Below, piece after piece: positions 1-51,671 of a DNA stretch of 51,671 bases. The notes beneath the pieces were generated by a model, which saw nothing but the letters and a program-made list of their open reading frames with translations, was not told the origin of the DNA and ran no database searches. The position numbers and the translations under genes were made by a program. This DNA is from Archangium sp. GTDB taxonomy: Bacteria; Myxococcota; Myxococcia; Myxococcales; Myxococcaceae. The stretch lies in assembly GCA_030695565.1 (NCBI GenBank), contig JAUYRZ010000100.1:1-51671 (forward strand). Direction: 5' to 3'. Within the stretch, counting starts at the first letter, position 1. Each line of letters opens with the position of its first letter.

Positions 1-395
1 CCTCGTACCTCTCGAACGATCCCGAGGTGTGCGTCGGCTGTCACATCATGCGCGAGCAGTACGACGGCTGGCGGCATGGCTCGCACCACGCGGTCGCGGT
101 GTGCAACGACTGCCACCTGCCGCACAGTGGGGTGATCTCCAAGCTGTACGTGAAGGCGCTCAACGGGTGGAACCACTCGAAGGCCTTCACGCTGCAAGAT
201 TTTCCAGAGCCCATCCGCATCAAGCCCAGCAACGCAAAGGTGCTCGAGGCGAACTGCCTTCGCTGCCATCAGCCGCTGGTGGGCGCGATCATCGAACACG
301 GCACCCTGGGCGTGCCCACCGATCCCACCTTGAAGGCCGACCTCTACGGGTGCGTGCGATGTCACGCCTCCGTGGGCCACGGCCCGACTCGCTGA
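1..395 (+). CDS. nrfH: Cytochrome c nitrite reductase small subunit NrfH (5' end cut off)
   Basis: Membrane-anchored tetraheme quinol dehydrogenase that passes electrons from the menaquinol pool to NrfA in respiratory nitrite ammonification. The reading frame is open from the first bases of the window (SYLSNDPEVCVGCH...), so the start codon and the N-terminal membrane helix lie outside. Four CXXCH heme motifs are visible (CVGCH, CNDCH, CLRCH, CVRCH), as expected for NrfH of the NapC/NirT family. The stop is at 393-395, and nrfA begins 18 bases later, the usual nrfHA pair. The GTG at position 27 lies inside the conserved heme region and is not the true start. Confidence 0.93.
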   Translation, partial: SYLSNDPEVCVGCHIMREQYDGWRHGSHHAVAVCNDCHLPHSGVISKLYVKALNGWNHSKAFTLQDFPEPIRIKPSNAKVLEANCLRCHQPLVGAIIEHGTLGVPTDPTLKADLYGCVRCHASVGHGPTR

Positions 396-413
396 TCTTC
401 CGGAGCATCAACC

Positions 414-1859
414 ATGTCTCAGCTTTCCCGATTCGTCCTCGTCGCCGTGCTCGCCGCCGTGGCCACTGCGCTGGTGCTGGCGCTCGCGGCCAACGTCTCT
501 GAGCGCCAGGAAGAAGCGAAGACCTCGAACTTCAACGTGGTCGCGCTCACTGAGGCGACCGTCAACCCTGCCGAGTGGGGGAAGAACTTCCCCCGGCAGT
601 ACGACAGCTACCTGCGCACGGCCGATCGTTATTCGACGCGCTTCGGAGGCGCCGGCAGTGAAGCGATGCCGATCAGCCGCCTCGAAGACGACCCGCGCCT
701 GGTGGAGATCTTCGCGGGCTACGCCTTCGCCATCGACTTCAACCAGCGGCAAGGCCACGCGCACATGTTGGAGGATCAACGGGCCACCAAGCGGGTCACC
801 GAGCGGCCGCAGCCCGGCGCTTGTCTGCACTGCCACGCCTCCACCACCGTTCCGTACCGGCAGGCCGGCCTGAAGCAGGGCGCGACGGGTACCATGGACG
901 ACCCGGTGCAGAGCGCTGCGGGCCGCGAGCAGTTGATGAAGGGCTTCGAAGCGGTGGGCAAGCTGTCGTACGACGAGGCGACCAAGCTGGTGGAGCACCC
1001 CGTCGCCTGCATCGACTGCCACGATCCCAAAGGCATGGGGCTGCGGGTCACCAAGCCCGGTTTCCTGGTGGGCATCGCGGCGCTGGCCCGCAGTGAAGAG
1101 CCCACGCCGCACCTGCCTTCCATCGAGCGGTGGCGCAAGGGTGATCGAAAGCGCGACTACGAGCCCAACACCGACGCTTCACGCCAGGAGCTGCGCTCGA
1201 TGGTCTGCGGGCAGTGTCACGTCGAGTACTACTGCGGGCCGAAGATGACGCTGACCTACCCGTGGTCGCGCGGCCTCAAGGTGGAGCAGATCGAAGCCAC
1301 CTGGAACGAGACGAAGTTCTCCGACGGGCACCGCTTCTACGATTGGAAACACGAGAAGACGGGGGCGGAGGTGCTCAAAGCCCAGCACCCTGAGTTCGAG
1401 ATGTGGAGCCAGGGCATCCACGCGCGCTCAGGCGTGTCGTGCTCCGACTGCCACATGCCGTACGTGCGCGAAGGCGCGATGAAGGTGAGCTCACACCACG
1501 TGCGCAGCCCGCTGCTCGACGTCACGCGATCCTGCCAGACCTGCCATCGGTTTCCCGAGGCCGAGCTGCTCGGCCGGGTGGCGATCATTCAGGAGCGTAC
1601 GCACGTGTTGATGGGCCGGGCAGAAGACGCGCTGGTGCAGCTGATCAAGGCGGTGGAGACGGCGAAGAAGAACGGCGCCACCGAGGACAAGCTCGCCCCC
1701 GCGCTGGAGCTGCAGCGTCAGGCACAGTTCCGGTTGGACTTCGTGAACGCCGAGAACTCGATGGGCTTCCACGCTCCGCAAGAGGCGGCGCGCATTCTGG
1801 CTGAGGCCATCGACTACAGCCGGCAAGGCGAGTTGGCGCTCACCCGCCCCGCCCCGTGA
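414..1859 (+). CDS. nrfA: Ammonia-forming cytochrome c nitrite reductase catalytic subunit NrfA
   Basis: Periplasmic pentaheme enzyme that reduces nitrite to ammonium with six electrons taken from NrfH. The protein is 481 aa with an N-terminal hydrophobic signal/anchor at about residues 7-26. Five heme motifs are seen: C137LHCH, C199IDCH, C265GQCH (followed by VEYY, with the active-site Tyr), C343SDCH and C374QTCH. The conserved GIH (His336) precedes heme 4. The first, catalytic heme is in a CXXCH motif and not the CXXCK found in Escherichia coli NrfA; no CXXCK is present anywhere. A CXXCH subtype of NrfA is known, so this is a variant and not damage. Length and motif order are otherwise normal. 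Confidence 0.95.
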   Translation: MSQLSRFVLVAVLAAVATALVLALAANVSERQEEAKTSNFNVVALTEATVNPAEWGKNFPRQYDSYLRTADRYSTRFGGAGSEAMPISRLEDDPRLVEIFAGYAFAIDFNQRQGHAHMLEDQRATKRVTERPQPGACLHCHASTTVPYRQAGLKQGATGTMDDPVQSAAGREQLMKGFEAVGKLSYDEATKLVEHPVACIDCHDPKGMGLRVTKPGFLVGIAALARSEEPTPHLPSIERWRKGDRKRDYEPNTDASRQELRSMVCGQCHVEYYCGPKMTLTYPWSRGLKVEQIEATWNETKFSDGHRFYDWKHEKTGAEVLKAQHPEFEMWSQGIHARSGVSCSDCHMPYVREGAMKVSSHHVRSPLLDVTRSCQTCHRFPEAELLGRVAIIQERTHVLMGRAEDALVQLIKAVETAKKNGATEDKLAPALELQRQAQFRLDFVNAENSMGFHAPQEAARILAEAIDYSRQGELALTRPAP

Positions 1860-1913
1860 GCCTGCCTGCCCTGATCCTGGCGCAAACGGCTGACCCGATT
1901 TGGCGCGGTACGA

Positions 1914-3419
1914 TCACTTGCTCGTGCGTCGGCGACGCAGCAACCACGCCACCGCAGCGAACATCGCGAGTTGAGCCGCGCCCGTCGAACAGCCCATCGA
2001 CTGAAGATGCATCGCGACAGCCGGCTCGTCGGGCGTAACGATCTGTGGCGGCACTTCGGCGGCAGGCTCCTCCAGCGGAGCGGGCCGCGGATCGGGTGCA
2101 GGTGCCGGCGCGACGGGCGTGCCCACCGTGCGCTCTTCGATGCACAGCCAGTTGTCCATCCACGTCGCGCTGGTGTCGGAGTGTTCGAACCAGCGCACGC
2201 AGGTCTTCCCGGCGATCGGCCCCGCGGAGCTCCAGGTGAAGCGCCAGGGCTGGCCCGCAGGTAGACACAGGAAGTTGTCAGCCCAGGCCGCCGCTTGTGA
2301 CTCCGCGCTCTCGGCGACGTTGGTGCACTCCATGCCCGCGATGGGGCCGGCGTACGACCACTGCATGCCCAGATCGGTCGCGCTGCAGAAGTAGTTGTCA
2401 GACCAGGTGTCGGGATCGCTCGGCTCGTTCACGTTCACGCAGGTCTTGCCTGTACGCGGCCCGTTCTGGGTGAAGGTGAAGCCACCCGCCGAGAACTCGT
2501 ACACCGCGGTGCTGCACACGTAGTTGTCGCCCCACGAGTGTGGATCGCCCGGCTCGTTCCAGTGCACGCAGCTCTTGCCCGCGATGGGCCCCGCGCTCGA
2601 GTAGTCGAAGGACCACGGGCTCTGCGGGGGCACGCACAACCGGTTGTCGCTCCAGGCCGAGGAGTACAGCTCGGCGGCTTCGGTGACCGGCGTGCAGTCC
2701 ATGCCCGGCAGATCTCCGTTGAATGACCAGCGCAGCCCGAGATCGCGCGCGCTGCAGAAGAAGTTGTCGGTCCACGTGTGGGGATCAGACGGCTCGTTCA
2801 CGTTGACGCAGGTCATGTTCGCCTGCGGCCCATCGCAGCTGAACGCGAACGGCCCGCTGACGCGATCACACGACTGCACGCACGGCCCACCACCAGGCCC
2901 GCCGCCCATGTATTCCCAGTGCCAGCGCTCGCTGGGCACGGTGCGATGAAAGCCGTACGCCGCGCCGTTGGCCGACAGCCAGTTGTAGACGGCGGTGACG
3001 CTGGTGTTCAGGTCGAGCGCCGTGCCGCTCTGGTGATTGCTGTAGCCGGGCCGCGCCGCGAGGTTGCAGCTGTTGCAGTTGCAGTTCACGTAGCAGGAGT
3101 AGAAGTACTGCTGCTGCTCGGGGCTGCGGAAGCCGTCGTTGACCCGAATCTGCACGCCTTGCGACGCCGCGGCCGCCTGCATCACCGCGTAGGCGTTGGC
3201 TGTGTTGACCTCGATGGGCTGACCGTCTGCCGTCACCAGGGTCAACGCGAAGGGCGTGCCTGCTCGGTAACCCGTGTTGGGCCGGAAGTCGCAGGTGACC
3301 AACCCCTGCTCGAGGGTGGCGTACTCGTCGGGCTCCTGTTCGAACTCGGGATCACTGCCGTCGAGCGTCGAGCCAGCACATGAAGCGAGGCAGGTCAGCA
3401 ACAGGAGCCGAGGGAGCAC
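1914..3419 (-). CDS. Surface lipoprotein with VanY-like D-Ala-D-Ala carboxypeptidase domain, Cys/Trp-rich repeats and MYXO-CTERM tail
   Basis: A 501 aa exported protein, probably a zinc peptidase acting on peptidoglycan peptides. Residues 1-14 are a signal peptide ending in a lipobox (LASC, Cys14). Residues ~45-170 form a VanY/M15B domain with the zinc motifs SNHQSGTALD (His129, Asp136) and WHWEY (His167). From about 175 to 425 there are six degenerate repeats of roughly 40 residues, each built around a C-x(n)-NEP-(S/G)DP-x-(T/S)W-x-DN-xx-C core. Then come a Pro/Ala-rich linker (~430-470) and a C-terminal GCS, hydrophobic helix and RRRR tail, which fits the MYXO-CTERM sorting signal of myxobacteria. 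It is convergent with nrfA. The substrate and the role of the repeats are unknown. Confidence 0.85.
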   Translation of the reverse strand: MLPRLLLLTCLASCAGSTLDGSDPEFEQEPDEYATLEQGLVTCDFRPNTGYRAGTPFALTLVTADGQPIEVNTANAYAVMQAAAASQGVQIRVNDGFRSPEQQQYFYSCYVNCNCNSCNLAARPGYSNHQSGTALDLNTSVTAVYNWLSANGAAYGFHRTVPSERWHWEYMGGGPGGGPCVQSCDRVSGPFAFSCDGPQANMTCVNVNEPSDPHTWTDNFFCSARDLGLRWSFNGDLPGMDCTPVTEAAELYSSAWSDNRLCVPPQSPWSFDYSSAGPIAGKSCVHWNEPGDPHSWGDNYVCSTAVYEFSAGGFTFTQNGPRTGKTCVNVNEPSDPDTWSDNYFCSATDLGMQWSYAGPIAGMECTNVAESAESQAAAWADNFLCLPAGQPWRFTWSSAGPIAGKTCVRWFEHSDTSATWMDNWLCIEERTVGTPVAPAPAPDPRPAPLEEPAAEVPPQIVTPDEPAVAMHLQSMGCSTGAAQLAMFAAVAWLLRRRRTSK

Positions 3420-3493
3420 CTCGGGGTATCGGCCGCGAGGTGACTCTCGTCAGCGGTCGAAGCTGTAATTGGCAGCTACAGAAAAGCCGTAAT

Positions 3494-4450
3494 TCAGGTG
3501 CCGCTGGCGATCGGAGAATCCGGCCCCTGCAGCAGCCGGGTCATCACCACCTGCGAAGGCGCGCCTTCGGGGCACAGCTCGAGGAAACGGCCGCGGGATC
3601 GGGCCGTCCAGCTGTTGCGGCGAATCATGCCGCCCAGCACCGTAAGCAGCTCACGGGCTCGCTCGAGACCCACGTCGACGGTGGCGAACACATCGAAGCC
3701 GTCGCCACGGTACAGCTCGCGGGTCGAGAGGTGCCCGGTGGGCAACGCGCGCAGCCGGCCCAGGGGCGAGCCGAGCGCGAGGGAGAACATGTAGAGCCCG
3801 CGTACCCAGCCATCGACCTCGGTCTTCGAAGGCGCCTGCCCGAACGCGTCGAGCGAAGCCACGCGGATGAGCTCGTAGAACCCGCGGCCGATGCCCTTCA
3901 CGCTGCTCGCCTTGCGGATCTGCAGCTTCGCGCGCACCGCCGGCGTGCCCACCAACGAGCTGCCGTGGAGGTCCTGCATGAAGAAGAGTGACTGCGTCCA
4001 CTCGATGCGCGCGCGGGCGGTGGTTTCGGGTTCGCCCTGCTGACGCTGGGTGGTGAGCAGCCGCTGGATCACCGGCTCGAGCGCTCGGGAGACGCACAGC
4101 TGGGTGAAGTAGCCCGCCAGCCAGGCGAGCCCGGCGTCGACGCCGATCAACGCTCCGTTGGAGACCAGCTCGGCGGCCTTGAGCCCGAAGTGCACGGGCG
4201 AGCGGGCGGCCATCAGCTCGGTGAAATGGGGCCGGTGACCCCGCGCCAACCAGGTGTCGACGCCCTGAATCCACCCACCGAAACGGGGCAGCTCGGGCAG
4301 GGCCGCGCCGAAACGGGCGTACTCGAGGTCTTCCCCGAGGGCCCGGGCGAACTCCGAAGGGAGCGCGTTGACATGAGCGGCGAGACGTTCGACCGCGGTG
4401 AGGTGCGTCAGGAGTGCGGACATGGGGGAAGCAGCAGCCGGGCGCACCAT
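3494..4450 (-). CDS. Conserved hypothetical protein, about 318 aa
   Basis: I do not recognise a confident family. The N-terminal part (His, then ALGEDLEYARFGAALPELP and a downstream HF motif near residues 40-90) faintly recalls bacterial zinc-dependent phospholipase C-like proteins, but the full set of metal-binding His residues is not evident, so no function is assigned. No signal peptide or clear membrane segment is seen. The start may be the Met at 4450 or the internal Met ten codons on (4423); both fit the frame. It is transcribed away from pepA, with a shared upstream region at 4451-4548, and toward the VanY-like gene, 74 bases further on. Confidence 0.6.
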   Translation of the reverse strand: MVRPAAASPMSALLTHLTAVERLAAHVNALPSEFARALGEDLEYARFGAALPELPRFGGWIQGVDTWLARGHRPHFTELMAARSPVHFGLKAAELVSNGALIGVDAGLAWLAGYFTQLCVSRALEPVIQRLLTTQRQQGEPETTARARIEWTQSLFFMQDLHGSSLVGTPAVRAKLQIRKASSVKGIGRGFYELIRVASLDAFGQAPSKTEVDGWVRGLYMFSLALGSPLGRLRALPTGHLSTRELYRGDGFDVFATVDVGLERARELLTVLGGMIRRNSWTARSRGRFLELCPEGAPSQVVMTRLLQGPDSPIASGT

Positions 4451-4548
4451 ACCTCTGGCGCGGCCTGGGGGTGTCCTTTCCTGTGGCCCCTGATAGGCGC
4501 TTGGCTACAGTTCGCAGCGCTTTTGCCCCCCCGAAGGAGTCGTACCCC

Positions 4549-6081
4549 ATGAATTTTTCGTTCGTTGCCGCTGACGCCTCCAAGGCCAAGGCGGACGTCC
4601 TCGTCTTCCCTGTCTTCGACACTGATCTGACCGAAAAGAAGAACCCGCCCAAGGCGCTGCAAGGTCTGGACAAGCGCACCAAGGGCCTGCTCTTCAAGAC
4701 CGCGACCGAGGAGGGATTCAAGGGCAAGGCGGAGCAGACCTTCGTGTTCCTCACGCAGGGCAAGGCGCCTGCGACGCGGGTGATCCTGGTGGGCCTGGGC
4801 GCTCGCGCGAAGTTCACCGCTGAGCTGCTGCGCCTGGCGTGCGGCCGCGCGGCGAAGACGGCGACCCGGTTGAAGGCGAAGGCGGTCGGCGTGCAGCTGC
4901 CCGTGGTGCGCGAGTTCGAGCAGGCCGTGAAGGCCGTGGTCGAAGGTTTCGAGCTGGGCGTCTACAAGTACGATCGCTGGAAGACCCAGAACAAAGACGA
5001 GAAGAACGCGCCGAAGATCGACAAGGTCGCGCTGTTCTTCCCCGAGGGCGTGAAGAAGGAGAAGGCGCACGACGCGCTGATCGCGCACGCCAAGCTGATC
5101 GCGCAGGCCACCAACTGGGCGCGTGATCTGGTCAACGAGCCCGCGGGCACGATGACCCCGACGATCCTCGCGGACGAAGCGAAGAAGATGGCCAAGGAGG
5201 TCGGCCTCAACATCGCGATCGGTGATCGCAAGAAGATCGAAGAGCTCAAGATGGGCATGTTCCTGGGCGTGGCCCGGGGCAGCATCGAAGAGCCGCGGCT
5301 GGTGCAGCTCTCGTGGATCCCCCGCGACACCGAAGCGGCCAAGCGCCAGCCGGTGTGCTTCGTGGGCAAGGCGATCACCTTCGACTCCGGCGGCCTGTCG
5401 CTCAAGCCGTCTGACGGCATGCTCGACATGAAGACCGACATGGCCGGCTCTGCCGCGGTGCTCGGTGCGATGAAGGTGATCGCGCGCATGCAGCCGCCCT
5501 TCCCCGTGCACGCGTTCTTCGGCGCCTGTGAGAACATGCCGTCGCACAACGCGTACCGGCTGGGCGACGTGTTGGTCTCGCGCCTGGGCAAGACGGTGGA
5601 GATCACCAACACCGACGCAGAAGGCCGCCTGGTGCTGGGCGACATCCTCGCGTACGCCAACGAGCTCAAGCCCGCGGTGATCATCGATCTCGCGACGCTC
5701 ACCGGCGCCTGCATCATCGCGCTGGGTAACTACATCGCCGGCGCGTTCGGCGGCGACGACCAGCTCTTCTACGACGTGTCTGAATCGGCGCGCGTCGCGG
5801 GTGAGGATCTCTGGCGGTTGCCGATCACCGAGTACCAGCGTGACGTGCTCAAGAGCGAGGTGGCCGACATGAAGAACGCCGGCGACCGCGCGGGTGGTGC
5901 GATCAGCGCGTCGTTGTTCTTGAAGGAGTTCGTGGGCGAGACGCCGTGGCTCCACCTGGACATCGCGGGCCCCTCGCAGAGCCCCAAGGAGCGCGGGTAC
6001 TACAACAAGGGCGCCACCGGTTACGGCGTGCGCACCCTGGTGGAGTTCGTCGCGCGCCGCACGCAGCAGCTCTCGGCGTAA
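4549..6081 (+). CDS. pepA: Leucyl aminopeptidase PepA (M17 family)
   Basis: Cytosolic di-metal exopeptidase that removes N-terminal residues from peptides. The 510 aa product has the M17 architecture: an N-terminal alpha/beta domain (~1-160) and the C-terminal catalytic domain. Metal ligands expected for the family are visible as Lys274, Asp279, Asp297, Asp356 and Glu358 (the last two in NTDAEGRL), with catalytic Lys286 and Arg360. The frame is open upstream to 4414, but the ATG at 4549 is preferred: GGAG lies ten bases upstream, and the MNFSFVAADA start matches family N-termini. A palindromic repeat follows directly downstream and may end transcription. Confidence 0.95.
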   Translation: MNFSFVAADASKAKADVLVFPVFDTDLTEKKNPPKALQGLDKRTKGLLFKTATEEGFKGKAEQTFVFLTQGKAPATRVILVGLGARAKFTAELLRLACGRAAKTATRLKAKAVGVQLPVVREFEQAVKAVVEGFELGVYKYDRWKTQNKDEKNAPKIDKVALFFPEGVKKEKAHDALIAHAKLIAQATNWARDLVNEPAGTMTPTILADEAKKMAKEVGLNIAIGDRKKIEELKMGMFLGVARGSIEEPRLVQLSWIPRDTEAAKRQPVCFVGKAITFDSGGLSLKPSDGMLDMKTDMAGSAAVLGAMKVIARMQPPFPVHAFFGACENMPSHNAYRLGDVLVSRLGKTVEITNTDAEGRLVLGDILAYANELKPAVIIDLATLTGACIIALGNYIAGAFGGDDQLFYDVSESARVAGEDLWRLPITEYQRDVLKSEVADMKNAGDRAGGAISASLFLKEFVGETPWLHLDIAGPSQSPKERGYYNKGATGYGVRTLVEFVARRTQQLSA

Positions 6082-6089
6082 CGTGCGCT

Positions 6090-6131
6090 CCCTCTCCCTG
6101 CGACGCGGGGAGAGGGTCGGGGTGAGGGGCC
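6090..6131. repeat. Palindromic repeat after pepA, full copy
   Basis: Perfect nine-base stem CCCTCTCCC (6090-6098) / GGGAGAGGG (6108-6116) followed by TCGGGGTGAGGGGCC, between the convergent pepA and methyltransferase genes; it may also terminate transcription. Confidence 0.85.
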
Positions 6132-6142
6132 TCTGCTGCCCC

Positions 6143-7012
6143 TTACTTCACCGCGTCGATGCGCTTCTTGGTGAGGTCGAGGTAGGTCGAGTCCATGTCG
6201 ATGCCCACGAAGCGCCGGCCCTTGCCGACCGCAGCAACACCCGTGGTCCCCGAGCCGCAGAACGGGTCGAGGATCACCGCGTCTTCATCGGTGCACGCAT
6301 CGACCAACCGCTCGAGCAGCGCGATCGGCTTTTGCGTCGGGTGACGGCCGTGCACCTTCTCGCTGGGCTTGGGCGAGGTCATCGACCACAGGTGCCCTTC
6401 CCCTTCGGTCCCCAGCTCTTCGTCGCCGGTCTTCGGCAGCGCCCACACGTCGCGCATCTGCTTGCCGCCGTTGGCCGCCTTCATGTCCTTGTAGTTGAAC
6501 TTGTGCTGCAGCTTGCCCTTGGCCGGGGGCGAGGCCCACACGAGGATCTCGGTGGAGTGCGTGAAGTACCGGCACGCCAGGTGCGGGCTCGCGTTGGGCT
6601 TGTACCAGGTGACCGTGTTGAGCAGCTTGTAGCCGAGCTGCTGCATCGCGAAGCCGACCGAGAAGATCACGTGCTGCGTGCCTGAGACCCAGATCGATCC
6701 CGAAGGCTTGAGCAGCCGCTGGCAGGCCTTGAGCCACGCCGAGGTGAACTCGTGGTCAGACTCGATGCCCTTGCTGGTGTCCCAGTCGCCCTTCTTCACC
6801 GCGACGCGCTTGCCGCCAGAGCAGGTAAAGCCGCCGTTGCTCAGGAAGTACGGCGGGTCGGCGAAGATCATGTCGAACGTCTGATCCTCGAAGCGATCGA
6901 GCAACGCGAGCGAGTCGCCCTTGTAGAGGACGTAGTCCTTGCTGCGGGCGTAGACAGACTCCGAGAGCTCCGGTGTGGCGCGGGGGCGCGCGATCGCGTT
7001 CGTTGACGACAT
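6143..7012 (-). CDS. Site-specific DNA methyltransferase, beta class (N6-adenine or N4-cytosine), orphan
   Basis: SAM-dependent amino-methyltransferase of 289 aa. The catalytic motif ADPPY is near the N-terminus (residues 51-55) and the SAM-binding motif DPFCGSGTTG is near the C-terminus (249-258), the order that defines the beta class (CcrM, RsrI and MboII relatives). The region between them should hold the target recognition domain. The ATG at 7012 is chosen over the upstream frame extension to 7096 because GAGG lies four bases before it. No restriction endonuclease gene is next to it, so it is probably a solitary methylase with an epigenetic or regulatory role. The recognition sequence cannot be told from this sequence. 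Confidence 0.9.
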   Translation of the reverse strand: MSSTNAIARPRATPELSESVYARSKDYVLYKGDSLALLDRFEDQTFDMIFADPPYFLSNGGFTCSGGKRVAVKKGDWDTSKGIESDHEFTSAWLKACQRLLKPSGSIWVSGTQHVIFSVGFAMQQLGYKLLNTVTWYKPNASPHLACRYFTHSTEILVWASPPAKGKLQHKFNYKDMKAANGGKQMRDVWALPKTGDEELGTEGEGHLWSMTSPKPSEKVHGRHPTQKPIALLERLVDACTDEDAVILDPFCGSGTTGVAAVGKGRRFVGIDMDSTYLDLTKKRIDAVK

Positions 7013-7103
7013 CCAACCTCCGAAATGAGTGAAGGCCCGAGTGCTACAGGCCTGATCGGTAAGGTATGGGAAGTTGGATCGCTGTCGAATTTTCAACCCA
7101 ACA

Positions 7104-8192
7104 TCAGGCAGCAGCCTCAGCGAACGTCTCGTACAGGGTCACCCCTTCTGGCGACTTCGGCCTGCCTTCTTCACGAGCGAGCGCGCGGTCGAGCGAGAGC
7201 AGCGCGACCTCTTGCTGGGCGTCGGTGGGCGGTTGGGTGGTGATCTTCTGCAGCCAGAGGCCCGGGCGGGTGAGGCCCTTGATGAAGGCAGGGCACGAGT
7301 CTTTCGCGCTCCACCGCTGCAGCTCATAGGCGAGGCCCGCGATGGGGAACGCCATGGGCACCTTGATGAACACCATCAGCAACTGGTTCACGAAGTCGTT
7401 CGCGTGCAGCCGCGGCACGAAGGGCAACAGGGCCACGTGGAGCAGCACCGCCACGCCGACCACGATGAACAAGAAGCTCGTGCCGCAGCGCGGGTGACGC
7501 GTGGTGAAGGGGCGCGCTTCGTCGACGGTCAGCGGCTTGTACGACTCGTAGGCCCAAATCGCCTTGTGTTCGGCGCCGTGGTACCGAAACAGCACCGCGG
7601 CGTCCTTCGTCTTCGAGAGCACCCAGACGTAGCCGATGAGGATCGCGATGCGAAAGAGCCCATCGACGAGGTGAAAGGAGAAGCTCGTGGTGTCGAAGGA
7701 GGGCCCGATCGCACGGCCCACCAGCCAGGTCAGCGCGTGCGGCAGGCCGATGAAGAACAGCATCATCATGACCGTGGCGAAGCCGAGCATCAGGTCGGCG
7801 CCGGTGGTGCTCTCCTTCTTGCCCGGCTCGCCGGGACCCGGCTCAGCGTCAGCCCCCGAGACGATCGCCGAGAGCATGAAGGCGAGGAACGTTGAGGTGC
7901 TCACGCCCGGTCTTCGCCCCTGCTCTTCCGGAGGCAGCCCGTGATCGGCGGAGAACTTGAGGGCGGAGAAGCCGTTGTGCAGCGACTCGGCCAGCACCAG
8001 CGCGCCGCGGAAGATCGGCCAGCGCAGGAACTCGAGTGAAGGCACCAGCTGGCGCCACTCCTGCTCGCGGATGGCGATGCCGCCCACGTGCCGGCGCACG
8101 GCGACCACGAACGATTTGGGGCTGCGCATCATCACGCCTTCGATGACGGCCTGACCACCGATGTACGGCGTACGGACGGGTTGCTCGCTCAC
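7104..8192 (-). CDS. yqhQ: YqhQ/DUF1385 family membrane protein
   Basis: A conserved bacterial membrane protein of unclear function, often described as a predicted metal-dependent enzyme. The 362 aa product shows the family signatures GGQAVIEGVMMRSP (residues 12-25), FRYHGAEHK...YE in the middle and HPRCGTSF after it. There are about four hydrophobic segments (near 100-115, 135-165, 185-200 and 245-275). In many genomes this gene sits near rpmE, and here rpmE is 1.7 kb away on the same strand. The protein ends in a soluble tail of about 60 residues. It is divergent from the small gene at 8247. Confidence 0.9.
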   Translation of the reverse strand: MSEQPVRTPYIGGQAVIEGVMMRSPKSFVVAVRRHVGGIAIREQEWRQLVPSLEFLRWPIFRGALVLAESLHNGFSALKFSADHGLPPEEQGRRPGVSTSTFLAFMLSAIVSGADAEPGPGEPGKKESTTGADLMLGFATVMMMLFFIGLPHALTWLVGRAIGPSFDTTSFSFHLVDGLFRIAILIGYVWVLSKTKDAAVLFRYHGAEHKAIWAYESYKPLTVDEARPFTTRHPRCGTSFLFIVVGVAVLLHVALLPFVPRLHANDFVNQLLMVFIKVPMAFPIAGLAYELQRWSAKDSCPAFIKGLTRPGLWLQKITTQPPTDAQQEVALLSLDRALAREEGRPKSPEGVTLYETFAEAAA

Positions 8193-8246
8193 CCAGGCGT
8201 GGATAGCCGCTTGGCGCGCACCGCGCTACCGGGTGAAAATCGGGCC

Positions 8247-8759
8247 GTGGCGATCCCCAACGACATCCGTTCGCTGTTCGCTGAACTTCCTCGAGCGCGC
8301 CTGGATCGCAAGACGCGCGAAGAGCAGATCGTGCGAGATCGAGAAGAGGCGGCGCGCAAGCGGGAGGAAGAACGGAAGGCCCAGCGGCAGGCGCTTCGTT
8401 CAGAGTTGCTCGTCGCGTGGGACTGGCTGCTCGGTGACGGCCAGGAGCTCGCCGCCGAGATGCGCAAGGCGGGCTTCGGCCGGCTCGAGCTGCTGGGGCC
8501 CCTCGATGAAGAAGGCCGCGCGTGTCCGTGGCAATTGAGCGCGCGCGCATTGATCCTGCTCGACGATGGGCAGCTGGAGGTCGTGCGGCAGGATGACTAC
8601 CGGGCGCTGCGCTACCTGATGCACACCGCTGACGAGCTGCTCGACGTCGAGCCTCCGGGGGTGAGCCGCGCGTTCGTCGAGGCGGTGCGATCAGGCGCCA
8701 TCTGGCAGCGCGTGAGCGAGCAGCTGCGCGCCTCCACCGCCACACGCGTCGAAGAGTGA
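8247..8759 (+). CDS. Hypothetical protein with N-terminal coiled coil
   Basis: Unrecognised soluble protein of 170 aa. Residues ~20-50 are very rich in Arg, Glu and Lys with heptad-like spacing (EEAARKREEERKAQRQ) and should form a coiled coil. The rest is a compact alpha/beta-looking region with no recognised motif. The frame is open to 8088, but the upstream part overlaps the divergent yqhQ start and reads like non-coding sequence, so GTG 8247 (protein start AIPNDIRSLF after the initiator) is preferred. No clear Shine-Dalgarno sequence is seen before it, so the exact start is uncertain. It is followed by a dispersed repeat copy and then by the lactate dehydrogenase gene. Confidence 0.65.
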   Translation: MAIPNDIRSLFAELPRARLDRKTREEQIVRDREEAARKREEERKAQRQALRSELLVAWDWLLGDGQELAAEMRKAGFGRLELLGPLDEEGRACPWQLSARALILLDDGQLEVVRQDDYRALRYLMHTADELLDVEPPGVSRAFVEAVRSGAIWQRVSEQLRASTATRVEE

Positions 8760-8769
8760 GACCGACCCA

Positions 8770-8798
8770 CCGTTCGCCCCGAGCGCAGTCGAGACGAG
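8770..8798 (+). repeat. Dispersed repeat, CCGTTCGCCCCGAGCG type
   Basis: CCGTTCGCCCCGAGCGCAGTCGAGACGAG-like unit between two genes. It matches two tandem copies inside fliH (32058-32116) closely. Similar gene-desert repeats are common in many GC-rich bacteria. Confidence 0.7.
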
Positions 8799-8837
8799 GC
8801 CTGTTTCTTCGCTCGGGAGGATCGGTTATCGACGCCC

Positions 8838-9854
8838 ATGACGAACCAACGGATGAAGGTGGCCCTGTTCGACGCGCATGGCTACGACCGCGAGTCGTTC
8901 ACCGCTGCAAACGAGCACGTGGGCCACCAGATCACCTTCGTCGAACCGCGCCTCACCGGTGAGACCGCTCCGCTGGCCGCGGGGCACGACGTGGCGTGCT
9001 CCTTCGTCAACGACCGGGTGAACGAGGCGGCGCTGGCGGCGCTCCAGCAAGGCGGCGTTCGCCTCATCGCGTTGCGCTCGGCTGGGTACAACCACGTGGA
9101 TCTCACCGCTGCCGCCCGTCTCGGGCTGAAGATCGTGCGCGTGCCCGAGTACTCGCCCTACGCCGTGGCTGAACACGCGGTCGCTTTGGTGCTGGCGCTC
9201 AATCGCAAGATTCACCGGGCCTACGCCCGGGTGCGTGAGTGGAACTTCTCGCTCGAGGGGCTCGTCGGCTTCGATCTCCACGGCAAGACGGTGGGGCTCA
9301 TCGGCACGGGGAAGATCGGCCGGGTCGCGGCCTCCATCTTCCGCGGCTTCGGCTGCAGAGTGCTGGCGTACGACGTGAAACAAGATGCCCAGGCCGCCGC
9401 GCAGTACGCCGACCTCGCGACGATCTACCGGGAGGCCGACATCCTCTCGCTGCACGTGCCGCTGACGCCGGCGACGCACCACATGATCGACGAGAAGGCA
9501 CTTTCGACGATGAAGCGCGGGATCATGCTCATCAACACCGGCCGCGGCGCGCTCATCGACAGCCGGGCGCTGATCACCTCACTCAAGACGGGCCACGTCG
9601 GCGCGGCCGGGCTCGACGTCTACGAGGAGGAAGAAGGCATCTTCTTCCGCGATCTCTCCGACAAGGTGCTTCAGGACGACGTGCTCGCGCGGCTGCTCAC
9701 CTTCCCCAACGTGCTGGTGACCTCGCATCAGGCCTTTCTCACCCGCGAGGCGCTGTCGAACATCGCCACCACCACGCTCGCCAACATCACCGCGTTCGAG
9801 CGCGGCGAGAAACTCGAGAACGAGGTCCTGGCGCAGCAGCTGATCCAGCCCTGA
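8838..9854 (+). CDS. ldhA: D-lactate dehydrogenase (2-hydroxyacid dehydrogenase family)
   Basis: NAD-dependent reduction of pyruvate to D-lactate is the likely reaction. The 338 aa protein has the D-2-hydroxyacid dehydrogenase fold, with the Rossmann motif GTGKIG at 156-161. Catalytic Arg236 (in NTGRGAL), a Glu in the YEEEE segment (263-266) and His297 (in SHQAF) fall almost exactly where they do in E. coli LdhA. The long YEEEEGIFFRD segment is also typical of the fermentative LdhA branch. A second Met five codons in (MKVALFD) is a possible alternative start. It ends at a stem-loop shared with the convergent rpmE. Confidence 0.92.
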   Translation: MTNQRMKVALFDAHGYDRESFTAANEHVGHQITFVEPRLTGETAPLAAGHDVACSFVNDRVNEAALAALQQGGVRLIALRSAGYNHVDLTAAARLGLKIVRVPEYSPYAVAEHAVALVLALNRKIHRAYARVREWNFSLEGLVGFDLHGKTVGLIGTGKIGRVAASIFRGFGCRVLAYDVKQDAQAAAQYADLATIYREADILSLHVPLTPATHHMIDEKALSTMKRGIMLINTGRGALIDSRALITSLKTGHVGAAGLDVYEEEEGIFFRDLSDKVLQDDVLARLLTFPNVLVTSHQAFLTREALSNIATTTLANITAFERGEKLENEVLAQQLIQP

Positions 9855-9867
9855 GGCCCGCAATGAA

Positions 9868-9900
9868 GAAGGCCGACGGGGACGAGCCCCATCGGCCTTC
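9868..9900. terminator. Bidirectional stem-loop between ldhA and rpmE
   Basis: Arms GAAGGCCGACGGGG (9868-9881) and CCCCATCGGCCTTC (9887-9900) pair over 14 positions with one mismatch and a five-base loop. It lies between two convergent genes and probably ends transcription of both. No long T-run follows on either strand. Confidence 0.65.
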
Positions 9901-9921
9901 GTACGACTGAGCTGCAGAAAA

Positions 9922-10164
9922 TCAGCTCTGCGACTTGATCGGCACAGCCGCGACGGGCGTGCCCTTCTTCGCGTCGTACTTCTTCTTGAAGCGGTCGATG
10001 CGACCCTGCGTGTCCATCAGCTTGTACTTGCCGGTGAAGAACGGGTGGCAGTTCGAGCACACTTCGACGCCAAACGAGCCGCGGGTCGACTTGGTCTCGA
10101 TGATGTTGCCGCACGCGCAGGTGATGCGGGCGGGCGGGTACACGGGGTGGAGGTCGGCTTTCAT
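9922..10164 (-). CDS. rpmE: 50S ribosomal protein L31, zinc-binding (C+) form
   Basis: Small ribosomal protein of the large subunit that bridges the subunits. The 80 aa product starts [10 protein letters not shown] and carries four cysteines, C16, C18, C36 and C39, the zinc ligands of the C+ paralogue. The ATG at 10164 is preferred over the frame extension to 10239 because it gives the universal L31 N-terminus and has AAAGG about ten bases upstream. The last ~10 residues after the KKKYDAKKG segment are a short extension. A hairpin (CATCGGG/CCCGATG, 10193-10212) lies in its 5' untranslated region. Confidence 0.96.
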
Positions 10165-10192
10165 TTTTGGACTGCCTTTCAAGGCCGCTTTG

Positions 10193-10212
10193 CATCGGGG
10201 CAATTCCCGATG
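10193..10212 (-). other. Hairpin in the frzF-rpmE interval
   Basis: Perfect 7-base inverted repeat CATCGGG / CCCGATG with a six-base loop, 29 bases upstream of the rpmE start and about 80 bases after the frzF stop. It could be a weak terminator for the frz operon or part of the rpmE leader. No T-run follows. Confidence 0.4.
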
Positions 10213-10270
10213 GACCAGCGGGGGCTCTCTCTTAACCATGGTTGGGGTGGCCCGGCAACACAGCCGTATG

Positions 10271-10289
10271 CCCTCTCCCCGACCCTCGA
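10271..10289. repeat. Partial copy of the CCCTCTCC palindromic repeat
   Basis: Half copy (CCCTCTCCCCGACCCTCGA) just after the frzF stop codon; it lacks the second arm of the stem. Confidence 0.6.
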
Positions 10290-10293
10290 GAAA

Positions 10294-11829
10294 CTAGCGT
10301 TCGGAGAGCGCCGCCAACCGGTATTGGGCTGCCTGGGCGATGGCCTCGTTGCTCCGCGGAAGATCGGGAAAGTGCCCAATCAACTCGTGCTTTGGCTGTT
10401 TCCGCTGGGTGATCGCGTTCCGGTAGGCCCGCAGCGCCCCCTCGAGATCGCCCCGCCGCTCGTTCACCTGCCCGAGGAGGTAGTGCCCCACGGCCAGGGT
10501 CGGCTCGAGGAACAACGCCCGGGTCAGCTCGAGCTTGGCGTCATCGAGCTGCCCGCCCTGCATCTCGGCCAGGGCCGTGTAGAGCCGGGCTTCCACGCAG
10601 AGCGCCTCACGAGACAGCGCGTACTGGTACGCCTCGCGGGCCTCATCGAGGTTGCCCATCAACGCGTACACGTTGCCCAGCGTCAGCCGCGCCGCCAGAT
10701 CGTCCGGTTCTTCATCGGCCAGCCGGCGCGCGGTGCGCAGCGCCTTGGGGAAGTCACCCTTCTCGATGGCCTCGACCACTTCAGCCAGCCGCTCGACGGG
10801 CGTCTTCCGCGGCGTTTCGCGAGGTGCCGGCGGAGGCAACGGAGCGGAGGGTCGCGGAGGGAGCCGGGCCGCTTCCTGCCGCTTCAAGTTGCGCAGCACC
10901 GACTCGACGTCGGTCGGAGATCGTTGCGGAGGGGGCGGGGGCGGAGGTGCGGAGGGCCGCGCCAACGCGGTCACCGGAGCGGGCGCCCGTCGAACGGCCG
11001 AGAGCGGCCGCTGGTACGCGAAGGTGCCGCCCACTTCGACCATCTCGAAGCGCGTGCTGATCTTGAAGAGGCTCTCCGAGTAGCCCAGGAACATCCAGCC
11101 GCCGGGCCGGAGCGACTCGTAGAAGCGCTCCATCACGCCGACGATGGTCGGTTGATCGAAGTAGATGATCACGTTGCGGCAGAAGATCACGTCGAGTGAC
11201 TTCGCCAGCACCTGCGTCCACACCGGAGCGGCGAGGTTGTGCCCCTCGAAGCGAATGAGATCGCGCACCGGCTGCACCAGCTGGTAGCCGCCTTCGACCG
11301 GCGCGAAGAAACGCGAGATGCGATCTTCACTCACGCCCACCAGGCGGCGCGCGGGGAAGAAGGCGCGCGAGGCCGACTCGGTGGCAGCGGGGTTGAGATC
11401 GGTGGCGAGGATGTCGACGGTGGCCGGGGTCTCACCGCGCTCGAGCGCGACGATCGAGAGCGAGTACGGCTCTTCACCGGTGGCGCAACCGGCAGACCAG
11501 AGCTTCGTCTGGCGTGCCTCGAGGCGGCCTCGCTCCATCACCTGGGGGAGCACGTTGCGCTCGAAGGCGAGGAACTGGCGCGTGTCGCGGAAGAACTCGG
11601 TCTTCCCGACGGTGACCAGCGGAATGAGGGAGCGGAGTTCTTGCTCACCTGCGCGCTGCTTGAGCCGGCCCACGTATTCGGTGGCGTCGGTGAGGCCCAG
11701 CGCGGGCATGCGGGCCTGGAGCGCCAGGCGCAGGCCGTAATAGCCGTCGGGCGTGATCTTGAGGCCCGCGCGCTCGAGCAGCAGCGCGGCCAGTTGTTCG
11801 AGGGAAGGCCTCTCGATGCTCAGGGTCAT
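10294..11829 (-). CDS. frzF: FrzF: CheR-type chemoreceptor methyltransferase with C-terminal TPR domain
   Basis: Methylates glutamates of the FrzCD receptor with S-adenosylmethionine, setting adaptation. The 511 aa product has a CheR N-terminal helical domain (~5-80), the SAM-binding catalytic domain (~80-285, motif SAGCATGEEPYSL and the conserved FCRNVIIYFD), a Pro-rich linker (~290-355), and tetratricopeptide-like repeats (~360-490). The CheR-TPR fusion is characteristic of M. xanthus FrzF. It is the last gene of the operon; its ATG overlaps the frzG stop (ATGA, 11826-11829). Confidence 0.93.
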   Translation of the reverse strand: MTLSIERPSLEQLAALLLERAGLKITPDGYYGLRLALQARMPALGLTDATEYVGRLKQRAGEQELRSLIPLVTVGKTEFFRDTRQFLAFERNVLPQVMERGRLEARQTKLWSAGCATGEEPYSLSIVALERGETPATVDILATDLNPAATESASRAFFPARRLVGVSEDRISRFFAPVEGGYQLVQPVRDLIRFEGHNLAAPVWTQVLAKSLDVIFCRNVIIYFDQPTIVGVMERFYESLRPGGWMFLGYSESLFKISTRFEMVEVGGTFAYQRPLSAVRRAPAPVTALARPSAPPPPPPPQRSPTDVESVLRNLKRQEAARLPPRPSAPLPPPAPRETPRKTPVERLAEVVEAIEKGDFPKALRTARRLADEEPDDLAARLTLGNVYALMGNLDEAREAYQYALSREALCVEARLYTALAEMQGGQLDDAKLELTRALFLEPTLAVGHYLLGQVNERRGDLEGALRAYRNAITQRKQPKHELIGHFPDLPRSNEAIAQAAQYRLAALSER

Positions 11830-12869
11830 CGGGTGACGCCCTCACCCCGACCCTCGCCCGAAGGGAAAGGGAGAAGCCACTTCACGAGTTGGGCGCCAAT
11901 GTCATCGAGCGGCAGGACCAGCTCTGCTGCGCCGATCGACACGGCTTCTCCGGGCATGCCGAACACCACGCTCGAGGCGCGATCCTGCGCGATGGTGTGG
12001 CCACCCGCTTTCCGAATCTCTTCCAGGCCTCGCGCCCCATCGCGCCCCATGCCGGTGAGTACGACGCCGATCGCCCGGTTGGAGAAACTCTGCGCCACGC
12101 TCCGCAACAGCAGATCGCACGACGGCTTGAAGCCACCGAGCGGCGGGCCGTCTTCGAGGCGCATCACCCCGCTCGGGCTGACGGTCAGGTGCAGGTGCGA
12201 CGGCGCGATGAAGAACTCCGACTTGACCAGCCGCTGACCCTCTGCCGCTTCGTGCACCCGATGGCCCGTCTCCGAAGCCAACCAGCGCGCGAGATCGTCG
12301 GAGAAGCCAGGGGTGATGTGCTGGCAGATCACCACCGGCGCGGGAAAATCGGCCGGCAGATCCGCGAGCACCTCCAACAGCGCCTTGGGGCCGCCCAGAG
12401 ACGCCGCGATGGCCACCACCGAATAGTCGGGCCGAATCATCGGCAGCCCCGCCGAGGTGCGCCGTTTGCGCCCGCGGGGATGCCGCACCACGGAGATCGA
12501 CGAGAGCAGCACCAGGTGCTTGCGCAAGGCCGACTCCGCCTTCGCGTCGTGCGTCAGCGGTATCGAGACCACCTCGAGCGCGCCGGCATCGAGCAACGCG
12601 AACGCCGCCTGCCTCGCCACGGGAGAGGCCACCAACAACACGATGGGCCGGGGCGCGTCAGACATCACCCGCTCCACCAGCCGCAGCACCTCGGTCGAGG
12701 CGTCGACCACCTCGATCAGCAGCAGCTTCGGGTTGACCCTTCGAACGAGCTCGAGCGCCAGGCTCGGCGGCGTCGCGTCACCCGCCCTGGTGAGCTCGCC
12801 TTCGAACACCCAGCCCAGGCGCGCCGCCGCGGTGCCACTGGTGTCGACGAGGAGCGTGGTGCAGCTCAC
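11826..12869 (-). CDS. frzG: FrzG: CheB-type methylesterase with degenerate receiver-like domain
   Basis: Removes methyl groups from FrzCD. The 347 aa protein has the catalytic triad Ser157 (AASLGGP), His184 (CQHITPGF) and Asp277 (TGMGRDG). The N-terminal ~125 residues look like a receiver fold but lack the acidic pair (LLVDTSG) and have Glu53 (LLIEV) where the phospho-accepting Asp would be, so phosphorylation is unlikely. The C-terminal 14 residues (FPSGEGRGEGVTR region) are encoded by a copy of the dispersed palindromic repeat. GTG start; its first bases overlap the frzE stop (GTGA). Confidence 0.92.
   Translation of the reverse strand: MSCTTLLVDTSGTAAARLGWVFEGELTRAGDATPPSLALELVRRVNPKLLLIEVVDASTEVLRLVERVMSDAPRPIVLLVASPVARQAAFALLDAGALEVVSIPLTHDAKAESALRKHLVLLSSISVVRHPRGRKRRTSAGLPMIRPDYSVVAIAASLGGPKALLEVLADLPADFPAPVVICQHITPGFSDDLARWLASETGHRVHEAAEGQRLVKSEFFIAPSHLHLTVSPSGVMRLEDGPPLGGFKPSCDLLLRSVAQSFSNRAIGVVLTGMGRDGARGLEEIRKAGGHTIAQDRASSVVFGMPGEAVSIGAAELVLPLDDIGAQLVKWLLPFPSGEGRGEGVTR
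11839..11873. repeat. Palindromic repeat copy inside the frzG reading frame
   Basis: CCCTCACCCCGACCCTCGCCCG followed by AAGGGAAAGGGAG, in the opposite orientation to the copies at 6090 and 18803. It encodes the extreme C-terminus of FrzG. Confidence 0.65.
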
Positions 12870-15127
12870 GTGAGCCGATCAATGGTGAGCGCCAGGCTCT
12901 CAACCCCCAGCTCGCCCTTGATGAGGTACGCGTCTGCGCCAGCGTCGAGACCGCGCCGTTTGTCTTCAGGCGAAGCGAGCGAAGAGAGGATGACCACGGG
13001 CACCTTGGCCAGCTCAGCCGATTGTTTGATCCGCCGGGTCAAGCTGAAGCCGTCGAGCCGCGGCATCTGCACGTCGGTGAGGATGAGGTCGAACACCGCG
13101 CTCTGCAGCTTGCTCCAGCCGTCTTCGCCGTCTTGCGCCTCTTCGACGGTGTGACCCAGCGCACGCACCAGCGCGCTCTCGGTGGCCCGGGCGATGGGCG
13201 AGTCGTCGACCAGCAGCACCTTGAGGCGCCGCGTCTGCGAAGCTTCGGTGACCGGCCGCGCCATCTTGCGCACCTCGGTCATGATGTCGGGCACGTGTAG
13301 CAGCACCGCGATGCGCCCGTCTTCCAGCGCCGCCGAGCCTGCGACGAACGGGGCCCCCTTGAGGAAGTCACCGCCCACCGGCTTGACCGCCACCTCGCGC
13401 TCGTCGACGAAACCGTCGACCACCAGCGCCGCGAGATCTTCGCCGTAACGCACCACCACGCAGGGAGGCCGCTCGAACCGCGGGCCGCCGTTGAGCCCGA
13501 GCAACGGGCCCAGCGCCACCATGGTGACCGGCCGGCCGCGGTGCATCACGGCCACGGTGCCCATGATCTCCAGGCGATCTTCAGGGCGGAACCGGGCGAC
13601 CGCTTCGACGTCGGCCGCGGGCATGCCGTACACGTCGTCGCCCATGCGAATGAGCAAGACGCGCATGAGCGCCAGCGACTGGGGCAGGCGCAACGAGACG
13701 GTGGTGCTGCGGCCGATGCGGCTGGTGACGGCGACCGAGCCGCCCAGCGACTCGACCTTCTTTTTCACCACGTCCATGCCGACGCCGCGGCCTGAGAGCT
13801 CGCTGACCTCTTCGCGCGTGGAGAAACCAGCGCGGAAGATGAGCTCCATCGCCTCGCGTTCGGAGAGTGAAGCGGCCTGAGATTCGGTGAGCAGGCGCCG
13901 GCTCACGGCGACCTGACGCAGGCGATCGGGGTCGATACCGCGGCCGTCGTCTTCGATCTCGACGTGCAACATGTCGCCGTCAGCACGGGCGCGCAGGTGA
14001 ATGCGGCCCATCTCAGGCTTGCCCAGGGTGCTGCGCGTATCGGGCCCTTCGATGCCGTGATCGACGCTGTTGCGCAGCAAGTGCACCAACGCGTCGCGCA
14101 GATCGGCGACCAGGCTGCGATCGACGCCGGCGTTGGTGTTGTCGACCACCATCTCGATGTGTTTGTTCTGCGCGTGCGCCAGATCTCGGGCCGCGCGCGG
14201 GAACGCTTCGAACACCGACGCCAGGGGGATCAGGCGCGCCTCCGCCACGTGATCGGCCATCTGCGTGAGGTTGCCGTGCAGCGTGTTGAAGCCGTCAGCG
14301 TGACTGCGCACGAAACGGAAGGCGTCATCGCGCAGCAGGTGGAGATCGCTCTCCATCTGGGCCACGCGCTCGCGCTCCTTGTCGTCGAGCTCCTGCTTCT
14401 CGCTCAGGCGCAGCAGGTTGTCGCCCAGGCGCGAGAAGCGCTCGAACAAGCCTTGAATTTCGGCGCCGCGGAGGCCAGAGCGGGCGCTCTCGACCAGGAG
14501 GTCTCCGGCGAGCAGCCCCAGCGCATCGAGGATCTCGACGTTGACGCGGATGCTGCGATCGATCGGCGTGGCCCGTTGCGCAGCCTCTTCGGGAGGCTTG
14601 GGCGCGGGGCTGCTGGCGCGAGGCGCAGCGACGACCCCGGATGGCGCGGTGGGCGCCGGCATCGGAGGAGCCGATTCGGGCTTCTTCGGCGGGGCGAGCC
14701 TGGGCTTGGCCCCCGGGCGCACCGGCTTGAGCGGCGGCACCGGCGTGCCCGCCATCTGCGCCATCTTGGCGGCCATCTCGTTCGACTCGTCGTTGCCCTC
14801 TTTGGCGGCCTCGAGGTCGTCGAGCAGGTCTGAGAGTGCATCGCACGCGTGCAGGAGGAGATCGGTGGCCGCGCGCGTCTCGACCTTCTTCTCGCGCTCG
14901 ACCTTGAGCAGATCCTCGCAGCAATGCGCGATCTGACCGATGGCGGCCAGGCCCAGCATGCGGGCCTCGCCCTTCATCGTGTGGAGCTCGCGCGCCACAC
15001 CTTCGGCCGCGGCATTCGACTCGGGCTTCTCGAGATCGAGAACCCCCAGTTGGATGGCCTGGAGCCGGTCCTGCGTCACCTCCACGAACTTGACGAGGAG
15101 AGACTTCTTGAGGGCCTCGGTATCCAC
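12866..15127 (-). CDS. frzE: FrzE: hybrid CheA histidine kinase with C-terminal receiver
   Basis: Central kinase of the Frz pathway, which autophosphorylates on its HPt domain and passes phosphate to receivers. The 753 aa chain runs: HPt (1-~115, phospho-His49 in ELHTMKG), Pro/Ala-rich linker (~130-195), dimerisation helices, HATPase (LVHLLRNSVDHG, DDGRGIDP), CheW-like domain (~490-625) and a CheY-like receiver (~633-753; acidic pair D641/D642, phospho-Asp685, Lys737). This CheA-CheY fusion is the FrzE architecture of M. xanthus. GTG start with AAGG directly upstream; eight bases after frzCD. Confidence 0.94.
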   Translation of the reverse strand: MDTEALKKSLLVKFVEVTQDRLQAIQLGVLDLEKPESNAAAEGVARELHTMKGEARMLGLAAIGQIAHCCEDLLKVEREKKVETRAATDLLLHACDALSDLLDDLEAAKEGNDESNEMAAKMAQMAGTPVPPLKPVRPGAKPRLAPPKKPESAPPMPAPTAPSGVVAAPRASSPAPKPPEEAAQRATPIDRSIRVNVEILDALGLLAGDLLVESARSGLRGAEIQGLFERFSRLGDNLLRLSEKQELDDKERERVAQMESDLHLLRDDAFRFVRSHADGFNTLHGNLTQMADHVAEARLIPLASVFEAFPRAARDLAHAQNKHIEMVVDNTNAGVDRSLVADLRDALVHLLRNSVDHGIEGPDTRSTLGKPEMGRIHLRARADGDMLHVEIEDDGRGIDPDRLRQVAVSRRLLTESQAASLSEREAMELIFRAGFSTREEVSELSGRGVGMDVVKKKVESLGGSVAVTSRIGRSTTVSLRLPQSLALMRVLLIRMGDDVYGMPAADVEAVARFRPEDRLEIMGTVAVMHRGRPVTMVALGPLLGLNGGPRFERPPCVVVRYGEDLAALVVDGFVDEREVAVKPVGGDFLKGAPFVAGSAALEDGRIAVLLHVPDIMTEVRKMARPVTEASQTRRLKVLLVDDSPIARATESALVRALGHTVEEAQDGEDGWSKLQSAVFDLILTDVQMPRLDGFSLTRRIKQSAELAKVPVVILSSLASPEDKRRGLDAGADAYLIKGELGVESLALTIDRLT

Positions 15128-15134
15128 CTTGGCG

Positions 15135-16367
15135 TCAGTCTGCCTTGAAGCGCTTGATCAGATCCGAGAGCCGGCTGGCGAGCTGCGTGAGCTCGGCGGC
15201 GGCCGACGTGGCCTGCTTGCTGGCCTGCGTGGTCTGGCGCGTGACGTCTTCGATCTCGGCCATGGAGGCCACGACCTGCTCGGTGGCCGTGCGCTGCTGC
15301 TGCGTGGCGAGGTTGATCACCCGGGCGGCATCGCTGGTCTCCTGCACGCCGGCCAGAATGCCTTCGACGGCGCTGGCGGCGACCGAGCCCAGGCGCTCAC
15401 CGGTCTCGGTGGCGGTGCGTGAGGCATCGGCGGCAGACGCTGCGGCCGCGGTGGCTTCACGGATCTCGGTGATGAGGTTTTTGATCTCCTTGGTGGAGTC
15501 CAGGACGTTCTCGGCCAGGCGGCGCATTTCGGCGGCCACGATGGAGAAGCCCTTGCCCGCTTCACCGGCGCGCGAACCTTCGAGGGCGGCGTTGAGGGCG
15601 AGCAGGTCGGAGCGATCGGCGATCTCGTCGATCACCTCGACCACCGTGCCGATGCGCTCGACGCGGCGCAGCAGCTTGGTGATCGACTCGGACACCGCGA
15701 TGCCGTCGGCGCGAATCTGCTGCATCGCCTCGATGAACTCACCGATGGCGCCGCGGCCCGAGCGGGCGGAGTTGAGGGTCTCTTCAGCCACGCGCGCCAC
15801 GGCGCCGGCGTTCTCGGCGATCTGGGCCGAGGCGTGCTTCAGCTCTTCCATCGTGGCGGTCGTCTCGTGAATCGCGGCGGCCTGCTCGGTGGAAGACGAC
15901 TCGTGCTGGGTCGACGCCGCGAGCACTTCGTTGGCAGAGGAAGAAAGCCGGAGCGCCGCTTCGTTGATCTCCCGCACGAAGGTGCGCAGCGTGTCGATCA
16001 CCTTGGAGAAGCCGTCGAGCAACGGGTCGATCACCGGGTCATCGATGGGCGTCCATTGGAAAGTCGTCAGGTCGCCGTGGCTCACCAGGGCGGAGAGGGC
16101 CGACTGGGCCGACTCGAGCAGGTGCTGCATCTCTTCGCGGCGGGAGACGGCGGTCTTCTGCTCGGAGCCGACGCGGGTGAGCAGATCGTTGAGAAGGGTG
16201 GCCAGCTCCTTCTGCTCGCCCGACAGGCCCTTCACGTCGACGCGGTTGACGTAGTTGCCCGCGGCGGCGGCGCGCAGCACCCCGATGAAAGGGTCGCTGC
16301 CCCTGGTGCCGGCAGCTGCAGCGGAAGACTTCTTCTTCTTGGGAGGCTCGTTCGTGTCAGTGGCCAT
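15135..16367 (-). CDS. frzCD: FrzCD: cytoplasmic methyl-accepting chemotaxis protein
   Basis: Soluble chemoreceptor that activates FrzE; in M. xanthus it is nucleoid-associated. The 410 aa product has no membrane segment and no periplasmic domain. The N-terminus is Lys-rich (PPKKKKSS, residues 8-15), followed by a variable helical region and a long coiled-coil signalling domain. The receptor tip reads EIADRSDLLALNAALEGSRA. The ATG at 16367 is chosen over the frame extension to 16451 because AAGGA lies upstream and the extension overlaps frzB. It overlaps the end of frzB by 11 bases, which suggests translational coupling. Confidence 0.94.
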   Translation of the reverse strand: MATDTNEPPKKKKSSAAAAGTRGSDPFIGVLRAAAAGNYVNRVDVKGLSGEQKELATLLNDLLTRVGSEQKTAVSRREEMQHLLESAQSALSALVSHGDLTTFQWTPIDDPVIDPLLDGFSKVIDTLRTFVREINEAALRLSSSANEVLAASTQHESSSTEQAAAIHETTATMEELKHASAQIAENAGAVARVAEETLNSARSGRGAIGEFIEAMQQIRADGIAVSESITKLLRRVERIGTVVEVIDEIADRSDLLALNAALEGSRAGEAGKGFSIVAAEMRRLAENVLDSTKEIKNLITEIREATAAAASAADASRTATETGERLGSVAASAVEGILAGVQETSDAARVINLATQQQRTATEQVVASMAEIEDVTRQTTQASKQATSAAAELTQLASRLSDLIKRFKAD

Positions 16368-16731
16368 GGGGGAGTTCCTTCGGGTCGCTGGGGACCGTTG
16401 AGAGGAGATCGATGAGGAGCACGGTGGCGTCGCCGTCGAGCCAGGCTCCAATGGAAAAGCGGGCCGCGTTGACCGCGGGGGGCATGCGGCGAAGAGAATT
16501 GAGGGGCACCCGGGAGACGCCCATCACCTGATCGACGGTGAGGCGGCGTTCATGACCGCGGCCGATCTCGAAGACCAGCGAGCGGCCCCCCACGGCGGGC
16601 GGGCCCAATGGCTGGCCGACGCTTTCGGTGGGTTCGTGAATGTCGATGCGGCGCACCTGGGTGAGATCGGCCCCGTAGCGGATGCCGGCCACGTCGAAGA
16701 TCACCAGATCGATCATCTCGGGGGCGTTCAC
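16357..16731 (-). CDS. frzB: FrzB: CheW-like coupling protein
   Basis: Small scaffold protein of the CheW family, 124 aa, expected to modulate the FrzCD-FrzE complex. Visible CheW features are the first beta strands (IDLVIFDVAGIRYGADL), a central VGGRSLVFEIG segment, and the closing VLLIDLLSTVP. It is shorter than a classical CheW. The frame is open further upstream, but that part is the shadow of frzA. The GTG at 16731 overlaps the frzA stop as GTGA, the same coupling seen at other junctions in this operon. Assigned to FrzB by position and size; sequence alone says only CheW-like. Confidence 0.82.
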   Translation of the reverse strand: MNAPEMIDLVIFDVAGIRYGADLTQVRRIDIHEPTESVGQPLGPPAVGGRSLVFEIGRGHERRLTVDQVMGVSRVPLNSLRRMPPAVNAARFSIGAWLDGDATVLLIDLLSTVPSDPKELPHGH

Positions 16732-17273
16732 CTGGCCACCGACTTCTGCCGGGCCGACTGCACCACCCGGGGCAGGTGGAGCAGGCTCAACGAGCCCAGC
16801 TCGCGCGACTGCACCACGCCCTCGAGGAACTCCTGGCTGGTGCCCGAGCCCGCGGGGGCGGGCATCTTGTCGGCCACGAAGATGCGGCGAAGGCCAATCA
16901 CGTGATCCGCCAGGAAGCCGACCACCTGCCCTCCGGCCTCGCTGATGAAGAGCCGGGTGCGGTTGGTGGGCTTGCTTTCGCCCTGGCCGATGAAGCGCAG
17001 CAGGTCGATGAGCGGCACCACTTCGCCTCGATGGCCGACCACGCCGAGGAGAAAAGAGGGTGAACGGGGCAGCGGCGTGAGCAGCCCCATGCGGGTGACT
17101 TCGCGCACGTGTTCCGAGCGAACACCGAGCGTGAGGTCTCCACAACGGAAGACGAAAAACTCTTCATCGGGGCGCGCGATCGTCGCCGAAGCACGATCGG
17201 GAGCAGCGGCAAGAGCACGTTGAAGCAGGGAAGGTTCCAAGACGAAGGACACAGCGTAGCGAAATGCGCTCAC
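16728..17273 (-). CDS. frzA: FrzA: CheW-type adaptor protein
   Basis: Adaptor linking the FrzCD receptor to the FrzE kinase. The 181 aa product contains a full CheW domain from about residue 38 (FFVFRCGDLTLGVRSEHVREV; GVVGHRGEVVPLIDL; VVGFLADHVIGL). The first ~35 residues are outside the domain. The start is uncertain: GTG at 17273 and GTG at 17252 are both possible and neither has a clear Shine-Dalgarno sequence. It is the first gene of the frz operon, with only 35 bases between this start and the divergent frzZ. Confidence 0.88.
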   Translation of the reverse strand: MSAFRYAVSFVLEPSLLQRALAAAPDRASATIARPDEEFFVFRCGDLTLGVRSEHVREVTRMGLLTPLPRSPSFLLGVVGHRGEVVPLIDLLRFIGQGESKPTNRTRLFISEAGGQVVGFLADHVIGLRRIFVADKMPAPAGSGTSQEFLEGVVQSRELGSLSLLHLPRVVQSARQKSVAR

Positions 17274-17308
17274 AGACCGGGGGGAAAAGTCTGCTAGATA
17301 CCCGCGTC

Positions 17309-18046
17309 ATGGTCGCGCGTGTGCTCGTCATCGACGACAGCCCCATGATGGTGCAGCTCATTACCCAGGCCCTGGTGGGTGTGGGATTGGCGGCTGATGC
17401 GGCGTCGAACCTCGCCGAACTGGACCGCCAGCTGGATGCACACATCTACGATCTGGTGCTGGTCGACGTGAACATGCCCGAGATGTACGGGGATGACGTC
17501 GTCGAGTTCCTCAAGGTGCAGCGGCAGATCAAGGCCAAGCTGTACCTCTATTCCGACATCTCGGAGGAGGAGCTGACCGCCAAGGCCCAGGCCGTGGGGG
17601 CCGACGGCTACATCACCAAGTCGAGCGGGCTGGAGACGGCCGTCGAGCAGATTCGGGCGGCGCTGGCCTCTCATACCGGCCCGGCCAAGCGGAAGGTGCT
17701 GGTGGTGGATGACAGCGAAGCCACCGCCCGCCTGCTCAACGCCGAGCTGACCGCCCAGGGCCACGAGGTGATGTCGGCCCTCTCGGCCGACGCGGCGACC
17801 AAGATCATCTTGAAGAAGAAGACGCGGCCCGATCTGGTGCTGCTCGACGTGCACATGCCCGGCGTCAACGGCGAGGAGTTCTGCCGCTTCATCAAGGGCA
17901 ACTCGTTGTTCGCGGGCATTCAGGTGGTGCTGTGCTCTGCCGAAGAAGAGGGCGAGCTGCAGCGGATCACCAAGGCTGCCGGCGCTGACGGCTACGTCCG
18001 CAAAGACTCGCTGATCGCCAAAGAGATCCTCGAGCTGCTGACCTGA
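17309..18046 (+). CDS. frzZ: FrzZ: tandem CheY-CheY response regulator
   Basis: Output protein of the Frz pathway, made of two receiver domains and no effector domain. The 245 aa product has receiver 1 (residues ~4-120; VIDDS, phospho-Asp53 in LVDVNMP) and receiver 2 (~128-245; VVDDS, phospho-Asp180 in LLDVHMP), joined by a short linker. Both keep the acidic pair and the conserved Lys (YITKSS, YVRKDS). It is divergent from frzA, as in M. xanthus. The ATG at 17309 has no good ribosome-binding site close by. A GC-rich hairpin (AGACGC/GCGTCT, 18046-18067) follows the stop. Confidence 0.93.
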   Translation: MVARVLVIDDSPMMVQLITQALVGVGLAADAASNLAELDRQLDAHIYDLVLVDVNMPEMYGDDVVEFLKVQRQIKAKLYLYSDISEEELTAKAQAVGADGYITKSSGLETAVEQIRAALASHTGPAKRKVLVVDDSEATARLLNAELTAQGHEVMSALSADAATKIILKKKTRPDLVLLDVHMPGVNGEEFCRFIKGNSLFAGIQVVLCSAEEEGELQRITKAAGADGYVRKDSLIAKEILELLT

Positions 18047-18230
18047 GACGCGCGCGCGCGGGCGTCTGACTTTCGGACAACCGCGCCAAGCATCCTGAAT
18101 CGCTCGATATTTCGCGACAAGTGGAGCATCAGCGCGCATCGTGTCAAGCCACCTGCCGCGTAAGTGATTGATAGGTCACGGGTTCTGTCGGTCGTCGGTT
18201 GGCCCGCCAATTGGATAGGGGTGCTGTCAG

Positions 18231-18701
18231 ATGACCTCGGTTCGCCTCTCACCTCGAACGACCGCCCCTGCGCAGGTGCAAGCGCATCACGCTGCCCGTG
18301 CGTCGGCCCCGGTGGCGAAGAAGCAGGTCGATGGGTTCGAGCGCAAGTCGGTCACGGCCCAGCTGCTCCAGCGGGGCATGACGGGCGCGCCGGTGACGCA
18401 GCTTCAGCAACGGCTGGTGGCGGCGAAGTTCATGTCTCTCGACGATCTCAAGTCGGGGCCCGGTGTGTACGGGCCGCGCACGGAAGCAGCGGTCAAGCGG
18501 CTGCAGGCGCAGGTCGGCCTTCCGGTGACGGGCATCGCGGCTCCGAGCACGTTGGCGGCGCTCGCGGGCGGTGCGCGCCACCAGCCGGTGCGCGAACCCG
18601 AACTGACCACTCCGATTTCGCTCTCGAGGGTGCAGGCGCGCCTGTCTGAGACCTTCACTGACGAAGTCACGCAGCCCATGGGTCGCCCGATGGGGCGCTG
18701 A
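18231..18701 (+). CDS. Peptidoglycan-binding domain protein (PG_binding_1)
   Basis: A 156 aa protein with one peptidoglycan-binding domain of the PG_binding_1 type at ~45-112 (LLQRGMTGAPVTQLQQRL, GVYGPRTEAAVKRLQ, LPVTGIAAPSTLAAL). No catalytic domain and no clear signal peptide are seen; the N-terminus is rich in Ala, Arg and Thr. The last residues include a short repeated PMGRPMGR. The gene stands alone between frzZ and a strong terminator. AGGGG sits about 11 bases before the ATG. It could be a cell-wall-associated accessory protein; export is unproven. Confidence 0.8.
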   Translation: MTSVRLSPRTTAPAQVQAHHAARASAPVAKKQVDGFERKSVTAQLLQRGMTGAPVTQLQQRLVAAKFMSLDDLKSGPGVYGPRTEAAVKRLQAQVGLPVTGIAAPSTLAALAGGARHQPVREPELTTPISLSRVQARLSETFTDEVTQPMGRPMGR

Positions 18702-18748
18702 GCGGCGACATCACCAATCGACAGAGGCTGGCATTGTGCCGACCTCGA

Positions 18749-18794
18749 ACGGGTCCGTGGCTTTCCCCCTTTGGCCACGGACCCGTACTTTTTT
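18749..18794 (+). terminator. Strong intrinsic terminator
   Basis: Perfect 13-base stem ACGGGTCCGTGGC (18749-18761) / GCCACGGACCCGT (18774-18786) with a 12-base loop, followed by six T residues (18789-18794). It ends the peptidoglycan-binding protein gene. Confidence 0.92.
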
Positions 18795-18802
18795 GCAGGT
18801 CC

Positions 18803-18844
18803 CCCTCTCCATGCGAAGCGGGGAGAGGGTCGGGGTGAGGGGCC
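18803..18844. repeat. Palindromic repeat, full copy
   Basis: Stem CCCTCTCC (18803-18810) / GGAGAGGG (18822-18829), followed by TCGGGGTGAGGGGCC. It lies 20 bases before the radical SAM gene. Confidence 0.85.
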
Positions 18845-18863
18845 GTGTTAACTCTCCGAGGCC

Positions 18864-20741
18864 ATGAGAGTCCTCTCCGTCATCCCCCCGATGACGCAGC
18901 TCAACACGCCCTACCCGTCGACCGCCTACCTCACGGGGTTTCTGCGGCAGCAAGGCGTTGACGCGGTTCAGGAAGATCTGGCGCTCGCGCTGATCCTCCG
19001 CCTCCTCACGCCAGAAGGACTGCAGTCGGTCCGCGACACCATCAAGCTCGGCCAGGAGACGCTGCGCGTGCGCCGCTTCCACGATCAGTTCGATCGCTAC
19101 CGCGCCACCATCGCCCCGACGATCGCCTTTCTGCAGGGCCGCGACGCGACGCTGATGCACCGCATCTGCAGCCGCGAGTTCCTCCCTGAAGGCGCGAGGT
19201 TTCAATCACTCGACGCCTACGTGGACGCCGACGGTGGCGACCCGATGGCCTGGGCCTTCGGAGCGCTGGGCACCCACGATCGCGCGCGTCACCTGGCCAC
19301 GCTGTACCTGAACGATCTGGCCGACGTGTTGAAAGACGCGGTCGATCCGCGCTTCGAGTTCGTGCGGTACGCCGAGTCGCTCTCGCAGAGCCAGGCGACC
19401 TTCGAGCCGCTGGCCGAGGCGCTGGCAGCTCCGATGAACCTGGTGGATCTCACGTTGAGGGACCTCACCCTCGAGTCGCTGAAGCGCCACGCGCCCCGAG
19501 TGGTGTTGCTCTCGGTGCCCTTCCCCGGCGCGGTCTACGCCGCCTTCCGGATCGCCCAGACGATCAAGGCGCACGATCCCACCATCGTGACCGCGCTCGG
19601 GGGCGGCTTCGTGAACACCGAGCTGCGCGAGCTGACCGAACCGCGCGTGTTCGACTCCTTCGACTACGTCACGCTCGACGCGGGTGAGCGCCCGTTGCTG
19701 GCGCTGCTGGAACACCTCGAAGGCAAACGCCCCGCGGAAAAACTCGTGCGCACCTTCACGCGCCAGCTCGGAGCGGTGCGCTACACGAACTTCGCCGAGC
19801 CCGACGTGCCCTTCGCCGAGGTGGGAACACCCACGTGGGATGGCCTGCCGCTCAACCGGTATCTCTCGTTGCTCGACATGCTGAACCCGATGCACCGGCT
19901 CTGGTCTGACGGGCGTTGGAACAAGCTGACGGTCGCGCACGGCTGCTACTGGAAGAAGTGCAGCTTCTGCGACGTCTCGCTCGACTACATCTCGCGCTAC
20001 GACGCGGCGACGGCGACCACGCTGGTCGATCGCATCGAGACGATCGTGAAGGAGACCGGGCAGACCGGCTTTCACTTCGTCGACGAAGCCGCGCCCCCGA
20101 AGTCACTCAAGGCGCTGGCGGCTGAGCTCAAGCGCCGGCAGGTGCCGGTGACCTGGTGGGGCAACATCCGCTTCGAGAAGTCGTTCACCCCGGCGCTCTG
20201 CAAGGAGCTGGCGGAGAGTGGCTGCATCGCGATCTCCGGCGGCCTCGAGGTCGCCTCCGATCGCCTGCTGACCTTGATGAAGAAGGGCGTGTCGGTCGAT
20301 CAAGTGGCGCGAGTGACGCGCGCGTTCACCGACGCGGGGATCCTGGTGCACGCGTACCTCATGTACGGCTTCCCCACCCAGACCGTGCAGGACACGGTGG
20401 ACGCTCTGGAATACGTGCGGCAGCTGTTCGCGGCCGGGTGCATTCAGTCGGGCTTCTTTCATCGCTTCGCCTGCACGGTGCACTCGCCGGTGGGCCGCAA
20501 TCCGGAGGAGTTCGGCGTGACGCTCGCTCCGATGCCCAAGGTGTCTTTCGCGAAGAACGACATCGGGTTCATCGACCCGACCGGCGTCGATCACGACGTG
20601 CTCGGCGTGGCGTTGAAGAAGGCCATCTACAACTACATGCACGGCATCGGGCTGGATGAAGACGTGCGCAGTTGGTTCGACTCGAGCGTGCCGAAGACCA
20701 GGGTCGCCAAACACCGCATCGAGCGCGCGTTGACCGGGTGA
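18864..20741 (+). CDS. B12-binding-type radical SAM protein
   Basis: Large radical SAM enzyme of unknown substrate, 625 aa. The N-terminal half (~1-290) resembles the cobalamin-binding Rossmann domain of BchE/COG1032 proteins (VLLSVPFPGA, ALGGGFVNTE), though the classical DxHxxG signature is not seen. The radical SAM core starts near 352 with the cluster motif Cys361-YWKK-Cys366-SF-Cys369, a CX4CX2C spacing and not the usual CX3CX2C. The elements WWGNIRFE, GLEVASDRLL and AYLMYGFP follow. No partner genes reveal the reaction; the neighbour downstream is an NlpC/P60-like protein, 35 bases away. Confidence 0.85.
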   Translation: MRVLSVIPPMTQLNTPYPSTAYLTGFLRQQGVDAVQEDLALALILRLLTPEGLQSVRDTIKLGQETLRVRRFHDQFDRYRATIAPTIAFLQGRDATLMHRICSREFLPEGARFQSLDAYVDADGGDPMAWAFGALGTHDRARHLATLYLNDLADVLKDAVDPRFEFVRYAESLSQSQATFEPLAEALAAPMNLVDLTLRDLTLESLKRHAPRVVLLSVPFPGAVYAAFRIAQTIKAHDPTIVTALGGGFVNTELRELTEPRVFDSFDYVTLDAGERPLLALLEHLEGKRPAEKLVRTFTRQLGAVRYTNFAEPDVPFAEVGTPTWDGLPLNRYLSLLDMLNPMHRLWSDGRWNKLTVAHGCYWKKCSFCDVSLDYISRYDAATATTLVDRIETIVKETGQTGFHFVDEAAPPKSLKALAAELKRRQVPVTWWGNIRFEKSFTPALCKELAESGCIAISGGLEVASDRLLTLMKKGVSVDQVARVTRAFTDAGILVHAYLMYGFPTQTVQDTVDALEYVRQLFAAGCIQSGFFHRFACTVHSPVGRNPEEFGVTLAPMPKVSFAKNDIGFIDPTGVDHDVLGVALKKAIYNYMHGIGLDEDVRSWFDSSVPKTRVAKHRIERALTG

Positions 20742-20776
20742 CGGAACGCCGCGACCTGCGGCAATGTCTCACCTCC

Positions 20777-21646
20777 ATGTCTGTGTTCCTGCTGACGATG
20801 CTGCTCGCTGCGAAGCCCACCCTCGAACTTCACGGGGCGGTGGGTGAAGCGAAGCCGAAACGCGATTGGGTGTACGCGAAGCAGGGTCAGCCGGTGATGC
20901 TGCACGCGGTGTTGCGCGGCGCGGAGGCCCAAGAGGTGCACTGGTTCAAGGTCGAGCCGACCATCGGCGCGATCGACAACACCACGCCTTCGTTTCACTT
21001 CGAGAAGGTGACGTACGCGGAGACCGCCCTGCCCTCCTGTGACGGCAAGCTCACCTGCGCGGCCGACATCACGCCGACGAAGCTGGCCCCGGTGCCGCAG
21101 TTGCCGGGCGTGGGCACGATGGCGTTCCGGGTCGAGGTGATCTCGAAAGACGGCGTCACGTTGAGCACGCCGGGCATGAGCAGCACGAAGTACGGAGGCC
21201 TGACGCCCGAGGTCTTCCGCGTGACGCTGCGCCGTGATGATTCGTTGATCGGCTACGCGAGTGAGCTGCTCAACACGCCGTACATCTTCGGCAGCGCCGG
21301 GCCCGATGGGCGGAACCAGAGTGATCTGCTCATCGGCTCGGACTGCGCGGATCTGATCATCTACGCGCGGCGGCGGAGCGGGAAGAAGGCCACGTACACC
21401 TCGTCGTACGAGATCGATCGCCAGGCGCCGTTGCTGAAGGCGGGCAAGGTGCCGAAGGCGGGCGATCTGGTTCACTTCCCCGCGTCACGTCACGTGGCGA
21501 TCCTGTTCGAGGATCGTGAGCCGGTGGGTCAGGTCGACGAGAACGATCTGATCCTCCACACGTGCTGGGCGCCCCCCACGGTGCAGCGCATGGGCGACAT
21601 CGACTGCGTCAGCCGACCGTACCGGGTGCTTCGTTTTCCTGAGTAG
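20777..21646 (+). CDS. Exported NlpC/P60-like protein
   Basis: Probable cysteine peptidase or amidase acting on peptidoglycan, 289 aa. The N-terminus (MSVFLLTMLLAAKP) is a short signal-like segment. The first ~150 residues form a beta-rich domain. The C-terminal part has the NlpC/P60 layout: LLNTPYIFG, catalytic Cys190 in GSDCADL, and His239 in SRHVAIL after GDLVHF. The ATG at 20777 gives the signal peptide; the frame extends to 20672 but there overlaps the radical SAM gene. It may share a transcript with that gene. Confidence 0.8.
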   Translation: MSVFLLTMLLAAKPTLELHGAVGEAKPKRDWVYAKQGQPVMLHAVLRGAEAQEVHWFKVEPTIGAIDNTTPSFHFEKVTYAETALPSCDGKLTCAADITPTKLAPVPQLPGVGTMAFRVEVISKDGVTLSTPGMSSTKYGGLTPEVFRVTLRRDDSLIGYASELLNTPYIFGSAGPDGRNQSDLLIGSDCADLIIYARRRSGKKATYTSSYEIDRQAPLLKAGKVPKAGDLVHFPASRHVAILFEDREPVGQVDENDLILHTCWAPPTVQRMGDIDCVSRPYRVLRFPE

Positions 21647-21664
21647 GGTCGGGGTGAGGGGCCC
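21645..21664. repeat. Partial palindromic repeat copy
   Basis: AGGGTCGGGGTGAGGGGCCC at the stop codon of the NlpC/P60-like gene; the hairpin half is missing. Confidence 0.6.
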
Positions 21665-21686
21665 TGATGCGCCGGCGGTTGCTGGT

Positions 21687-22811
21687 TCAGGGGTTGGCGA
21701 TCTTCTCGGGGATCTTGAAGCCCAGATAGGTCGCGTTGCTGATGCCCATCAAGAGCAGCAGCGACTCGGGGAACTCGGGCATCGAGAGCACCTGCGCCAC
21801 GGAGTTGAGAAACACCCCGCCGAGCAGGACCGTCCACAACACCACCTGCACCCGGTGAAAGCTGGGCCCGTTGCCGTCGTCGCAGATGTCGCGGATGAAG
21901 TTTCTCGGCGTGAGCAGCGCCTTGAGCTCTTTGAGGCGCGCGTCTTCGACCGCGGTGCGGCTCTTGTTCGCCTTCAACGCCACGAACTCGAGGCGGAGTT
22001 TGCGCACGCCGCTGCCTGAACCCGCCCCACCGATGATGATCGCGCCCAGGCCGGTGACGCCGCTGATGCCCAACAGGCCGAGCGTCTGGGTGGGGATGCG
22101 CTCGAGTGTTCCGGTGACGAGCAGCACGGCCACCACGCTGACGAAGACCAGCACGCCCCAGAAGGCCATCTGGCTCTTGCCCAGTGAATAGAAGGTGGTG
22201 TCGGCGTCGCGGAGCATGTCGCTGAGCACCAGCAGGCCGAAGAGCAGCATCATCATCATGATCGCGCAGAAGGCGACCGACCTGATGAACAGCACGTCGT
22301 TGATGGAGAAGCCGACCTGCGCGGTGCCGGAGTCAACCCGCTGGGCGATGTCGTTGCCGACCTTCAGGAAGACGGCTGGTTTGATCTCGTAGTCGAGCTG
22401 TTTGGCGAGCAGGTCGTTCCAGGCGCGGCGGTTCGCGTCGTTGGTGGAGTCGCGCGAGAGCGAGAACGTGACGAAGAGCTCGCTGGTGCCGGCGTCCTGC
22501 GCGAACTCATACGGGAGCGAGTTGAGCGCGATGCCGTCGAGCACCAGCGTGACCACCTGGCCCGGCGGCGTGGTGCCGTAGGCGGCGCGGATCTTCGTGG
22601 CGACCTCGCCGGAGGCCTGAATGGTCATCAGGTCGTGCAGCTCGAAGTGGAACGAATTCGTGGCCGGGTTGGCCAACAGCTTGAGCGGATACGCCGCGGC
22701 GACTGCGGGCTTCGGCTCCAAGCCGGCGTCTTGCGCCAAAGACAGCAACGGAACCATGACGGCTGCGAACACCAGCTGCCGTCCCCACGACCCAATCGAG
22801 CGAGCGAGCAC
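21687..22811 (-). CDS. Conserved membrane protein of unknown function
   Basis: A 374 aa protein with an N-terminal signal peptide (~1-26, ending in SLA), an extracytoplasmic domain (~27-170), and four or more hydrophobic segments near 183-205, 218-238, 244-262 and 325-345. The C-terminal part (SLGKSQMAFWGVLVF; HRVQVVLWTVLLGGVF; GISNATYLGFKIPE) resembles a widespread uncharacterised membrane module in which the QMAFW and Q...W pieces recur. The function is unknown. It is followed downstream on the same strand by nothing but the convergent NlpC-like gene. Confidence 0.75.
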   Translation of the reverse strand: MLARSIGSWGRQLVFAAVMVPLLSLAQDAGLEPKPAVAAAYPLKLLANPATNSFHFELHDLMTIQASGEVATKIRAAYGTTPPGQVVTLVLDGIALNSLPYEFAQDAGTSELFVTFSLSRDSTNDANRRAWNDLLAKQLDYEIKPAVFLKVGNDIAQRVDSGTAQVGFSINDVLFIRSVAFCAIMMMMLLFGLLVLSDMLRDADTTFYSLGKSQMAFWGVLVFVSVVAVLLVTGTLERIPTQTLGLLGISGVTGLGAIIIGGAGSGSGVRKLRLEFVALKANKSRTAVEDARLKELKALLTPRNFIRDICDDGNGPSFHRVQVVLWTVLLGGVFLNSVAQVLSMPEFPESLLLLMGISNATYLGFKIPEKIANP

Positions 22812-22903
22812 GGCCCAAGGCTAGATGAATCGCCCGACTCCGGTGATCCAAAGAGGCGCCCCCGCATCAAAACTCGCACGGTGAGGGGGGACCTTGTTCT
22901 CGC

Positions 22904-24448
22904 TCAATCGCTCAGATCCACGGGCACGCTGACTTCGAAGCAGGTGCCATCGGGCCCGGTGGTGAACGTCAGCTTGCCGCCCATGCCCTCCGCGATCTCT
23001 TTGCAGATCGCCAGGCCCAGGCCCGTGCCCTTGCCGGGATCCTTCGTGGTGAAGAAGGCGTCGTACATGCGCTTCTGCACTTCGATCGGGATGCCCGTGC
23101 CGTAGTCACGCACCGCGATCGTCACGGTCACCTCGTCCTGCTTGGCGGTGATCTCGAGCTTGCGCTTCTTGCGCGGCAGCTCTGCCATCGCGTCGACGCC
23201 GTTCTGCATCAGGTTCAAGGTGATCTGCCCCAGCGCCGACGGGCTTCCCATCACCTCTGGCAACCTGGAGAGCGAACACACCACGTCCACGTTCTGCTTG
23301 TGCGCTCCGCGAAAGATCGTCACGGCCTCCTGCACTGCTTTGGCGGGCTCGAACCGAATCCGTTCATCCTTCTTCCGCGCCGTGCCCTTGAGCGCCTGCA
23401 CGATGGTCTCGATGCGCGAGACGCCCTCGAGCGACTCACTGACGATCTCATCCACCTCGCTCATCGGCGACGTCGACCGCCCTTCCCTCAGGTCATCCAG
23501 ATCCCCGCGCAGCGAGTGCAAATTGCTCTTCAAGAACGCCAACGGGTTGTTGATCTCATGCGCCACGCCGGCGATCAGCTGGCCGATCGTCGCCAGGCGA
23601 TCCCGCTGGGTGGCGACTTCACGCGCCCGATTCGCTTCCTGCTCCAGCGTCGCCAGATCGAGCACCGCGCCGATCGCGTCGGCCAGCGCGTGACTCAGGC
23701 GCAACAAACCTTCCGAGAGCCCCTCGCGCGTCGACAGATACAGCACGCCCTTCGAGCTGCGCCCGCACACCGGCATCAACACCGCCGCCAGCCCCCGCTC
23801 GTGCCTGAAGGGAATGCACGCATCACTGAGCTCGGGCAACGTGACCGGCCGGTTGTGATGCAGCGTCACCGCCAACACGGATTCTTTCGGGTCATTCTTG
23901 AGCGCAACCGCGTCGGCGACCTCGTGCTCCGTCAGACCCGACGACGCCGCACAAAGGAACTGGGTGCCCATCGGATCCAGCTCGAAGAACGCCAGATGCG
24001 TGGCGCTCAACGCCGAGTGCACCGCCTCCAGCGCCCGCTGCAGCGCCTGCTTCCTCGTGGCGCTCGAAGCGATCGCCTTGAGCACCGCCCGCAGCACCGA
24101 AGCCTCGGTGCGTGCCTTCTCCAGCTTCTGCCGATCCAACACCACCAGGAACGCGTCAGGCCTTCGGTCGGGCGCCACGGAGACCAGCACCCGCTCTGCC
24201 CCCGACACCTCGAGCCCCGACTGAATGCAGGTGCGCGTCGTACGGCACGCCTCGAGGAGCCGGCTGATCAGCTGCTCGATTCGGAGACCAGCCCCGGATG
24301 CCAGCAGCGTCTCAGCCGGATTGTTCCACTCCAGCGCCTCGCCGCTCTCCGTGACCCACAACATCCCCACTGGCAGCTCATCGATCAGCGAACGAAAGCC
24401 GTCTTCATTGACGGGTGACTCCACGCGTTGGGGAAGCAGACGGCTCAT
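22904..24448 (-). CDS. Soluble sensor histidine kinase with PAS and GAF domains
   Basis: Cytoplasmic signal-transduction kinase, 514 aa from the ATG at 24448; the frame is open to 24571 and the start is not certain. Order: PAS-like domain (~15-110), GAF-like domain (~118-270), HisKA with phospho-His297 (GVAHEINNPLAFL), then HATPase (N box NLMQNGVDAM, G1 DYGTGIP, G2 GTGLGLAI). No membrane segment and no receiver are present. It is divergent from the first flagellar sigma-54 activator, with 275 bases between, so it may feed into flagellar control as FlrB/FleS-type kinases do. However, neither activator has a receiver to phosphorylate. Confidence 0.85.
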   Translation of the reverse strand: MSRLLPQRVESPVNEDGFRSLIDELPVGMLWVTESGEALEWNNPAETLLASGAGLRIEQLISRLLEACRTTRTCIQSGLEVSGAERVLVSVAPDRRPDAFLVVLDRQKLEKARTEASVLRAVLKAIASSATRKQALQRALEAVHSALSATHLAFFELDPMGTQFLCAASSGLTEHEVADAVALKNDPKESVLAVTLHHNRPVTLPELSDACIPFRHERGLAAVLMPVCGRSSKGVLYLSTREGLSEGLLRLSHALADAIGAVLDLATLEQEANRAREVATQRDRLATIGQLIAGVAHEINNPLAFLKSNLHSLRGDLDDLREGRSTSPMSEVDEIVSESLEGVSRIETIVQALKGTARKKDERIRFEPAKAVQEAVTIFRGAHKQNVDVVCSLSRLPEVMGSPSALGQITLNLMQNGVDAMAELPRKKRKLEITAKQDEVTVTIAVRDYGTGIPIEVQKRMYDAFFTTKDPGKGTGLGLAICKEIAEGMGGKLTFTTGPDGTCFEVSVPVDLSD

Positions 24449-24611
24449 GGCTTCGCAGGACCAATGCAATTCGGCCGCCTCCCTTGCCTGGGTAATCACC
24501 CTCCGGGCTGAGTCGGGCTGCACCCCCGAAGCAAGCGGCTGATCTCGTGCGACGCCCCTCGAAACCGTCAAAACGCGGGTGGGATCCGACCCCCGGTCAC
24601 CCCTGTGGCGC

Positions 24612-24625
24612 GTCAGGCTACTGAC
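24612..24625. promoter_or_regulatory. Inverted repeat upstream of the flagellar promoter
   Basis: GTCAG-GCTA-CTGAC, centred about 58 bases upstream of the predicted start of transcription. Possible regulator binding site; no protein can be named. Confidence 0.3.
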
Positions 24626-24649
24626 CTTGAATCGTTGGGATTCTGGCGC

Positions 24650-24665
24650 TGGCCTGGGCGTTGCT
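24650..24665 (+). promoter_or_regulatory. Predicted sigma-54 promoter of the flagellar cluster
   Basis: TGGCCTGGGCGTTGCT: GG at 24651-24652 and GC at 24663-24664 are exactly ten bases apart, with TTGCT as in the -12 consensus. Transcription would start near 24676, 48 bases before the first activator gene. A perfect inverted repeat GGCCTG...CAGGCC (24651-24671) overlies the site. Confidence 0.6.
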
Positions 24666-24723
24666 CAGGCCCCCTGCACACGACGGCACCCACATGAAGT
24701 GGGCCTGAGGTGAGGGGCGAACG

Positions 24724-25869
24724 ATGAACCTGGCGACGGCGAACCTGACTGGCGACTTCGGCACGATGAGCAACCTCATTCACGACGAGCACTCCCCGCT
24801 CATCGACTTGCTCAAGGCCTGTCAGCGCATCGCGCCGACGGACTCCAACGTGCTCCTCACGGGCGAGACCGGCACGGGCAAAGAGGTGTTCGCCCGCCAC
24901 ATTCACGACACCAGCGCGCGGGCCGACAAACACTTCGTGCCCGTCAACTGCGGCGCGATCCCCGAGACCCTGCTGGAGAGCGAGCTGTTTGGTCACGTGC
25001 GTGGCGCGTTCACCGGCGCGTTCGCTTCTCGCAAAGGCCGCGTGGCGATGGCCGAAGGCGGCACCCTCTTTCTCGACGAGATCGGCGAGCTGCCCCTCGC
25101 GCTGCAGGTCAAGCTGCTGCGCCTGCTGCAGGAGCGCACCTACGAGCCCGTGGGCAGCGCCGAGAGCGTCACCGCCAACTTCCGCCTGATCGTCGCGACC
25201 AACCGCAACCTGGCCGCCGAAGTCGAAGCGGGCCGTTTTCGCCTCGACCTCTTCTACCGCCTGCAGGTCTGCCCGCTCGAGCTGCCCCCGCTGCGCAACC
25301 GCAAGGGCGACATCATGAAGCTGTTCATGCACTTCTGGCGGCAGCGCGGTGAGACCCGCTCGCTCGAGCCGAACGCCATTCGTGCCATCGAGTCGCACCC
25401 CTGGCCCGGCAACGTGCGTGAGCTGGAGAACCTGGTCGAGCGCGTGTCGGTGTGCACCGAAGGTTCGATCATTCGGGTGACGGATCTCCCCGTGCACATT
25501 CGCCAGGCCGCGATGAGCGCGAACGAGGTGGTGCTCTCCATCGTGCCCCCGCTGCCTTCGCCTCCTGCCGCGCCGCTGCGTTTCCCGCTCGACGGTGAGG
25601 CGTCGTTGCCTGGCGGCTTCGAGCACCTGCCCAGCCAGGCTGCCGAGCTCCAGTCGATCGCGCCCGAGGCGCTCCTCGCCGCCGCGAACGCTCCGAAGTT
25701 CCCCATCGACCTGCCCCACCTGCTGCGCACCGTCGAGGAGCTCTACATCAGCGCCGCGCTCGCGCAGGCCGGTGGCAACCGCAAGGCCGCCGCCGATCTG
25801 CTGGGCCTCCAGCGCACCACGCTGGTCGAGAAGCTTCGCCGCCGCAGCCGCGACACCCAGGCCGCCTGA
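24724..25869 (+). CDS. Sigma-54-dependent transcriptional activator (receiver-less, FlrC/FleR-like)
   Basis: Enhancer-binding AAA+ protein expected to open sigma-54 promoters of flagellar genes. The 381 aa product has only ~20 residues before the ATPase domain, so no receiver. Visible: Walker A GETGTGKE (47-54), intact sigma-54-contacting loop GAFTGA (94-99), Walker B TLFLDEIG (114-121), arginine-finger region FRLDLFYRL, sensor [10 protein letters not shown], and a Fis-type helix-turn-helix at the C-terminus (~355-376, [17 protein letters not shown]). A ~75-residue Pro/Ala-rich linker joins ATPase and DNA-binding domain. GAGG precedes the start. It opens the flagellar run, 16 bases before the TPR-like gene. 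Confidence 0.92.
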
Positions 25870-25885
25870 ACTTCGAACAGACCCC

Positions 25886-27199
25886 ATGCTCACCCTCGCC
25901 CTCGCCCTGATGTTGAACGTCAGCCCTCTCCCGGAGGGAGACAAGGTCACTGGCTTCACCGTCTCGGTGGAGCGCGTGTCGCTCACCGAGTCGGCGGGCG
26001 CTTCGGTGACCACCGACCCGATGCTGGCCGAGGTGATCCTCACCGGCCTCAAGCTCAGCACCAAGGCCCCCCGGCTCTGCCCCACCAGCGAACGGCGCGG
26101 CGAACGGCTGGTGCTGCACTGCACCACCCGGCGCGTCTTCGCGCAGCTCGCTCATGATGAACGCGGCGCTTTCCTCGACGTGCGTGAGGTGCTGGGCGTC
26201 AGCTGGCTCGACTTCGCCCTGGTGCCGCTGAACGCCTGGTCGCTGCGCAGCCTCTCGTTGCCCGACGCGTGCCCCGGCAAGCTGGCGGCGGCGCGGGGCG
26301 AATGTGCGCTCGCCGAAGGTGATGTCGACGCCGCCCGCGCCGCCTGGATGGAAGGGCTCGACGGCCCTGACGTGAGCCTGTGCCACCTGCGCCTGGGCGA
26401 TCTCGCCATTCGTGAAGGCGCGGTCGAAGCGGCCCTCACCCACTACGCGAAGATTCCCGATGCCGGCCTGGTGGGGCGTCTGGCTCAGCTGCGCAGCTGC
26501 GAGCTGCTGGGCACCTGCCTCACCATCGAAGCTTCGGATCGGGCTGCCGACACCAGGCTGCTGGCCGCTGACCTCGCCCGCGAAGTGCGGTTGCTCACCG
26601 TGCGCCGCGAGCTCGCTGCCGGCCGTGACGTTCGGGCGATGCAGGTGCTGCTCACCGCGCTCGAGACAGATGGTGATGCCTGCACCAGCGCCTTGTCGCT
26701 CTGTCAGAAGTTCGTGGCGGCTGGGCTGGAGAGCAGGGAGCTCGAGGCCCGCGTCGCGGCGCTCTCTTCCTTCCTCACCGACAAGGTCCGCAGAGGCCCC
26801 GCCGAGTACGCGCTCAACCAGGCGGCCTCCCGCGCGGCTTCGGAGATCGGCGCGCCGGGGTTTGCCGCTTCGATTCTCTCGGCCAACACGCCGCACGTTC
26901 CAGGCGCCGAGCTGTCGTCGCACCTGCTGGGCATCATCAAGCTCTACGTCGCCGCTCGTGATCCGGTGCGCGCGACGGTGGTGCTCGAGTACGCCGAAGG
27001 CAAGCTGGGCTCCGTCACCCGCAAGGGCGAGTGGACTTCGGCCCGCCGCCAGCTCGGCCGCCGCGCCATGGTGCGGCCGGTGCCCGAGCGTTCGACCGAA
27101 GCACTCGACGCCCTCAGCGCCCAGGTCTCGTTGTCGACTGATCTCGCCCGTGCAGCATCGCTGCGCAGCAAAGCTTCAACCGCGGAGAAAGCCCCATGA
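25886..27199 (+). CDS. Exported TPR-like protein in the flagellar operon, function unknown
   Basis: A 437 aa protein with a hydrophobic N-terminus (MLTLALALMLNVSPLP) that looks like a short signal peptide. After a beta-rich part (~17-115) comes a long run of helical pairs rich in Ala and Leu (~125-400), some with TPR spacing (AAARGECALAEGDVDAARAAW; LGDLAIREGAVEAALTHYAKI). I do not recognise a flagellar family. It is placed between two sigma-54-type activators; its stop overlaps the next start as ATGA (27196-27199), so it is clearly part of the operon. The frame is open upstream, but that portion is a shadow of the previous gene. Confidence 0.75.
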   Translation: MLTLALALMLNVSPLPEGDKVTGFTVSVERVSLTESAGASVTTDPMLAEVILTGLKLSTKAPRLCPTSERRGERLVLHCTTRRVFAQLAHDERGAFLDVREVLGVSWLDFALVPLNAWSLRSLSLPDACPGKLAAARGECALAEGDVDAARAAWMEGLDGPDVSLCHLRLGDLAIREGAVEAALTHYAKIPDAGLVGRLAQLRSCELLGTCLTIEASDRAADTRLLAADLAREVRLLTVRRELAAGRDVRAMQVLLTALETDGDACTSALSLCQKFVAAGLESRELEARVAALSSFLTDKVRRGPAEYALNQAASRAASEIGAPGFAASILSANTPHVPGAELSSHLLGIIKLYVAARDPVRATVVLEYAEGKLGSVTRKGEWTSARRQLGRRAMVRPVPERSTEALDALSAQVSLSTDLARAASLRSKASTAEKAP

Positions 27200-28053
27200 A
27201 CGTCGAATTGGTCGCCACCAGTCTCTCCATGCGTCACGCGCTGAGCGCTGCGCTCGACGTTGCTTCGACCCCGACCACGGTGCTGCTCACCGGTGAGACC
27301 GGCACCGGCAAAGAGGTGCTGGCCCGCTTCATTCACCAGAACTCGCAGCGGTCGGCGCTCCCGTTCACGGTCATCGCTTCGGCGTCGATCGACCTGGAGC
27401 AGGTCGAAGCCGCGCTGCGCCACGGCGGCACGGTGCTCTTCGATGAGATCGGCAGCATCCCCATGGAGACGCAGGGCCGGCTCCTCTCGCTGCTCGAAGG
27501 CGCTCACCCGTCGCGCGTCATCGCCACCTCGCACCGCGATCTGCAGGACCTGGTGGGGCGCGGTCAGCTGCGCTCCGACCTGTACTACCGCCTCGACGTC
27601 TTCCCCATCGTCGTGCCTTCGTTGCGCGATCGGAAGGAAGACATCGCCCCCCTGGCCGACCTGCTGCTTCAACGGGCCGGCAAGAACCTCGGCCGCCAGG
27701 CGTCACGCCTCACCGCCGAAGCGCTGGGCCTGCTCGAGTCGCAACGTTGGCCCGGCAACGTGCGCGAGCTGGCCAACGTGCTCGAGCGCGCCAGCATCCG
27801 CTCGCGTGGCCCGATGATTGAAGGTGGAGAACTCGGGCTCATCGCCCGGCCCGTCGATGCCTCGTTCTTCCCCACCCATCTGCCTTTGAACCTCGATCAG
27901 CTCGAGCGCCTGGCGATCGTCGAAGCGCTCCGCCGCACCGCGGGCAACCGCACCCACGCTGCCCGCCTCCTCAACATCGGCCTGCGCACGCTGCGCCAGA
28001 AGTTGAACACCGAATCGCAGCCCACTGAATTACTCGAGGTCGCCGCCCCGTGA
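27196..28053 (+). CDS. AAA+ activator homologue lacking the GAFTGA loop
   Basis: Shortened member of the sigma-54 activator family, 285 aa. It keeps Walker A GETGTGKE (33-40), Walker B VLFDEIG (80-86), an arginine-finger region (LRSDLYYRLDVFP), sensor II (GNVREL) and a C-terminal Fis-type helix-turn-helix (HAARLLNIGLRTLRQKL). Walker A to Walker B is 46 residues against 67 in the neighbour, and the segment holding GAFTGA is missing (residues 62-78 read SASIDLEQVEAALRHGG). There is no receiver. Without this loop it should not remodel sigma-54 by itself; it may oppose or pair with the upstream activator, or act with another sigma factor. Start ATGA- and stop GTGA-coupled to its neighbours. Confidence 0.88.
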   Translation: MNVELVATSLSMRHALSAALDVASTPTTVLLTGETGTGKEVLARFIHQNSQRSALPFTVIASASIDLEQVEAALRHGGTVLFDEIGSIPMETQGRLLSLLEGAHPSRVIATSHRDLQDLVGRGQLRSDLYYRLDVFPIVVPSLRDRKEDIAPLADLLLQRAGKNLGRQASRLTAEALGLLESQRWPGNVRELANVLERASIRSRGPMIEGGELGLIARPVDASFFPTHLPLNLDQLERLAIVEALRRTAGNRTHAARLLNIGLRTLRQKLNTESQPTELLEVAAP

Positions 28054-28478
28054 AGCTCTTCGACACGACGATGGGAAAGCTTCAGTCGGCGCTCGACGTT
28101 CGGCTCGATCGCCAGAACGTGCTCAACGGCAACCTGGCCAACATCGACACGCCGGGTTTCTCGCCCCGCGAGCTCGACTTCGACAAGGCGCTGGCCGCAG
28201 CGGAGAACGGGAAATCGGCTGAGTCGGGTGCGCCGGTGGCGGTCGCGTCGCGGGAGGGCTTTCTGCCGGTGAACAACCCGGCGCCGATGGGCACGGACAA
28301 CGCGGCGTTCGTGCGTGTGTCGGAGGAGCTGCAGGGCGGCCTCGATGGCAACGGCGTGGATCTCGACAAGACGATGGTCGAGCTCGCGCGCAACTCGCTG
28401 CTCTACGGCGCGGCGGCGAAGGCGGTGGGGAAGAAGATGGCCCTGCTCCGCTACGTGGCGACGGATGGGGTCGGTTGA
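28050..28478 (+). CDS. flgB: Flagellar proximal rod protein FlgB
   Basis: Rod subunit just above the MS ring. The 142 aa product has the rod/hook family N-terminus (LDVRLDRQNVLNGNLANIDTPGFSPRE, quoted in part: NLANIDTPGF) and a C-terminal helix (VDLDKTMVELARNSLLYG). GTG start overlapping the stop of the preceding activator gene (GTGA). Slightly longer than E. coli FlgB. It is followed by a palindromic repeat before flgC. Confidence 0.93.
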   Translation: MKLFDTTMGKLQSALDVRLDRQNVLNGNLANIDTPGFSPRELDFDKALAAAENGKSAESGAPVAVASREGFLPVNNPAPMGTDNAAFVRVSEELQGGLDGNGVDLDKTMVELARNSLLYGAAAKAVGKKMALLRYVATDGVG

Positions 28479-28489
28479 TTTTGTGTTCT

Positions 28490-28523
28490 CCCTCTCCCGA
28501 CCCTCTCCCCCTCGGGGAGAGGG
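28490..28523. repeat. Palindromic repeat between flgB and flgC
   Basis: CCCTCTCCCC (28501-28510) and GGGGAGAGGG (28514-28523) form a perfect ten-base stem with a three-base loop, preceded by another CCCTCTCCCGA half. It sits inside an operon, so it may attenuate transcription or stabilise RNA ends. Confidence 0.85.
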
Positions 28524-28576
28524 AGGGCAGTTGATGAGGCAGCAGATGCAGCTGAATTCTTACCTGGAGGTGTCCC

Positions 28577-29011
28577 GTGGCTGATTTTCTCAGTGCTCTT
28601 CGCATCAGTGGTTCGGCGCTCTCGGCACAGCGCACGCGCGTCAACCTCGCCTCCAGCAACCTCGCCAACGCCGAGTCGACGCGTGGCCCCGATGGTCAGC
28701 CCTATCACCGCCGCGACCCCGTGCTGGCTGCGGTGCCTTTCGAGGCCGAGCTCGGTGGCGCTTCGGGTGAAGCGGGGGTCGCGCAAGGCGTGGCGGTCAC
28801 TCAGATCGTCGAAGACCCCAGCCCCGGCAAGAAGGTCTACCTGCCTGGTCACCCCGACTCGGATGGCGACGGGTTCGTCACCTTCCCGAACGTCAACCCG
28901 CTCCACGAGTCGGTCAACTTGCTCACCGCCTCGCGCAGCTACGAAGCGAACGCCACCGCCGTCGAGACCCTCAAGAGCATGGCGCAGCGCGCGATGGACA
29001 TCTCGAGGTAA
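28577..29011 (+). CDS. flgC: Flagellar proximal rod protein FlgC
   Basis: Rod subunit, 144 aa. N-terminal ASSNLANAEST motif and C-terminal NPLHESVNLLTASRSYEAN are both diagnostic of FlgC. GTG start with a strong GGAGG seven bases upstream. It is separated from flgB by 98 bases that hold a hairpin repeat, and followed by fliE after three bases. Confidence 0.95.
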   Translation: MADFLSALRISGSALSAQRTRVNLASSNLANAESTRGPDGQPYHRRDPVLAAVPFEAELGGASGEAGVAQGVAVTQIVEDPSPGKKVYLPGHPDSDGDGFVTFPNVNPLHESVNLLTASRSYEANATAVETLKSMAQRAMDISR

Positions 29012-29014
29012 CCG

Positions 29015-29311
29015 ATGAAGCCCCTTTCACTGAACACCATCGAAGGCTCGGGCAGCTCGGCCGCCGACATCGGCAAGGCGGAGCAGGTCGACGGCAAAGG
29101 TTTCGGCGCCACGCTCAAGTCGGCGATCGAGAAGGTCGACGCGATGCAGACCGAAGCCGACGTCGAGGCGCAGAAGCTGGCCGGCGGCGAAGGCAACCTG
29201 CACGAGACGATGCTGGCGCTGGAGAAGGCCGACATCTCGATGAAGGTCGCGATGAAGGTCAGGAACAAGATCCTCGATGCCTACAACGAAGTGATGCGGA
29301 TGCCGGTCTAA
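29015..29311 (+). CDS. fliE: Flagellar hook-basal body protein FliE
   Basis: Small adaptor joining the MS ring to the rod, 98 aa. The C-terminal half (GGEGNLHETMLALEKADISM, KVRNKILDAYNEVMRMPV) carries the family signature. Typical length and position between flgC and fliF. Confidence 0.95.
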   Translation: MKPLSLNTIEGSGSSAADIGKAEQVDGKGFGATLKSAIEKVDAMQTEADVEAQKLAGGEGNLHETMLALEKADISMKVAMKVRNKILDAYNEVMRMPV

Positions 29312-29314
29312 GCC

Positions 29315-30898
29315 ATGGAAACCCTCCTCAAGCAGCTCCGAGAACTCCCCGCGCGGTTCCAGGCGATGCCCGGTGGCTTGCGGATGGCGCTCCTCGCGGG
29401 CGTCGGTCTGGCGGTCGCCCTGGCCATCGGCGTCGCCGGCTTCGCCCGCAGCGGCGAGTACCAGTACGCCTTCACCAACCTCACGCAGGAAGACTCCACC
29501 GAGGCGACCGGCGTGCTGAAGGACTCGGGCATTCCGTTTCGCATCGAGGCCAACGGCACGGCCCTCGCGGTGCCCGCCGACAAGGTCTACGACACGCGCA
29601 TTCTCCTCGCGAAGTCGGGGCTGCCCCGCGCGGGCGGCGTCGGCTTCGAGCTCTTCAACAGCGGCGACCTGGGCGTCAGCGAGTTCACCCAGAAGGTCAA
29701 CCTGCGCCGGGCCATCGAAGGTGAGCTGGCGCGCACCATCGGCAGCTTCTCCGGCGTGCGCAGCGCGCGGGTGACGGTCTCGATGGGCGAGCACGGCCTG
29801 TACCGCAACGAAGACAAGAAGGCGGCGGCGGCGGTGGTGGTGGTGCTTCAGCCCGGCCGCACGCTGGCTGAACGTGAGCTGGCCGGTATCCGCCACCTCG
29901 TCTCTTCGGCGGCTCCCGGGCTGTCGGCCGATTCGGTCACCGTGATGGATGGCCGTGGCGCTGTGCTCTCGGCGGACTCCGCGTGGGACTCCCCCGAGGC
30001 GTCGTACCAGCGCAAGCTCGAGCGTGAGTTCGAGCAGCGCATCATCACGCTGCTCGAGCCGGTCGTCGGCGCGGGTTCGGTCATCGCCAAGGTGACCGCG
30101 AACGTCGACAACTCGACCGTCAATCAGAACAGCGAAGTGTACGACCCCGACCAGGTGGCGATGCGCAGCGAGCGCACCACCGCGGGCAACAGCTCGAACC
30201 AGACCAACACGCCGGTCGGCGTGGCGGGCGCGCAGGCGAACATTCCCCTGGCGCCCACGCCCCAGATGAACGCGCCCACGCAGCAGGGCAACTCGAACAG
30301 CTCGGATCTCACGCGCAACTTCGAGATCACCAAGACCACCACGCAGACGGTGGCCAAGCTGCCCCGCCTCACGAAGATCTCCGTCGCGGTGATCGTCGAC
30401 GGGCTCGAAGGCAAGGCGCGCTCCGCTGAAGAGGTCGCCAAGCTCGGTGAGCTGGCGCGCAAGGCGGTGGGCTTCGACGATGCGCGGGGCGATCAGTTCG
30501 AGATCACCAGCCAGGCGTTCGGCCGCAGCGTCGAGACGCCCGAGGTGAAGGTGGCGGCGACGACGCCCGTGTGGGTCTACGTGGCCGTGGGGTGCGGCAT
30601 TCTCGCCCTGGCCGCCCTCGCCTTCTTCCTCGCCCGCCGCGGCGCGAAGACGAAGCTCGACTCCGAGGCGCTGGTGCTGATGCCCGGCGCCACCGTCGGC
30701 TCGCTCGAGGCGAAGCAGAACGCGCTCGATGGCGTGGTGACCGAGATCAAGAAGCCGGCGCAGCCGCTGCTGGTCGACCCGTTGGCCGACCTCCGGGAGA
30801 AGGCGCGGGCGCTGGTGAGAGAAGACCCGGAGCGCGCGGTGATGCTGGTGCGGGCGTGGTTGAGCGCAGATCTCGAGAAGGAAGTGGAACGTGGCTGA
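29315..30898 (+). CDS. fliF: Flagellar MS-ring protein FliF
   Basis: Forms the membrane-embedded MS ring that houses the export gate. The 527 aa chain has a transmembrane helix at ~24-45, ring-building motifs (YAFTNL, GVGFELFNSGDLGVSEFTQ in part), a central region rich in Asn/Gln/Thr with low complexity (~285-330), a second transmembrane helix at ~420-440 and a C-terminal FliG-binding tail (DPERAVMLVRAWL). Three bases after fliE; the end overlaps fliG by eight bases. Confidence 0.96.
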   Translation: METLLKQLRELPARFQAMPGGLRMALLAGVGLAVALAIGVAGFARSGEYQYAFTNLTQEDSTEATGVLKDSGIPFRIEANGTALAVPADKVYDTRILLAKSGLPRAGGVGFELFNSGDLGVSEFTQKVNLRRAIEGELARTIGSFSGVRSARVTVSMGEHGLYRNEDKKAAAAVVVVLQPGRTLAERELAGIRHLVSSAAPGLSADSVTVMDGRGAVLSADSAWDSPEASYQRKLEREFEQRIITLLEPVVGAGSVIAKVTANVDNSTVNQNSEVYDPDQVAMRSERTTAGNSSNQTNTPVGVAGAQANIPLAPTPQMNAPTQQGNSNSSDLTRNFEITKTTTQTVAKLPRLTKISVAVIVDGLEGKARSAEEVAKLGELARKAVGFDDARGDQFEITSQAFGRSVETPEVKVAATTPVWVYVAVGCGILALAALAFFLARRGAKTKLDSEALVLMPGATVGSLEAKQNALDGVVTEIKKPAQPLLVDPLADLREKARALVREDPERAVMLVRAWLSADLEKEVERG

Positions 30899-31928
30899 CC
30901 CCAAGGTGGAAGAGGCGCTCCCGTGGATCGAAAAGGGTGGACCGGGCGCGAAACGAGTGGCGGCCCTGCTGATGGGGCTGGGCCCTGAGACGGCTTCGGC
31001 GCTCTTCCAGAAGATGACCGAGCTCGAGGTGCGGCAGATCGCCCTGGGCGCTCGCGAGATCAAGCGCATGGGGCCGACGGCGATTCCCCAGTCGCTCACC
31101 GTGTTCTGCGACTCCATGCAGGAGGCCGGGGTCGATGCCCTCGGCGGCGACGCGATGCTCCGCAAGCTGGCCACCGACATGCTGGGGCCCGATGCCGTCA
31201 AGCGCACCTTCGACGCGCAGCCGCCCTCTCACCTGCCCGAAGAGTTGCTCGGGCCCGTGGCGACCGCCGATGCCGAGTCACTGGGAATGATTCTCGCGCG
31301 TGAGCAGCCGCAGACCATCGCGCTGGTGCTCAGCTCGCTGACCGCGGAGCGCGCCGCCCTCGTGATGGATCGACTGCCCCTGGCGATGCGTCCCCAGGTG
31401 GTTCGCCGCATGGCCGTGGTCGAGGCCGTGGCGCCCGAGGTGCTTCGGGAAGTGCGCACCGCGCTCGCGGGCGAGCTCAGCTCGCTGGTGGCTGAAGGCA
31501 TGCGCCGCGTCGATGGCCGCATCGCGGCCCTCGAGATCCTGCGCCGCAGCCCGGCGCCTCAGCAGACCGAGATCCTCGCGGCCATCGAGCGGGACGACCC
31601 GAATCTCGCCAACGAGCTGCGCAGCAAGCTCTTCACCTTCGAGGATCTGACGCGGCTGTCGGATCGCGATCTGCAGAGCCTGATGAAGGACCTCGACATG
31701 AAGCAGGTCACGGTGGCGCTCAAGGGCGGCTCTCCGGAGCTGCGCGAGAAGTTCCTCAAGAACATGTCGAGCCGTGCTGGCGAGCTGCTCCAGGACGATC
31801 TGACGGCGATGGGCCCGGTGAAGCTCTCGGAGGTCGAGGGTGCGCAGGCGGAGATCGCGAAGGTGGCGATCGAGGCCGCGGAGAAGGGTCGCATCACCAT
31901 CGTTCGCCCGACCGACAAGATGCTCTGA
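30891..31928 (+). CDS. fliG: Flagellar motor switch protein FliG
   Basis: Cytoplasmic rotor protein that takes torque from the stator and switches direction. 345 aa. N-terminal FliF-binding domain (AALLMGLGPETASALFQ), middle domain with the EHPQ-like motif here as EQPQTIALVLS, and the C-terminal motor domain (LFTFEDLTRLSDRDLQSLM) with the torque-helix charges. GTG start inside the end of fliF with a GGAAG site upstream. All three domains are complete. Confidence 0.96.
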   Translation: MADPKVEEALPWIEKGGPGAKRVAALLMGLGPETASALFQKMTELEVRQIALGAREIKRMGPTAIPQSLTVFCDSMQEAGVDALGGDAMLRKLATDMLGPDAVKRTFDAQPPSHLPEELLGPVATADAESLGMILAREQPQTIALVLSSLTAERAALVMDRLPLAMRPQVVRRMAVVEAVAPEVLREVRTALAGELSSLVAEGMRRVDGRIAALEILRRSPAPQQTEILAAIERDDPNLANELRSKLFTFEDLTRLSDRDLQSLMKDLDMKQVTVALKGGSPELREKFLKNMSSRAGELLQDDLTAMGPVKLSEVEGAQAEIAKVAIEAAEKGRITIVRPTDKML

Positions 31929-31931
31929 GCC

Positions 31932-32597
31932 ATGAGGAAACCGTTCTTCATGGAGGGCACGAAGGAGGTGCCGAACGAGGCGCTGAAGATCGCGCACGTC
32001 GATCCGGCACGCATCAGGGCGGTGTCATGGGCGCCGGTCGCGCAAGGGCCCACTGCACCGTCCGCCCCGAGCGAGGTCGAGCGACCTCCGTTCGTCTCGA
32101 GCGAAGTCGACAGACCGATTGCCCCCTCGACTGCGCGCGAGGAGACCGGGGAGCCGCCTGCTCCGGTCTTCGTGCCTGCGTTCTCCCCCGCTGCCGAACA
32201 GAAGCTGCACGCCGCGGTGCTCGCGCTCAAGAACCAGGGCGAACGCCTCGCTGAGCAGGCCCGCAGCGACTCGCTCGAGCTGGGCATTCTGATCGCCCGC
32301 CGCATCCTCGAGAAGGAGCTGTCTTCGAACCTCGACGGCGTCTTCAGCCTCATCAAGAGCGCCATCCGCCGCGCGGGTGAAGATCACGTCACCCGCGTTC
32401 GCCTCTGCCCCTCCGACGTCGAACGTTTCCGCGACGACGCCATCTCCGACTTCAGCCTCGGCAAGATCGAGCTGGCCGCCGACGCCTCGCTCACCTCTGG
32501 CGACGTGATGGTCGACACCGACTCGCACACCATCGATGGCCGCCTCGCCACGCGCTTCGAAGAGCTGGTGCGCCAGCTCGACGGGTCGCAGTCGTGA
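31932..32597 (+). CDS. fliH: Flagellar export regulator FliH, with a repeat-derived insertion
   Basis: Negative regulator and stator of the export ATPase FliI, 221 aa. The C-terminal half is FliH/V-ATPase E-like (LELGILIARRILEKEL, a middle coiled coil, then VDTDSHTIDGRLATRFEEL). The N-terminal region is divergent. Residues ~43-63 (SAPSEVERPPFVSSEVDRPI) are encoded by two tandem copies of a dispersed nucleotide repeat and look like a translated insertion. Its end overlaps fliI (GTGA). Confidence 0.88.
   Translation: MRKPFFMEGTKEVPNEALKIAHVDPARIRAVSWAPVAQGPTAPSAPSEVERPPFVSSEVDRPIAPSTAREETGEPPAPVFVPAFSPAAEQKLHAAVLALKNQGERLAEQARSDSLELGILIARRILEKELSSNLDGVFSLIKSAIRRAGEDHVTRVRLCPSDVERFRDDAISDFSLGKIELAADASLTSGDVMVDTDSHTIDGRLATRFEELVRQLDGSQS
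32058..32116 (+). repeat. Two tandem copies of the CCGTTCGCCCCGAGCG repeat inside fliH
   Basis: Units 32058-32086 and 32088-32116 are related to each other and to the intergenic copy at 8770. They keep the fliH frame open (29 + 1 + 29 bases). Confidence 0.75.
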
Positions 32598-33946
32598 GCG
32601 GCCTCGACCTGGAGCGTCTCAAGAAGAACCTCGATCGCGCCGAGCCCGTGGTGGTGCAGGGCCGCATCGTGCGCGCGACCGGCCTGGTGCTCGAGGCCTC
32701 GTTGCCCCGCGTCGCGCTGGGCACCGCCTGCGAGATCATCGATGACGATGGCCGGGTGTTCCAGGCCGAGGTCGTCGGCTTCAACGGCCCTACGGCCCTG
32801 CTGGTGCCGTTCGGCGAGATGGAGGGCATTCGCGAAGGCTGCGTGGTGATTCCCCGCGCGGCGGCCGGTGAGCTGACGGTCGGTGAAGCGCTGCTGGGCC
32901 GGGTGGTCGACGCGCGCATGCAGCCCATCGACGGTGGCGCTCCGCTGGCCCTGCGCGATCGCGTGAAGCTCACCGCGGCGCCGCCCCCCGCGATGCAACG
33001 CAAGCGCATCGACAAGCCGATGGTGCTGGGCGTGAAGGCGCTCGACTCGTGTCTGACGCTCGGGGAGGGCCAGCGCGTGGGTGTGATGGCCGGCCCGGGA
33101 GTGGGCAAGTCGGTGCTGCTGGGCATGATCGCCCGGCACGCCAAGGCCGAGGTGATCGTCGTCGGGCTCATCGGCGAGCGCGGCCGCGAAGTGCGTGAGT
33201 TCGTCGAGCGCGACCTGGGCCCCGAGGGCCTCGCCCGCAGCGTGGTGGTGGTGGCGACCGGTGACGAGCCGCCCCTGGTGCGCGTGCGCGCCGGCATGGC
33301 AGCCACCGCGGTGGCCGAGTACTTCCGCGCGAAGGGCAAACGGGTTCTCCTGCTGATCGACTCGCTCTCACGCATCGCCATGGCGCAGCGCGAAATTGGC
33401 CTCGCCGCCGGTGAGCCGCCCACCTCGAAGGGCTACCCTCCTTCGGTCTTCGCCGCCCTGCCCCGGCTGGTCGAGCGCGCGGGCAACGACGCAGGCGAGG
33501 GCAGCATCACCGCGCTCTACACGGTGCTCGCCGAAGGCGACGACATGGCCGACCCGGTGACCGACTGCGCGCGCGCCGCGCTCGACGGTCACATCGTGCT
33601 CTCCCGCCGCCTCGCCAACGCCGGTCATTTTCCCGCCGTCGATGTTCTGGCGTCGGTGAGCCGGTGCATGTCCGACGTCACTTCCGTGACGCATCGCGAG
33701 CAGGCCTCCACCGTGCGCGATGTGCTCTCTGCGTACCGCGAAGCGACCGATCTGATTGACGTTGGGGCCTACCAGGCGGGCTCCAACCCGCGTGTCGATC
33801 GGGCCATCCAGGTCATCGGCACGCTCAATGCTTTCCTGAAGCAGGCACCGGTCGAGCGGTTCTCGCTCGAACAAACGCTGACGAACTTGAAGGGCGCGCT
33901 GACTCCAGCGCCGCCCGCTGCACGACGGGAGCAAAACCGTGGTTGA
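32594..33946 (+). CDS. fliI: Flagellum-specific export ATPase FliI
   Basis: Hexameric ATPase of the flagellar type III export apparatus, 450 aa. Walker A AGPGVGKS at 166-173, Walker B LLLIDSLSRIA, and the GERGREVREF and YPPSVFAALPRL motifs conserved in FliI/F1-beta relatives. GTG start coupled to the end of fliH. Followed with an eight-base overlap by a MotE/YlxF-like gene and not by a clear fliJ. Confidence 0.97.
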   Translation: MSGLDLERLKKNLDRAEPVVVQGRIVRATGLVLEASLPRVALGTACEIIDDDGRVFQAEVVGFNGPTALLVPFGEMEGIREGCVVIPRAAAGELTVGEALLGRVVDARMQPIDGGAPLALRDRVKLTAAPPPAMQRKRIDKPMVLGVKALDSCLTLGEGQRVGVMAGPGVGKSVLLGMIARHAKAEVIVVGLIGERGREVREFVERDLGPEGLARSVVVVATGDEPPLVRVRAGMAATAVAEYFRAKGKRVLLLIDSLSRIAMAQREIGLAAGEPPTSKGYPPSVFAALPRLVERAGNDAGEGSITALYTVLAEGDDMADPVTDCARAALDGHIVLSRRLANAGHFPAVDVLASVSRCMSDVTSVTHREQASTVRDVLSAYREATDLIDVGAYQAGSNPRVDRAIQVIGTLNAFLKQAPVERFSLEQTLTNLKGALTPAPPAARREQNRG

Positions 33947-34508
33947 AGCGATCTTGATGGCCCTGCTGGCGAGTGGACCTGCTCCGGTCGCCGTTGCTCC
34001 CGCGGGCGAGCTTCCGACGGCGCTCACCAAGAAGGCGCTCTGCGGCGAGCTGACCCGCACCAGCAAGGAGCTCGCGGCCGCCCGCGCGAAGATCGAGAGC
34101 GATCGCAAGGCGGTCGAAGCAGATCGCACCGAGCTGGAGAAGCTCAAGGCCGATATCGCCCAGGCCCGCGCCGGCCTGCGCACCGAAACCGAGAAGCTCG
34201 AGGGGCTGCTGGCCAAACGGGGCGACGCCCCCGCCCCGGTCGCTGAAGTGCCCCCGAAGCCCAGCACCGCCGTGCGCCCCGCTGAACTCGACGCGCTGGC
34301 CCGCACCATGAAGTCGATGAAACCCGAGGCCGCCGCGGCCCTGGTGCAGCGCAGTGAGCCGGCGCTGGCCGCTTCGTTGCTCAAGCGCATGAAGCCCGCC
34401 GATGCCGGCGCCGTGATGGATCGCCTCAAACCCGAGCTCGCCGCTGACCTGCTCGCCCTGATGTCCACCATGCCTTCCGCGCCCACGAAGTCGGGAGGTC
34501 GCCTGTGA
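33939..34508 (+). CDS. motE: MotE/YlxF-like flagellar protein (MgtE_N-type helical domain)
   Basis: A 189 aa protein with a hydrophobic N-terminus (~1-22), a coiled coil at ~35-95 (SKELAAARAKIESDRKAVEA), a Pro-rich spacer, and a C-terminal MgtE N-domain-like region (ARTMKSMKPEAAAALVQ; LLKRMKPADAGAVMDRL). Proteins with this layout occur next to fliI/fliJ in Firmicutes (YlxF) and as the motor protein MotE. No separate fliJ is found here; the coiled coil might in part stand in for it, but this is a guess. GTG start with GGGAG upstream, overlapping fliI. Confidence 0.78.
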   Translation: MVEAILMALLASGPAPVAVAPAGELPTALTKKALCGELTRTSKELAAARAKIESDRKAVEADRTELEKLKADIAQARAGLRTETEKLEGLLAKRGDAPAPVAEVPPKPSTAVRPAELDALARTMKSMKPEAAAALVQRSEPALAASLLKRMKPADAGAVMDRLKPELAADLLALMSTMPSAPTKSGGRL

Positions 34509-35446
34509 AGCTCGACGCGCTGATGGGCCTCGGCAAGAAGCTTGAAGCGGGCCGTAAGCAGAACAAGCCTGCAGCCGGCTTCGAGACGTTGCTTCGCGCA
34601 GCTGACGAGCCCCGGGGCAAGCCCGCTCGTGCTGCTCCTTCTCCTGCTGCTGCCGACGAGAAGAAGCCCCGCGCGATGTCCAGCACCGATGAGGCCCTGC
34701 TCGTCTCCCGCGCGCTCAGCCCTCACGCGCGCCCCGCGCCCTTCATCGTCACGAAGCCCACGGAGCTGAAGGCCCCCGTGGCCCCCGGTGCTCCCGCTGC
34801 GAAGCCGGTCACGGCCCAGAAGGCCGTCACCCTCGACCAGCTCGCCATCCGCGCCAACGATCAGCACGCCCCGGCGCGGGTCACCGGGCCCACCGAGAAG
34901 CCGCAGAGCCGCCGCGACGAAGTGCGCCCCGACAAGAAGAAGTCAGAGGAGCCCGTGCTCAACGCTCCGGCTCCGGCTTCTGCCGCCCCCACCAACGCAG
35001 CGCCCCTGGTCGCCGCTGAGCCCTTCCGCATCGAAGCGCCTCCGGCCCTCAAAGACGCAGCGCCGCTCGCGCCGTTGGCACCGGTGATGAACGAAGATCC
35101 CTCGCTGCGCGTGGTGCTGCTGCCCAACGTCGCGCGCATGTCGATGGACACCGGCGAAGCGGGCCGCATCAACGTCGAGCTCAAGGTGCAGAACGGCATC
35201 ACCGAGCTGCGCGCCACCGGCCCTGCCGCTCAGTTGCTCGAGTCGCGGCAGGGCGAGCTGCGCGTCGCGCTCGCCAAAGAAGGCCTGGCGCTGGGTCACT
35301 TCGACCTGACGCAGTCGGGCTCGCAGCAGCGTCACGGCGGCAGCGACCGCGCGGATCTCGAAGGCTCTCCTCCTCCCACGGCCCGCCGGGCCACCTCATC
35401 CACCGAACTCGCGACCGAAGACGGCCGCGTTCACGTGAAGGCCTAG
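34505..35446 (+). CDS. fliK: Flagellar hook-length control protein FliK
   Basis: Secreted ruler that sets hook length and switches export specificity. 313 aa; about two thirds is low-complexity Ala/Pro/Lys-rich sequence (~20-200), as is usual. The C-terminal switch domain (LRVVLLPNVARMSMDT, GRINVELKVQNGITELRA, then LESRQGELRVALAKEGL) is recognisable. GTG start coupled to the previous stop (GTGA). Identified by both domain and place before flgD. Confidence 0.85.
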   Translation: MKLDALMGLGKKLEAGRKQNKPAAGFETLLRAADEPRGKPARAAPSPAAADEKKPRAMSSTDEALLVSRALSPHARPAPFIVTKPTELKAPVAPGAPAAKPVTAQKAVTLDQLAIRANDQHAPARVTGPTEKPQSRRDEVRPDKKKSEEPVLNAPAPASAAPTNAAPLVAAEPFRIEAPPALKDAAPLAPLAPVMNEDPSLRVVLLPNVARMSMDTGEAGRINVELKVQNGITELRATGPAAQLLESRQGELRVALAKEGLALGHFDLTQSGSQQRHGGSDRADLEGSPPPTARRATSSTELATEDGRVHVKA

Positions 35447-35449
35447 AAC

Positions 35450-36148
35450 ATGCCATCCGCCATCGAAGGTCTCAGCACCGGCAGCTTCACCCCGCCCACC
35501 AGCAACACGCCGACGGGCTCGCGCACGCTGGGCAAGAACGAGTTCCTCAAGCTGCTCACCACGCAGCTGGCCAATCAAGATCCCCTCGCCCCCACCGACA
35601 ACCAGGCCTTCATCGCCCAGCTCGCCCAGTTCGCCAGCGTGGAGCAGGCCGAGGCCGCCAACAGCCGCCTCGACGCGTTGATCATCGCGCAGGCCGCGAA
35701 CAATCAAACTTCAGTGGCCAACCTGGTCGGCAAGGAGATCACCTACCGCACCGACAGCGTGACGGTGACCGCCACCAACCAGACGCCGCAGGTGCAGGGC
35801 GAGCTCGCGCAAAACGCCACCCAGGCCAACGCGATCATCAAGGATCAGAACGGCAAGGTCGTCGCCACGCTCACGCTGCACGACGTGAAGGCCGGCACCG
35901 TCGACTTCCCCTGGGCCACCACCCAGCTGCCCCCCGGCACCTACAAGGTCACCCTGACCGCCGCCGACGAGAAGGGCGAGTCGATCAGCATCGACTCCCG
36001 CGGCAAGGCGCGCGCGACCGGGGTCACCTTCCAGGCCGGCTACGCCGAGCTGATCCTCAACGGCGTGCGCGTGAAGCTCTCCGACATCATCCAGATCTCC
36101 GAAGCCTCGAACACCACCACCCCTTCCACCACGTCGTCAGGAGCTTGA
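35450..36148 (+). CDS. flgD: Flagellar hook-cap protein FlgD
   Basis: Scaffold needed for hook assembly, 232 aa. The N-terminal motif [20 protein letters not shown] and [14 protein letters not shown]-like segment identify FlgD; the C-terminal FlgD Ig-like/Tudor region follows ([13 protein letters not shown]). It starts three bases after fliK with AAGG upstream. Confidence 0.95.
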
Positions 36149-36155
36149 ACCCGTC

Positions 36156-37442
36156 ATGAGCCTTCTCTCTGCCCTCAACATCGGTACCGCAGGCCTGCAG
36201 TCGAACAGCACCGAGCTCTCGGTGATCGGCGACAACATCGCCAACGCCAACACCATCGGGTTCAAGGCAGGCCGCGCGGCGTTTCAGGATCAGCTGATGA
36301 ACGAGATCATGGGCTCGGCGAGCAGTGGTCAAGCCGGCATGGGTTCACGCCTGCAGGCGATTCAGCGCCTGGTCAGCCAGGGCTCGATCACCCAGACGGG
36401 GCTCGCGACCGACCTGGCGATCGACGGCCCGGGCTACTTCGTGCTGCGCGGTTCGTCGGCCGGGGCACAGGGCCAGTTCTACACGCGGGCCGGGCAGTTC
36501 CGCGTCGACAACTCCGACTACCTCACCAACCTCGATGGCCTGCGCGTGCAGGGCTACGCGACGGCGGCCACCGGTCAGGCGCGCGGCAACCTGGGCGATC
36601 TGCAGGTCGGCAGCGCCACCGCGGCCGCGGTCGCCACCGGCAACGTGACCATCCGCGCGAACCTCGACGCGAACGCTTCGATTCCGGCAGCCGCGTTCGA
36701 CCCCAACGACCCCAGCGCGACCGCTTCGTTCGCGAGCACCACCACCATCTACGACACGCTGGGCAAGGCCCACACGGTCGACGTGTATTGGCAGAAGACC
36801 GCCGCCGACACCTGGGAGTTCCACGCGGTGACGGACGCCGGCAACGTCGGCGGCACGCCCGGTGACGGCGCAGAGATCGCGACCGGCGAGCTCATCTTCG
36901 ACACCGAAGGCAAGCTCACCAGCGTCACCCAGAGCTCGAACTTCCTGCCCGATGGCGCGACCGCTCCGCAGGCGCTCAACTTCAACCTGGGCACCCCGGT
37001 TCCCACCGGCACCGGCCTCGATGGCGTGACCAGCTTCGTCGGCACCGGCACCACCACCTTCGTCAGCCAGGACGGCAACTCGTACGGCGCGCTGGCGGGC
37101 ATTCAGATCAACGACAGCGGTGAGGTGGTCGGCTCGTTCACCAACGGCGTGACCAAGGTGCTGGGCCAGGTCGCGATCGCGGACTTCTCGGCGGCAGATC
37201 AGCTCCAGCGCATGGGCGGCAACCTGCTGCGTGAGACGGCCGACTCGGGTCAGCCGACCATCGGCGATGCCGGGTCAGGCGGCCGCGGCGCGATTCAGTC
37301 GGGCGCGCTCGAGCAGTCGAACGTCGATCTCGCCAACGAGTTCGTGCGGATGATCGCCGCTCAGCGCGGGTTCCAGGCGAACTCGAAGACCATCACCACG
37401 GCCGACCAGCTGCTGCAGGAGTTGATGCAGCTGAAGAGATAA
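36156..37442 (+). CDS. flgE: Flagellar hook protein FlgE
   Basis: Structural subunit of the hook, 428 aa. N-terminal signature LNIGTAGLQSNSTELSVIGDN in part (GDNIANANTIGFKAGRAAF) and C-terminal SNVDLANEFVRMIAAQRGFQ are the classical rod/hook family ends. The central beta-rich region is of normal size. AGGAG precedes the ATG. The downstream gap to flbD is 68 bases. Confidence 0.97.
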   Translation: MSLLSALNIGTAGLQSNSTELSVIGDNIANANTIGFKAGRAAFQDQLMNEIMGSASSGQAGMGSRLQAIQRLVSQGSITQTGLATDLAIDGPGYFVLRGSSAGAQGQFYTRAGQFRVDNSDYLTNLDGLRVQGYATAATGQARGNLGDLQVGSATAAAVATGNVTIRANLDANASIPAAAFDPNDPSATASFASTTTIYDTLGKAHTVDVYWQKTAADTWEFHAVTDAGNVGGTPGDGAEIATGELIFDTEGKLTSVTQSSNFLPDGATAPQALNFNLGTPVPTGTGLDGVTSFVGTGTTTFVSQDGNSYGALAGIQINDSGEVVGSFTNGVTKVLGQVAIADFSAADQLQRMGGNLLRETADSGQPTIGDAGSGGRGAIQSGALEQSNVDLANEFVRMIAAQRGFQANSKTITTADQLLQELMQLKR

Positions 37443-37510
37443 TCGCGTCAGTCTGATGACGCGCCTCAAGTTCGACGGGGATCGTGCCGAAGAGAAGAAC
37501 AGGGCACCGC

Positions 37511-37708
37511 ATGATCCTGCTGACGAAACTCGACGGACACACCATCGCCGTGAACGACGGACTCATCGTCTTCGCGGAGTCGACTCCCGACACGGTCATC
37601 ACGATGTCCTCAGGACAGCGGCTGCTGGTGAAGGAGCCGCTCGCCGAGCTGCTCGAGCGAGTGGCTGTCTTCCGACGATCGACCGCCCCTGGAGGGCATC
37701 ATGGATAA
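37511..37708 (+). CDS. flbD: FlbD-family small flagellar protein (SwrD-like)
   Basis: 65 aa protein of the FlbD/SwrD family, which in Bacillus subtilis raises motor power. It starts MILLTKLDGHTIAVN and continues with ESTPDTVITMSSGQRLLVKE, the complete family pattern. The ATG at 37511 fits the family; an in-frame GTG at 37484 would add nine unlikely residues. It overlaps motA by eight bases. Not the unrelated Caulobacter regulator of the same name. Confidence 0.88.
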   Translation: MILLTKLDGHTIAVNDGLIVFAESTPDTVITMSSGQRLLVKEPLAELLERVAVFRRSTAPGGHHG

Positions 37709-38480
37709 GACGACCATTCCCGGCATCCTCTTCTCACTCGCGATGATCCTCGTCGGTCAGAAGCTCGAGGGTGGCCACGCCGGGTCGCTGCTGCAGCTCA
37801 CCGCCTTCATGATCGTGATCGGCGGCACCCTGGGCGCCGTGGCGGTCTCGTACCCGCTGAGCGAAGTGAAGAGCGGGCTGAAGGCCTTTTCCCTCGCGCT
37901 CAAGGAGAAGCCCAACGACATCGTGCCGCTCATGGCCCAGCTGGTCGACCTCGCCACCGTGGCCCGCCGCGATGGCGTGCTCGCGTTGGAGAGCAAGCTG
38001 GCCGAGGTCAAAGATCCCTTCCTCAAGCGGGCGCTCGGTTTCCTGGTCGACGGCGTGGAAGCGAGCGTCGCGCGGCACACCCTGGAGACCGAGGTCGAGG
38101 TCGAGGCCGAAGAAGGCAACGTGAACGCGAAGTTGTGGGGCGACTTCGGAGCGCTGTGCCCCACCGTCGGCGTGCTCGGAGCCGTGCTCGGCCTCATTCA
38201 CGTGATGGAGAACCTCGACAACCCCTCCGCGCTCGGCCCCGGCATCGCCGTCGCCTTCGTGGCCACGGTGTACGGCGTCGGCGTGGCGAACCTGATCGCC
38301 CTGCCCGTCTCGAACAAGATCAAGCGCAAGGTGCACCTCGAGAAGGAGCGCAAGACGCTCATCTGCGAAGGCGTGCTCTCGATTCAGGAGGGCCTCAACC
38401 CGCGCATCCTCGAAGAGAAGCTCAAGAGCTTCGCGGGCTCGCACGGTAAACACGCACACGCCCCTGCTCCGGCGAAGTGA
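37701..38480 (+). CDS. motA: Flagellar motor stator protein MotA
   Basis: Inner-membrane stator subunit, 259 aa, that converts ion flow into torque with MotB. Four hydrophobic segments (~7-22, 33-52, 150-170, 178-200), the cytoplasmic loop (FLVDGVEASVARHTLETEV), and the signature GALCPTVGVLGAVLGLIHVM in part. GGAGG upstream. motB is not directly next: an antisense oxygenase gene lies in between. Confidence 0.95.
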   Translation: MDKTTIPGILFSLAMILVGQKLEGGHAGSLLQLTAFMIVIGGTLGAVAVSYPLSEVKSGLKAFSLALKEKPNDIVPLMAQLVDLATVARRDGVLALESKLAEVKDPFLKRALGFLVDGVEASVARHTLETEVEVEAEEGNVNAKLWGDFGALCPTVGVLGAVLGLIHVMENLDNPSALGPGIAVAFVATVYGVGVANLIALPVSNKIKRKVHLEKERKTLICEGVLSIQEGLNPRILEEKLKSFAGSHGKHAHAPAPAK

Positions 38481-38502
38481 GCCCACACCGCTCCCGAGGA
38501 AA

Positions 38503-39084
38503 TCACCGAGCGGAGTACCAGGCGGTGAGCGCCCAGCGATCAGCGCGCGCCTTCAACACCTCGTGCTCCACCAGCTCTGATCGAAACACCACCAGCCGAT
38601 CCAGGGTCGGGGCCAGCTCGACCGGAGGCGCGACGTGAAGCCGCAGTTGCCCACCGTGTTCGGGGACCCAGGCAGGGTTCAGGTAGACGATCGCGGTGAT
38701 GCGCCGGTTGTCTTGCCCGGGGAACGCGTCGCGATGCCGGGCGTAGTGCGCTCCCGGCGCGTAGTGCGCCAGCTGGAGATCGAACGTCCTCAAGCCCAGC
38801 CACGCCGCGTCATTGAGCTCGTGCATCAGCCGCTCGAAGTGCGTGACGGCCATCGACAACGCGCCCTTCGTCTCGTCTTTCGTCAGCCAGGCCAGCTCAT
38901 CGCTGCGCACCGTCTCGTCGAGCTCGTGACCCCGCCGAATGCCCGCCCGCCGCAGGGGAATGGCCTGTGCATCGGTGCGCACCCGCGAGGCCAGCTCGGC
39001 CCCCAGGAATGAAGCCCGGGTGAAGTAGCCCTGGCCTCCCAGCTGCTCCACTTCAGAAACCGTGTCGATGAGTGCGTGAGCCAT
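38503..39084 (-). CDS. 2-oxoglutarate/Fe(II)-dependent oxygenase (prolyl hydroxylase-like)
   Basis: Predicted non-heme iron dioxygenase, 193 aa, of the type that hydroxylates protein or small-molecule substrates. The iron ligands are His117 and Asp119 (YARHRDAFPG) and His174 (ELVEHEV), with Arg183 (DRWALTAWY) placed to bind 2-oxoglutarate. It lies on the opposite strand between motA and motB; its ATG overlaps the motB ATG within CCATGG (39082-39085). The frame is open to 39135, but the upstream part is antisense to motB. No ribosome-binding site is clear. The substrate is unknown. Confidence 0.85.
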   Translation of the reverse strand: MAHALIDTVSEVEQLGGQGYFTRASFLGAELASRVRTDAQAIPLRRAGIRRGHELDETVRSDELAWLTKDETKGALSMAVTHFERLMHELNDAAWLGLRTFDLQLAHYAPGAHYARHRDAFPGQDNRRITAIVYLNPAWVPEHGGQLRLHVAPPVELAPTLDRLVVFRSELVEHEVLKARADRWALTAWYSAR

Positions 39085-39865
39085 GGCGAAGAAACACAAA
39101 CACGAAGAGCACGAAAACCACGAGCGGTGGGTCATTTCCTACGCCGACTTGATGACGTTGCTCTTCGCGCTCTTCGTCGTGATGTACGCCTCGAGCCGGG
39201 TCGACACCAGCAAGCTGGCCAAGACCACCGAGTCGATGAGGTGGGCGTTGCACTTCAAGGGCGAAGGCGGCGTGACCAAGCTCAAGGTCTTTCGTGGACA
39301 GCCTTCAGAAGGGGGCTGCGTGACCGCCATCGGCGCCGAGGCCGGTCAGCCCACCACAGGTCAGAAGAAGCTGGTCGAAGACACCCGCAAGAAGCTCGAG
39401 AAGGCGCTCAAGCCCTTCCTGCTGCGCAAGGAGAAGAACCCCAGCGTGAAGATCGAAGTGGAGAACGGGAAGCTGCGCAACCGCCTGGCGGCGCATGGTT
39501 TCTTCGACCCCGCGTCGGCTTCGTTGCGGCCTGAAGCGCTGGCGGTGCTCGATGCCATCTCCACGGAGGTGGCCGGCTCGCCCCAGCTCATCCGCGTCGA
39601 GGGTCACACCGACGACGGCGCGATCACCTCGGTGAAGTTCCGCAACAACTGGGATCTCTCGGCGGCCCGCGCGGCCACGGTGGTGGCCTACCTGGAGCAG
39701 GCCCATGACGTGGCGCCCGCCCGGCTCTCCGCGGCCGGCATGGGGTCGAGCCACCCCCTGGTGTCCAACGACACCTCGGAGAACCGCGAAATGAACCGCC
39801 GAATCGAGCTGGTTCTGGAAGTCCCCCCGCAAGATCCAAGGGCTTACCTCCCGCCAGCCCCCTGA
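39083..39865 (+). CDS. motB: Flagellar motor stator protein MotB
   Basis: Peptidoglycan-anchored stator subunit, 260 aa. Short basic N-terminus, one transmembrane helix (~18-38) with the ion-binding Asp22 in SYADLMTLLFALF, and a C-terminal OmpA-like domain (RVEGHTDDGAI; NNWDLSAARAATVV; NRRIEL). Its start codon overlaps the start of the antisense oxygenase gene. The context (MotA, FliL) supports MotB over an OmpA protein. Confidence 0.96.
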   Translation: MAKKHKHEEHENHERWVISYADLMTLLFALFVVMYASSRVDTSKLAKTTESMRWALHFKGEGGVTKLKVFRGQPSEGGCVTAIGAEAGQPTTGQKKLVEDTRKKLEKALKPFLLRKEKNPSVKIEVENGKLRNRLAAHGFFDPASASLRPEALAVLDAISTEVAGSPQLIRVEGHTDDGAITSVKFRNNWDLSAARAATVVAYLEQAHDVAPARLSAAGMGSSHPLVSNDTSENREMNRRIELVLEVPPQDPRAYLPPAP

Positions 39866-39904
39866 CGCGTCAAGGGCACGTGCGTTGCTCATGGGGTGCT
39901 GACC

Positions 39905-40492
39905 ATGAGTGACGAGAAGAAGCCCGCCGCGCCCGCCACACCGCCTCCGCCCCCTGCAGCGGCGAGCAAGTTGATGCCGGCGCTGATCGGCTTCAACAGC
40001 CTGCTGCTGGTCGGGGTGATCGGCTTCATGGGCTACCAGATGATGCACAAGCCCCAGGCGGCGGCGCCCCCCGGCGAGCACCCTGCTGGAGAGGCGAAGC
40101 CGGCCGAAGAGCACGCAGAGGCCACGCCGCCCGCTGAAGGCAAACACGAAGGTGGAGCGGCCCCGGTGGCCGCGGGCGCCTCGGCGGGGCCCGGGCCGAT
40201 GGTGAAGCTGCCCGACTTCGTGGTGCACCTGCGCAACCCCGATCTCGATCGCTACGCGCGCATCACCTTCGAGGTCGAGGTGCTGGCCGAGCCCGACAAG
40301 GAGCGCCTCACCGCGCACCTGCCTCGCGTTCGCGACGCCTTCATCAGCTACCTGTCGGATCGCACCGTGGAAGAGCTGAGCGGCAGCGAGGGTCTGACCC
40401 GCACCAAAGACGCCCTGCAGCTTCGCCTGCGTGAGCTGGTTCCGGAGGCGCGGTTCCGCGCGCTCTACATCTCCGATTTCGTCGTGCAGTGA
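39905..40492 (+). CDS. fliL: Flagellar basal body-associated protein FliL
   Basis: Membrane protein that assists the stator, 195 aa from ATG 39905 (a GTG at 39896 is also possible). Pro-rich cytoplasmic N-terminus, transmembrane helix ~26-46, Ala/Glu/Pro linker with several His residues (~50-95), and the FliL domain (LPDFVVHLRNPDLDRYARITFEVEV in part). 15 bases before fliM. Confidence 0.92.
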   Translation: MSDEKKPAAPATPPPPPAAASKLMPALIGFNSLLLVGVIGFMGYQMMHKPQAAAPPGEHPAGEAKPAEEHAEATPPAEGKHEGGAAPVAAGASAGPGPMVKLPDFVVHLRNPDLDRYARITFEVEVLAEPDKERLTAHLPRVRDAFISYLSDRTVEELSGSEGLTRTKDALQLRLRELVPEARFRALYISDFVVQ

Positions 40493-40507
40493 GAGAGGAG
40501 CGCTCCC

Positions 40508-41545
40508 ATGGCCGGCGGCGTTTTGCTGAACCCAGACGAAATCAACGCACTGATGTCGGCCATCCAGGATGGCCGCGTGGCGCCCCAGCCCAGCAAGGGC
40601 CGTGGCGCCGCGGTGCCGTACGATCTGACCAGTCAGGATCGGGTGATCCGCGGGCAGATGCCCACCCTGGACGCGATCAACGAACAGATCGCCTCACACT
40701 TCGCGATGGGCCTGAGCGGCCGCACCCGGCTCGAGGTGCGCGTCAGCTGCGGCCCGGCGTCGTTGCTCAAGTTCGGTGACTTCAACTCGCTGCTGGCGCC
40801 GCCCACCACGGTCTGCCTGATGTCACTGGGGCAGGCCGGAAGCCAGGCGCTGCTGGTGCTCGAGCCCGGCCTGGCCGACGCGCTGATCGCTGCCGCGCTG
40901 GGTGACAAACGAACGCACCCTGAAGAGCCGAACAACCAACGCTCGGAGCGCCGGGAGCTGACCACCGTCGAGCGCAAGGTGCTGGGTCGGCTGCTGGGAA
41001 TCTTCGCCGAGGGCATGACGACCGCCTGGGCGCCGGTCTTGCCCTTCAGGCCCGAGATCGTGCGCTTCGAATCAGACCCCCGCCTCGCCGCCATCGCGCC
41101 GATGAACGAGGCCGCGGTGTTGTGCAGCTTCGAGATCGATGGGCCGATGAAGGGGCTCATTCAGCTGGCCATGCCGTACACCGCCATCGAGCCCGCCAAG
41201 AAGGCGCTCATGTCGCCGCCCAAGCTGAGCACCATCTCCGACGTTCGTTTCTCGCACCGCCTCGAAGAAGAGATCGTGCAGACCGAGGTCGACCTGCGCG
41301 CGGTGCTGGGCACCACCCGGCTCTCGTTGCGCAAGCTGCTCGATCTCGACGTGGGCGCCGTGCTGACGCTGGGCACCAGTGAAGGCTCGTCGTTGCCGGT
41401 CTTCGTGGAAGGCCGCGCCAAGTTCACCGGGCAGCCCAAAGTGATCGGGGGCGCGTTGTGCATCGAGATCGATCGCGGCCCGATCTCCGAGATCCGCCGG
41501 CCGTTCGAACAACCCAATGCTGCACCCGCGAAACACGCTGCCTGA
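40508..41545 (+). CDS. fliM: Flagellar motor switch protein FliM
   Basis: C-ring protein that receives the CheY signal. 345 aa. The N-terminal LNPDEINALMSAI matches the CheY-binding peptide LSQxEIDALL. Then the CheC-like middle domain and a C-terminal SpoA domain (TRLSLRKLLDLDVGAVLTLG) follow. A strong GAGGAG lies upstream. In this organism, whether FrzZ or a separate CheY binds this peptide is an open question. Confidence 0.96.
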   Translation: MAGGVLLNPDEINALMSAIQDGRVAPQPSKGRGAAVPYDLTSQDRVIRGQMPTLDAINEQIASHFAMGLSGRTRLEVRVSCGPASLLKFGDFNSLLAPPTTVCLMSLGQAGSQALLVLEPGLADALIAAALGDKRTHPEEPNNQRSERRELTTVERKVLGRLLGIFAEGMTTAWAPVLPFRPEIVRFESDPRLAAIAPMNEAAVLCSFEIDGPMKGLIQLAMPYTAIEPAKKALMSPPKLSTISDVRFSHRLEEEIVQTEVDLRAVLGTTRLSLRKLLDLDVGAVLTLGTSEGSSLPVFVEGRAKFTGQPKVIGGALCIEIDRGPISEIRRPFEQPNAAPAKHAA

Positions 41546-41554
41546 GGACTGACC

Positions 41555-41851
41555 ATGACCGCCGAAACCGCTCAACCCGAAGAAGTCTCGACGCGCCGAT
41601 TGGATCTGCTGCTCGACGTTCCGCTCGACGTCACCATCGAGCTGGGCCGCTCCCGCATGACGATTCAGGATCTGCTGGCCCTGACGCCGGGCGGGGTGAT
41701 CGAGCTCGACAAGGTCGCCGGTGAACCGCTGGACATCGTGGTCAACGATCGGCTCATCGCGCGCGGTGAAGCGGTGGTGATCAACGACAAGTTCGGCATC
41801 CGCATCACCGACATCATCTCCAAGAGCGAGCGCATCGCGCGCCTGCGCTGA
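41555..41851 (+). CDS. fliN: Flagellar motor switch protein FliN
   Basis: C-ring base subunit, 98 aa, with a single SpoA domain: LLLDVPLDVTIELGRSRM, DLLALTPGGVIELDK and VVNDRLIARGEAVVIN are conserved FliN segments. No N-terminal extension of note. GAGG upstream. Confidence 0.96.
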   Translation: MTAETAQPEEVSTRRLDLLLDVPLDVTIELGRSRMTIQDLLALTPGGVIELDKVAGEPLDIVVNDRLIARGEAVVINDKFGIRITDIISKSERIARLR

Positions 41852-41860
41852 AAGAAGACC

Positions 41861-42430
41861 ATGCTCGCGCTCGCTCTCAGCACGCTCATCGCCGCAACGA
41901 CGCCGTCGACCGCGGAGGGCTCCGCGCCTGCAGTAACGCCTGCCCCTCCCTCGGCCGCCGACTCCATCGTTGCTGCTGCCTTCAAACAAGATGTCGGCAC
42001 GAAGCCGGTCGACCTGAAGGTCGAGCCGTCATTCTCCGCGCAGAACCTGGTGGCGCCGGGGCTGGCGATGGCGGGCCTGGCTGCGCTGGCCTTCACCCTG
42101 AAGCGCCGCAAGCAGCTGTCGGGTGGGAGCATTCACATCGTCGAGGCGGCCTCGCTGGGTGAGAAGCGCTCGTTGGTGATCGCCGACGTGCTGGGTGAGC
42201 GGCTGGTGCTGGGGGTCAGTGAAGCGGGCGTGACGGTGTTGCTCACCCGCCCTGCCCCCGTGCCCGAGCCTGCGCCGTACGTGATTCCCGCCGCGGAACC
42301 CCGGGGGCTCTTCGAGAGCATCAAACGACGCGCTCCGGCCAAGCCGTTCGATGCGTCTCTGCTCGAGTCGATCGAAGATCAAGAGCTGCGCGCGAAGCTG
42401 CAAGCGGGAATGAAGAGCGTGGTCCCGTGA
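41861..42430 (+). CDS. fliO: Flagellar biosynthesis protein FliO
   Basis: Membrane protein that helps assemble FliP into the export gate, 189 aa. Signal-like N-terminus, a transmembrane helix at ~63-80, and the short cytoplasmic FliO domain (IHIVEAASLGEKRSLVIAD, then LGVSEAGVTVL). The C-terminal tail is longer than in many homologues. The end overlaps fliP (GTGA). Confidence 0.88.
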   Translation: MLALALSTLIAATTPSTAEGSAPAVTPAPPSAADSIVAAAFKQDVGTKPVDLKVEPSFSAQNLVAPGLAMAGLAALAFTLKRRKQLSGGSIHIVEAASLGEKRSLVIADVLGERLVLGVSEAGVTVLLTRPAPVPEPAPYVIPAAEPRGLFESIKRRAPAKPFDASLLESIEDQELRAKLQAGMKSVVP

Positions 42431-43107
42431 TCCCCCTCGTGCTCGCAGCGACCGATGCGCCGATGCAGATCTCGGTGGGCGGTGGCTCGTCGGCAGTGAA
42501 GTTGTTCCTGCTGATGACCGCGCTCTCGTTCGCCGCGGGCGCGCTCATCTCGATCACCAGCTTCACGCGCATCATCATCGTGATGTCGTTCTTGCGGCAG
42601 GCGCTCGGTACGCCGTCGTTGCCGCCCAACCAGGTGGTGGTGGCGTTGTCGCTCGCGCTGACCGGCTTCGTGATGGCGCCCACCTTCACCAAGGTGAACA
42701 CCCTCGCGCTCTCGCCGTACCTGGAAGACCAGATCACCAGCGCAGAGGCCATCGACCGCGGCTCGGCGCCGGTGCTCGAGTTCCTGCTCAAGCAGACCCG
42801 GCCCGATGATCTGCGGCTCTTCTACGAACTCTCGGGCGCCGAGCGGCCGACCCGGGCTGAGCAGGTGCCGCTCCACATCGCGGTGCCGGCGTTCATGGTC
42901 TCCGAGCTCACCACCGCCTTTCGCATGGGGCTCTTTCTCTTCATTCCCCTGCTGCTGATCGACCTGCTGGTGAGCGCGACGTTGATGGCGCTGGGCATGA
43001 TGATGGTGCCGCCCACGCTGGTGTCGTTGCCGCTCAAGGTCGGCATCTTCCTGCTCGCTGATGGCTGGCACCTGCTGGTGCAGTCGTTGGTGCGGAGCTT
43101 CGGATGA
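42427..43107 (+). CDS. fliP: Flagellar export gate protein FliP
   Basis: Core pore subunit of the type III export gate, 226 aa. Signature regions: ALISITSFTRIIIVMSFLRQ, FVMAPTF and IPLLLIDLLVSATLMALGMM. Shorter N-terminus than enteric FliP, but with all membrane helices. GTG start coupled to fliO; the end overlaps fliQ by four bases. Confidence 0.96.
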   Translation: MIPLVLAATDAPMQISVGGGSSAVKLFLLMTALSFAAGALISITSFTRIIIVMSFLRQALGTPSLPPNQVVVALSLALTGFVMAPTFTKVNTLALSPYLEDQITSAEAIDRGSAPVLEFLLKQTRPDDLRLFYELSGAERPTRAEQVPLHIAVPAFMVSELTTAFRMGLFLFIPLLLIDLLVSATLMALGMMMVPPTLVSLPLKVGIFLLADGWHLLVQSLVRSFG

Positions 43108-43373
43108 CCGGCGACTCCGTCAGCGTGCTGTTTCGGGAGGGCATGATGCTGCTCGCGGTGGTGGGCGGGCCGTTGCTGGGTGGACTGTTGCTGGTCGGCC
43201 TGGTGCTGGGTGTCTTGCAGTCGGCCACGCAGATTCAAGAACCGTCGGTCGGGGCGGTGCCGCGCATCGCCACGGTGATCCTGCTCGCGATGTTCCTGGG
43301 CCCGTGGATGGTCGAGCGCCTCGCCCGCTTCCTGCACATCGCCATCGAACGAATGGGCACGCCGCCCATGTGA
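43104..43373 (+). CDS. fliQ: Flagellar export gate protein FliQ
   Basis: Small two-helix gate subunit, 89 aa. VSVLFREGMMLLAVVGGPLL and LQSATQIQEPSVGAVPRI are FliQ signatures. Start overlaps the fliP stop (ATGA). Confidence 0.95.
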   Translation: MTGDSVSVLFREGMMLLAVVGGPLLGGLLLVGLVLGVLQSATQIQEPSVGAVPRIATVILLAMFLGPWMVERLARFLHIAIERMGTPPM

Positions 43374-43378
43374 AGGTC

Positions 43379-43414
43379 CCCTCTCCCTCCGGGAGCGGGT
43401 CAGGGTGAAGGGCC
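43379..43414. repeat. Palindromic repeat between fliQ and fliR
   Basis: CCCTCTCCC TCC GGGAGCGGG with one mismatch, then TCAGGGTGAAGGGCC; a diverged full copy. Confidence 0.75.
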
Positions 43415-43417
43415 AAC

Positions 43418-44161
43418 ATGCTCCCGCTGAACCTCATTCTCGGCTTCTTCCTCGTGCTGACGAGGGTCTCCGCCCTGATGGGCACGGCCCCGGTGCTCAG
43501 CTCCAGGTCGATCCCGGTGCGAATCAAAGCGTCGTTGGCCTTCGCGATCTCCCTGTTGGCCTTCTCGGGCTCAGGAGCGCCCAGCATCCCCGTGCCCAGC
43601 GACTTCGGCGCGCTCGCCGGCCTGGTCATCTCAGAGATGGCCGTGGGCCTCGCCGCCGGGCTCTCTTCGCGCCTGGTGCTCGACGCCGCACAGTTCGGAG
43701 GCCAGACCGCGAGCTCCGCGATGGGCATCGGCTTCGGGCAGATGATCAACCCGAACAGCGGCGCAGAATCCTCCACGGTCGGCGAACTCTACGGAGCGCT
43801 GGCCTTGAGCGTGGCGCTCGCCCTGGGCATCCACACCGAAGCGATTCGATGGATCGTGCACAGCCTCCGCGAAGTGCCTCCGGGCGGCACGGTCGACGTG
43901 GTGACGCTCTGCTCCGCGATGGTGCGGCAGGTGATCTTCGCGGTCACCCTCGCCATCCGCGTGGCCTACCCGCTCTTCGCCGCCTCACTCTTTGGTTACG
44001 CGGTGCTCGGACTGCTCGGCAAAGCGTCCCCGCAGCTCTCGCTGTCGAACCTCGGCTTCGGCGTGTCGATCATGTGCGGCGGTGGCGCGCTCTACATCGT
44101 GGCGCCCGATGGCGCCCGCATCTGCGCCCAGGCCGCCCTCACGCTGTTCTCGAGGAGCTGA
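43418..44161 (+). CDS. fliR: Flagellar export gate protein FliR
   Basis: Export gate subunit, 247 aa, with about six hydrophobic segments. LVLTRVSALMGTAPVLSSRS and GLAAGLSSRLVLDAAQFGGQ are conserved. A short repeat separates it from fliQ. flhB starts four bases after its stop. Confidence 0.94.
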   Translation: MLPLNLILGFFLVLTRVSALMGTAPVLSSRSIPVRIKASLAFAISLLAFSGSGAPSIPVPSDFGALAGLVISEMAVGLAAGLSSRLVLDAAQFGGQTASSAMGIGFGQMINPNSGAESSTVGELYGALALSVALALGIHTEAIRWIVHSLREVPPGGTVDVVTLCSAMVRQVIFAVTLAIRVAYPLFAASLFGYAVLGLLGKASPQLSLSNLGFGVSIMCGGGALYIVAPDGARICAQAALTLFSRS

Positions 44162-44164
44162 CGC

Positions 44165-45253
44165 ATGTCCGACGAGAGCGAATCAGAAGACGACCAGAAG
44201 ACAGAAGACGCCAGCGAACGCAGGCTGCAACAGGCGTTCGATCAAGGCGACATCGCGCTGTCACACGAGCTGGTGACCACCGGCGCCTTCGTGCTCGGCC
44301 TGGTCGCGCTCTACGCGGCGGCCGCCTCGTTCGAAGCGCGCCTGGTTCGCCTGATCGCCGAGACCACCACGTTGATCGCCACGGCGCCGTTCGGCTCGCT
44401 TCCGAACATGGTGCTCCCGGTGGCGTTGCCGGCCGTGCTGGTGCTCATCTCGATGGCGGTCGGAGCGGTCGTGCTCACCTTCGTGCAGACCAAAGGCAAC
44501 GTCTGGGACGACCGGGTGATGCCGGATCTCTCGCGGGTCTTCTCCACCGGCCGCCTGACCCGGCTCCTCACGAAAGACTTCCTCATCGATCTGACCCTCG
44601 GCCTGCTGAAGGTGTTCGCGGTCGGGTACGCGTGCTGGGGCGTGCTGCGCGGTGAGCTGCTCGGCGTGAACAGACTGGGCCTGGCTGCACCGGGTGATGC
44701 GCTGGGTGGGCTCTTCACCAGCTTGTGGAAGATCGGCTCACGCGCGGTGTGGTTGCTCGCGATCTTCGCCCTGGCCGACTTCGCGCTGACGAAGTGGCGG
44801 TACACGAAGAAGCACAAGATGACGAAGGAGGAGCTCAAGCGCGAGATGCGCGAAGACGAAGGTGACCCTCACATTCGTGGCGCTCGAAAGCGCAAGCACC
44901 GCGAGATGACGAAGCGCAACGCGCTGGCCGAGACGAAGAACGCCGACGTGCTGCTGGTCAACCCGACGCACATCGCGATCGCCATTCGGTACCGCAAGGA
45001 CGAGGGCGGAGCTCCGAGGGTGCTGGCCAAGGGCAAGGGCGTGCTGGCCGAGGCGATGCGCGCGGCGGCGCGAGAGAACAGCATCCCCATCGTGCAGGAC
45101 ATTCCGCTGGCGCGGCTGCTCTTCAAGAAGGTGAAGGTCGGCGGCTCGGTGCCGGCCGATACGTACAAGGCGGTCGCGGCGGTGCTCGCGTTCGTTTACC
45201 GGCTCACGGGCCGTGCTTCAGCGGCGACTGCCGGCGCGCCCCCGGTGAGCTGA
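44165..45253 (+). CDS. flhB: Flagellar export specificity switch FlhB
   Basis: Export apparatus membrane protein that switches from hook to filament substrates after self-cleavage. 362 aa: four transmembrane helices (~35-58, 82-107, 140-162, 190-208), a charged linker, and the cytoplasmic domain with the autocleavage motif N266PTH269. GAGGAG upstream. The end is followed by a palindrome and a repeat copy, then by an antisense dehydrogenase. Confidence 0.96.
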   Translation: MSDESESEDDQKTEDASERRLQQAFDQGDIALSHELVTTGAFVLGLVALYAAAASFEARLVRLIAETTTLIATAPFGSLPNMVLPVALPAVLVLISMAVGAVVLTFVQTKGNVWDDRVMPDLSRVFSTGRLTRLLTKDFLIDLTLGLLKVFAVGYACWGVLRGELLGVNRLGLAAPGDALGGLFTSLWKIGSRAVWLLAIFALADFALTKWRYTKKHKMTKEELKREMREDEGDPHIRGARKRKHREMTKRNALAETKNADVLLVNPTHIAIAIRYRKDEGGAPRVLAKGKGVLAEAMRAAARENSIPIVQDIPLARLLFKKVKVGGSVPADTYKAVAAVLAFVYRLTGRASAATAGAPPVS

Positions 45254-45266
45254 AACGAATCGTTTC
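45252..45266. repeat. Short perfect palindrome after flhB
   Basis: GAAACGA-A-TCGTTTC begins inside the flhB stop codon. It is followed by a C-run and not by T residues, so it does not look like an intrinsic terminator; the role is unknown. Confidence 0.5.
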
Positions 45267-45298
45267 CCCCCTCGCCCTGCGAAGAAGCGGGGAGAGGG
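45266..45298. repeat. Palindromic repeat copy, diverged
   Basis: CCCCCCTCGCCCTGCGAAGAAGCGGGGAGAGGG between the convergent flhB and alcohol dehydrogenase genes; the stem is imperfect. Confidence 0.7.
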
Positions 45299-45306
45299 AG
45301 GACACG

Positions 45307-46344
45307 TCAGATGGTCGCTGCGTCGATCACGAAGCGGTAGCGCACGTCGTTCTTCACCATGCGCTCGTAGGCCACGTTGATCTTCTCAGCGGGGATCACT
45401 TCGACGTCGGCGACGATCTTCTTCTCGGCGCAGAACTCGAGCATCTCCTGCGTCTCCTTGATGCCGCCGATGCTCGAGCCCGCCAACCGGCGATTGCCCC
45501 CGATCAGCGAGAACGGGTGCAGCTCGAGCTTCGGCGGAACGCCCACCACCACCATCGCCCCGTACGGCCGCAGCAGGCTCAGGTACGAGTTCATGTCGTG
45601 CGCCGCGGAGACCGTGTCGATGAGCAGGTCGAACTTGCCCGCCAGCGTCTTGAAGGTCGACCGCTCGCTGGTGAGCGCGAACGAGGTCGCACCGAGCCGG
45701 GTGGCGTCCGCCTCCTTCGAGCGTGAGGTGCTGAGCATGGTGACCTCCGCGCCCATCGCAGCGGCCAGCTTCACCGCCATGTGACCGAGCCCACCCAAAC
45801 CGACCACGCCCACCCGATCGCCCTTCTTGCAGTTCCACTGACGCAGCGGCGAGTACGTGGTGATGCCCGCGCACAGCAGCGGCGCCACCCCGCTCAGGTC
45901 GAGCCCCGCGGGGATCTTGAGCGCGAAGTGTTCAGTCACCACCACCTGCTTCGAGTAGCCGCCGAACGTCGGCGTCTTCCGATCCATCTCCGTGGAGTTG
46001 TAGGTGAACGCCGGCGTCTTCTCGCAGAACTGCTCATCCCCATGCGTACACGGCGCGCAGGTGCGGCACGAGTCGACCATGCAGCCCACGCCTGCGAGGT
46101 CACCGACCACCAGCTTCTTCACCTTCGCTCCGACCGCGGTGACCCGGCCGACGATCTCGTGACCCGGCACCATGGGAAACTTCGAGTTGCCCCACTCACC
46201 ACGCGCCTGGTGAATGTCGGAGTGGCAGATGCCCGAGAACAGAATCTCGATCTGCACGTCGAGCGGCCCCACCTCGCGGCGGTCGATCTCGAAAGAGGTG
46301 ATCTGCTGGTCAGCGGCCTGAGTGCCCCACGCGCGAGTCTTCAT
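45307..46344 (-). CDS. Zinc-dependent NAD(P) alcohol/aldehyde reductase (AdhC/YahK type)
   Basis: Medium-chain dehydrogenase/reductase, 345 aa, related to cinnamyl alcohol dehydrogenase-like aldehyde reductases. Catalytic zinc ligands Cys40 and His62-Glu63 (PGHE); structural zinc cysteines 93, 96, 99 and 107; cofactor motif GLGGLG. The segment GICHSDIHQARGEWG is typical of the YahK group, which usually prefers NADPH. It breaks the flagellar run between flhB and flhA on the opposite strand. Any link to motility is not evident. Confidence 0.92.
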   Translation of the reverse strand: MKTRAWGTQAADQQITSFEIDRREVGPLDVQIEILFSGICHSDIHQARGEWGNSKFPMVPGHEIVGRVTAVGAKVKKLVVGDLAGVGCMVDSCRTCAPCTHGDEQFCEKTPAFTYNSTEMDRKTPTFGGYSKQVVVTEHFALKIPAGLDLSGVAPLLCAGITTYSPLRQWNCKKGDRVGVVGLGGLGHMAVKLAAAMGAEVTMLSTSRSKEADATRLGATSFALTSERSTFKTLAGKFDLLIDTVSAAHDMNSYLSLLRPYGAMVVVGVPPKLELHPFSLIGGNRRLAGSSIGGIKETQEMLEFCAEKKIVADVEVIPAEKINVAYERMVKNDVRYRFVIDAATI

Positions 46345-46790
46345 GGCGGCGCAAACTAACCGAAGATTCTGGAGATGCTCTCAAACCGACGCAGCGGGAT
46401 TGGGCGGCATGACCCGCACCTCTCCGAGCAGCTGCCACACCGGCCATCTCTCCACCTGTTACAGAACTGACAATCAACGAAGAACCTCGCGACCCGCCGT
46501 ACGGCGCGCCCCTCACGTCCGGAAGACGTGAACGCCCCCATGGCCGCCGTCATGTGGGCGCTCCACTACGACCTGCGCGGCTTCGCGCCCTGAAGGAGGC
46601 GTCGGGGCGTGCCGAAGAACCAGTGTCCCCTCTGGGGTGCTCGTCAGGGCGCTGACGTGGGTCAAAAGACCAGTGGTAAAAATGACGAGAGGTCCTTCAG
46701 GACCCCTGGTTTCGCGGCTCAAAAAAACCCTCAAGCCCCCGGCATCGTTCAGGAAACACGGATGGTGCGGCGCTTGCTCAACAGCCGCAC
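46345..46790. other. 446-base intergenic region before flhA, rich in small hairpins
   Basis: No gene found. From 46627 to 46704 four small perfect hairpins are packed together: CCCC-TCT-GGGG, CGTCA-GGGCGC-TGACG, GGTC-AAAA-GACC and GGTCC-TTCA-GGACC, in a stretch poorer in GC than its surroundings. It could be a structured 5' leader of flhA. It does not match the c-di-GMP riboswitch consensus I know. The region also holds the dehydrogenase promoter, not identified. Confidence 0.45.
46763..46778 (+). promoter_or_regulatory. Possible sigma-54 promoter just before flhA
   Basis: TGGTGCGGCGCTTGCT has GG (46764-46765) and GC (46776-46777) ten bases apart and a full TTGCT. Transcription would begin near 46789, two bases before the GTG of flhA, giving an almost leaderless message, which makes the call less certain. 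Confidence 0.4.
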
Positions 46791-48857
46791 GTGAACGCCG
46801 CAGCCCCCGCAACGCCGTCGAAGATTCCCGCCGAGGCGGTGCTGGCCATGGGCGTGTTGGGGGTGCTGGCGATCCTCATCGTGCCGCTCCCGGCGGTGAT
46901 CCTCGACGGCTTGCTGGCGCTCAACGTGGCCACCGCGGTGTTGATGCTGCTGGTCTCGCTCGGCCTCAACAAGCCGATGGAGTTCTCGGTCTTCCCGTCG
47001 TTGCTGCTCATCACCACCCTCTTCCGCCTCGCGCTCAACGTCGCCTCGACGCGCCTCATTCTGCTGGAAGGTGGCAAGGGCGCCGGCGCCGCCGGTCACG
47101 TGATCGAAGCCTTCGGCCGCTTCGCCGTCGGTGGCAGCCTCATCGTCGGCGCGGTCATCTTCCTCATCCTCCTGGTGGTGAACTTCACCGTGATCACCAA
47201 GGGCTCGGGCCGCGTGTCAGAAGTCGCCGCGCGGTTCACCCTCGACGCGTTGCCCGGCAAGCAGATGTCGATCGACGCGGATCTCGCGGCCGGCGTCATC
47301 GACGACAAGGTGGCGCGCGATCGACGCACCAACCTCGCGCGGGAGACCGAGTTCTACGGCGCGATGGACGGCGCCTCGAAGTTCGTGCGCGGCGACGCGA
47401 TCGCCGGCCTGATGATCACCGGCATCAACATCGTCGGCGGCCTGCTCGCGGGCGTGCTGCGCGATCACATGGCGGTGGGCCGCGCGGTCGAGGCGTACAC
47501 GGTGCTCACCGTCGGCGACGGCCTGGTCACCCAGATGCCCGCGCTGCTGGTCTCCACCGCGGCCGGCGTGTTGGTCACCCGCGTCGAAGGCGCTGACCTC
47601 GGCTCTCAGGTCTCCTCCCAGATCTTCGCGAGCCACCGCGCACTCAAATACTCCAGCTACGTGATGGGCCTCCTGGCCTTCATCCCCGGCCTGCCCGCGA
47701 TGGCCTTCTTGCCGCTCGCGGCGGGCGCCTTCATGCTCGCCCGCCGGGTGGAGAAGAAGGCCACCGACGCTGCCGGCGCGCCGCGCAAGCAGCCCACCGA
47801 TGGCCAGCCCAAAGGTGAGCAGAAGATCACCGACCTCCTCGCGCTCGACGCGCTGGAGCTGGAGGTCGGCTACGCGCTGCTCCCCTCGATCGACCTCGAC
47901 AAGGGCGGCGAGATCCCCGGCCGCGTCACCGCGCTGCGCAAGCAGCTCGCGGCCGACCTGGGCATCGTGCTTCCTTCCGTTCACCTGCGCGACAACCTGC
48001 GCCTCGAGCCCAACGAGTACCGGGTCAAGCTGCGGGGCCTGGAGATCGGCCGGGGCACCGCCCACTTCGGCAAGCTGATGTGCCTCGAGCCGTCCGGTGG
48101 CACGCCCAAAATCGACGGCCTGCCCGGCAAGGATCCCGCGTTCGGCCTGCCTTCCGTCTGGGTGACCCCGGAGCAACGTTCACTCGCGGAGAGCAAGGGC
48201 TACACCCTGGTCGACGCGTCGTCGGTGCTCACCACGCACCTCTCCGAGCTCATCCGCCGCAACGCGCACGAGCTGGTCGGCCGCCAGGAAGTGCAGGAGC
48301 TGCTCGGCGCCTGCGCCAAAGAGACGCCCAAGCTGGTGGAAGACACCGTGCCGGGCGCCATCACCCTGGGCGAGCTGGTGCGCGTGGTGCGCGGGCTGCT
48401 CCGCGAAGGCATCTCGGTGCGCGACCTGCGCAGCATTCTCGAGGCCGTGGCCGACGCCGCGCCCCGCAGCAAAGACGCTCACTTCCTCATCGAGCAGGTG
48501 CGCCGTCGCCTCGCCCGTCAGATCACCTCGCGCATCTCGGAAGGCGGCGTGCTGTACGCCCTCACCCTCGACCGCCAGACCGAAGACTCGCTGCGCCAGT
48601 CGCTCGGTCACAACGACGGTGAGCCCACCCTGGCGCCCGACATCAACACCGCCCGCGCCCTGATTGCCTCGTTGGAGAACCGCGCCGCCGCGCTGGCTGC
48701 CCAGGGCCGCTCCGCCGTGATCCTCGCTCCTGCAGACCTGCGCCGCGCGCTCTTCGAGTTCGCCAGCCGCTTCGTCCCTGAACTCTTCGTCGTCTCCGCG
48801 CGCGAGCTCGCGCCGGGCACCACCATCGAACCCGCCGGCACCATCACCCTCACCTGA
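46791..48857 (+). CDS. flhA: Flagellar export gate protein FlhA
   Basis: Nonameric export gate and chaperone-docking protein, 688 aa. Eight hydrophobic segments in the first ~320 residues, with the FHIPEP-family signatures (FPSLLLITTLFRLALNVAST in part, FVRGDAIAGLMI, MPALLVSTAAGVLVTR), then the cytoplasmic domain (ELEVGYALLPSID; EPNEYRVKLRG). The GTG at 46791 gives a normal-length N-terminus; an internal Met at codon 20 is possible if the message is leaderless. flhF follows after 11 bases. Confidence 0.96.
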   Translation: MNAAAPATPSKIPAEAVLAMGVLGVLAILIVPLPAVILDGLLALNVATAVLMLLVSLGLNKPMEFSVFPSLLLITTLFRLALNVASTRLILLEGGKGAGAAGHVIEAFGRFAVGGSLIVGAVIFLILLVVNFTVITKGSGRVSEVAARFTLDALPGKQMSIDADLAAGVIDDKVARDRRTNLARETEFYGAMDGASKFVRGDAIAGLMITGINIVGGLLAGVLRDHMAVGRAVEAYTVLTVGDGLVTQMPALLVSTAAGVLVTRVEGADLGSQVSSQIFASHRALKYSSYVMGLLAFIPGLPAMAFLPLAAGAFMLARRVEKKATDAAGAPRKQPTDGQPKGEQKITDLLALDALELEVGYALLPSIDLDKGGEIPGRVTALRKQLAADLGIVLPSVHLRDNLRLEPNEYRVKLRGLEIGRGTAHFGKLMCLEPSGGTPKIDGLPGKDPAFGLPSVWVTPEQRSLAESKGYTLVDASSVLTTHLSELIRRNAHELVGRQEVQELLGACAKETPKLVEDTVPGAITLGELVRVVRGLLREGISVRDLRSILEAVADAAPRSKDAHFLIEQVRRRLARQITSRISEGGVLYALTLDRQTEDSLRQSLGHNDGEPTLAPDINTARALIASLENRAAALAAQGRSAVILAPADLRRALFEFASRFVPELFVVSARELAPGTTIEPAGTITLT

Positions 48858-48868
48858 GGATCTGACTC

Positions 48869-50041
48869 ATGAGCAACTTCCGAACTTTCCGTGCACCCGA
48901 CACCCGCAGCGCGCTGGCGATGGTGAAGGCCGCGCTCGGGGCCGACGCGATCATCCTCGCGACCAAGGAGGTCGACAACGGCCTCTTCCGCGCCAAGGAG
49001 ATCGAGGTCACGGCCGGGCTGCCCGAAGTGCCCTCGATGCCCAGGGTGTCGGCTGCGAAGGCCTACGCCGCCCCGGTGCTGCTGCCCGCGCCGAAAGCCG
49101 AAGCGCCCGCGCCCGCGCCCGCGCCCCGCCGCGCCGAGTCGTCGGACGAACTTCAGGGCCTGCGCGCTTCGATGGAAGAGATGCGCAGCGAGCTGCGCCG
49201 CATGGGCAGCCAGGTGCGCATGGAGCGCGAGCTTCAGCTGCCTCCGCCGGCCGCCGAGTTGCTCTCGCTGTTGATCAACCGCGGGGTCGAAGACGCGCTC
49301 GCCGAAGCGTGCGTGCGCCAGGCCCTCGAGCAGTCGTCGAACCTGAGCCGCTCCACCCTGCTCTCGGCCGTGCGCAATGCGCTCTCGCAGCGGGTGATCG
49401 CGGGCACCGCGCCGTGGATCTCCGAAGGCGGCCGCCGCCGCATCGTCGCGCTGGTGGGCCCCACCGGGGTGGGCAAGACCACCTCGGTCGCGAAGATCGC
49501 GGCGCGCGCGCTGATGGGCTCCAAGCAGAAGGTCGCGATGATCACCGTCGACACCTACCGCATCGGCGCCAGCGAGCAGCTCACCCGCTACGGCGAGATC
49601 ATGAACGTGCCCACCTTCGTGGCGCGCGATCGCGTGGAGCTGACCCGGGCCATCGAGAGGTGCGGCAACGCCGAGCTCATCCTGGTCGACTCGGCGGGCC
49701 GCTCGATGAACGAAGCCGTCGCGCGCCAGGCCGAGATGTTGCGGAGCGTCGAAGGCATCTCGTTGTGCCTCACCGTGAGCGCCTGCACCGGCCCGCGAGA
49801 GATGGCCGCCGCCGCCGAGCGCTACCGTTCGCTCGCCCCTGAACAACTGCTGTTCACCAAGGTCGATGAGGCGTCGGGGCCGGGCAGCCTGCTCTCCGCT
49901 TCGGTGCGCATCGGCCGGCCCATCGTGGCGGTGTCTGATGGCCAGCGGGTTCCGGAAGACATTCACGCGCTCTCGGGCGCCGACCTGGTCGAGCTGGTGC
50001 TGGGTGAACGCCGCGCCGCGCAGACCGCAGGAGCACGCTGA
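48869..50041 (+). CDS. flhF: Flagellar placement GTPase FlhF
   Basis: SRP-type GTPase that sets the place and early assembly of polar flagella, 390 aa. N-terminal basic B domain (FRAPDTRSALAMVKAALGADAIIL in part), Ala/Pro linker (~68-90), N domain helices, and the G domain with P-loop GPTGVGKTT (197-205), DTYRIGA, and a DSAGR motif. GAGGAT upstream. Paired with flhG, which suggests polar flagella. Confidence 0.96.
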   Translation: MSNFRTFRAPDTRSALAMVKAALGADAIILATKEVDNGLFRAKEIEVTAGLPEVPSMPRVSAAKAYAAPVLLPAPKAEAPAPAPAPRRAESSDELQGLRASMEEMRSELRRMGSQVRMERELQLPPPAAELLSLLINRGVEDALAEACVRQALEQSSNLSRSTLLSAVRNALSQRVIAGTAPWISEGGRRRIVALVGPTGVGKTTSVAKIAARALMGSKQKVAMITVDTYRIGASEQLTRYGEIMNVPTFVARDRVELTRAIERCGNAELILVDSAGRSMNEAVARQAEMLRSVEGISLCLTVSACTGPREMAAAAERYRSLAPEQLLFTKVDEASGPGSLLSASVRIGRPIVAVSDGQRVPEDIHALSGADLVELVLGERRAAQTAGAR

Positions 50042-50043
50042 AC

Positions 50044-50913
50044 ATGGACAACCAGGCAGATGGACTTCGTGAAGTGATGAAGGAGCAGCGGCGCTCGAAG
50101 CGGCCCCTGCGCATCATCGGGATCACCAGCGGCAAGGGCGGCGTGGGCAAGACCAACGTGGCGGCCAACCTCGGGGTGATCGCCGCCAAGCAGGGCATGC
50201 GCGTGTTGATCATCGACGGCGACATGGGTCTGGCCAACGTGGAGATCCTCTACGGCATTCGCCCCAGGCACCACCTGGGACACCTGCTGCAAGGCGACGT
50301 CTCGGCGCGCGACGTGCTGGCCACGACGACCAGCGGCGTGAAGGTGTTGCCGGCGGGCAACGGCCTGCAGCAGCTCACCCGGCTCGATGACGCTCAGCGG
50401 CTGCGGCTGGTCAGCGCGCTGGAAGAACTCGAAGACGACTTCGACGTGGTGTTGCTCGATTCAGGCGCGGGCATCGGCGACAACGTTCTGTTCTTCGTGG
50501 GCGCCGCGCAGGAAGCGCTGCTGGTGGTGAGCCCCGAGCCGACCTCGCTCACCGACGCGTACGCGACCATCAAGGTGCTCTGCCAGGACGCCGGGGTTCG
50601 GTACTTCGACGTGGTGGTGAACCAGGCCGGCAACGAGACGCAGGCGAGGGACATCTTTCAGAAGTTGACCGCGGTCGCCGGGCGTTTCCTCGACGCGAAG
50701 GTGCGTTGGCTGGGTTGGGTGCCGCGCGACGAGAACGTTCATCGCGCGGTGATGGCGCAGCGCCCGCTGGTCGAGCTGTTTCCCTCTTCGCCTGCCACGC
50801 GCGCCCTCAATGGCGTGGCCGACGCGCTGTTCAACGAGCCTCCCCCCGCGCACCTCGCGGGGGGCCTCAAGTTCCTGTGGAGCCGCCTGCTGCGCGACTC
50901 CAACGCTGCCTGA
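50044..50913 (+). CDS. flhG: MinD-like flagellar number regulator FlhG (FleN)
   Basis: ParA/MinD-type ATPase that limits flagellar number, 289 aa. The N-terminus has NQADGLRE, matching the DQAxxLR peptide with which FlhG activates the FlhF GTPase. Deviant Walker A SGKGGVGKTN (29-38), then IIDGDMGLANVEILYG and LLDSGAGIGDNV. The C-terminal helix expected to bind membrane is present as LKFLWSRLLRD. In other species FlhG also restrains the sigma-54 activator FleQ/FlrA, which is relevant to the activators here. Confidence 0.96.
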   Translation: MDNQADGLREVMKEQRRSKRPLRIIGITSGKGGVGKTNVAANLGVIAAKQGMRVLIIDGDMGLANVEILYGIRPRHHLGHLLQGDVSARDVLATTTSGVKVLPAGNGLQQLTRLDDAQRLRLVSALEELEDDFDVVLLDSGAGIGDNVLFFVGAAQEALLVVSPEPTSLTDAYATIKVLCQDAGVRYFDVVVNQAGNETQARDIFQKLTAVAGRFLDAKVRWLGWVPRDENVHRAVMAQRPLVELFPSSPATRALNGVADALFNEPPPAHLAGGLKFLWSRLLRDSNAA

Positions 50914-50934
50914 CCTTTCGAGACGGAGCCGCCC

Positions 50935-51636
50935 ATGCATCGTGCCGCACTCAGCTACGCCAACACCGCACCCGCGCCGCTCACGGACGATCAAGTCGTT
51001 CGCACGTGGTCGCATCTGATCGACCGGGTCGCTCGAAGAATCTCGGCTCGTACCGCCAACACCGTGCAGCCGGGCGATCTCTGGAGCATGGGCGCGCTCG
51101 GCCTCATCGACGCGTACCACCGCTTCGATCCGGCGCGCGCCGTGAAGTTCGAGAGCTTCGCCGAGCACCGCATTCGCGGGGCGATGATCGATGAACTGCG
51201 AGAGCTCGATCACCTGCCGCGCCGCATGCGCGCCGACGCCGACAAGGTGCGGAAGGGCCGCGTGTTCCTGGGCAACAAGCTGGGCCGTGAGCCGAACGCC
51301 GATGAGCTGTCGGCGCACCTGGGCATGCCGCTGGAAGACATCGAGGCGCTCGAGGCACTGTCCGCTCCGGCTTCGCCGCTCGCGCCTGAAGTGCAGGTGC
51401 CCAGTCTCGACTCGCTGCAAGACGAGAATCTCGATCGGGCTGAACGCGTGGGGCGCATGACGAAGGGCATCGAGAAGTTGAACCAACGGCTTCAGACGGT
51501 GCTCTCGCTGCACTACGTGGAGGGGTTCACCTACAAAGAGATCGCCGGAGCACTCCAGGTGAGTGAAGCGAGGGTCTGTCAGCTGCACGGGGAAGCGGTG
51601 AAGAAGCTGAAGGCGAACCTGCTCGAGCTGGAGTGA
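50935..51636 (+). CDS. fliA: Flagellar sigma factor sigma-28 (FliA)
   Basis: Sigma factor for late flagellar genes, 233 aa. Region 2 (DLWSMGALGLIDAYHRFDP, FESFAEHRIRGAMIDELR), region 3 (GREPNADELSAHLGM) and region 4 helix-turn-helix (YVEGFTYKEIAGALQVSEARVCQL, quoted in part: YKEIAGALQVSEARV). GGAG upstream. Ends the cluster; its late targets (flagellin, anti-sigma flgM) are not in this window. Confidence 0.95.
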   Translation: MHRAALSYANTAPAPLTDDQVVRTWSHLIDRVARRISARTANTVQPGDLWSMGALGLIDAYHRFDPARAVKFESFAEHRIRGAMIDELRELDHLPRRMRADADKVRKGRVFLGNKLGREPNADELSAHLGMPLEDIEALEALSAPASPLAPEVQVPSLDSLQDENLDRAERVGRMTKGIEKLNQRLQTVLSLHYVEGFTYKEIAGALQVSEARVCQLHGEAVKKLKANLLELE

Positions 51637-51647
51637 ACTGAAAGAAA

Positions 51648-51671
51648 CCTCTCCCTGCGAGCGGGGAGAGG
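51648..51671. repeat. Palindromic repeat after fliA (cut by the window end)
   Basis: CCTCTCCC (51648-51655) / GGGAGAGG (51664-51671) stem with an eight-base loop, 12 bases after the fliA stop. Confidence 0.8.

Follow-up and report, generated by a model that had tools for sequence, protein, structure and literature searches.

The flagellar gene cluster of Archangium sp., a Myxococcaceae myxobacterium, encodes a canonical FleQ-like AAA+ activator (here called n) and a second AAA+ regulator (q) that has lost both loops used for sigma-54 contact, namely L1 with its GAFTGA motif and the pre-sensor-I loop. A GGCA-N5-TGCC array 5' of flgF, newly described here, is present in the sequenced relatives with q and absent from those without q. 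We consider it fairly probable (about 0.6) that q is a sigma-54-blind, DNA-bound regulator acting at its putative ancestral operator 5' of flgF as a gate or anchoring partner of n, which would supply the sigma-54 contact. This reading builds on the two deletions and their single origin, on selection and orthology, and on where the operator occurs and how it is spaced, all of which is established below.

The window, that is, the whole stretch of 51,671 nucleotides of contig JAUYRZ010000100.1 that was analyzed, contains the cluster in the order histidine kinase, n, TPR-like gene, q, flgB, flgC, fliE, fliF, fliG, fliH, fliI, fliK, flgD, flgE, motA, motB, fliL, fliM, fliO, fliP, flhB, flhA, flhF, flhG, and fliA (Table 1). 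The same genome also possesses rpoN. The TPR-like gene is weakly conserved, its end overlaps the start codon of q, and a Pfam search with its product gave no match. Further features of the cluster were recorded. In the position of fliJ, after fliI (33939-34508, + strand), a small protein is encoded that has an MgtE_N / FliG middle-domain-like match. A 2OG-Fe(II) oxygenase gene (38503-39135, - strand) is located between motA and motB on the opposite strand and overlaps the start of motB; it was found within the genus (G003, G005) and not in the other genus examined. Likewise, a zinc-type alcohol dehydrogenase gene (45307-46344, - strand) lies between flhB and flhA on the opposite strand, and is also present in G003 and absent in G009 and G142. 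A good match to a sigma-54 -24/-12 promoter just 5' of fliL (39873-39889, + strand) is shared by three species of this genus.

Table 1 Features of the flagellar gene cluster and of q in the window, with the evidence for each assignment.
Feature	Position	Strand	Evidence and remarks
Histidine kinase	22904..24571	-	Divergent from n; FleS/FlrB position, candidate role only
FleQ/FlrA-type box GTCA-N6-TGAC 5' of n	24612..24625	+	Conserved in relatives
Sigma-54 -24/-12 promoter CTGGCCTGGGCGTTGCT	24649..24665	+	Best match in the window; putative operon promoter (n-TPR-q-flgB...)
n, GAFTGA-bearing canonical AAA+ activator, FleQ-like	24724..25869	+	Pfam, orthologues, tree
Alpha-helical TPR-like protein between n and q	25886..27199	+	Signal-peptide-like start
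q, GAFTGA-less AAA+ regulator, FleR/FlrC lineage	27196..28053	+	ORF, Pfam, orthologues, tree
Walker A GETGTGK (G33-K39)	27292..27312	+	G-x-x-G-x-G-K invariant across the loop-less clade
21-residue L1/GAFTGA deletion point	27417..27418	+	Between L74 and R75; alignment, split Pfam match
Walker B VLFDE	27433..27447	+	D83 invariant, E84 over 90%
12-residue pre-sensor-I (RVGG) loop deletion point	27498..27499	+	Between E101 and G102; alignment, spacing
Arginine fingers R126, R132 (RSDLYYR)	27571..27591	+	Invariant
Fis-type HTH (HTH_8)	27892..28005	+	Nearly identical in loop-less and GAFTGA-bearing orthologues
flgB	28050..28478	+	Overlaps stop region of q; first structural flagellar gene, then flgC, fliE, fliF
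FlhG/FleN-type MinD ATPase	50044..50913	+	Candidate antiactivator of n

The ORF of q bears out the position given for this gene in a preliminary description of the window. It encodes 285 amino acids, with an AAA+ core, a lid, and a Fis-type HTH according to Pfam, and without an N-terminal regulatory domain as judged from ORF and alignment. Between Walker A Lys39 and Walker B Asp83 there are 44 residues in q and 65 in n, which corresponds to a 21-residue deletion. The preliminary description had reported the same loss, including GAFTGA, and its spacings of 46 and 67 residues refer to other end points. The distance from Walker B to the sensor-I strand is 24 residues in q compared to 36 in n and reveals a further deletion, of 12 residues, at the pre-sensor-I RVGG loop. 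Both deletions are clean in alignments with n and with GAFTGA-bearing q orthologues, and Pfam Sigma54_activat matches q in two parts, 27211-27417 and 27418-27609, which meet at the L1 junction and leave profile positions 71-91 uncovered. Walker A, Walker B, the arginine fingers, sensor II, and the HTH are kept, as had been described from the window and as Pfam and alignment now confirm; among the hallmarks of sigma-54 activators (bEBPs), the GAFTGA and pre-sensor-I loops are absent. In PspF, L1 is positioned by residues of the pre-sensor-I loop, and sigma-54 engagement depends on these residues (PMC2745333). Given this interplay, the loss of both loops from q fits a protein with no further need for sigma-54 contact. 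Without them, q is predicted to be unable to open sigma-54 promoter complexes by ATP, and therefore could not activate sigma-54 transcription by the known mechanism.

Lys39, Asp83, Arg126, Arg132, and the sensor II residue Arg190 are all invariant in the alignment of the loop-less clade, and the glutamate-switch Asn and the sensor-I Asn/His have drifted and are unconserved. This pattern suggests that q keeps nucleotide binding and subunit packing, and that coupled hydrolysis is relaxed. The core of q was modelled by AlphaFold with high confidence (mean pLDDT 83), and its best match among solved structures was the AAA+ domain of FlrC (Z 24.9). The host genome contains about 50 Sigma54_activat domains, and a few of them have altered motifs. 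Two further bEBP-like domains (L209 on G000:C60 and L210 on G000:C43) have a shortened L1, and Walker B of L210 is degenerate; the loss of GAFTGA is therefore not unique to q in this genome. What stands out about q is its conserved HTH and its place in a conserved flagellar operon.

Both loops were absent in all 12 q orthologues from four genera of the family, in which the genes are located 5' of flgB or flgC. The named contigs with loop-less orthologues belong to Myxococcaceae MAGs, and several of the compared genomes are fragmented MAGs. In contrast, the seven syntenic q orthologues from two sister families of the same order have kept both loops (one reads GSFTGA, and RVGG is kept). The preliminary description had proposed a survey of flagellated Myxococcota; in the present comparison, every q orthologue found in these four genera had the deletion, and none of those from the sister families did. 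Intact GAFTGA in close orthologues, named there as the sign of an error confined to this genome, was not encountered, as only the sister families have it. Chance, an assembly error, or a local deletion is ruled out because both deletions are common to 12 genomes. There is good support for the earlier proposal that q still has the parts for ATP and DNA binding but is unable to contact sigma-54. In eight flagellated relatives, four of them from the same family, n was present and q absent at the locus; two additional relatives with contig ends at this position were left out of the count. The flagellar locus of G141 (L086, G141:C39) is of the type without q and its n clusters with those of other genera, although six loop-less genomes are assigned to the genus of G141; this suggests a locus transfer or a binning problem.

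In a tree of 72 proteins, which was midpoint-rooted and in which groupings were read by branch only, the q family formed one clade and the loop-less form one clade inside it (100/100), whose sister among the GAFTGA branches was weakly supported (81/36). The protein n grouped with FleQ-type proteins, and q fell with FleR-type proteins, apart from FleQ. The gene order fleQ-x-fleR-fliF occurs in Pseudomonas and Thermodesulfatator, and the closest relatives of q in these organisms are encoded 3' of a FleQ-type gene and 5' of fliF or flgBC. Based on tree and gene order, q is therefore FleR/FlrC-like, i.e., of the type that regulates middle flagellar genes. It shares with FleR/FlrC the tree position and the location 3' of fleQ and 5' of fliE/fliF or flgBC; a receiver domain is missing, as q has no N-terminal domain, and a kinase gene that is a candidate partner is located nearby.

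The dN/dS ratio between pairs of loop-less q genes was 0.16-0.38 and thus near the value for n, and the HTH was among the regions with the lowest amino-acid change. As judged from the tree and these ratios, the loss of both loops is one ancestral event under purifying selection, and a pseudogene is disfavoured by the same ratios. The branches of q in the tree are longer than those of n. In addition, the q orthologue of G144 (L072 / L095, G144:C139) contains an in-frame TAG after about 170 codons, which may reflect decay or a sequencing error. Slow decay of q stays conceivable because of this stop codon and because q evolves faster than n, and is not favoured. A functionless q that is being lost, as in the sister lineages without the gene, would also be compatible with its absence from the eight flagellated relatives. 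However, purifying selection acts on the whole protein, the HTH and the arginine fingers are invariant, and the operator arrays described below are kept at near-fixed spacing across genera, which makes such a vestige improbable.

The n orthologues retain GAFTGA. With a sigma-54 matrix written after the published consensus, a -24/-12 promoter was detected about 45-90 bp 5' of n in nearly every genome examined, whether it has q or not. Just 5' of this promoter lies a GTCA-N6-TGAC dyad, which was perfect in all nine loop-less genomes with the region available. It matches the FleQ box of Pseudomonas (PMC10723142; PMC6120874) as well as the yGTCA-N6-TGACr motif that has been proposed for the FlrA/FleQ-like DVU2894 (PMC4641369). 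By sequence, tree, and box, n is FleQ-like. No sigma-54 site was found directly 5' of q. Since a sigma-54 promoter with a FleQ-type box precedes the whole operon, n and sigma-54 probably drive the expression of q. Dyads of the type found at flgF (see below) occurred at the n promoter in chance numbers only, and this promoter is therefore no obvious target of q. Another GTCA-N6-TGAC match, inside fliI, was rejected as a regulatory box, as it looks like protein-coding constraint.

The flgF operon, which encodes the distal rod, ring, and hook-filament parts, is located on another contig of the host genome (G000:C121, locus L256). A GG-N10-GC sigma-54 element was present 5' of flgF in 12/12 loop-less and 7/7 GAFTGA genomes. 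At the -12 element, the GAFTGA genomes have TTGC and the loop-less genomes CTGC, with GTGC in one of them, and the sigma-54 dependence of flgF in loop-less genomes could therefore have changed. An unbiased dyad search in the flgF upstream regions returned CGGC-N7-GCCG (10 of the 12 loop-less genomes) and GGCA-N5-TGCC (8 of 12) as top motifs, compared to a maximum of five in shuffled sequences. The mean number of GGC-N7-GCC per 200 bp was 3.0 in loop-less, 2.43 in GAFTGA, and 0.25 in no-q genomes, and about 0.4 after shuffling; other spacers from 3 to 14 showed no comparable enrichment in the loop-less group. Among genomes keeping a sigma-54-like flgF promoter, permutation of the labels yielded p = 2e-5 with relatedness ignored, and the contrast was repeated inside three families (f1, f5, f7).

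Relative to the -24 GG, the dyad centres of seven of the 12 loop-less genomes were located at -61, -47, and -17, and those of two more within 2 bp of these positions. In the GAFTGA genomes, the dyads were mostly at least 50 bp upstream and the copy at -17 was absent. By these comparisons, the array in loop-less genomes is near-fixed in spacing and has gained an extra copy that abuts the sigma-54 promoter. Weaker arrays were also observed: the window's own genome has two dyads only (-51, -20), G002 has one, and the GAFTGA genomes G081 and G082 are poor in dyads. Furthermore, a FleQ-type box (at least 7/8 matches) was found at -80 to -91 of flgF in 11/12 loop-less genomes, mostly at -80 or -90 and thus one helical turn apart; 4% of shuffled 200-mers reach this threshold, and part of the flgF promoters in GAFTGA and no-q genomes likewise have FleQ-type boxes, though at scattered sites. 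Because the n promoter has the FleQ-type box but no more dyads than expected by chance, the two motifs distinguish between n and q.

The assignment of the GC-rich dyad to q is based on its co-occurrence with the gene, from which we infer that q binds the GGCA-N5-TGCC sites 5' of flgF. The half-site of FlrC is CGGCAA, and the literature search retrieved no usable FlrC binding consensus. A paired-dyad pattern searched genome-wide produced about as many matches as a reversed-pattern control and was too permissive for GC-rich genomes, while a stricter pattern that included the promoter recovered flgF in seven loop-less genomes together with background. An ancestral role of flgF as target of q agrees with Pseudomonas, where the genes under FleR control include those for the rod, L-ring, hook, and hook junction (PMC3930126). 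This likely target on another contig was absent from the preliminary description, as were the second missing loop, the FleR/FlrC identity, and the changed switch and sensor-I residues. A near-perfect dyad, GGCAGGTTGTGCC, was also observed inside a sigma-28-like flagellin promoter (TAAG...GCCGAA) in three species of one genus (L226, L228, and L229; G000, G003, and G005). A protein bound there could block transcription.

These data are consistent with the following scenario. In the ancestor, q would have been a FleR/FlrC-type sigma-54 activator of middle flagellar genes that activated flgF from dyads at enhancer distance. After the ancestor of the clade had lost L1 and the pre-sensor-I loop, q could presumably no longer remodel the sigma-54 polymerase and would have been retained by selection as a DNA-bound AAA+ regulator. 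It would be expressed with its operon from the sigma-54 promoter with the FleQ-type box under the control of n, and would still recognise the array centred about 61, 47, and 17 bp 5' of the -24 GG, between the FleQ-type box and the sigma-54 promoter of flgF, including the new promoter-abutting dyad. As flgF retains a sigma-54 promoter, a protein with GAFTGA would be needed for open-complex formation, n being the most likely one, and q would either gate the access of n to this promoter or anchor n on the DNA. The operator evidence at flgF favours such a DNA-bound partner or gate over a free inhibitor. An antagonist, a hetero-oligomer partner, and a sigma-70-type regulator had been named in the preliminary description, and all three are still candidates. 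Gate and mixed complex, weighed in the following, are sub-cases of this main explanation, and our confidence in them overlaps with that in the whole.

As a gate, q bound to the array and to the -17 site abutting the polymerase footprint would block the n-driven transcription of flgF until a signal arrives or the level of q falls, and being encoded behind n, it would constitute a feedback brake. The restriction of the promoter-abutting dyad to loop-less genomes, the operon shared by q and n, and the blocking position of the dyad in the flagellin promoters agree with such a repressor, but a simple blocker does not obviously require invariant arginine fingers. We regard a gate as a reasonable candidate at clearly less than even odds. 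More tentatively, q and n could form a mixed ring at a near-rigid composite operator, in which the loop-less subunit recognises the class III promoter and n contributes the GAFTGA loops that contact sigma-54, as a mirror image of the Rhodobacter FleQ/FleT pair. Both proteins lack N-terminal regulatory domains, like known co-dependent pairs (PMC9542535; PMC11999139), including the mixed bEBP complex HrpR/HrpS. Moreover, the arginine fingers, which act in trans, are invariant in q while its glutamate-switch Asn and sensor-I residues have drifted, and FleQ-type box and dyads are near-rigidly spaced with a shift of about 10 bp. However, n alone presumably drives the locus in relatives without q. 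We consider the mixed ring less likely than not.

Alternatively, q might contact a non-sigma-54 holoenzyme (sigma-70 or sigma-28) directly, without a need for ATP hydrolysis. The drifted hydrolysis-switch residues, the flagellin-promoter dyads of one genus, which make a non-sigma-54 role possible, and the precedent of the GAFTGA-less NtrC proteins of Rhodobacter capsulatus and Caulobacter (PMC10274813) are in line with this idea. It is nevertheless unlikely, since flgF, the likely main target, has GG-N10-GC sigma-54 elements in 12/12 genomes.

Our results suggest that flagellar genes of the Myxococcaceae are regulated in a hierarchy, of which we found no report in the literature searched. Within one bacterial order, an enhancer-type activator can be seen before and after the change and after its loss: with GAFTGA and mostly distal dyads, loop-less with an abutting dyad, and with neither gene nor operator. 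Defined DNA sites are now available to ask whether a loop-less bEBP is a brake or a partner. If true, the mixed ring, a split enhancer-binding machine, would represent a route by which a conserved activator becomes an obligate partner.

Among known systems, q resembles the middle-gene activators FleR of Pseudomonas and FlrC of Vibrio in tree position, gene order, FlrC fold, and rod, ring, and hook-junction target genes, but lacks their L1/GAFTGA loop, pre-sensor-I loop, and receiver domain. With the GAFTGA-less NtrC proteins of Caulobacter (8-residue deletion) and Rhodobacter capsulatus (larger deletion), q shares a deleted L1 and a retained DNA-binding domain (PMC10274813). Those proteins are nitrogen regulators with receiver domains that act at sigma-70 promoters, whereas q belongs to the FleR/FlrC branch, has lost both loops, and has a likely sigma-54 target. 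The compact AAA+ core is also found in Pfam Sigma54_activ_2 (PF14532; e.g., PDB 3n70), to which q aligns with no net gap (122 residues on 122 profile positions, and almost equal ranges in 3n70), but this profile class is of mixed origin and not a functional family. In FleQ/FleT of Cereibacter (Rhodobacter) sphaeroides, as in n and q, one of two flagellar bEBPs is incomplete, and the pair sets the switch from class II to class III genes (PMC11999139). FleT, however, has no DNA-binding domain, whereas q keeps this domain and lacks the sigma-54 loops.
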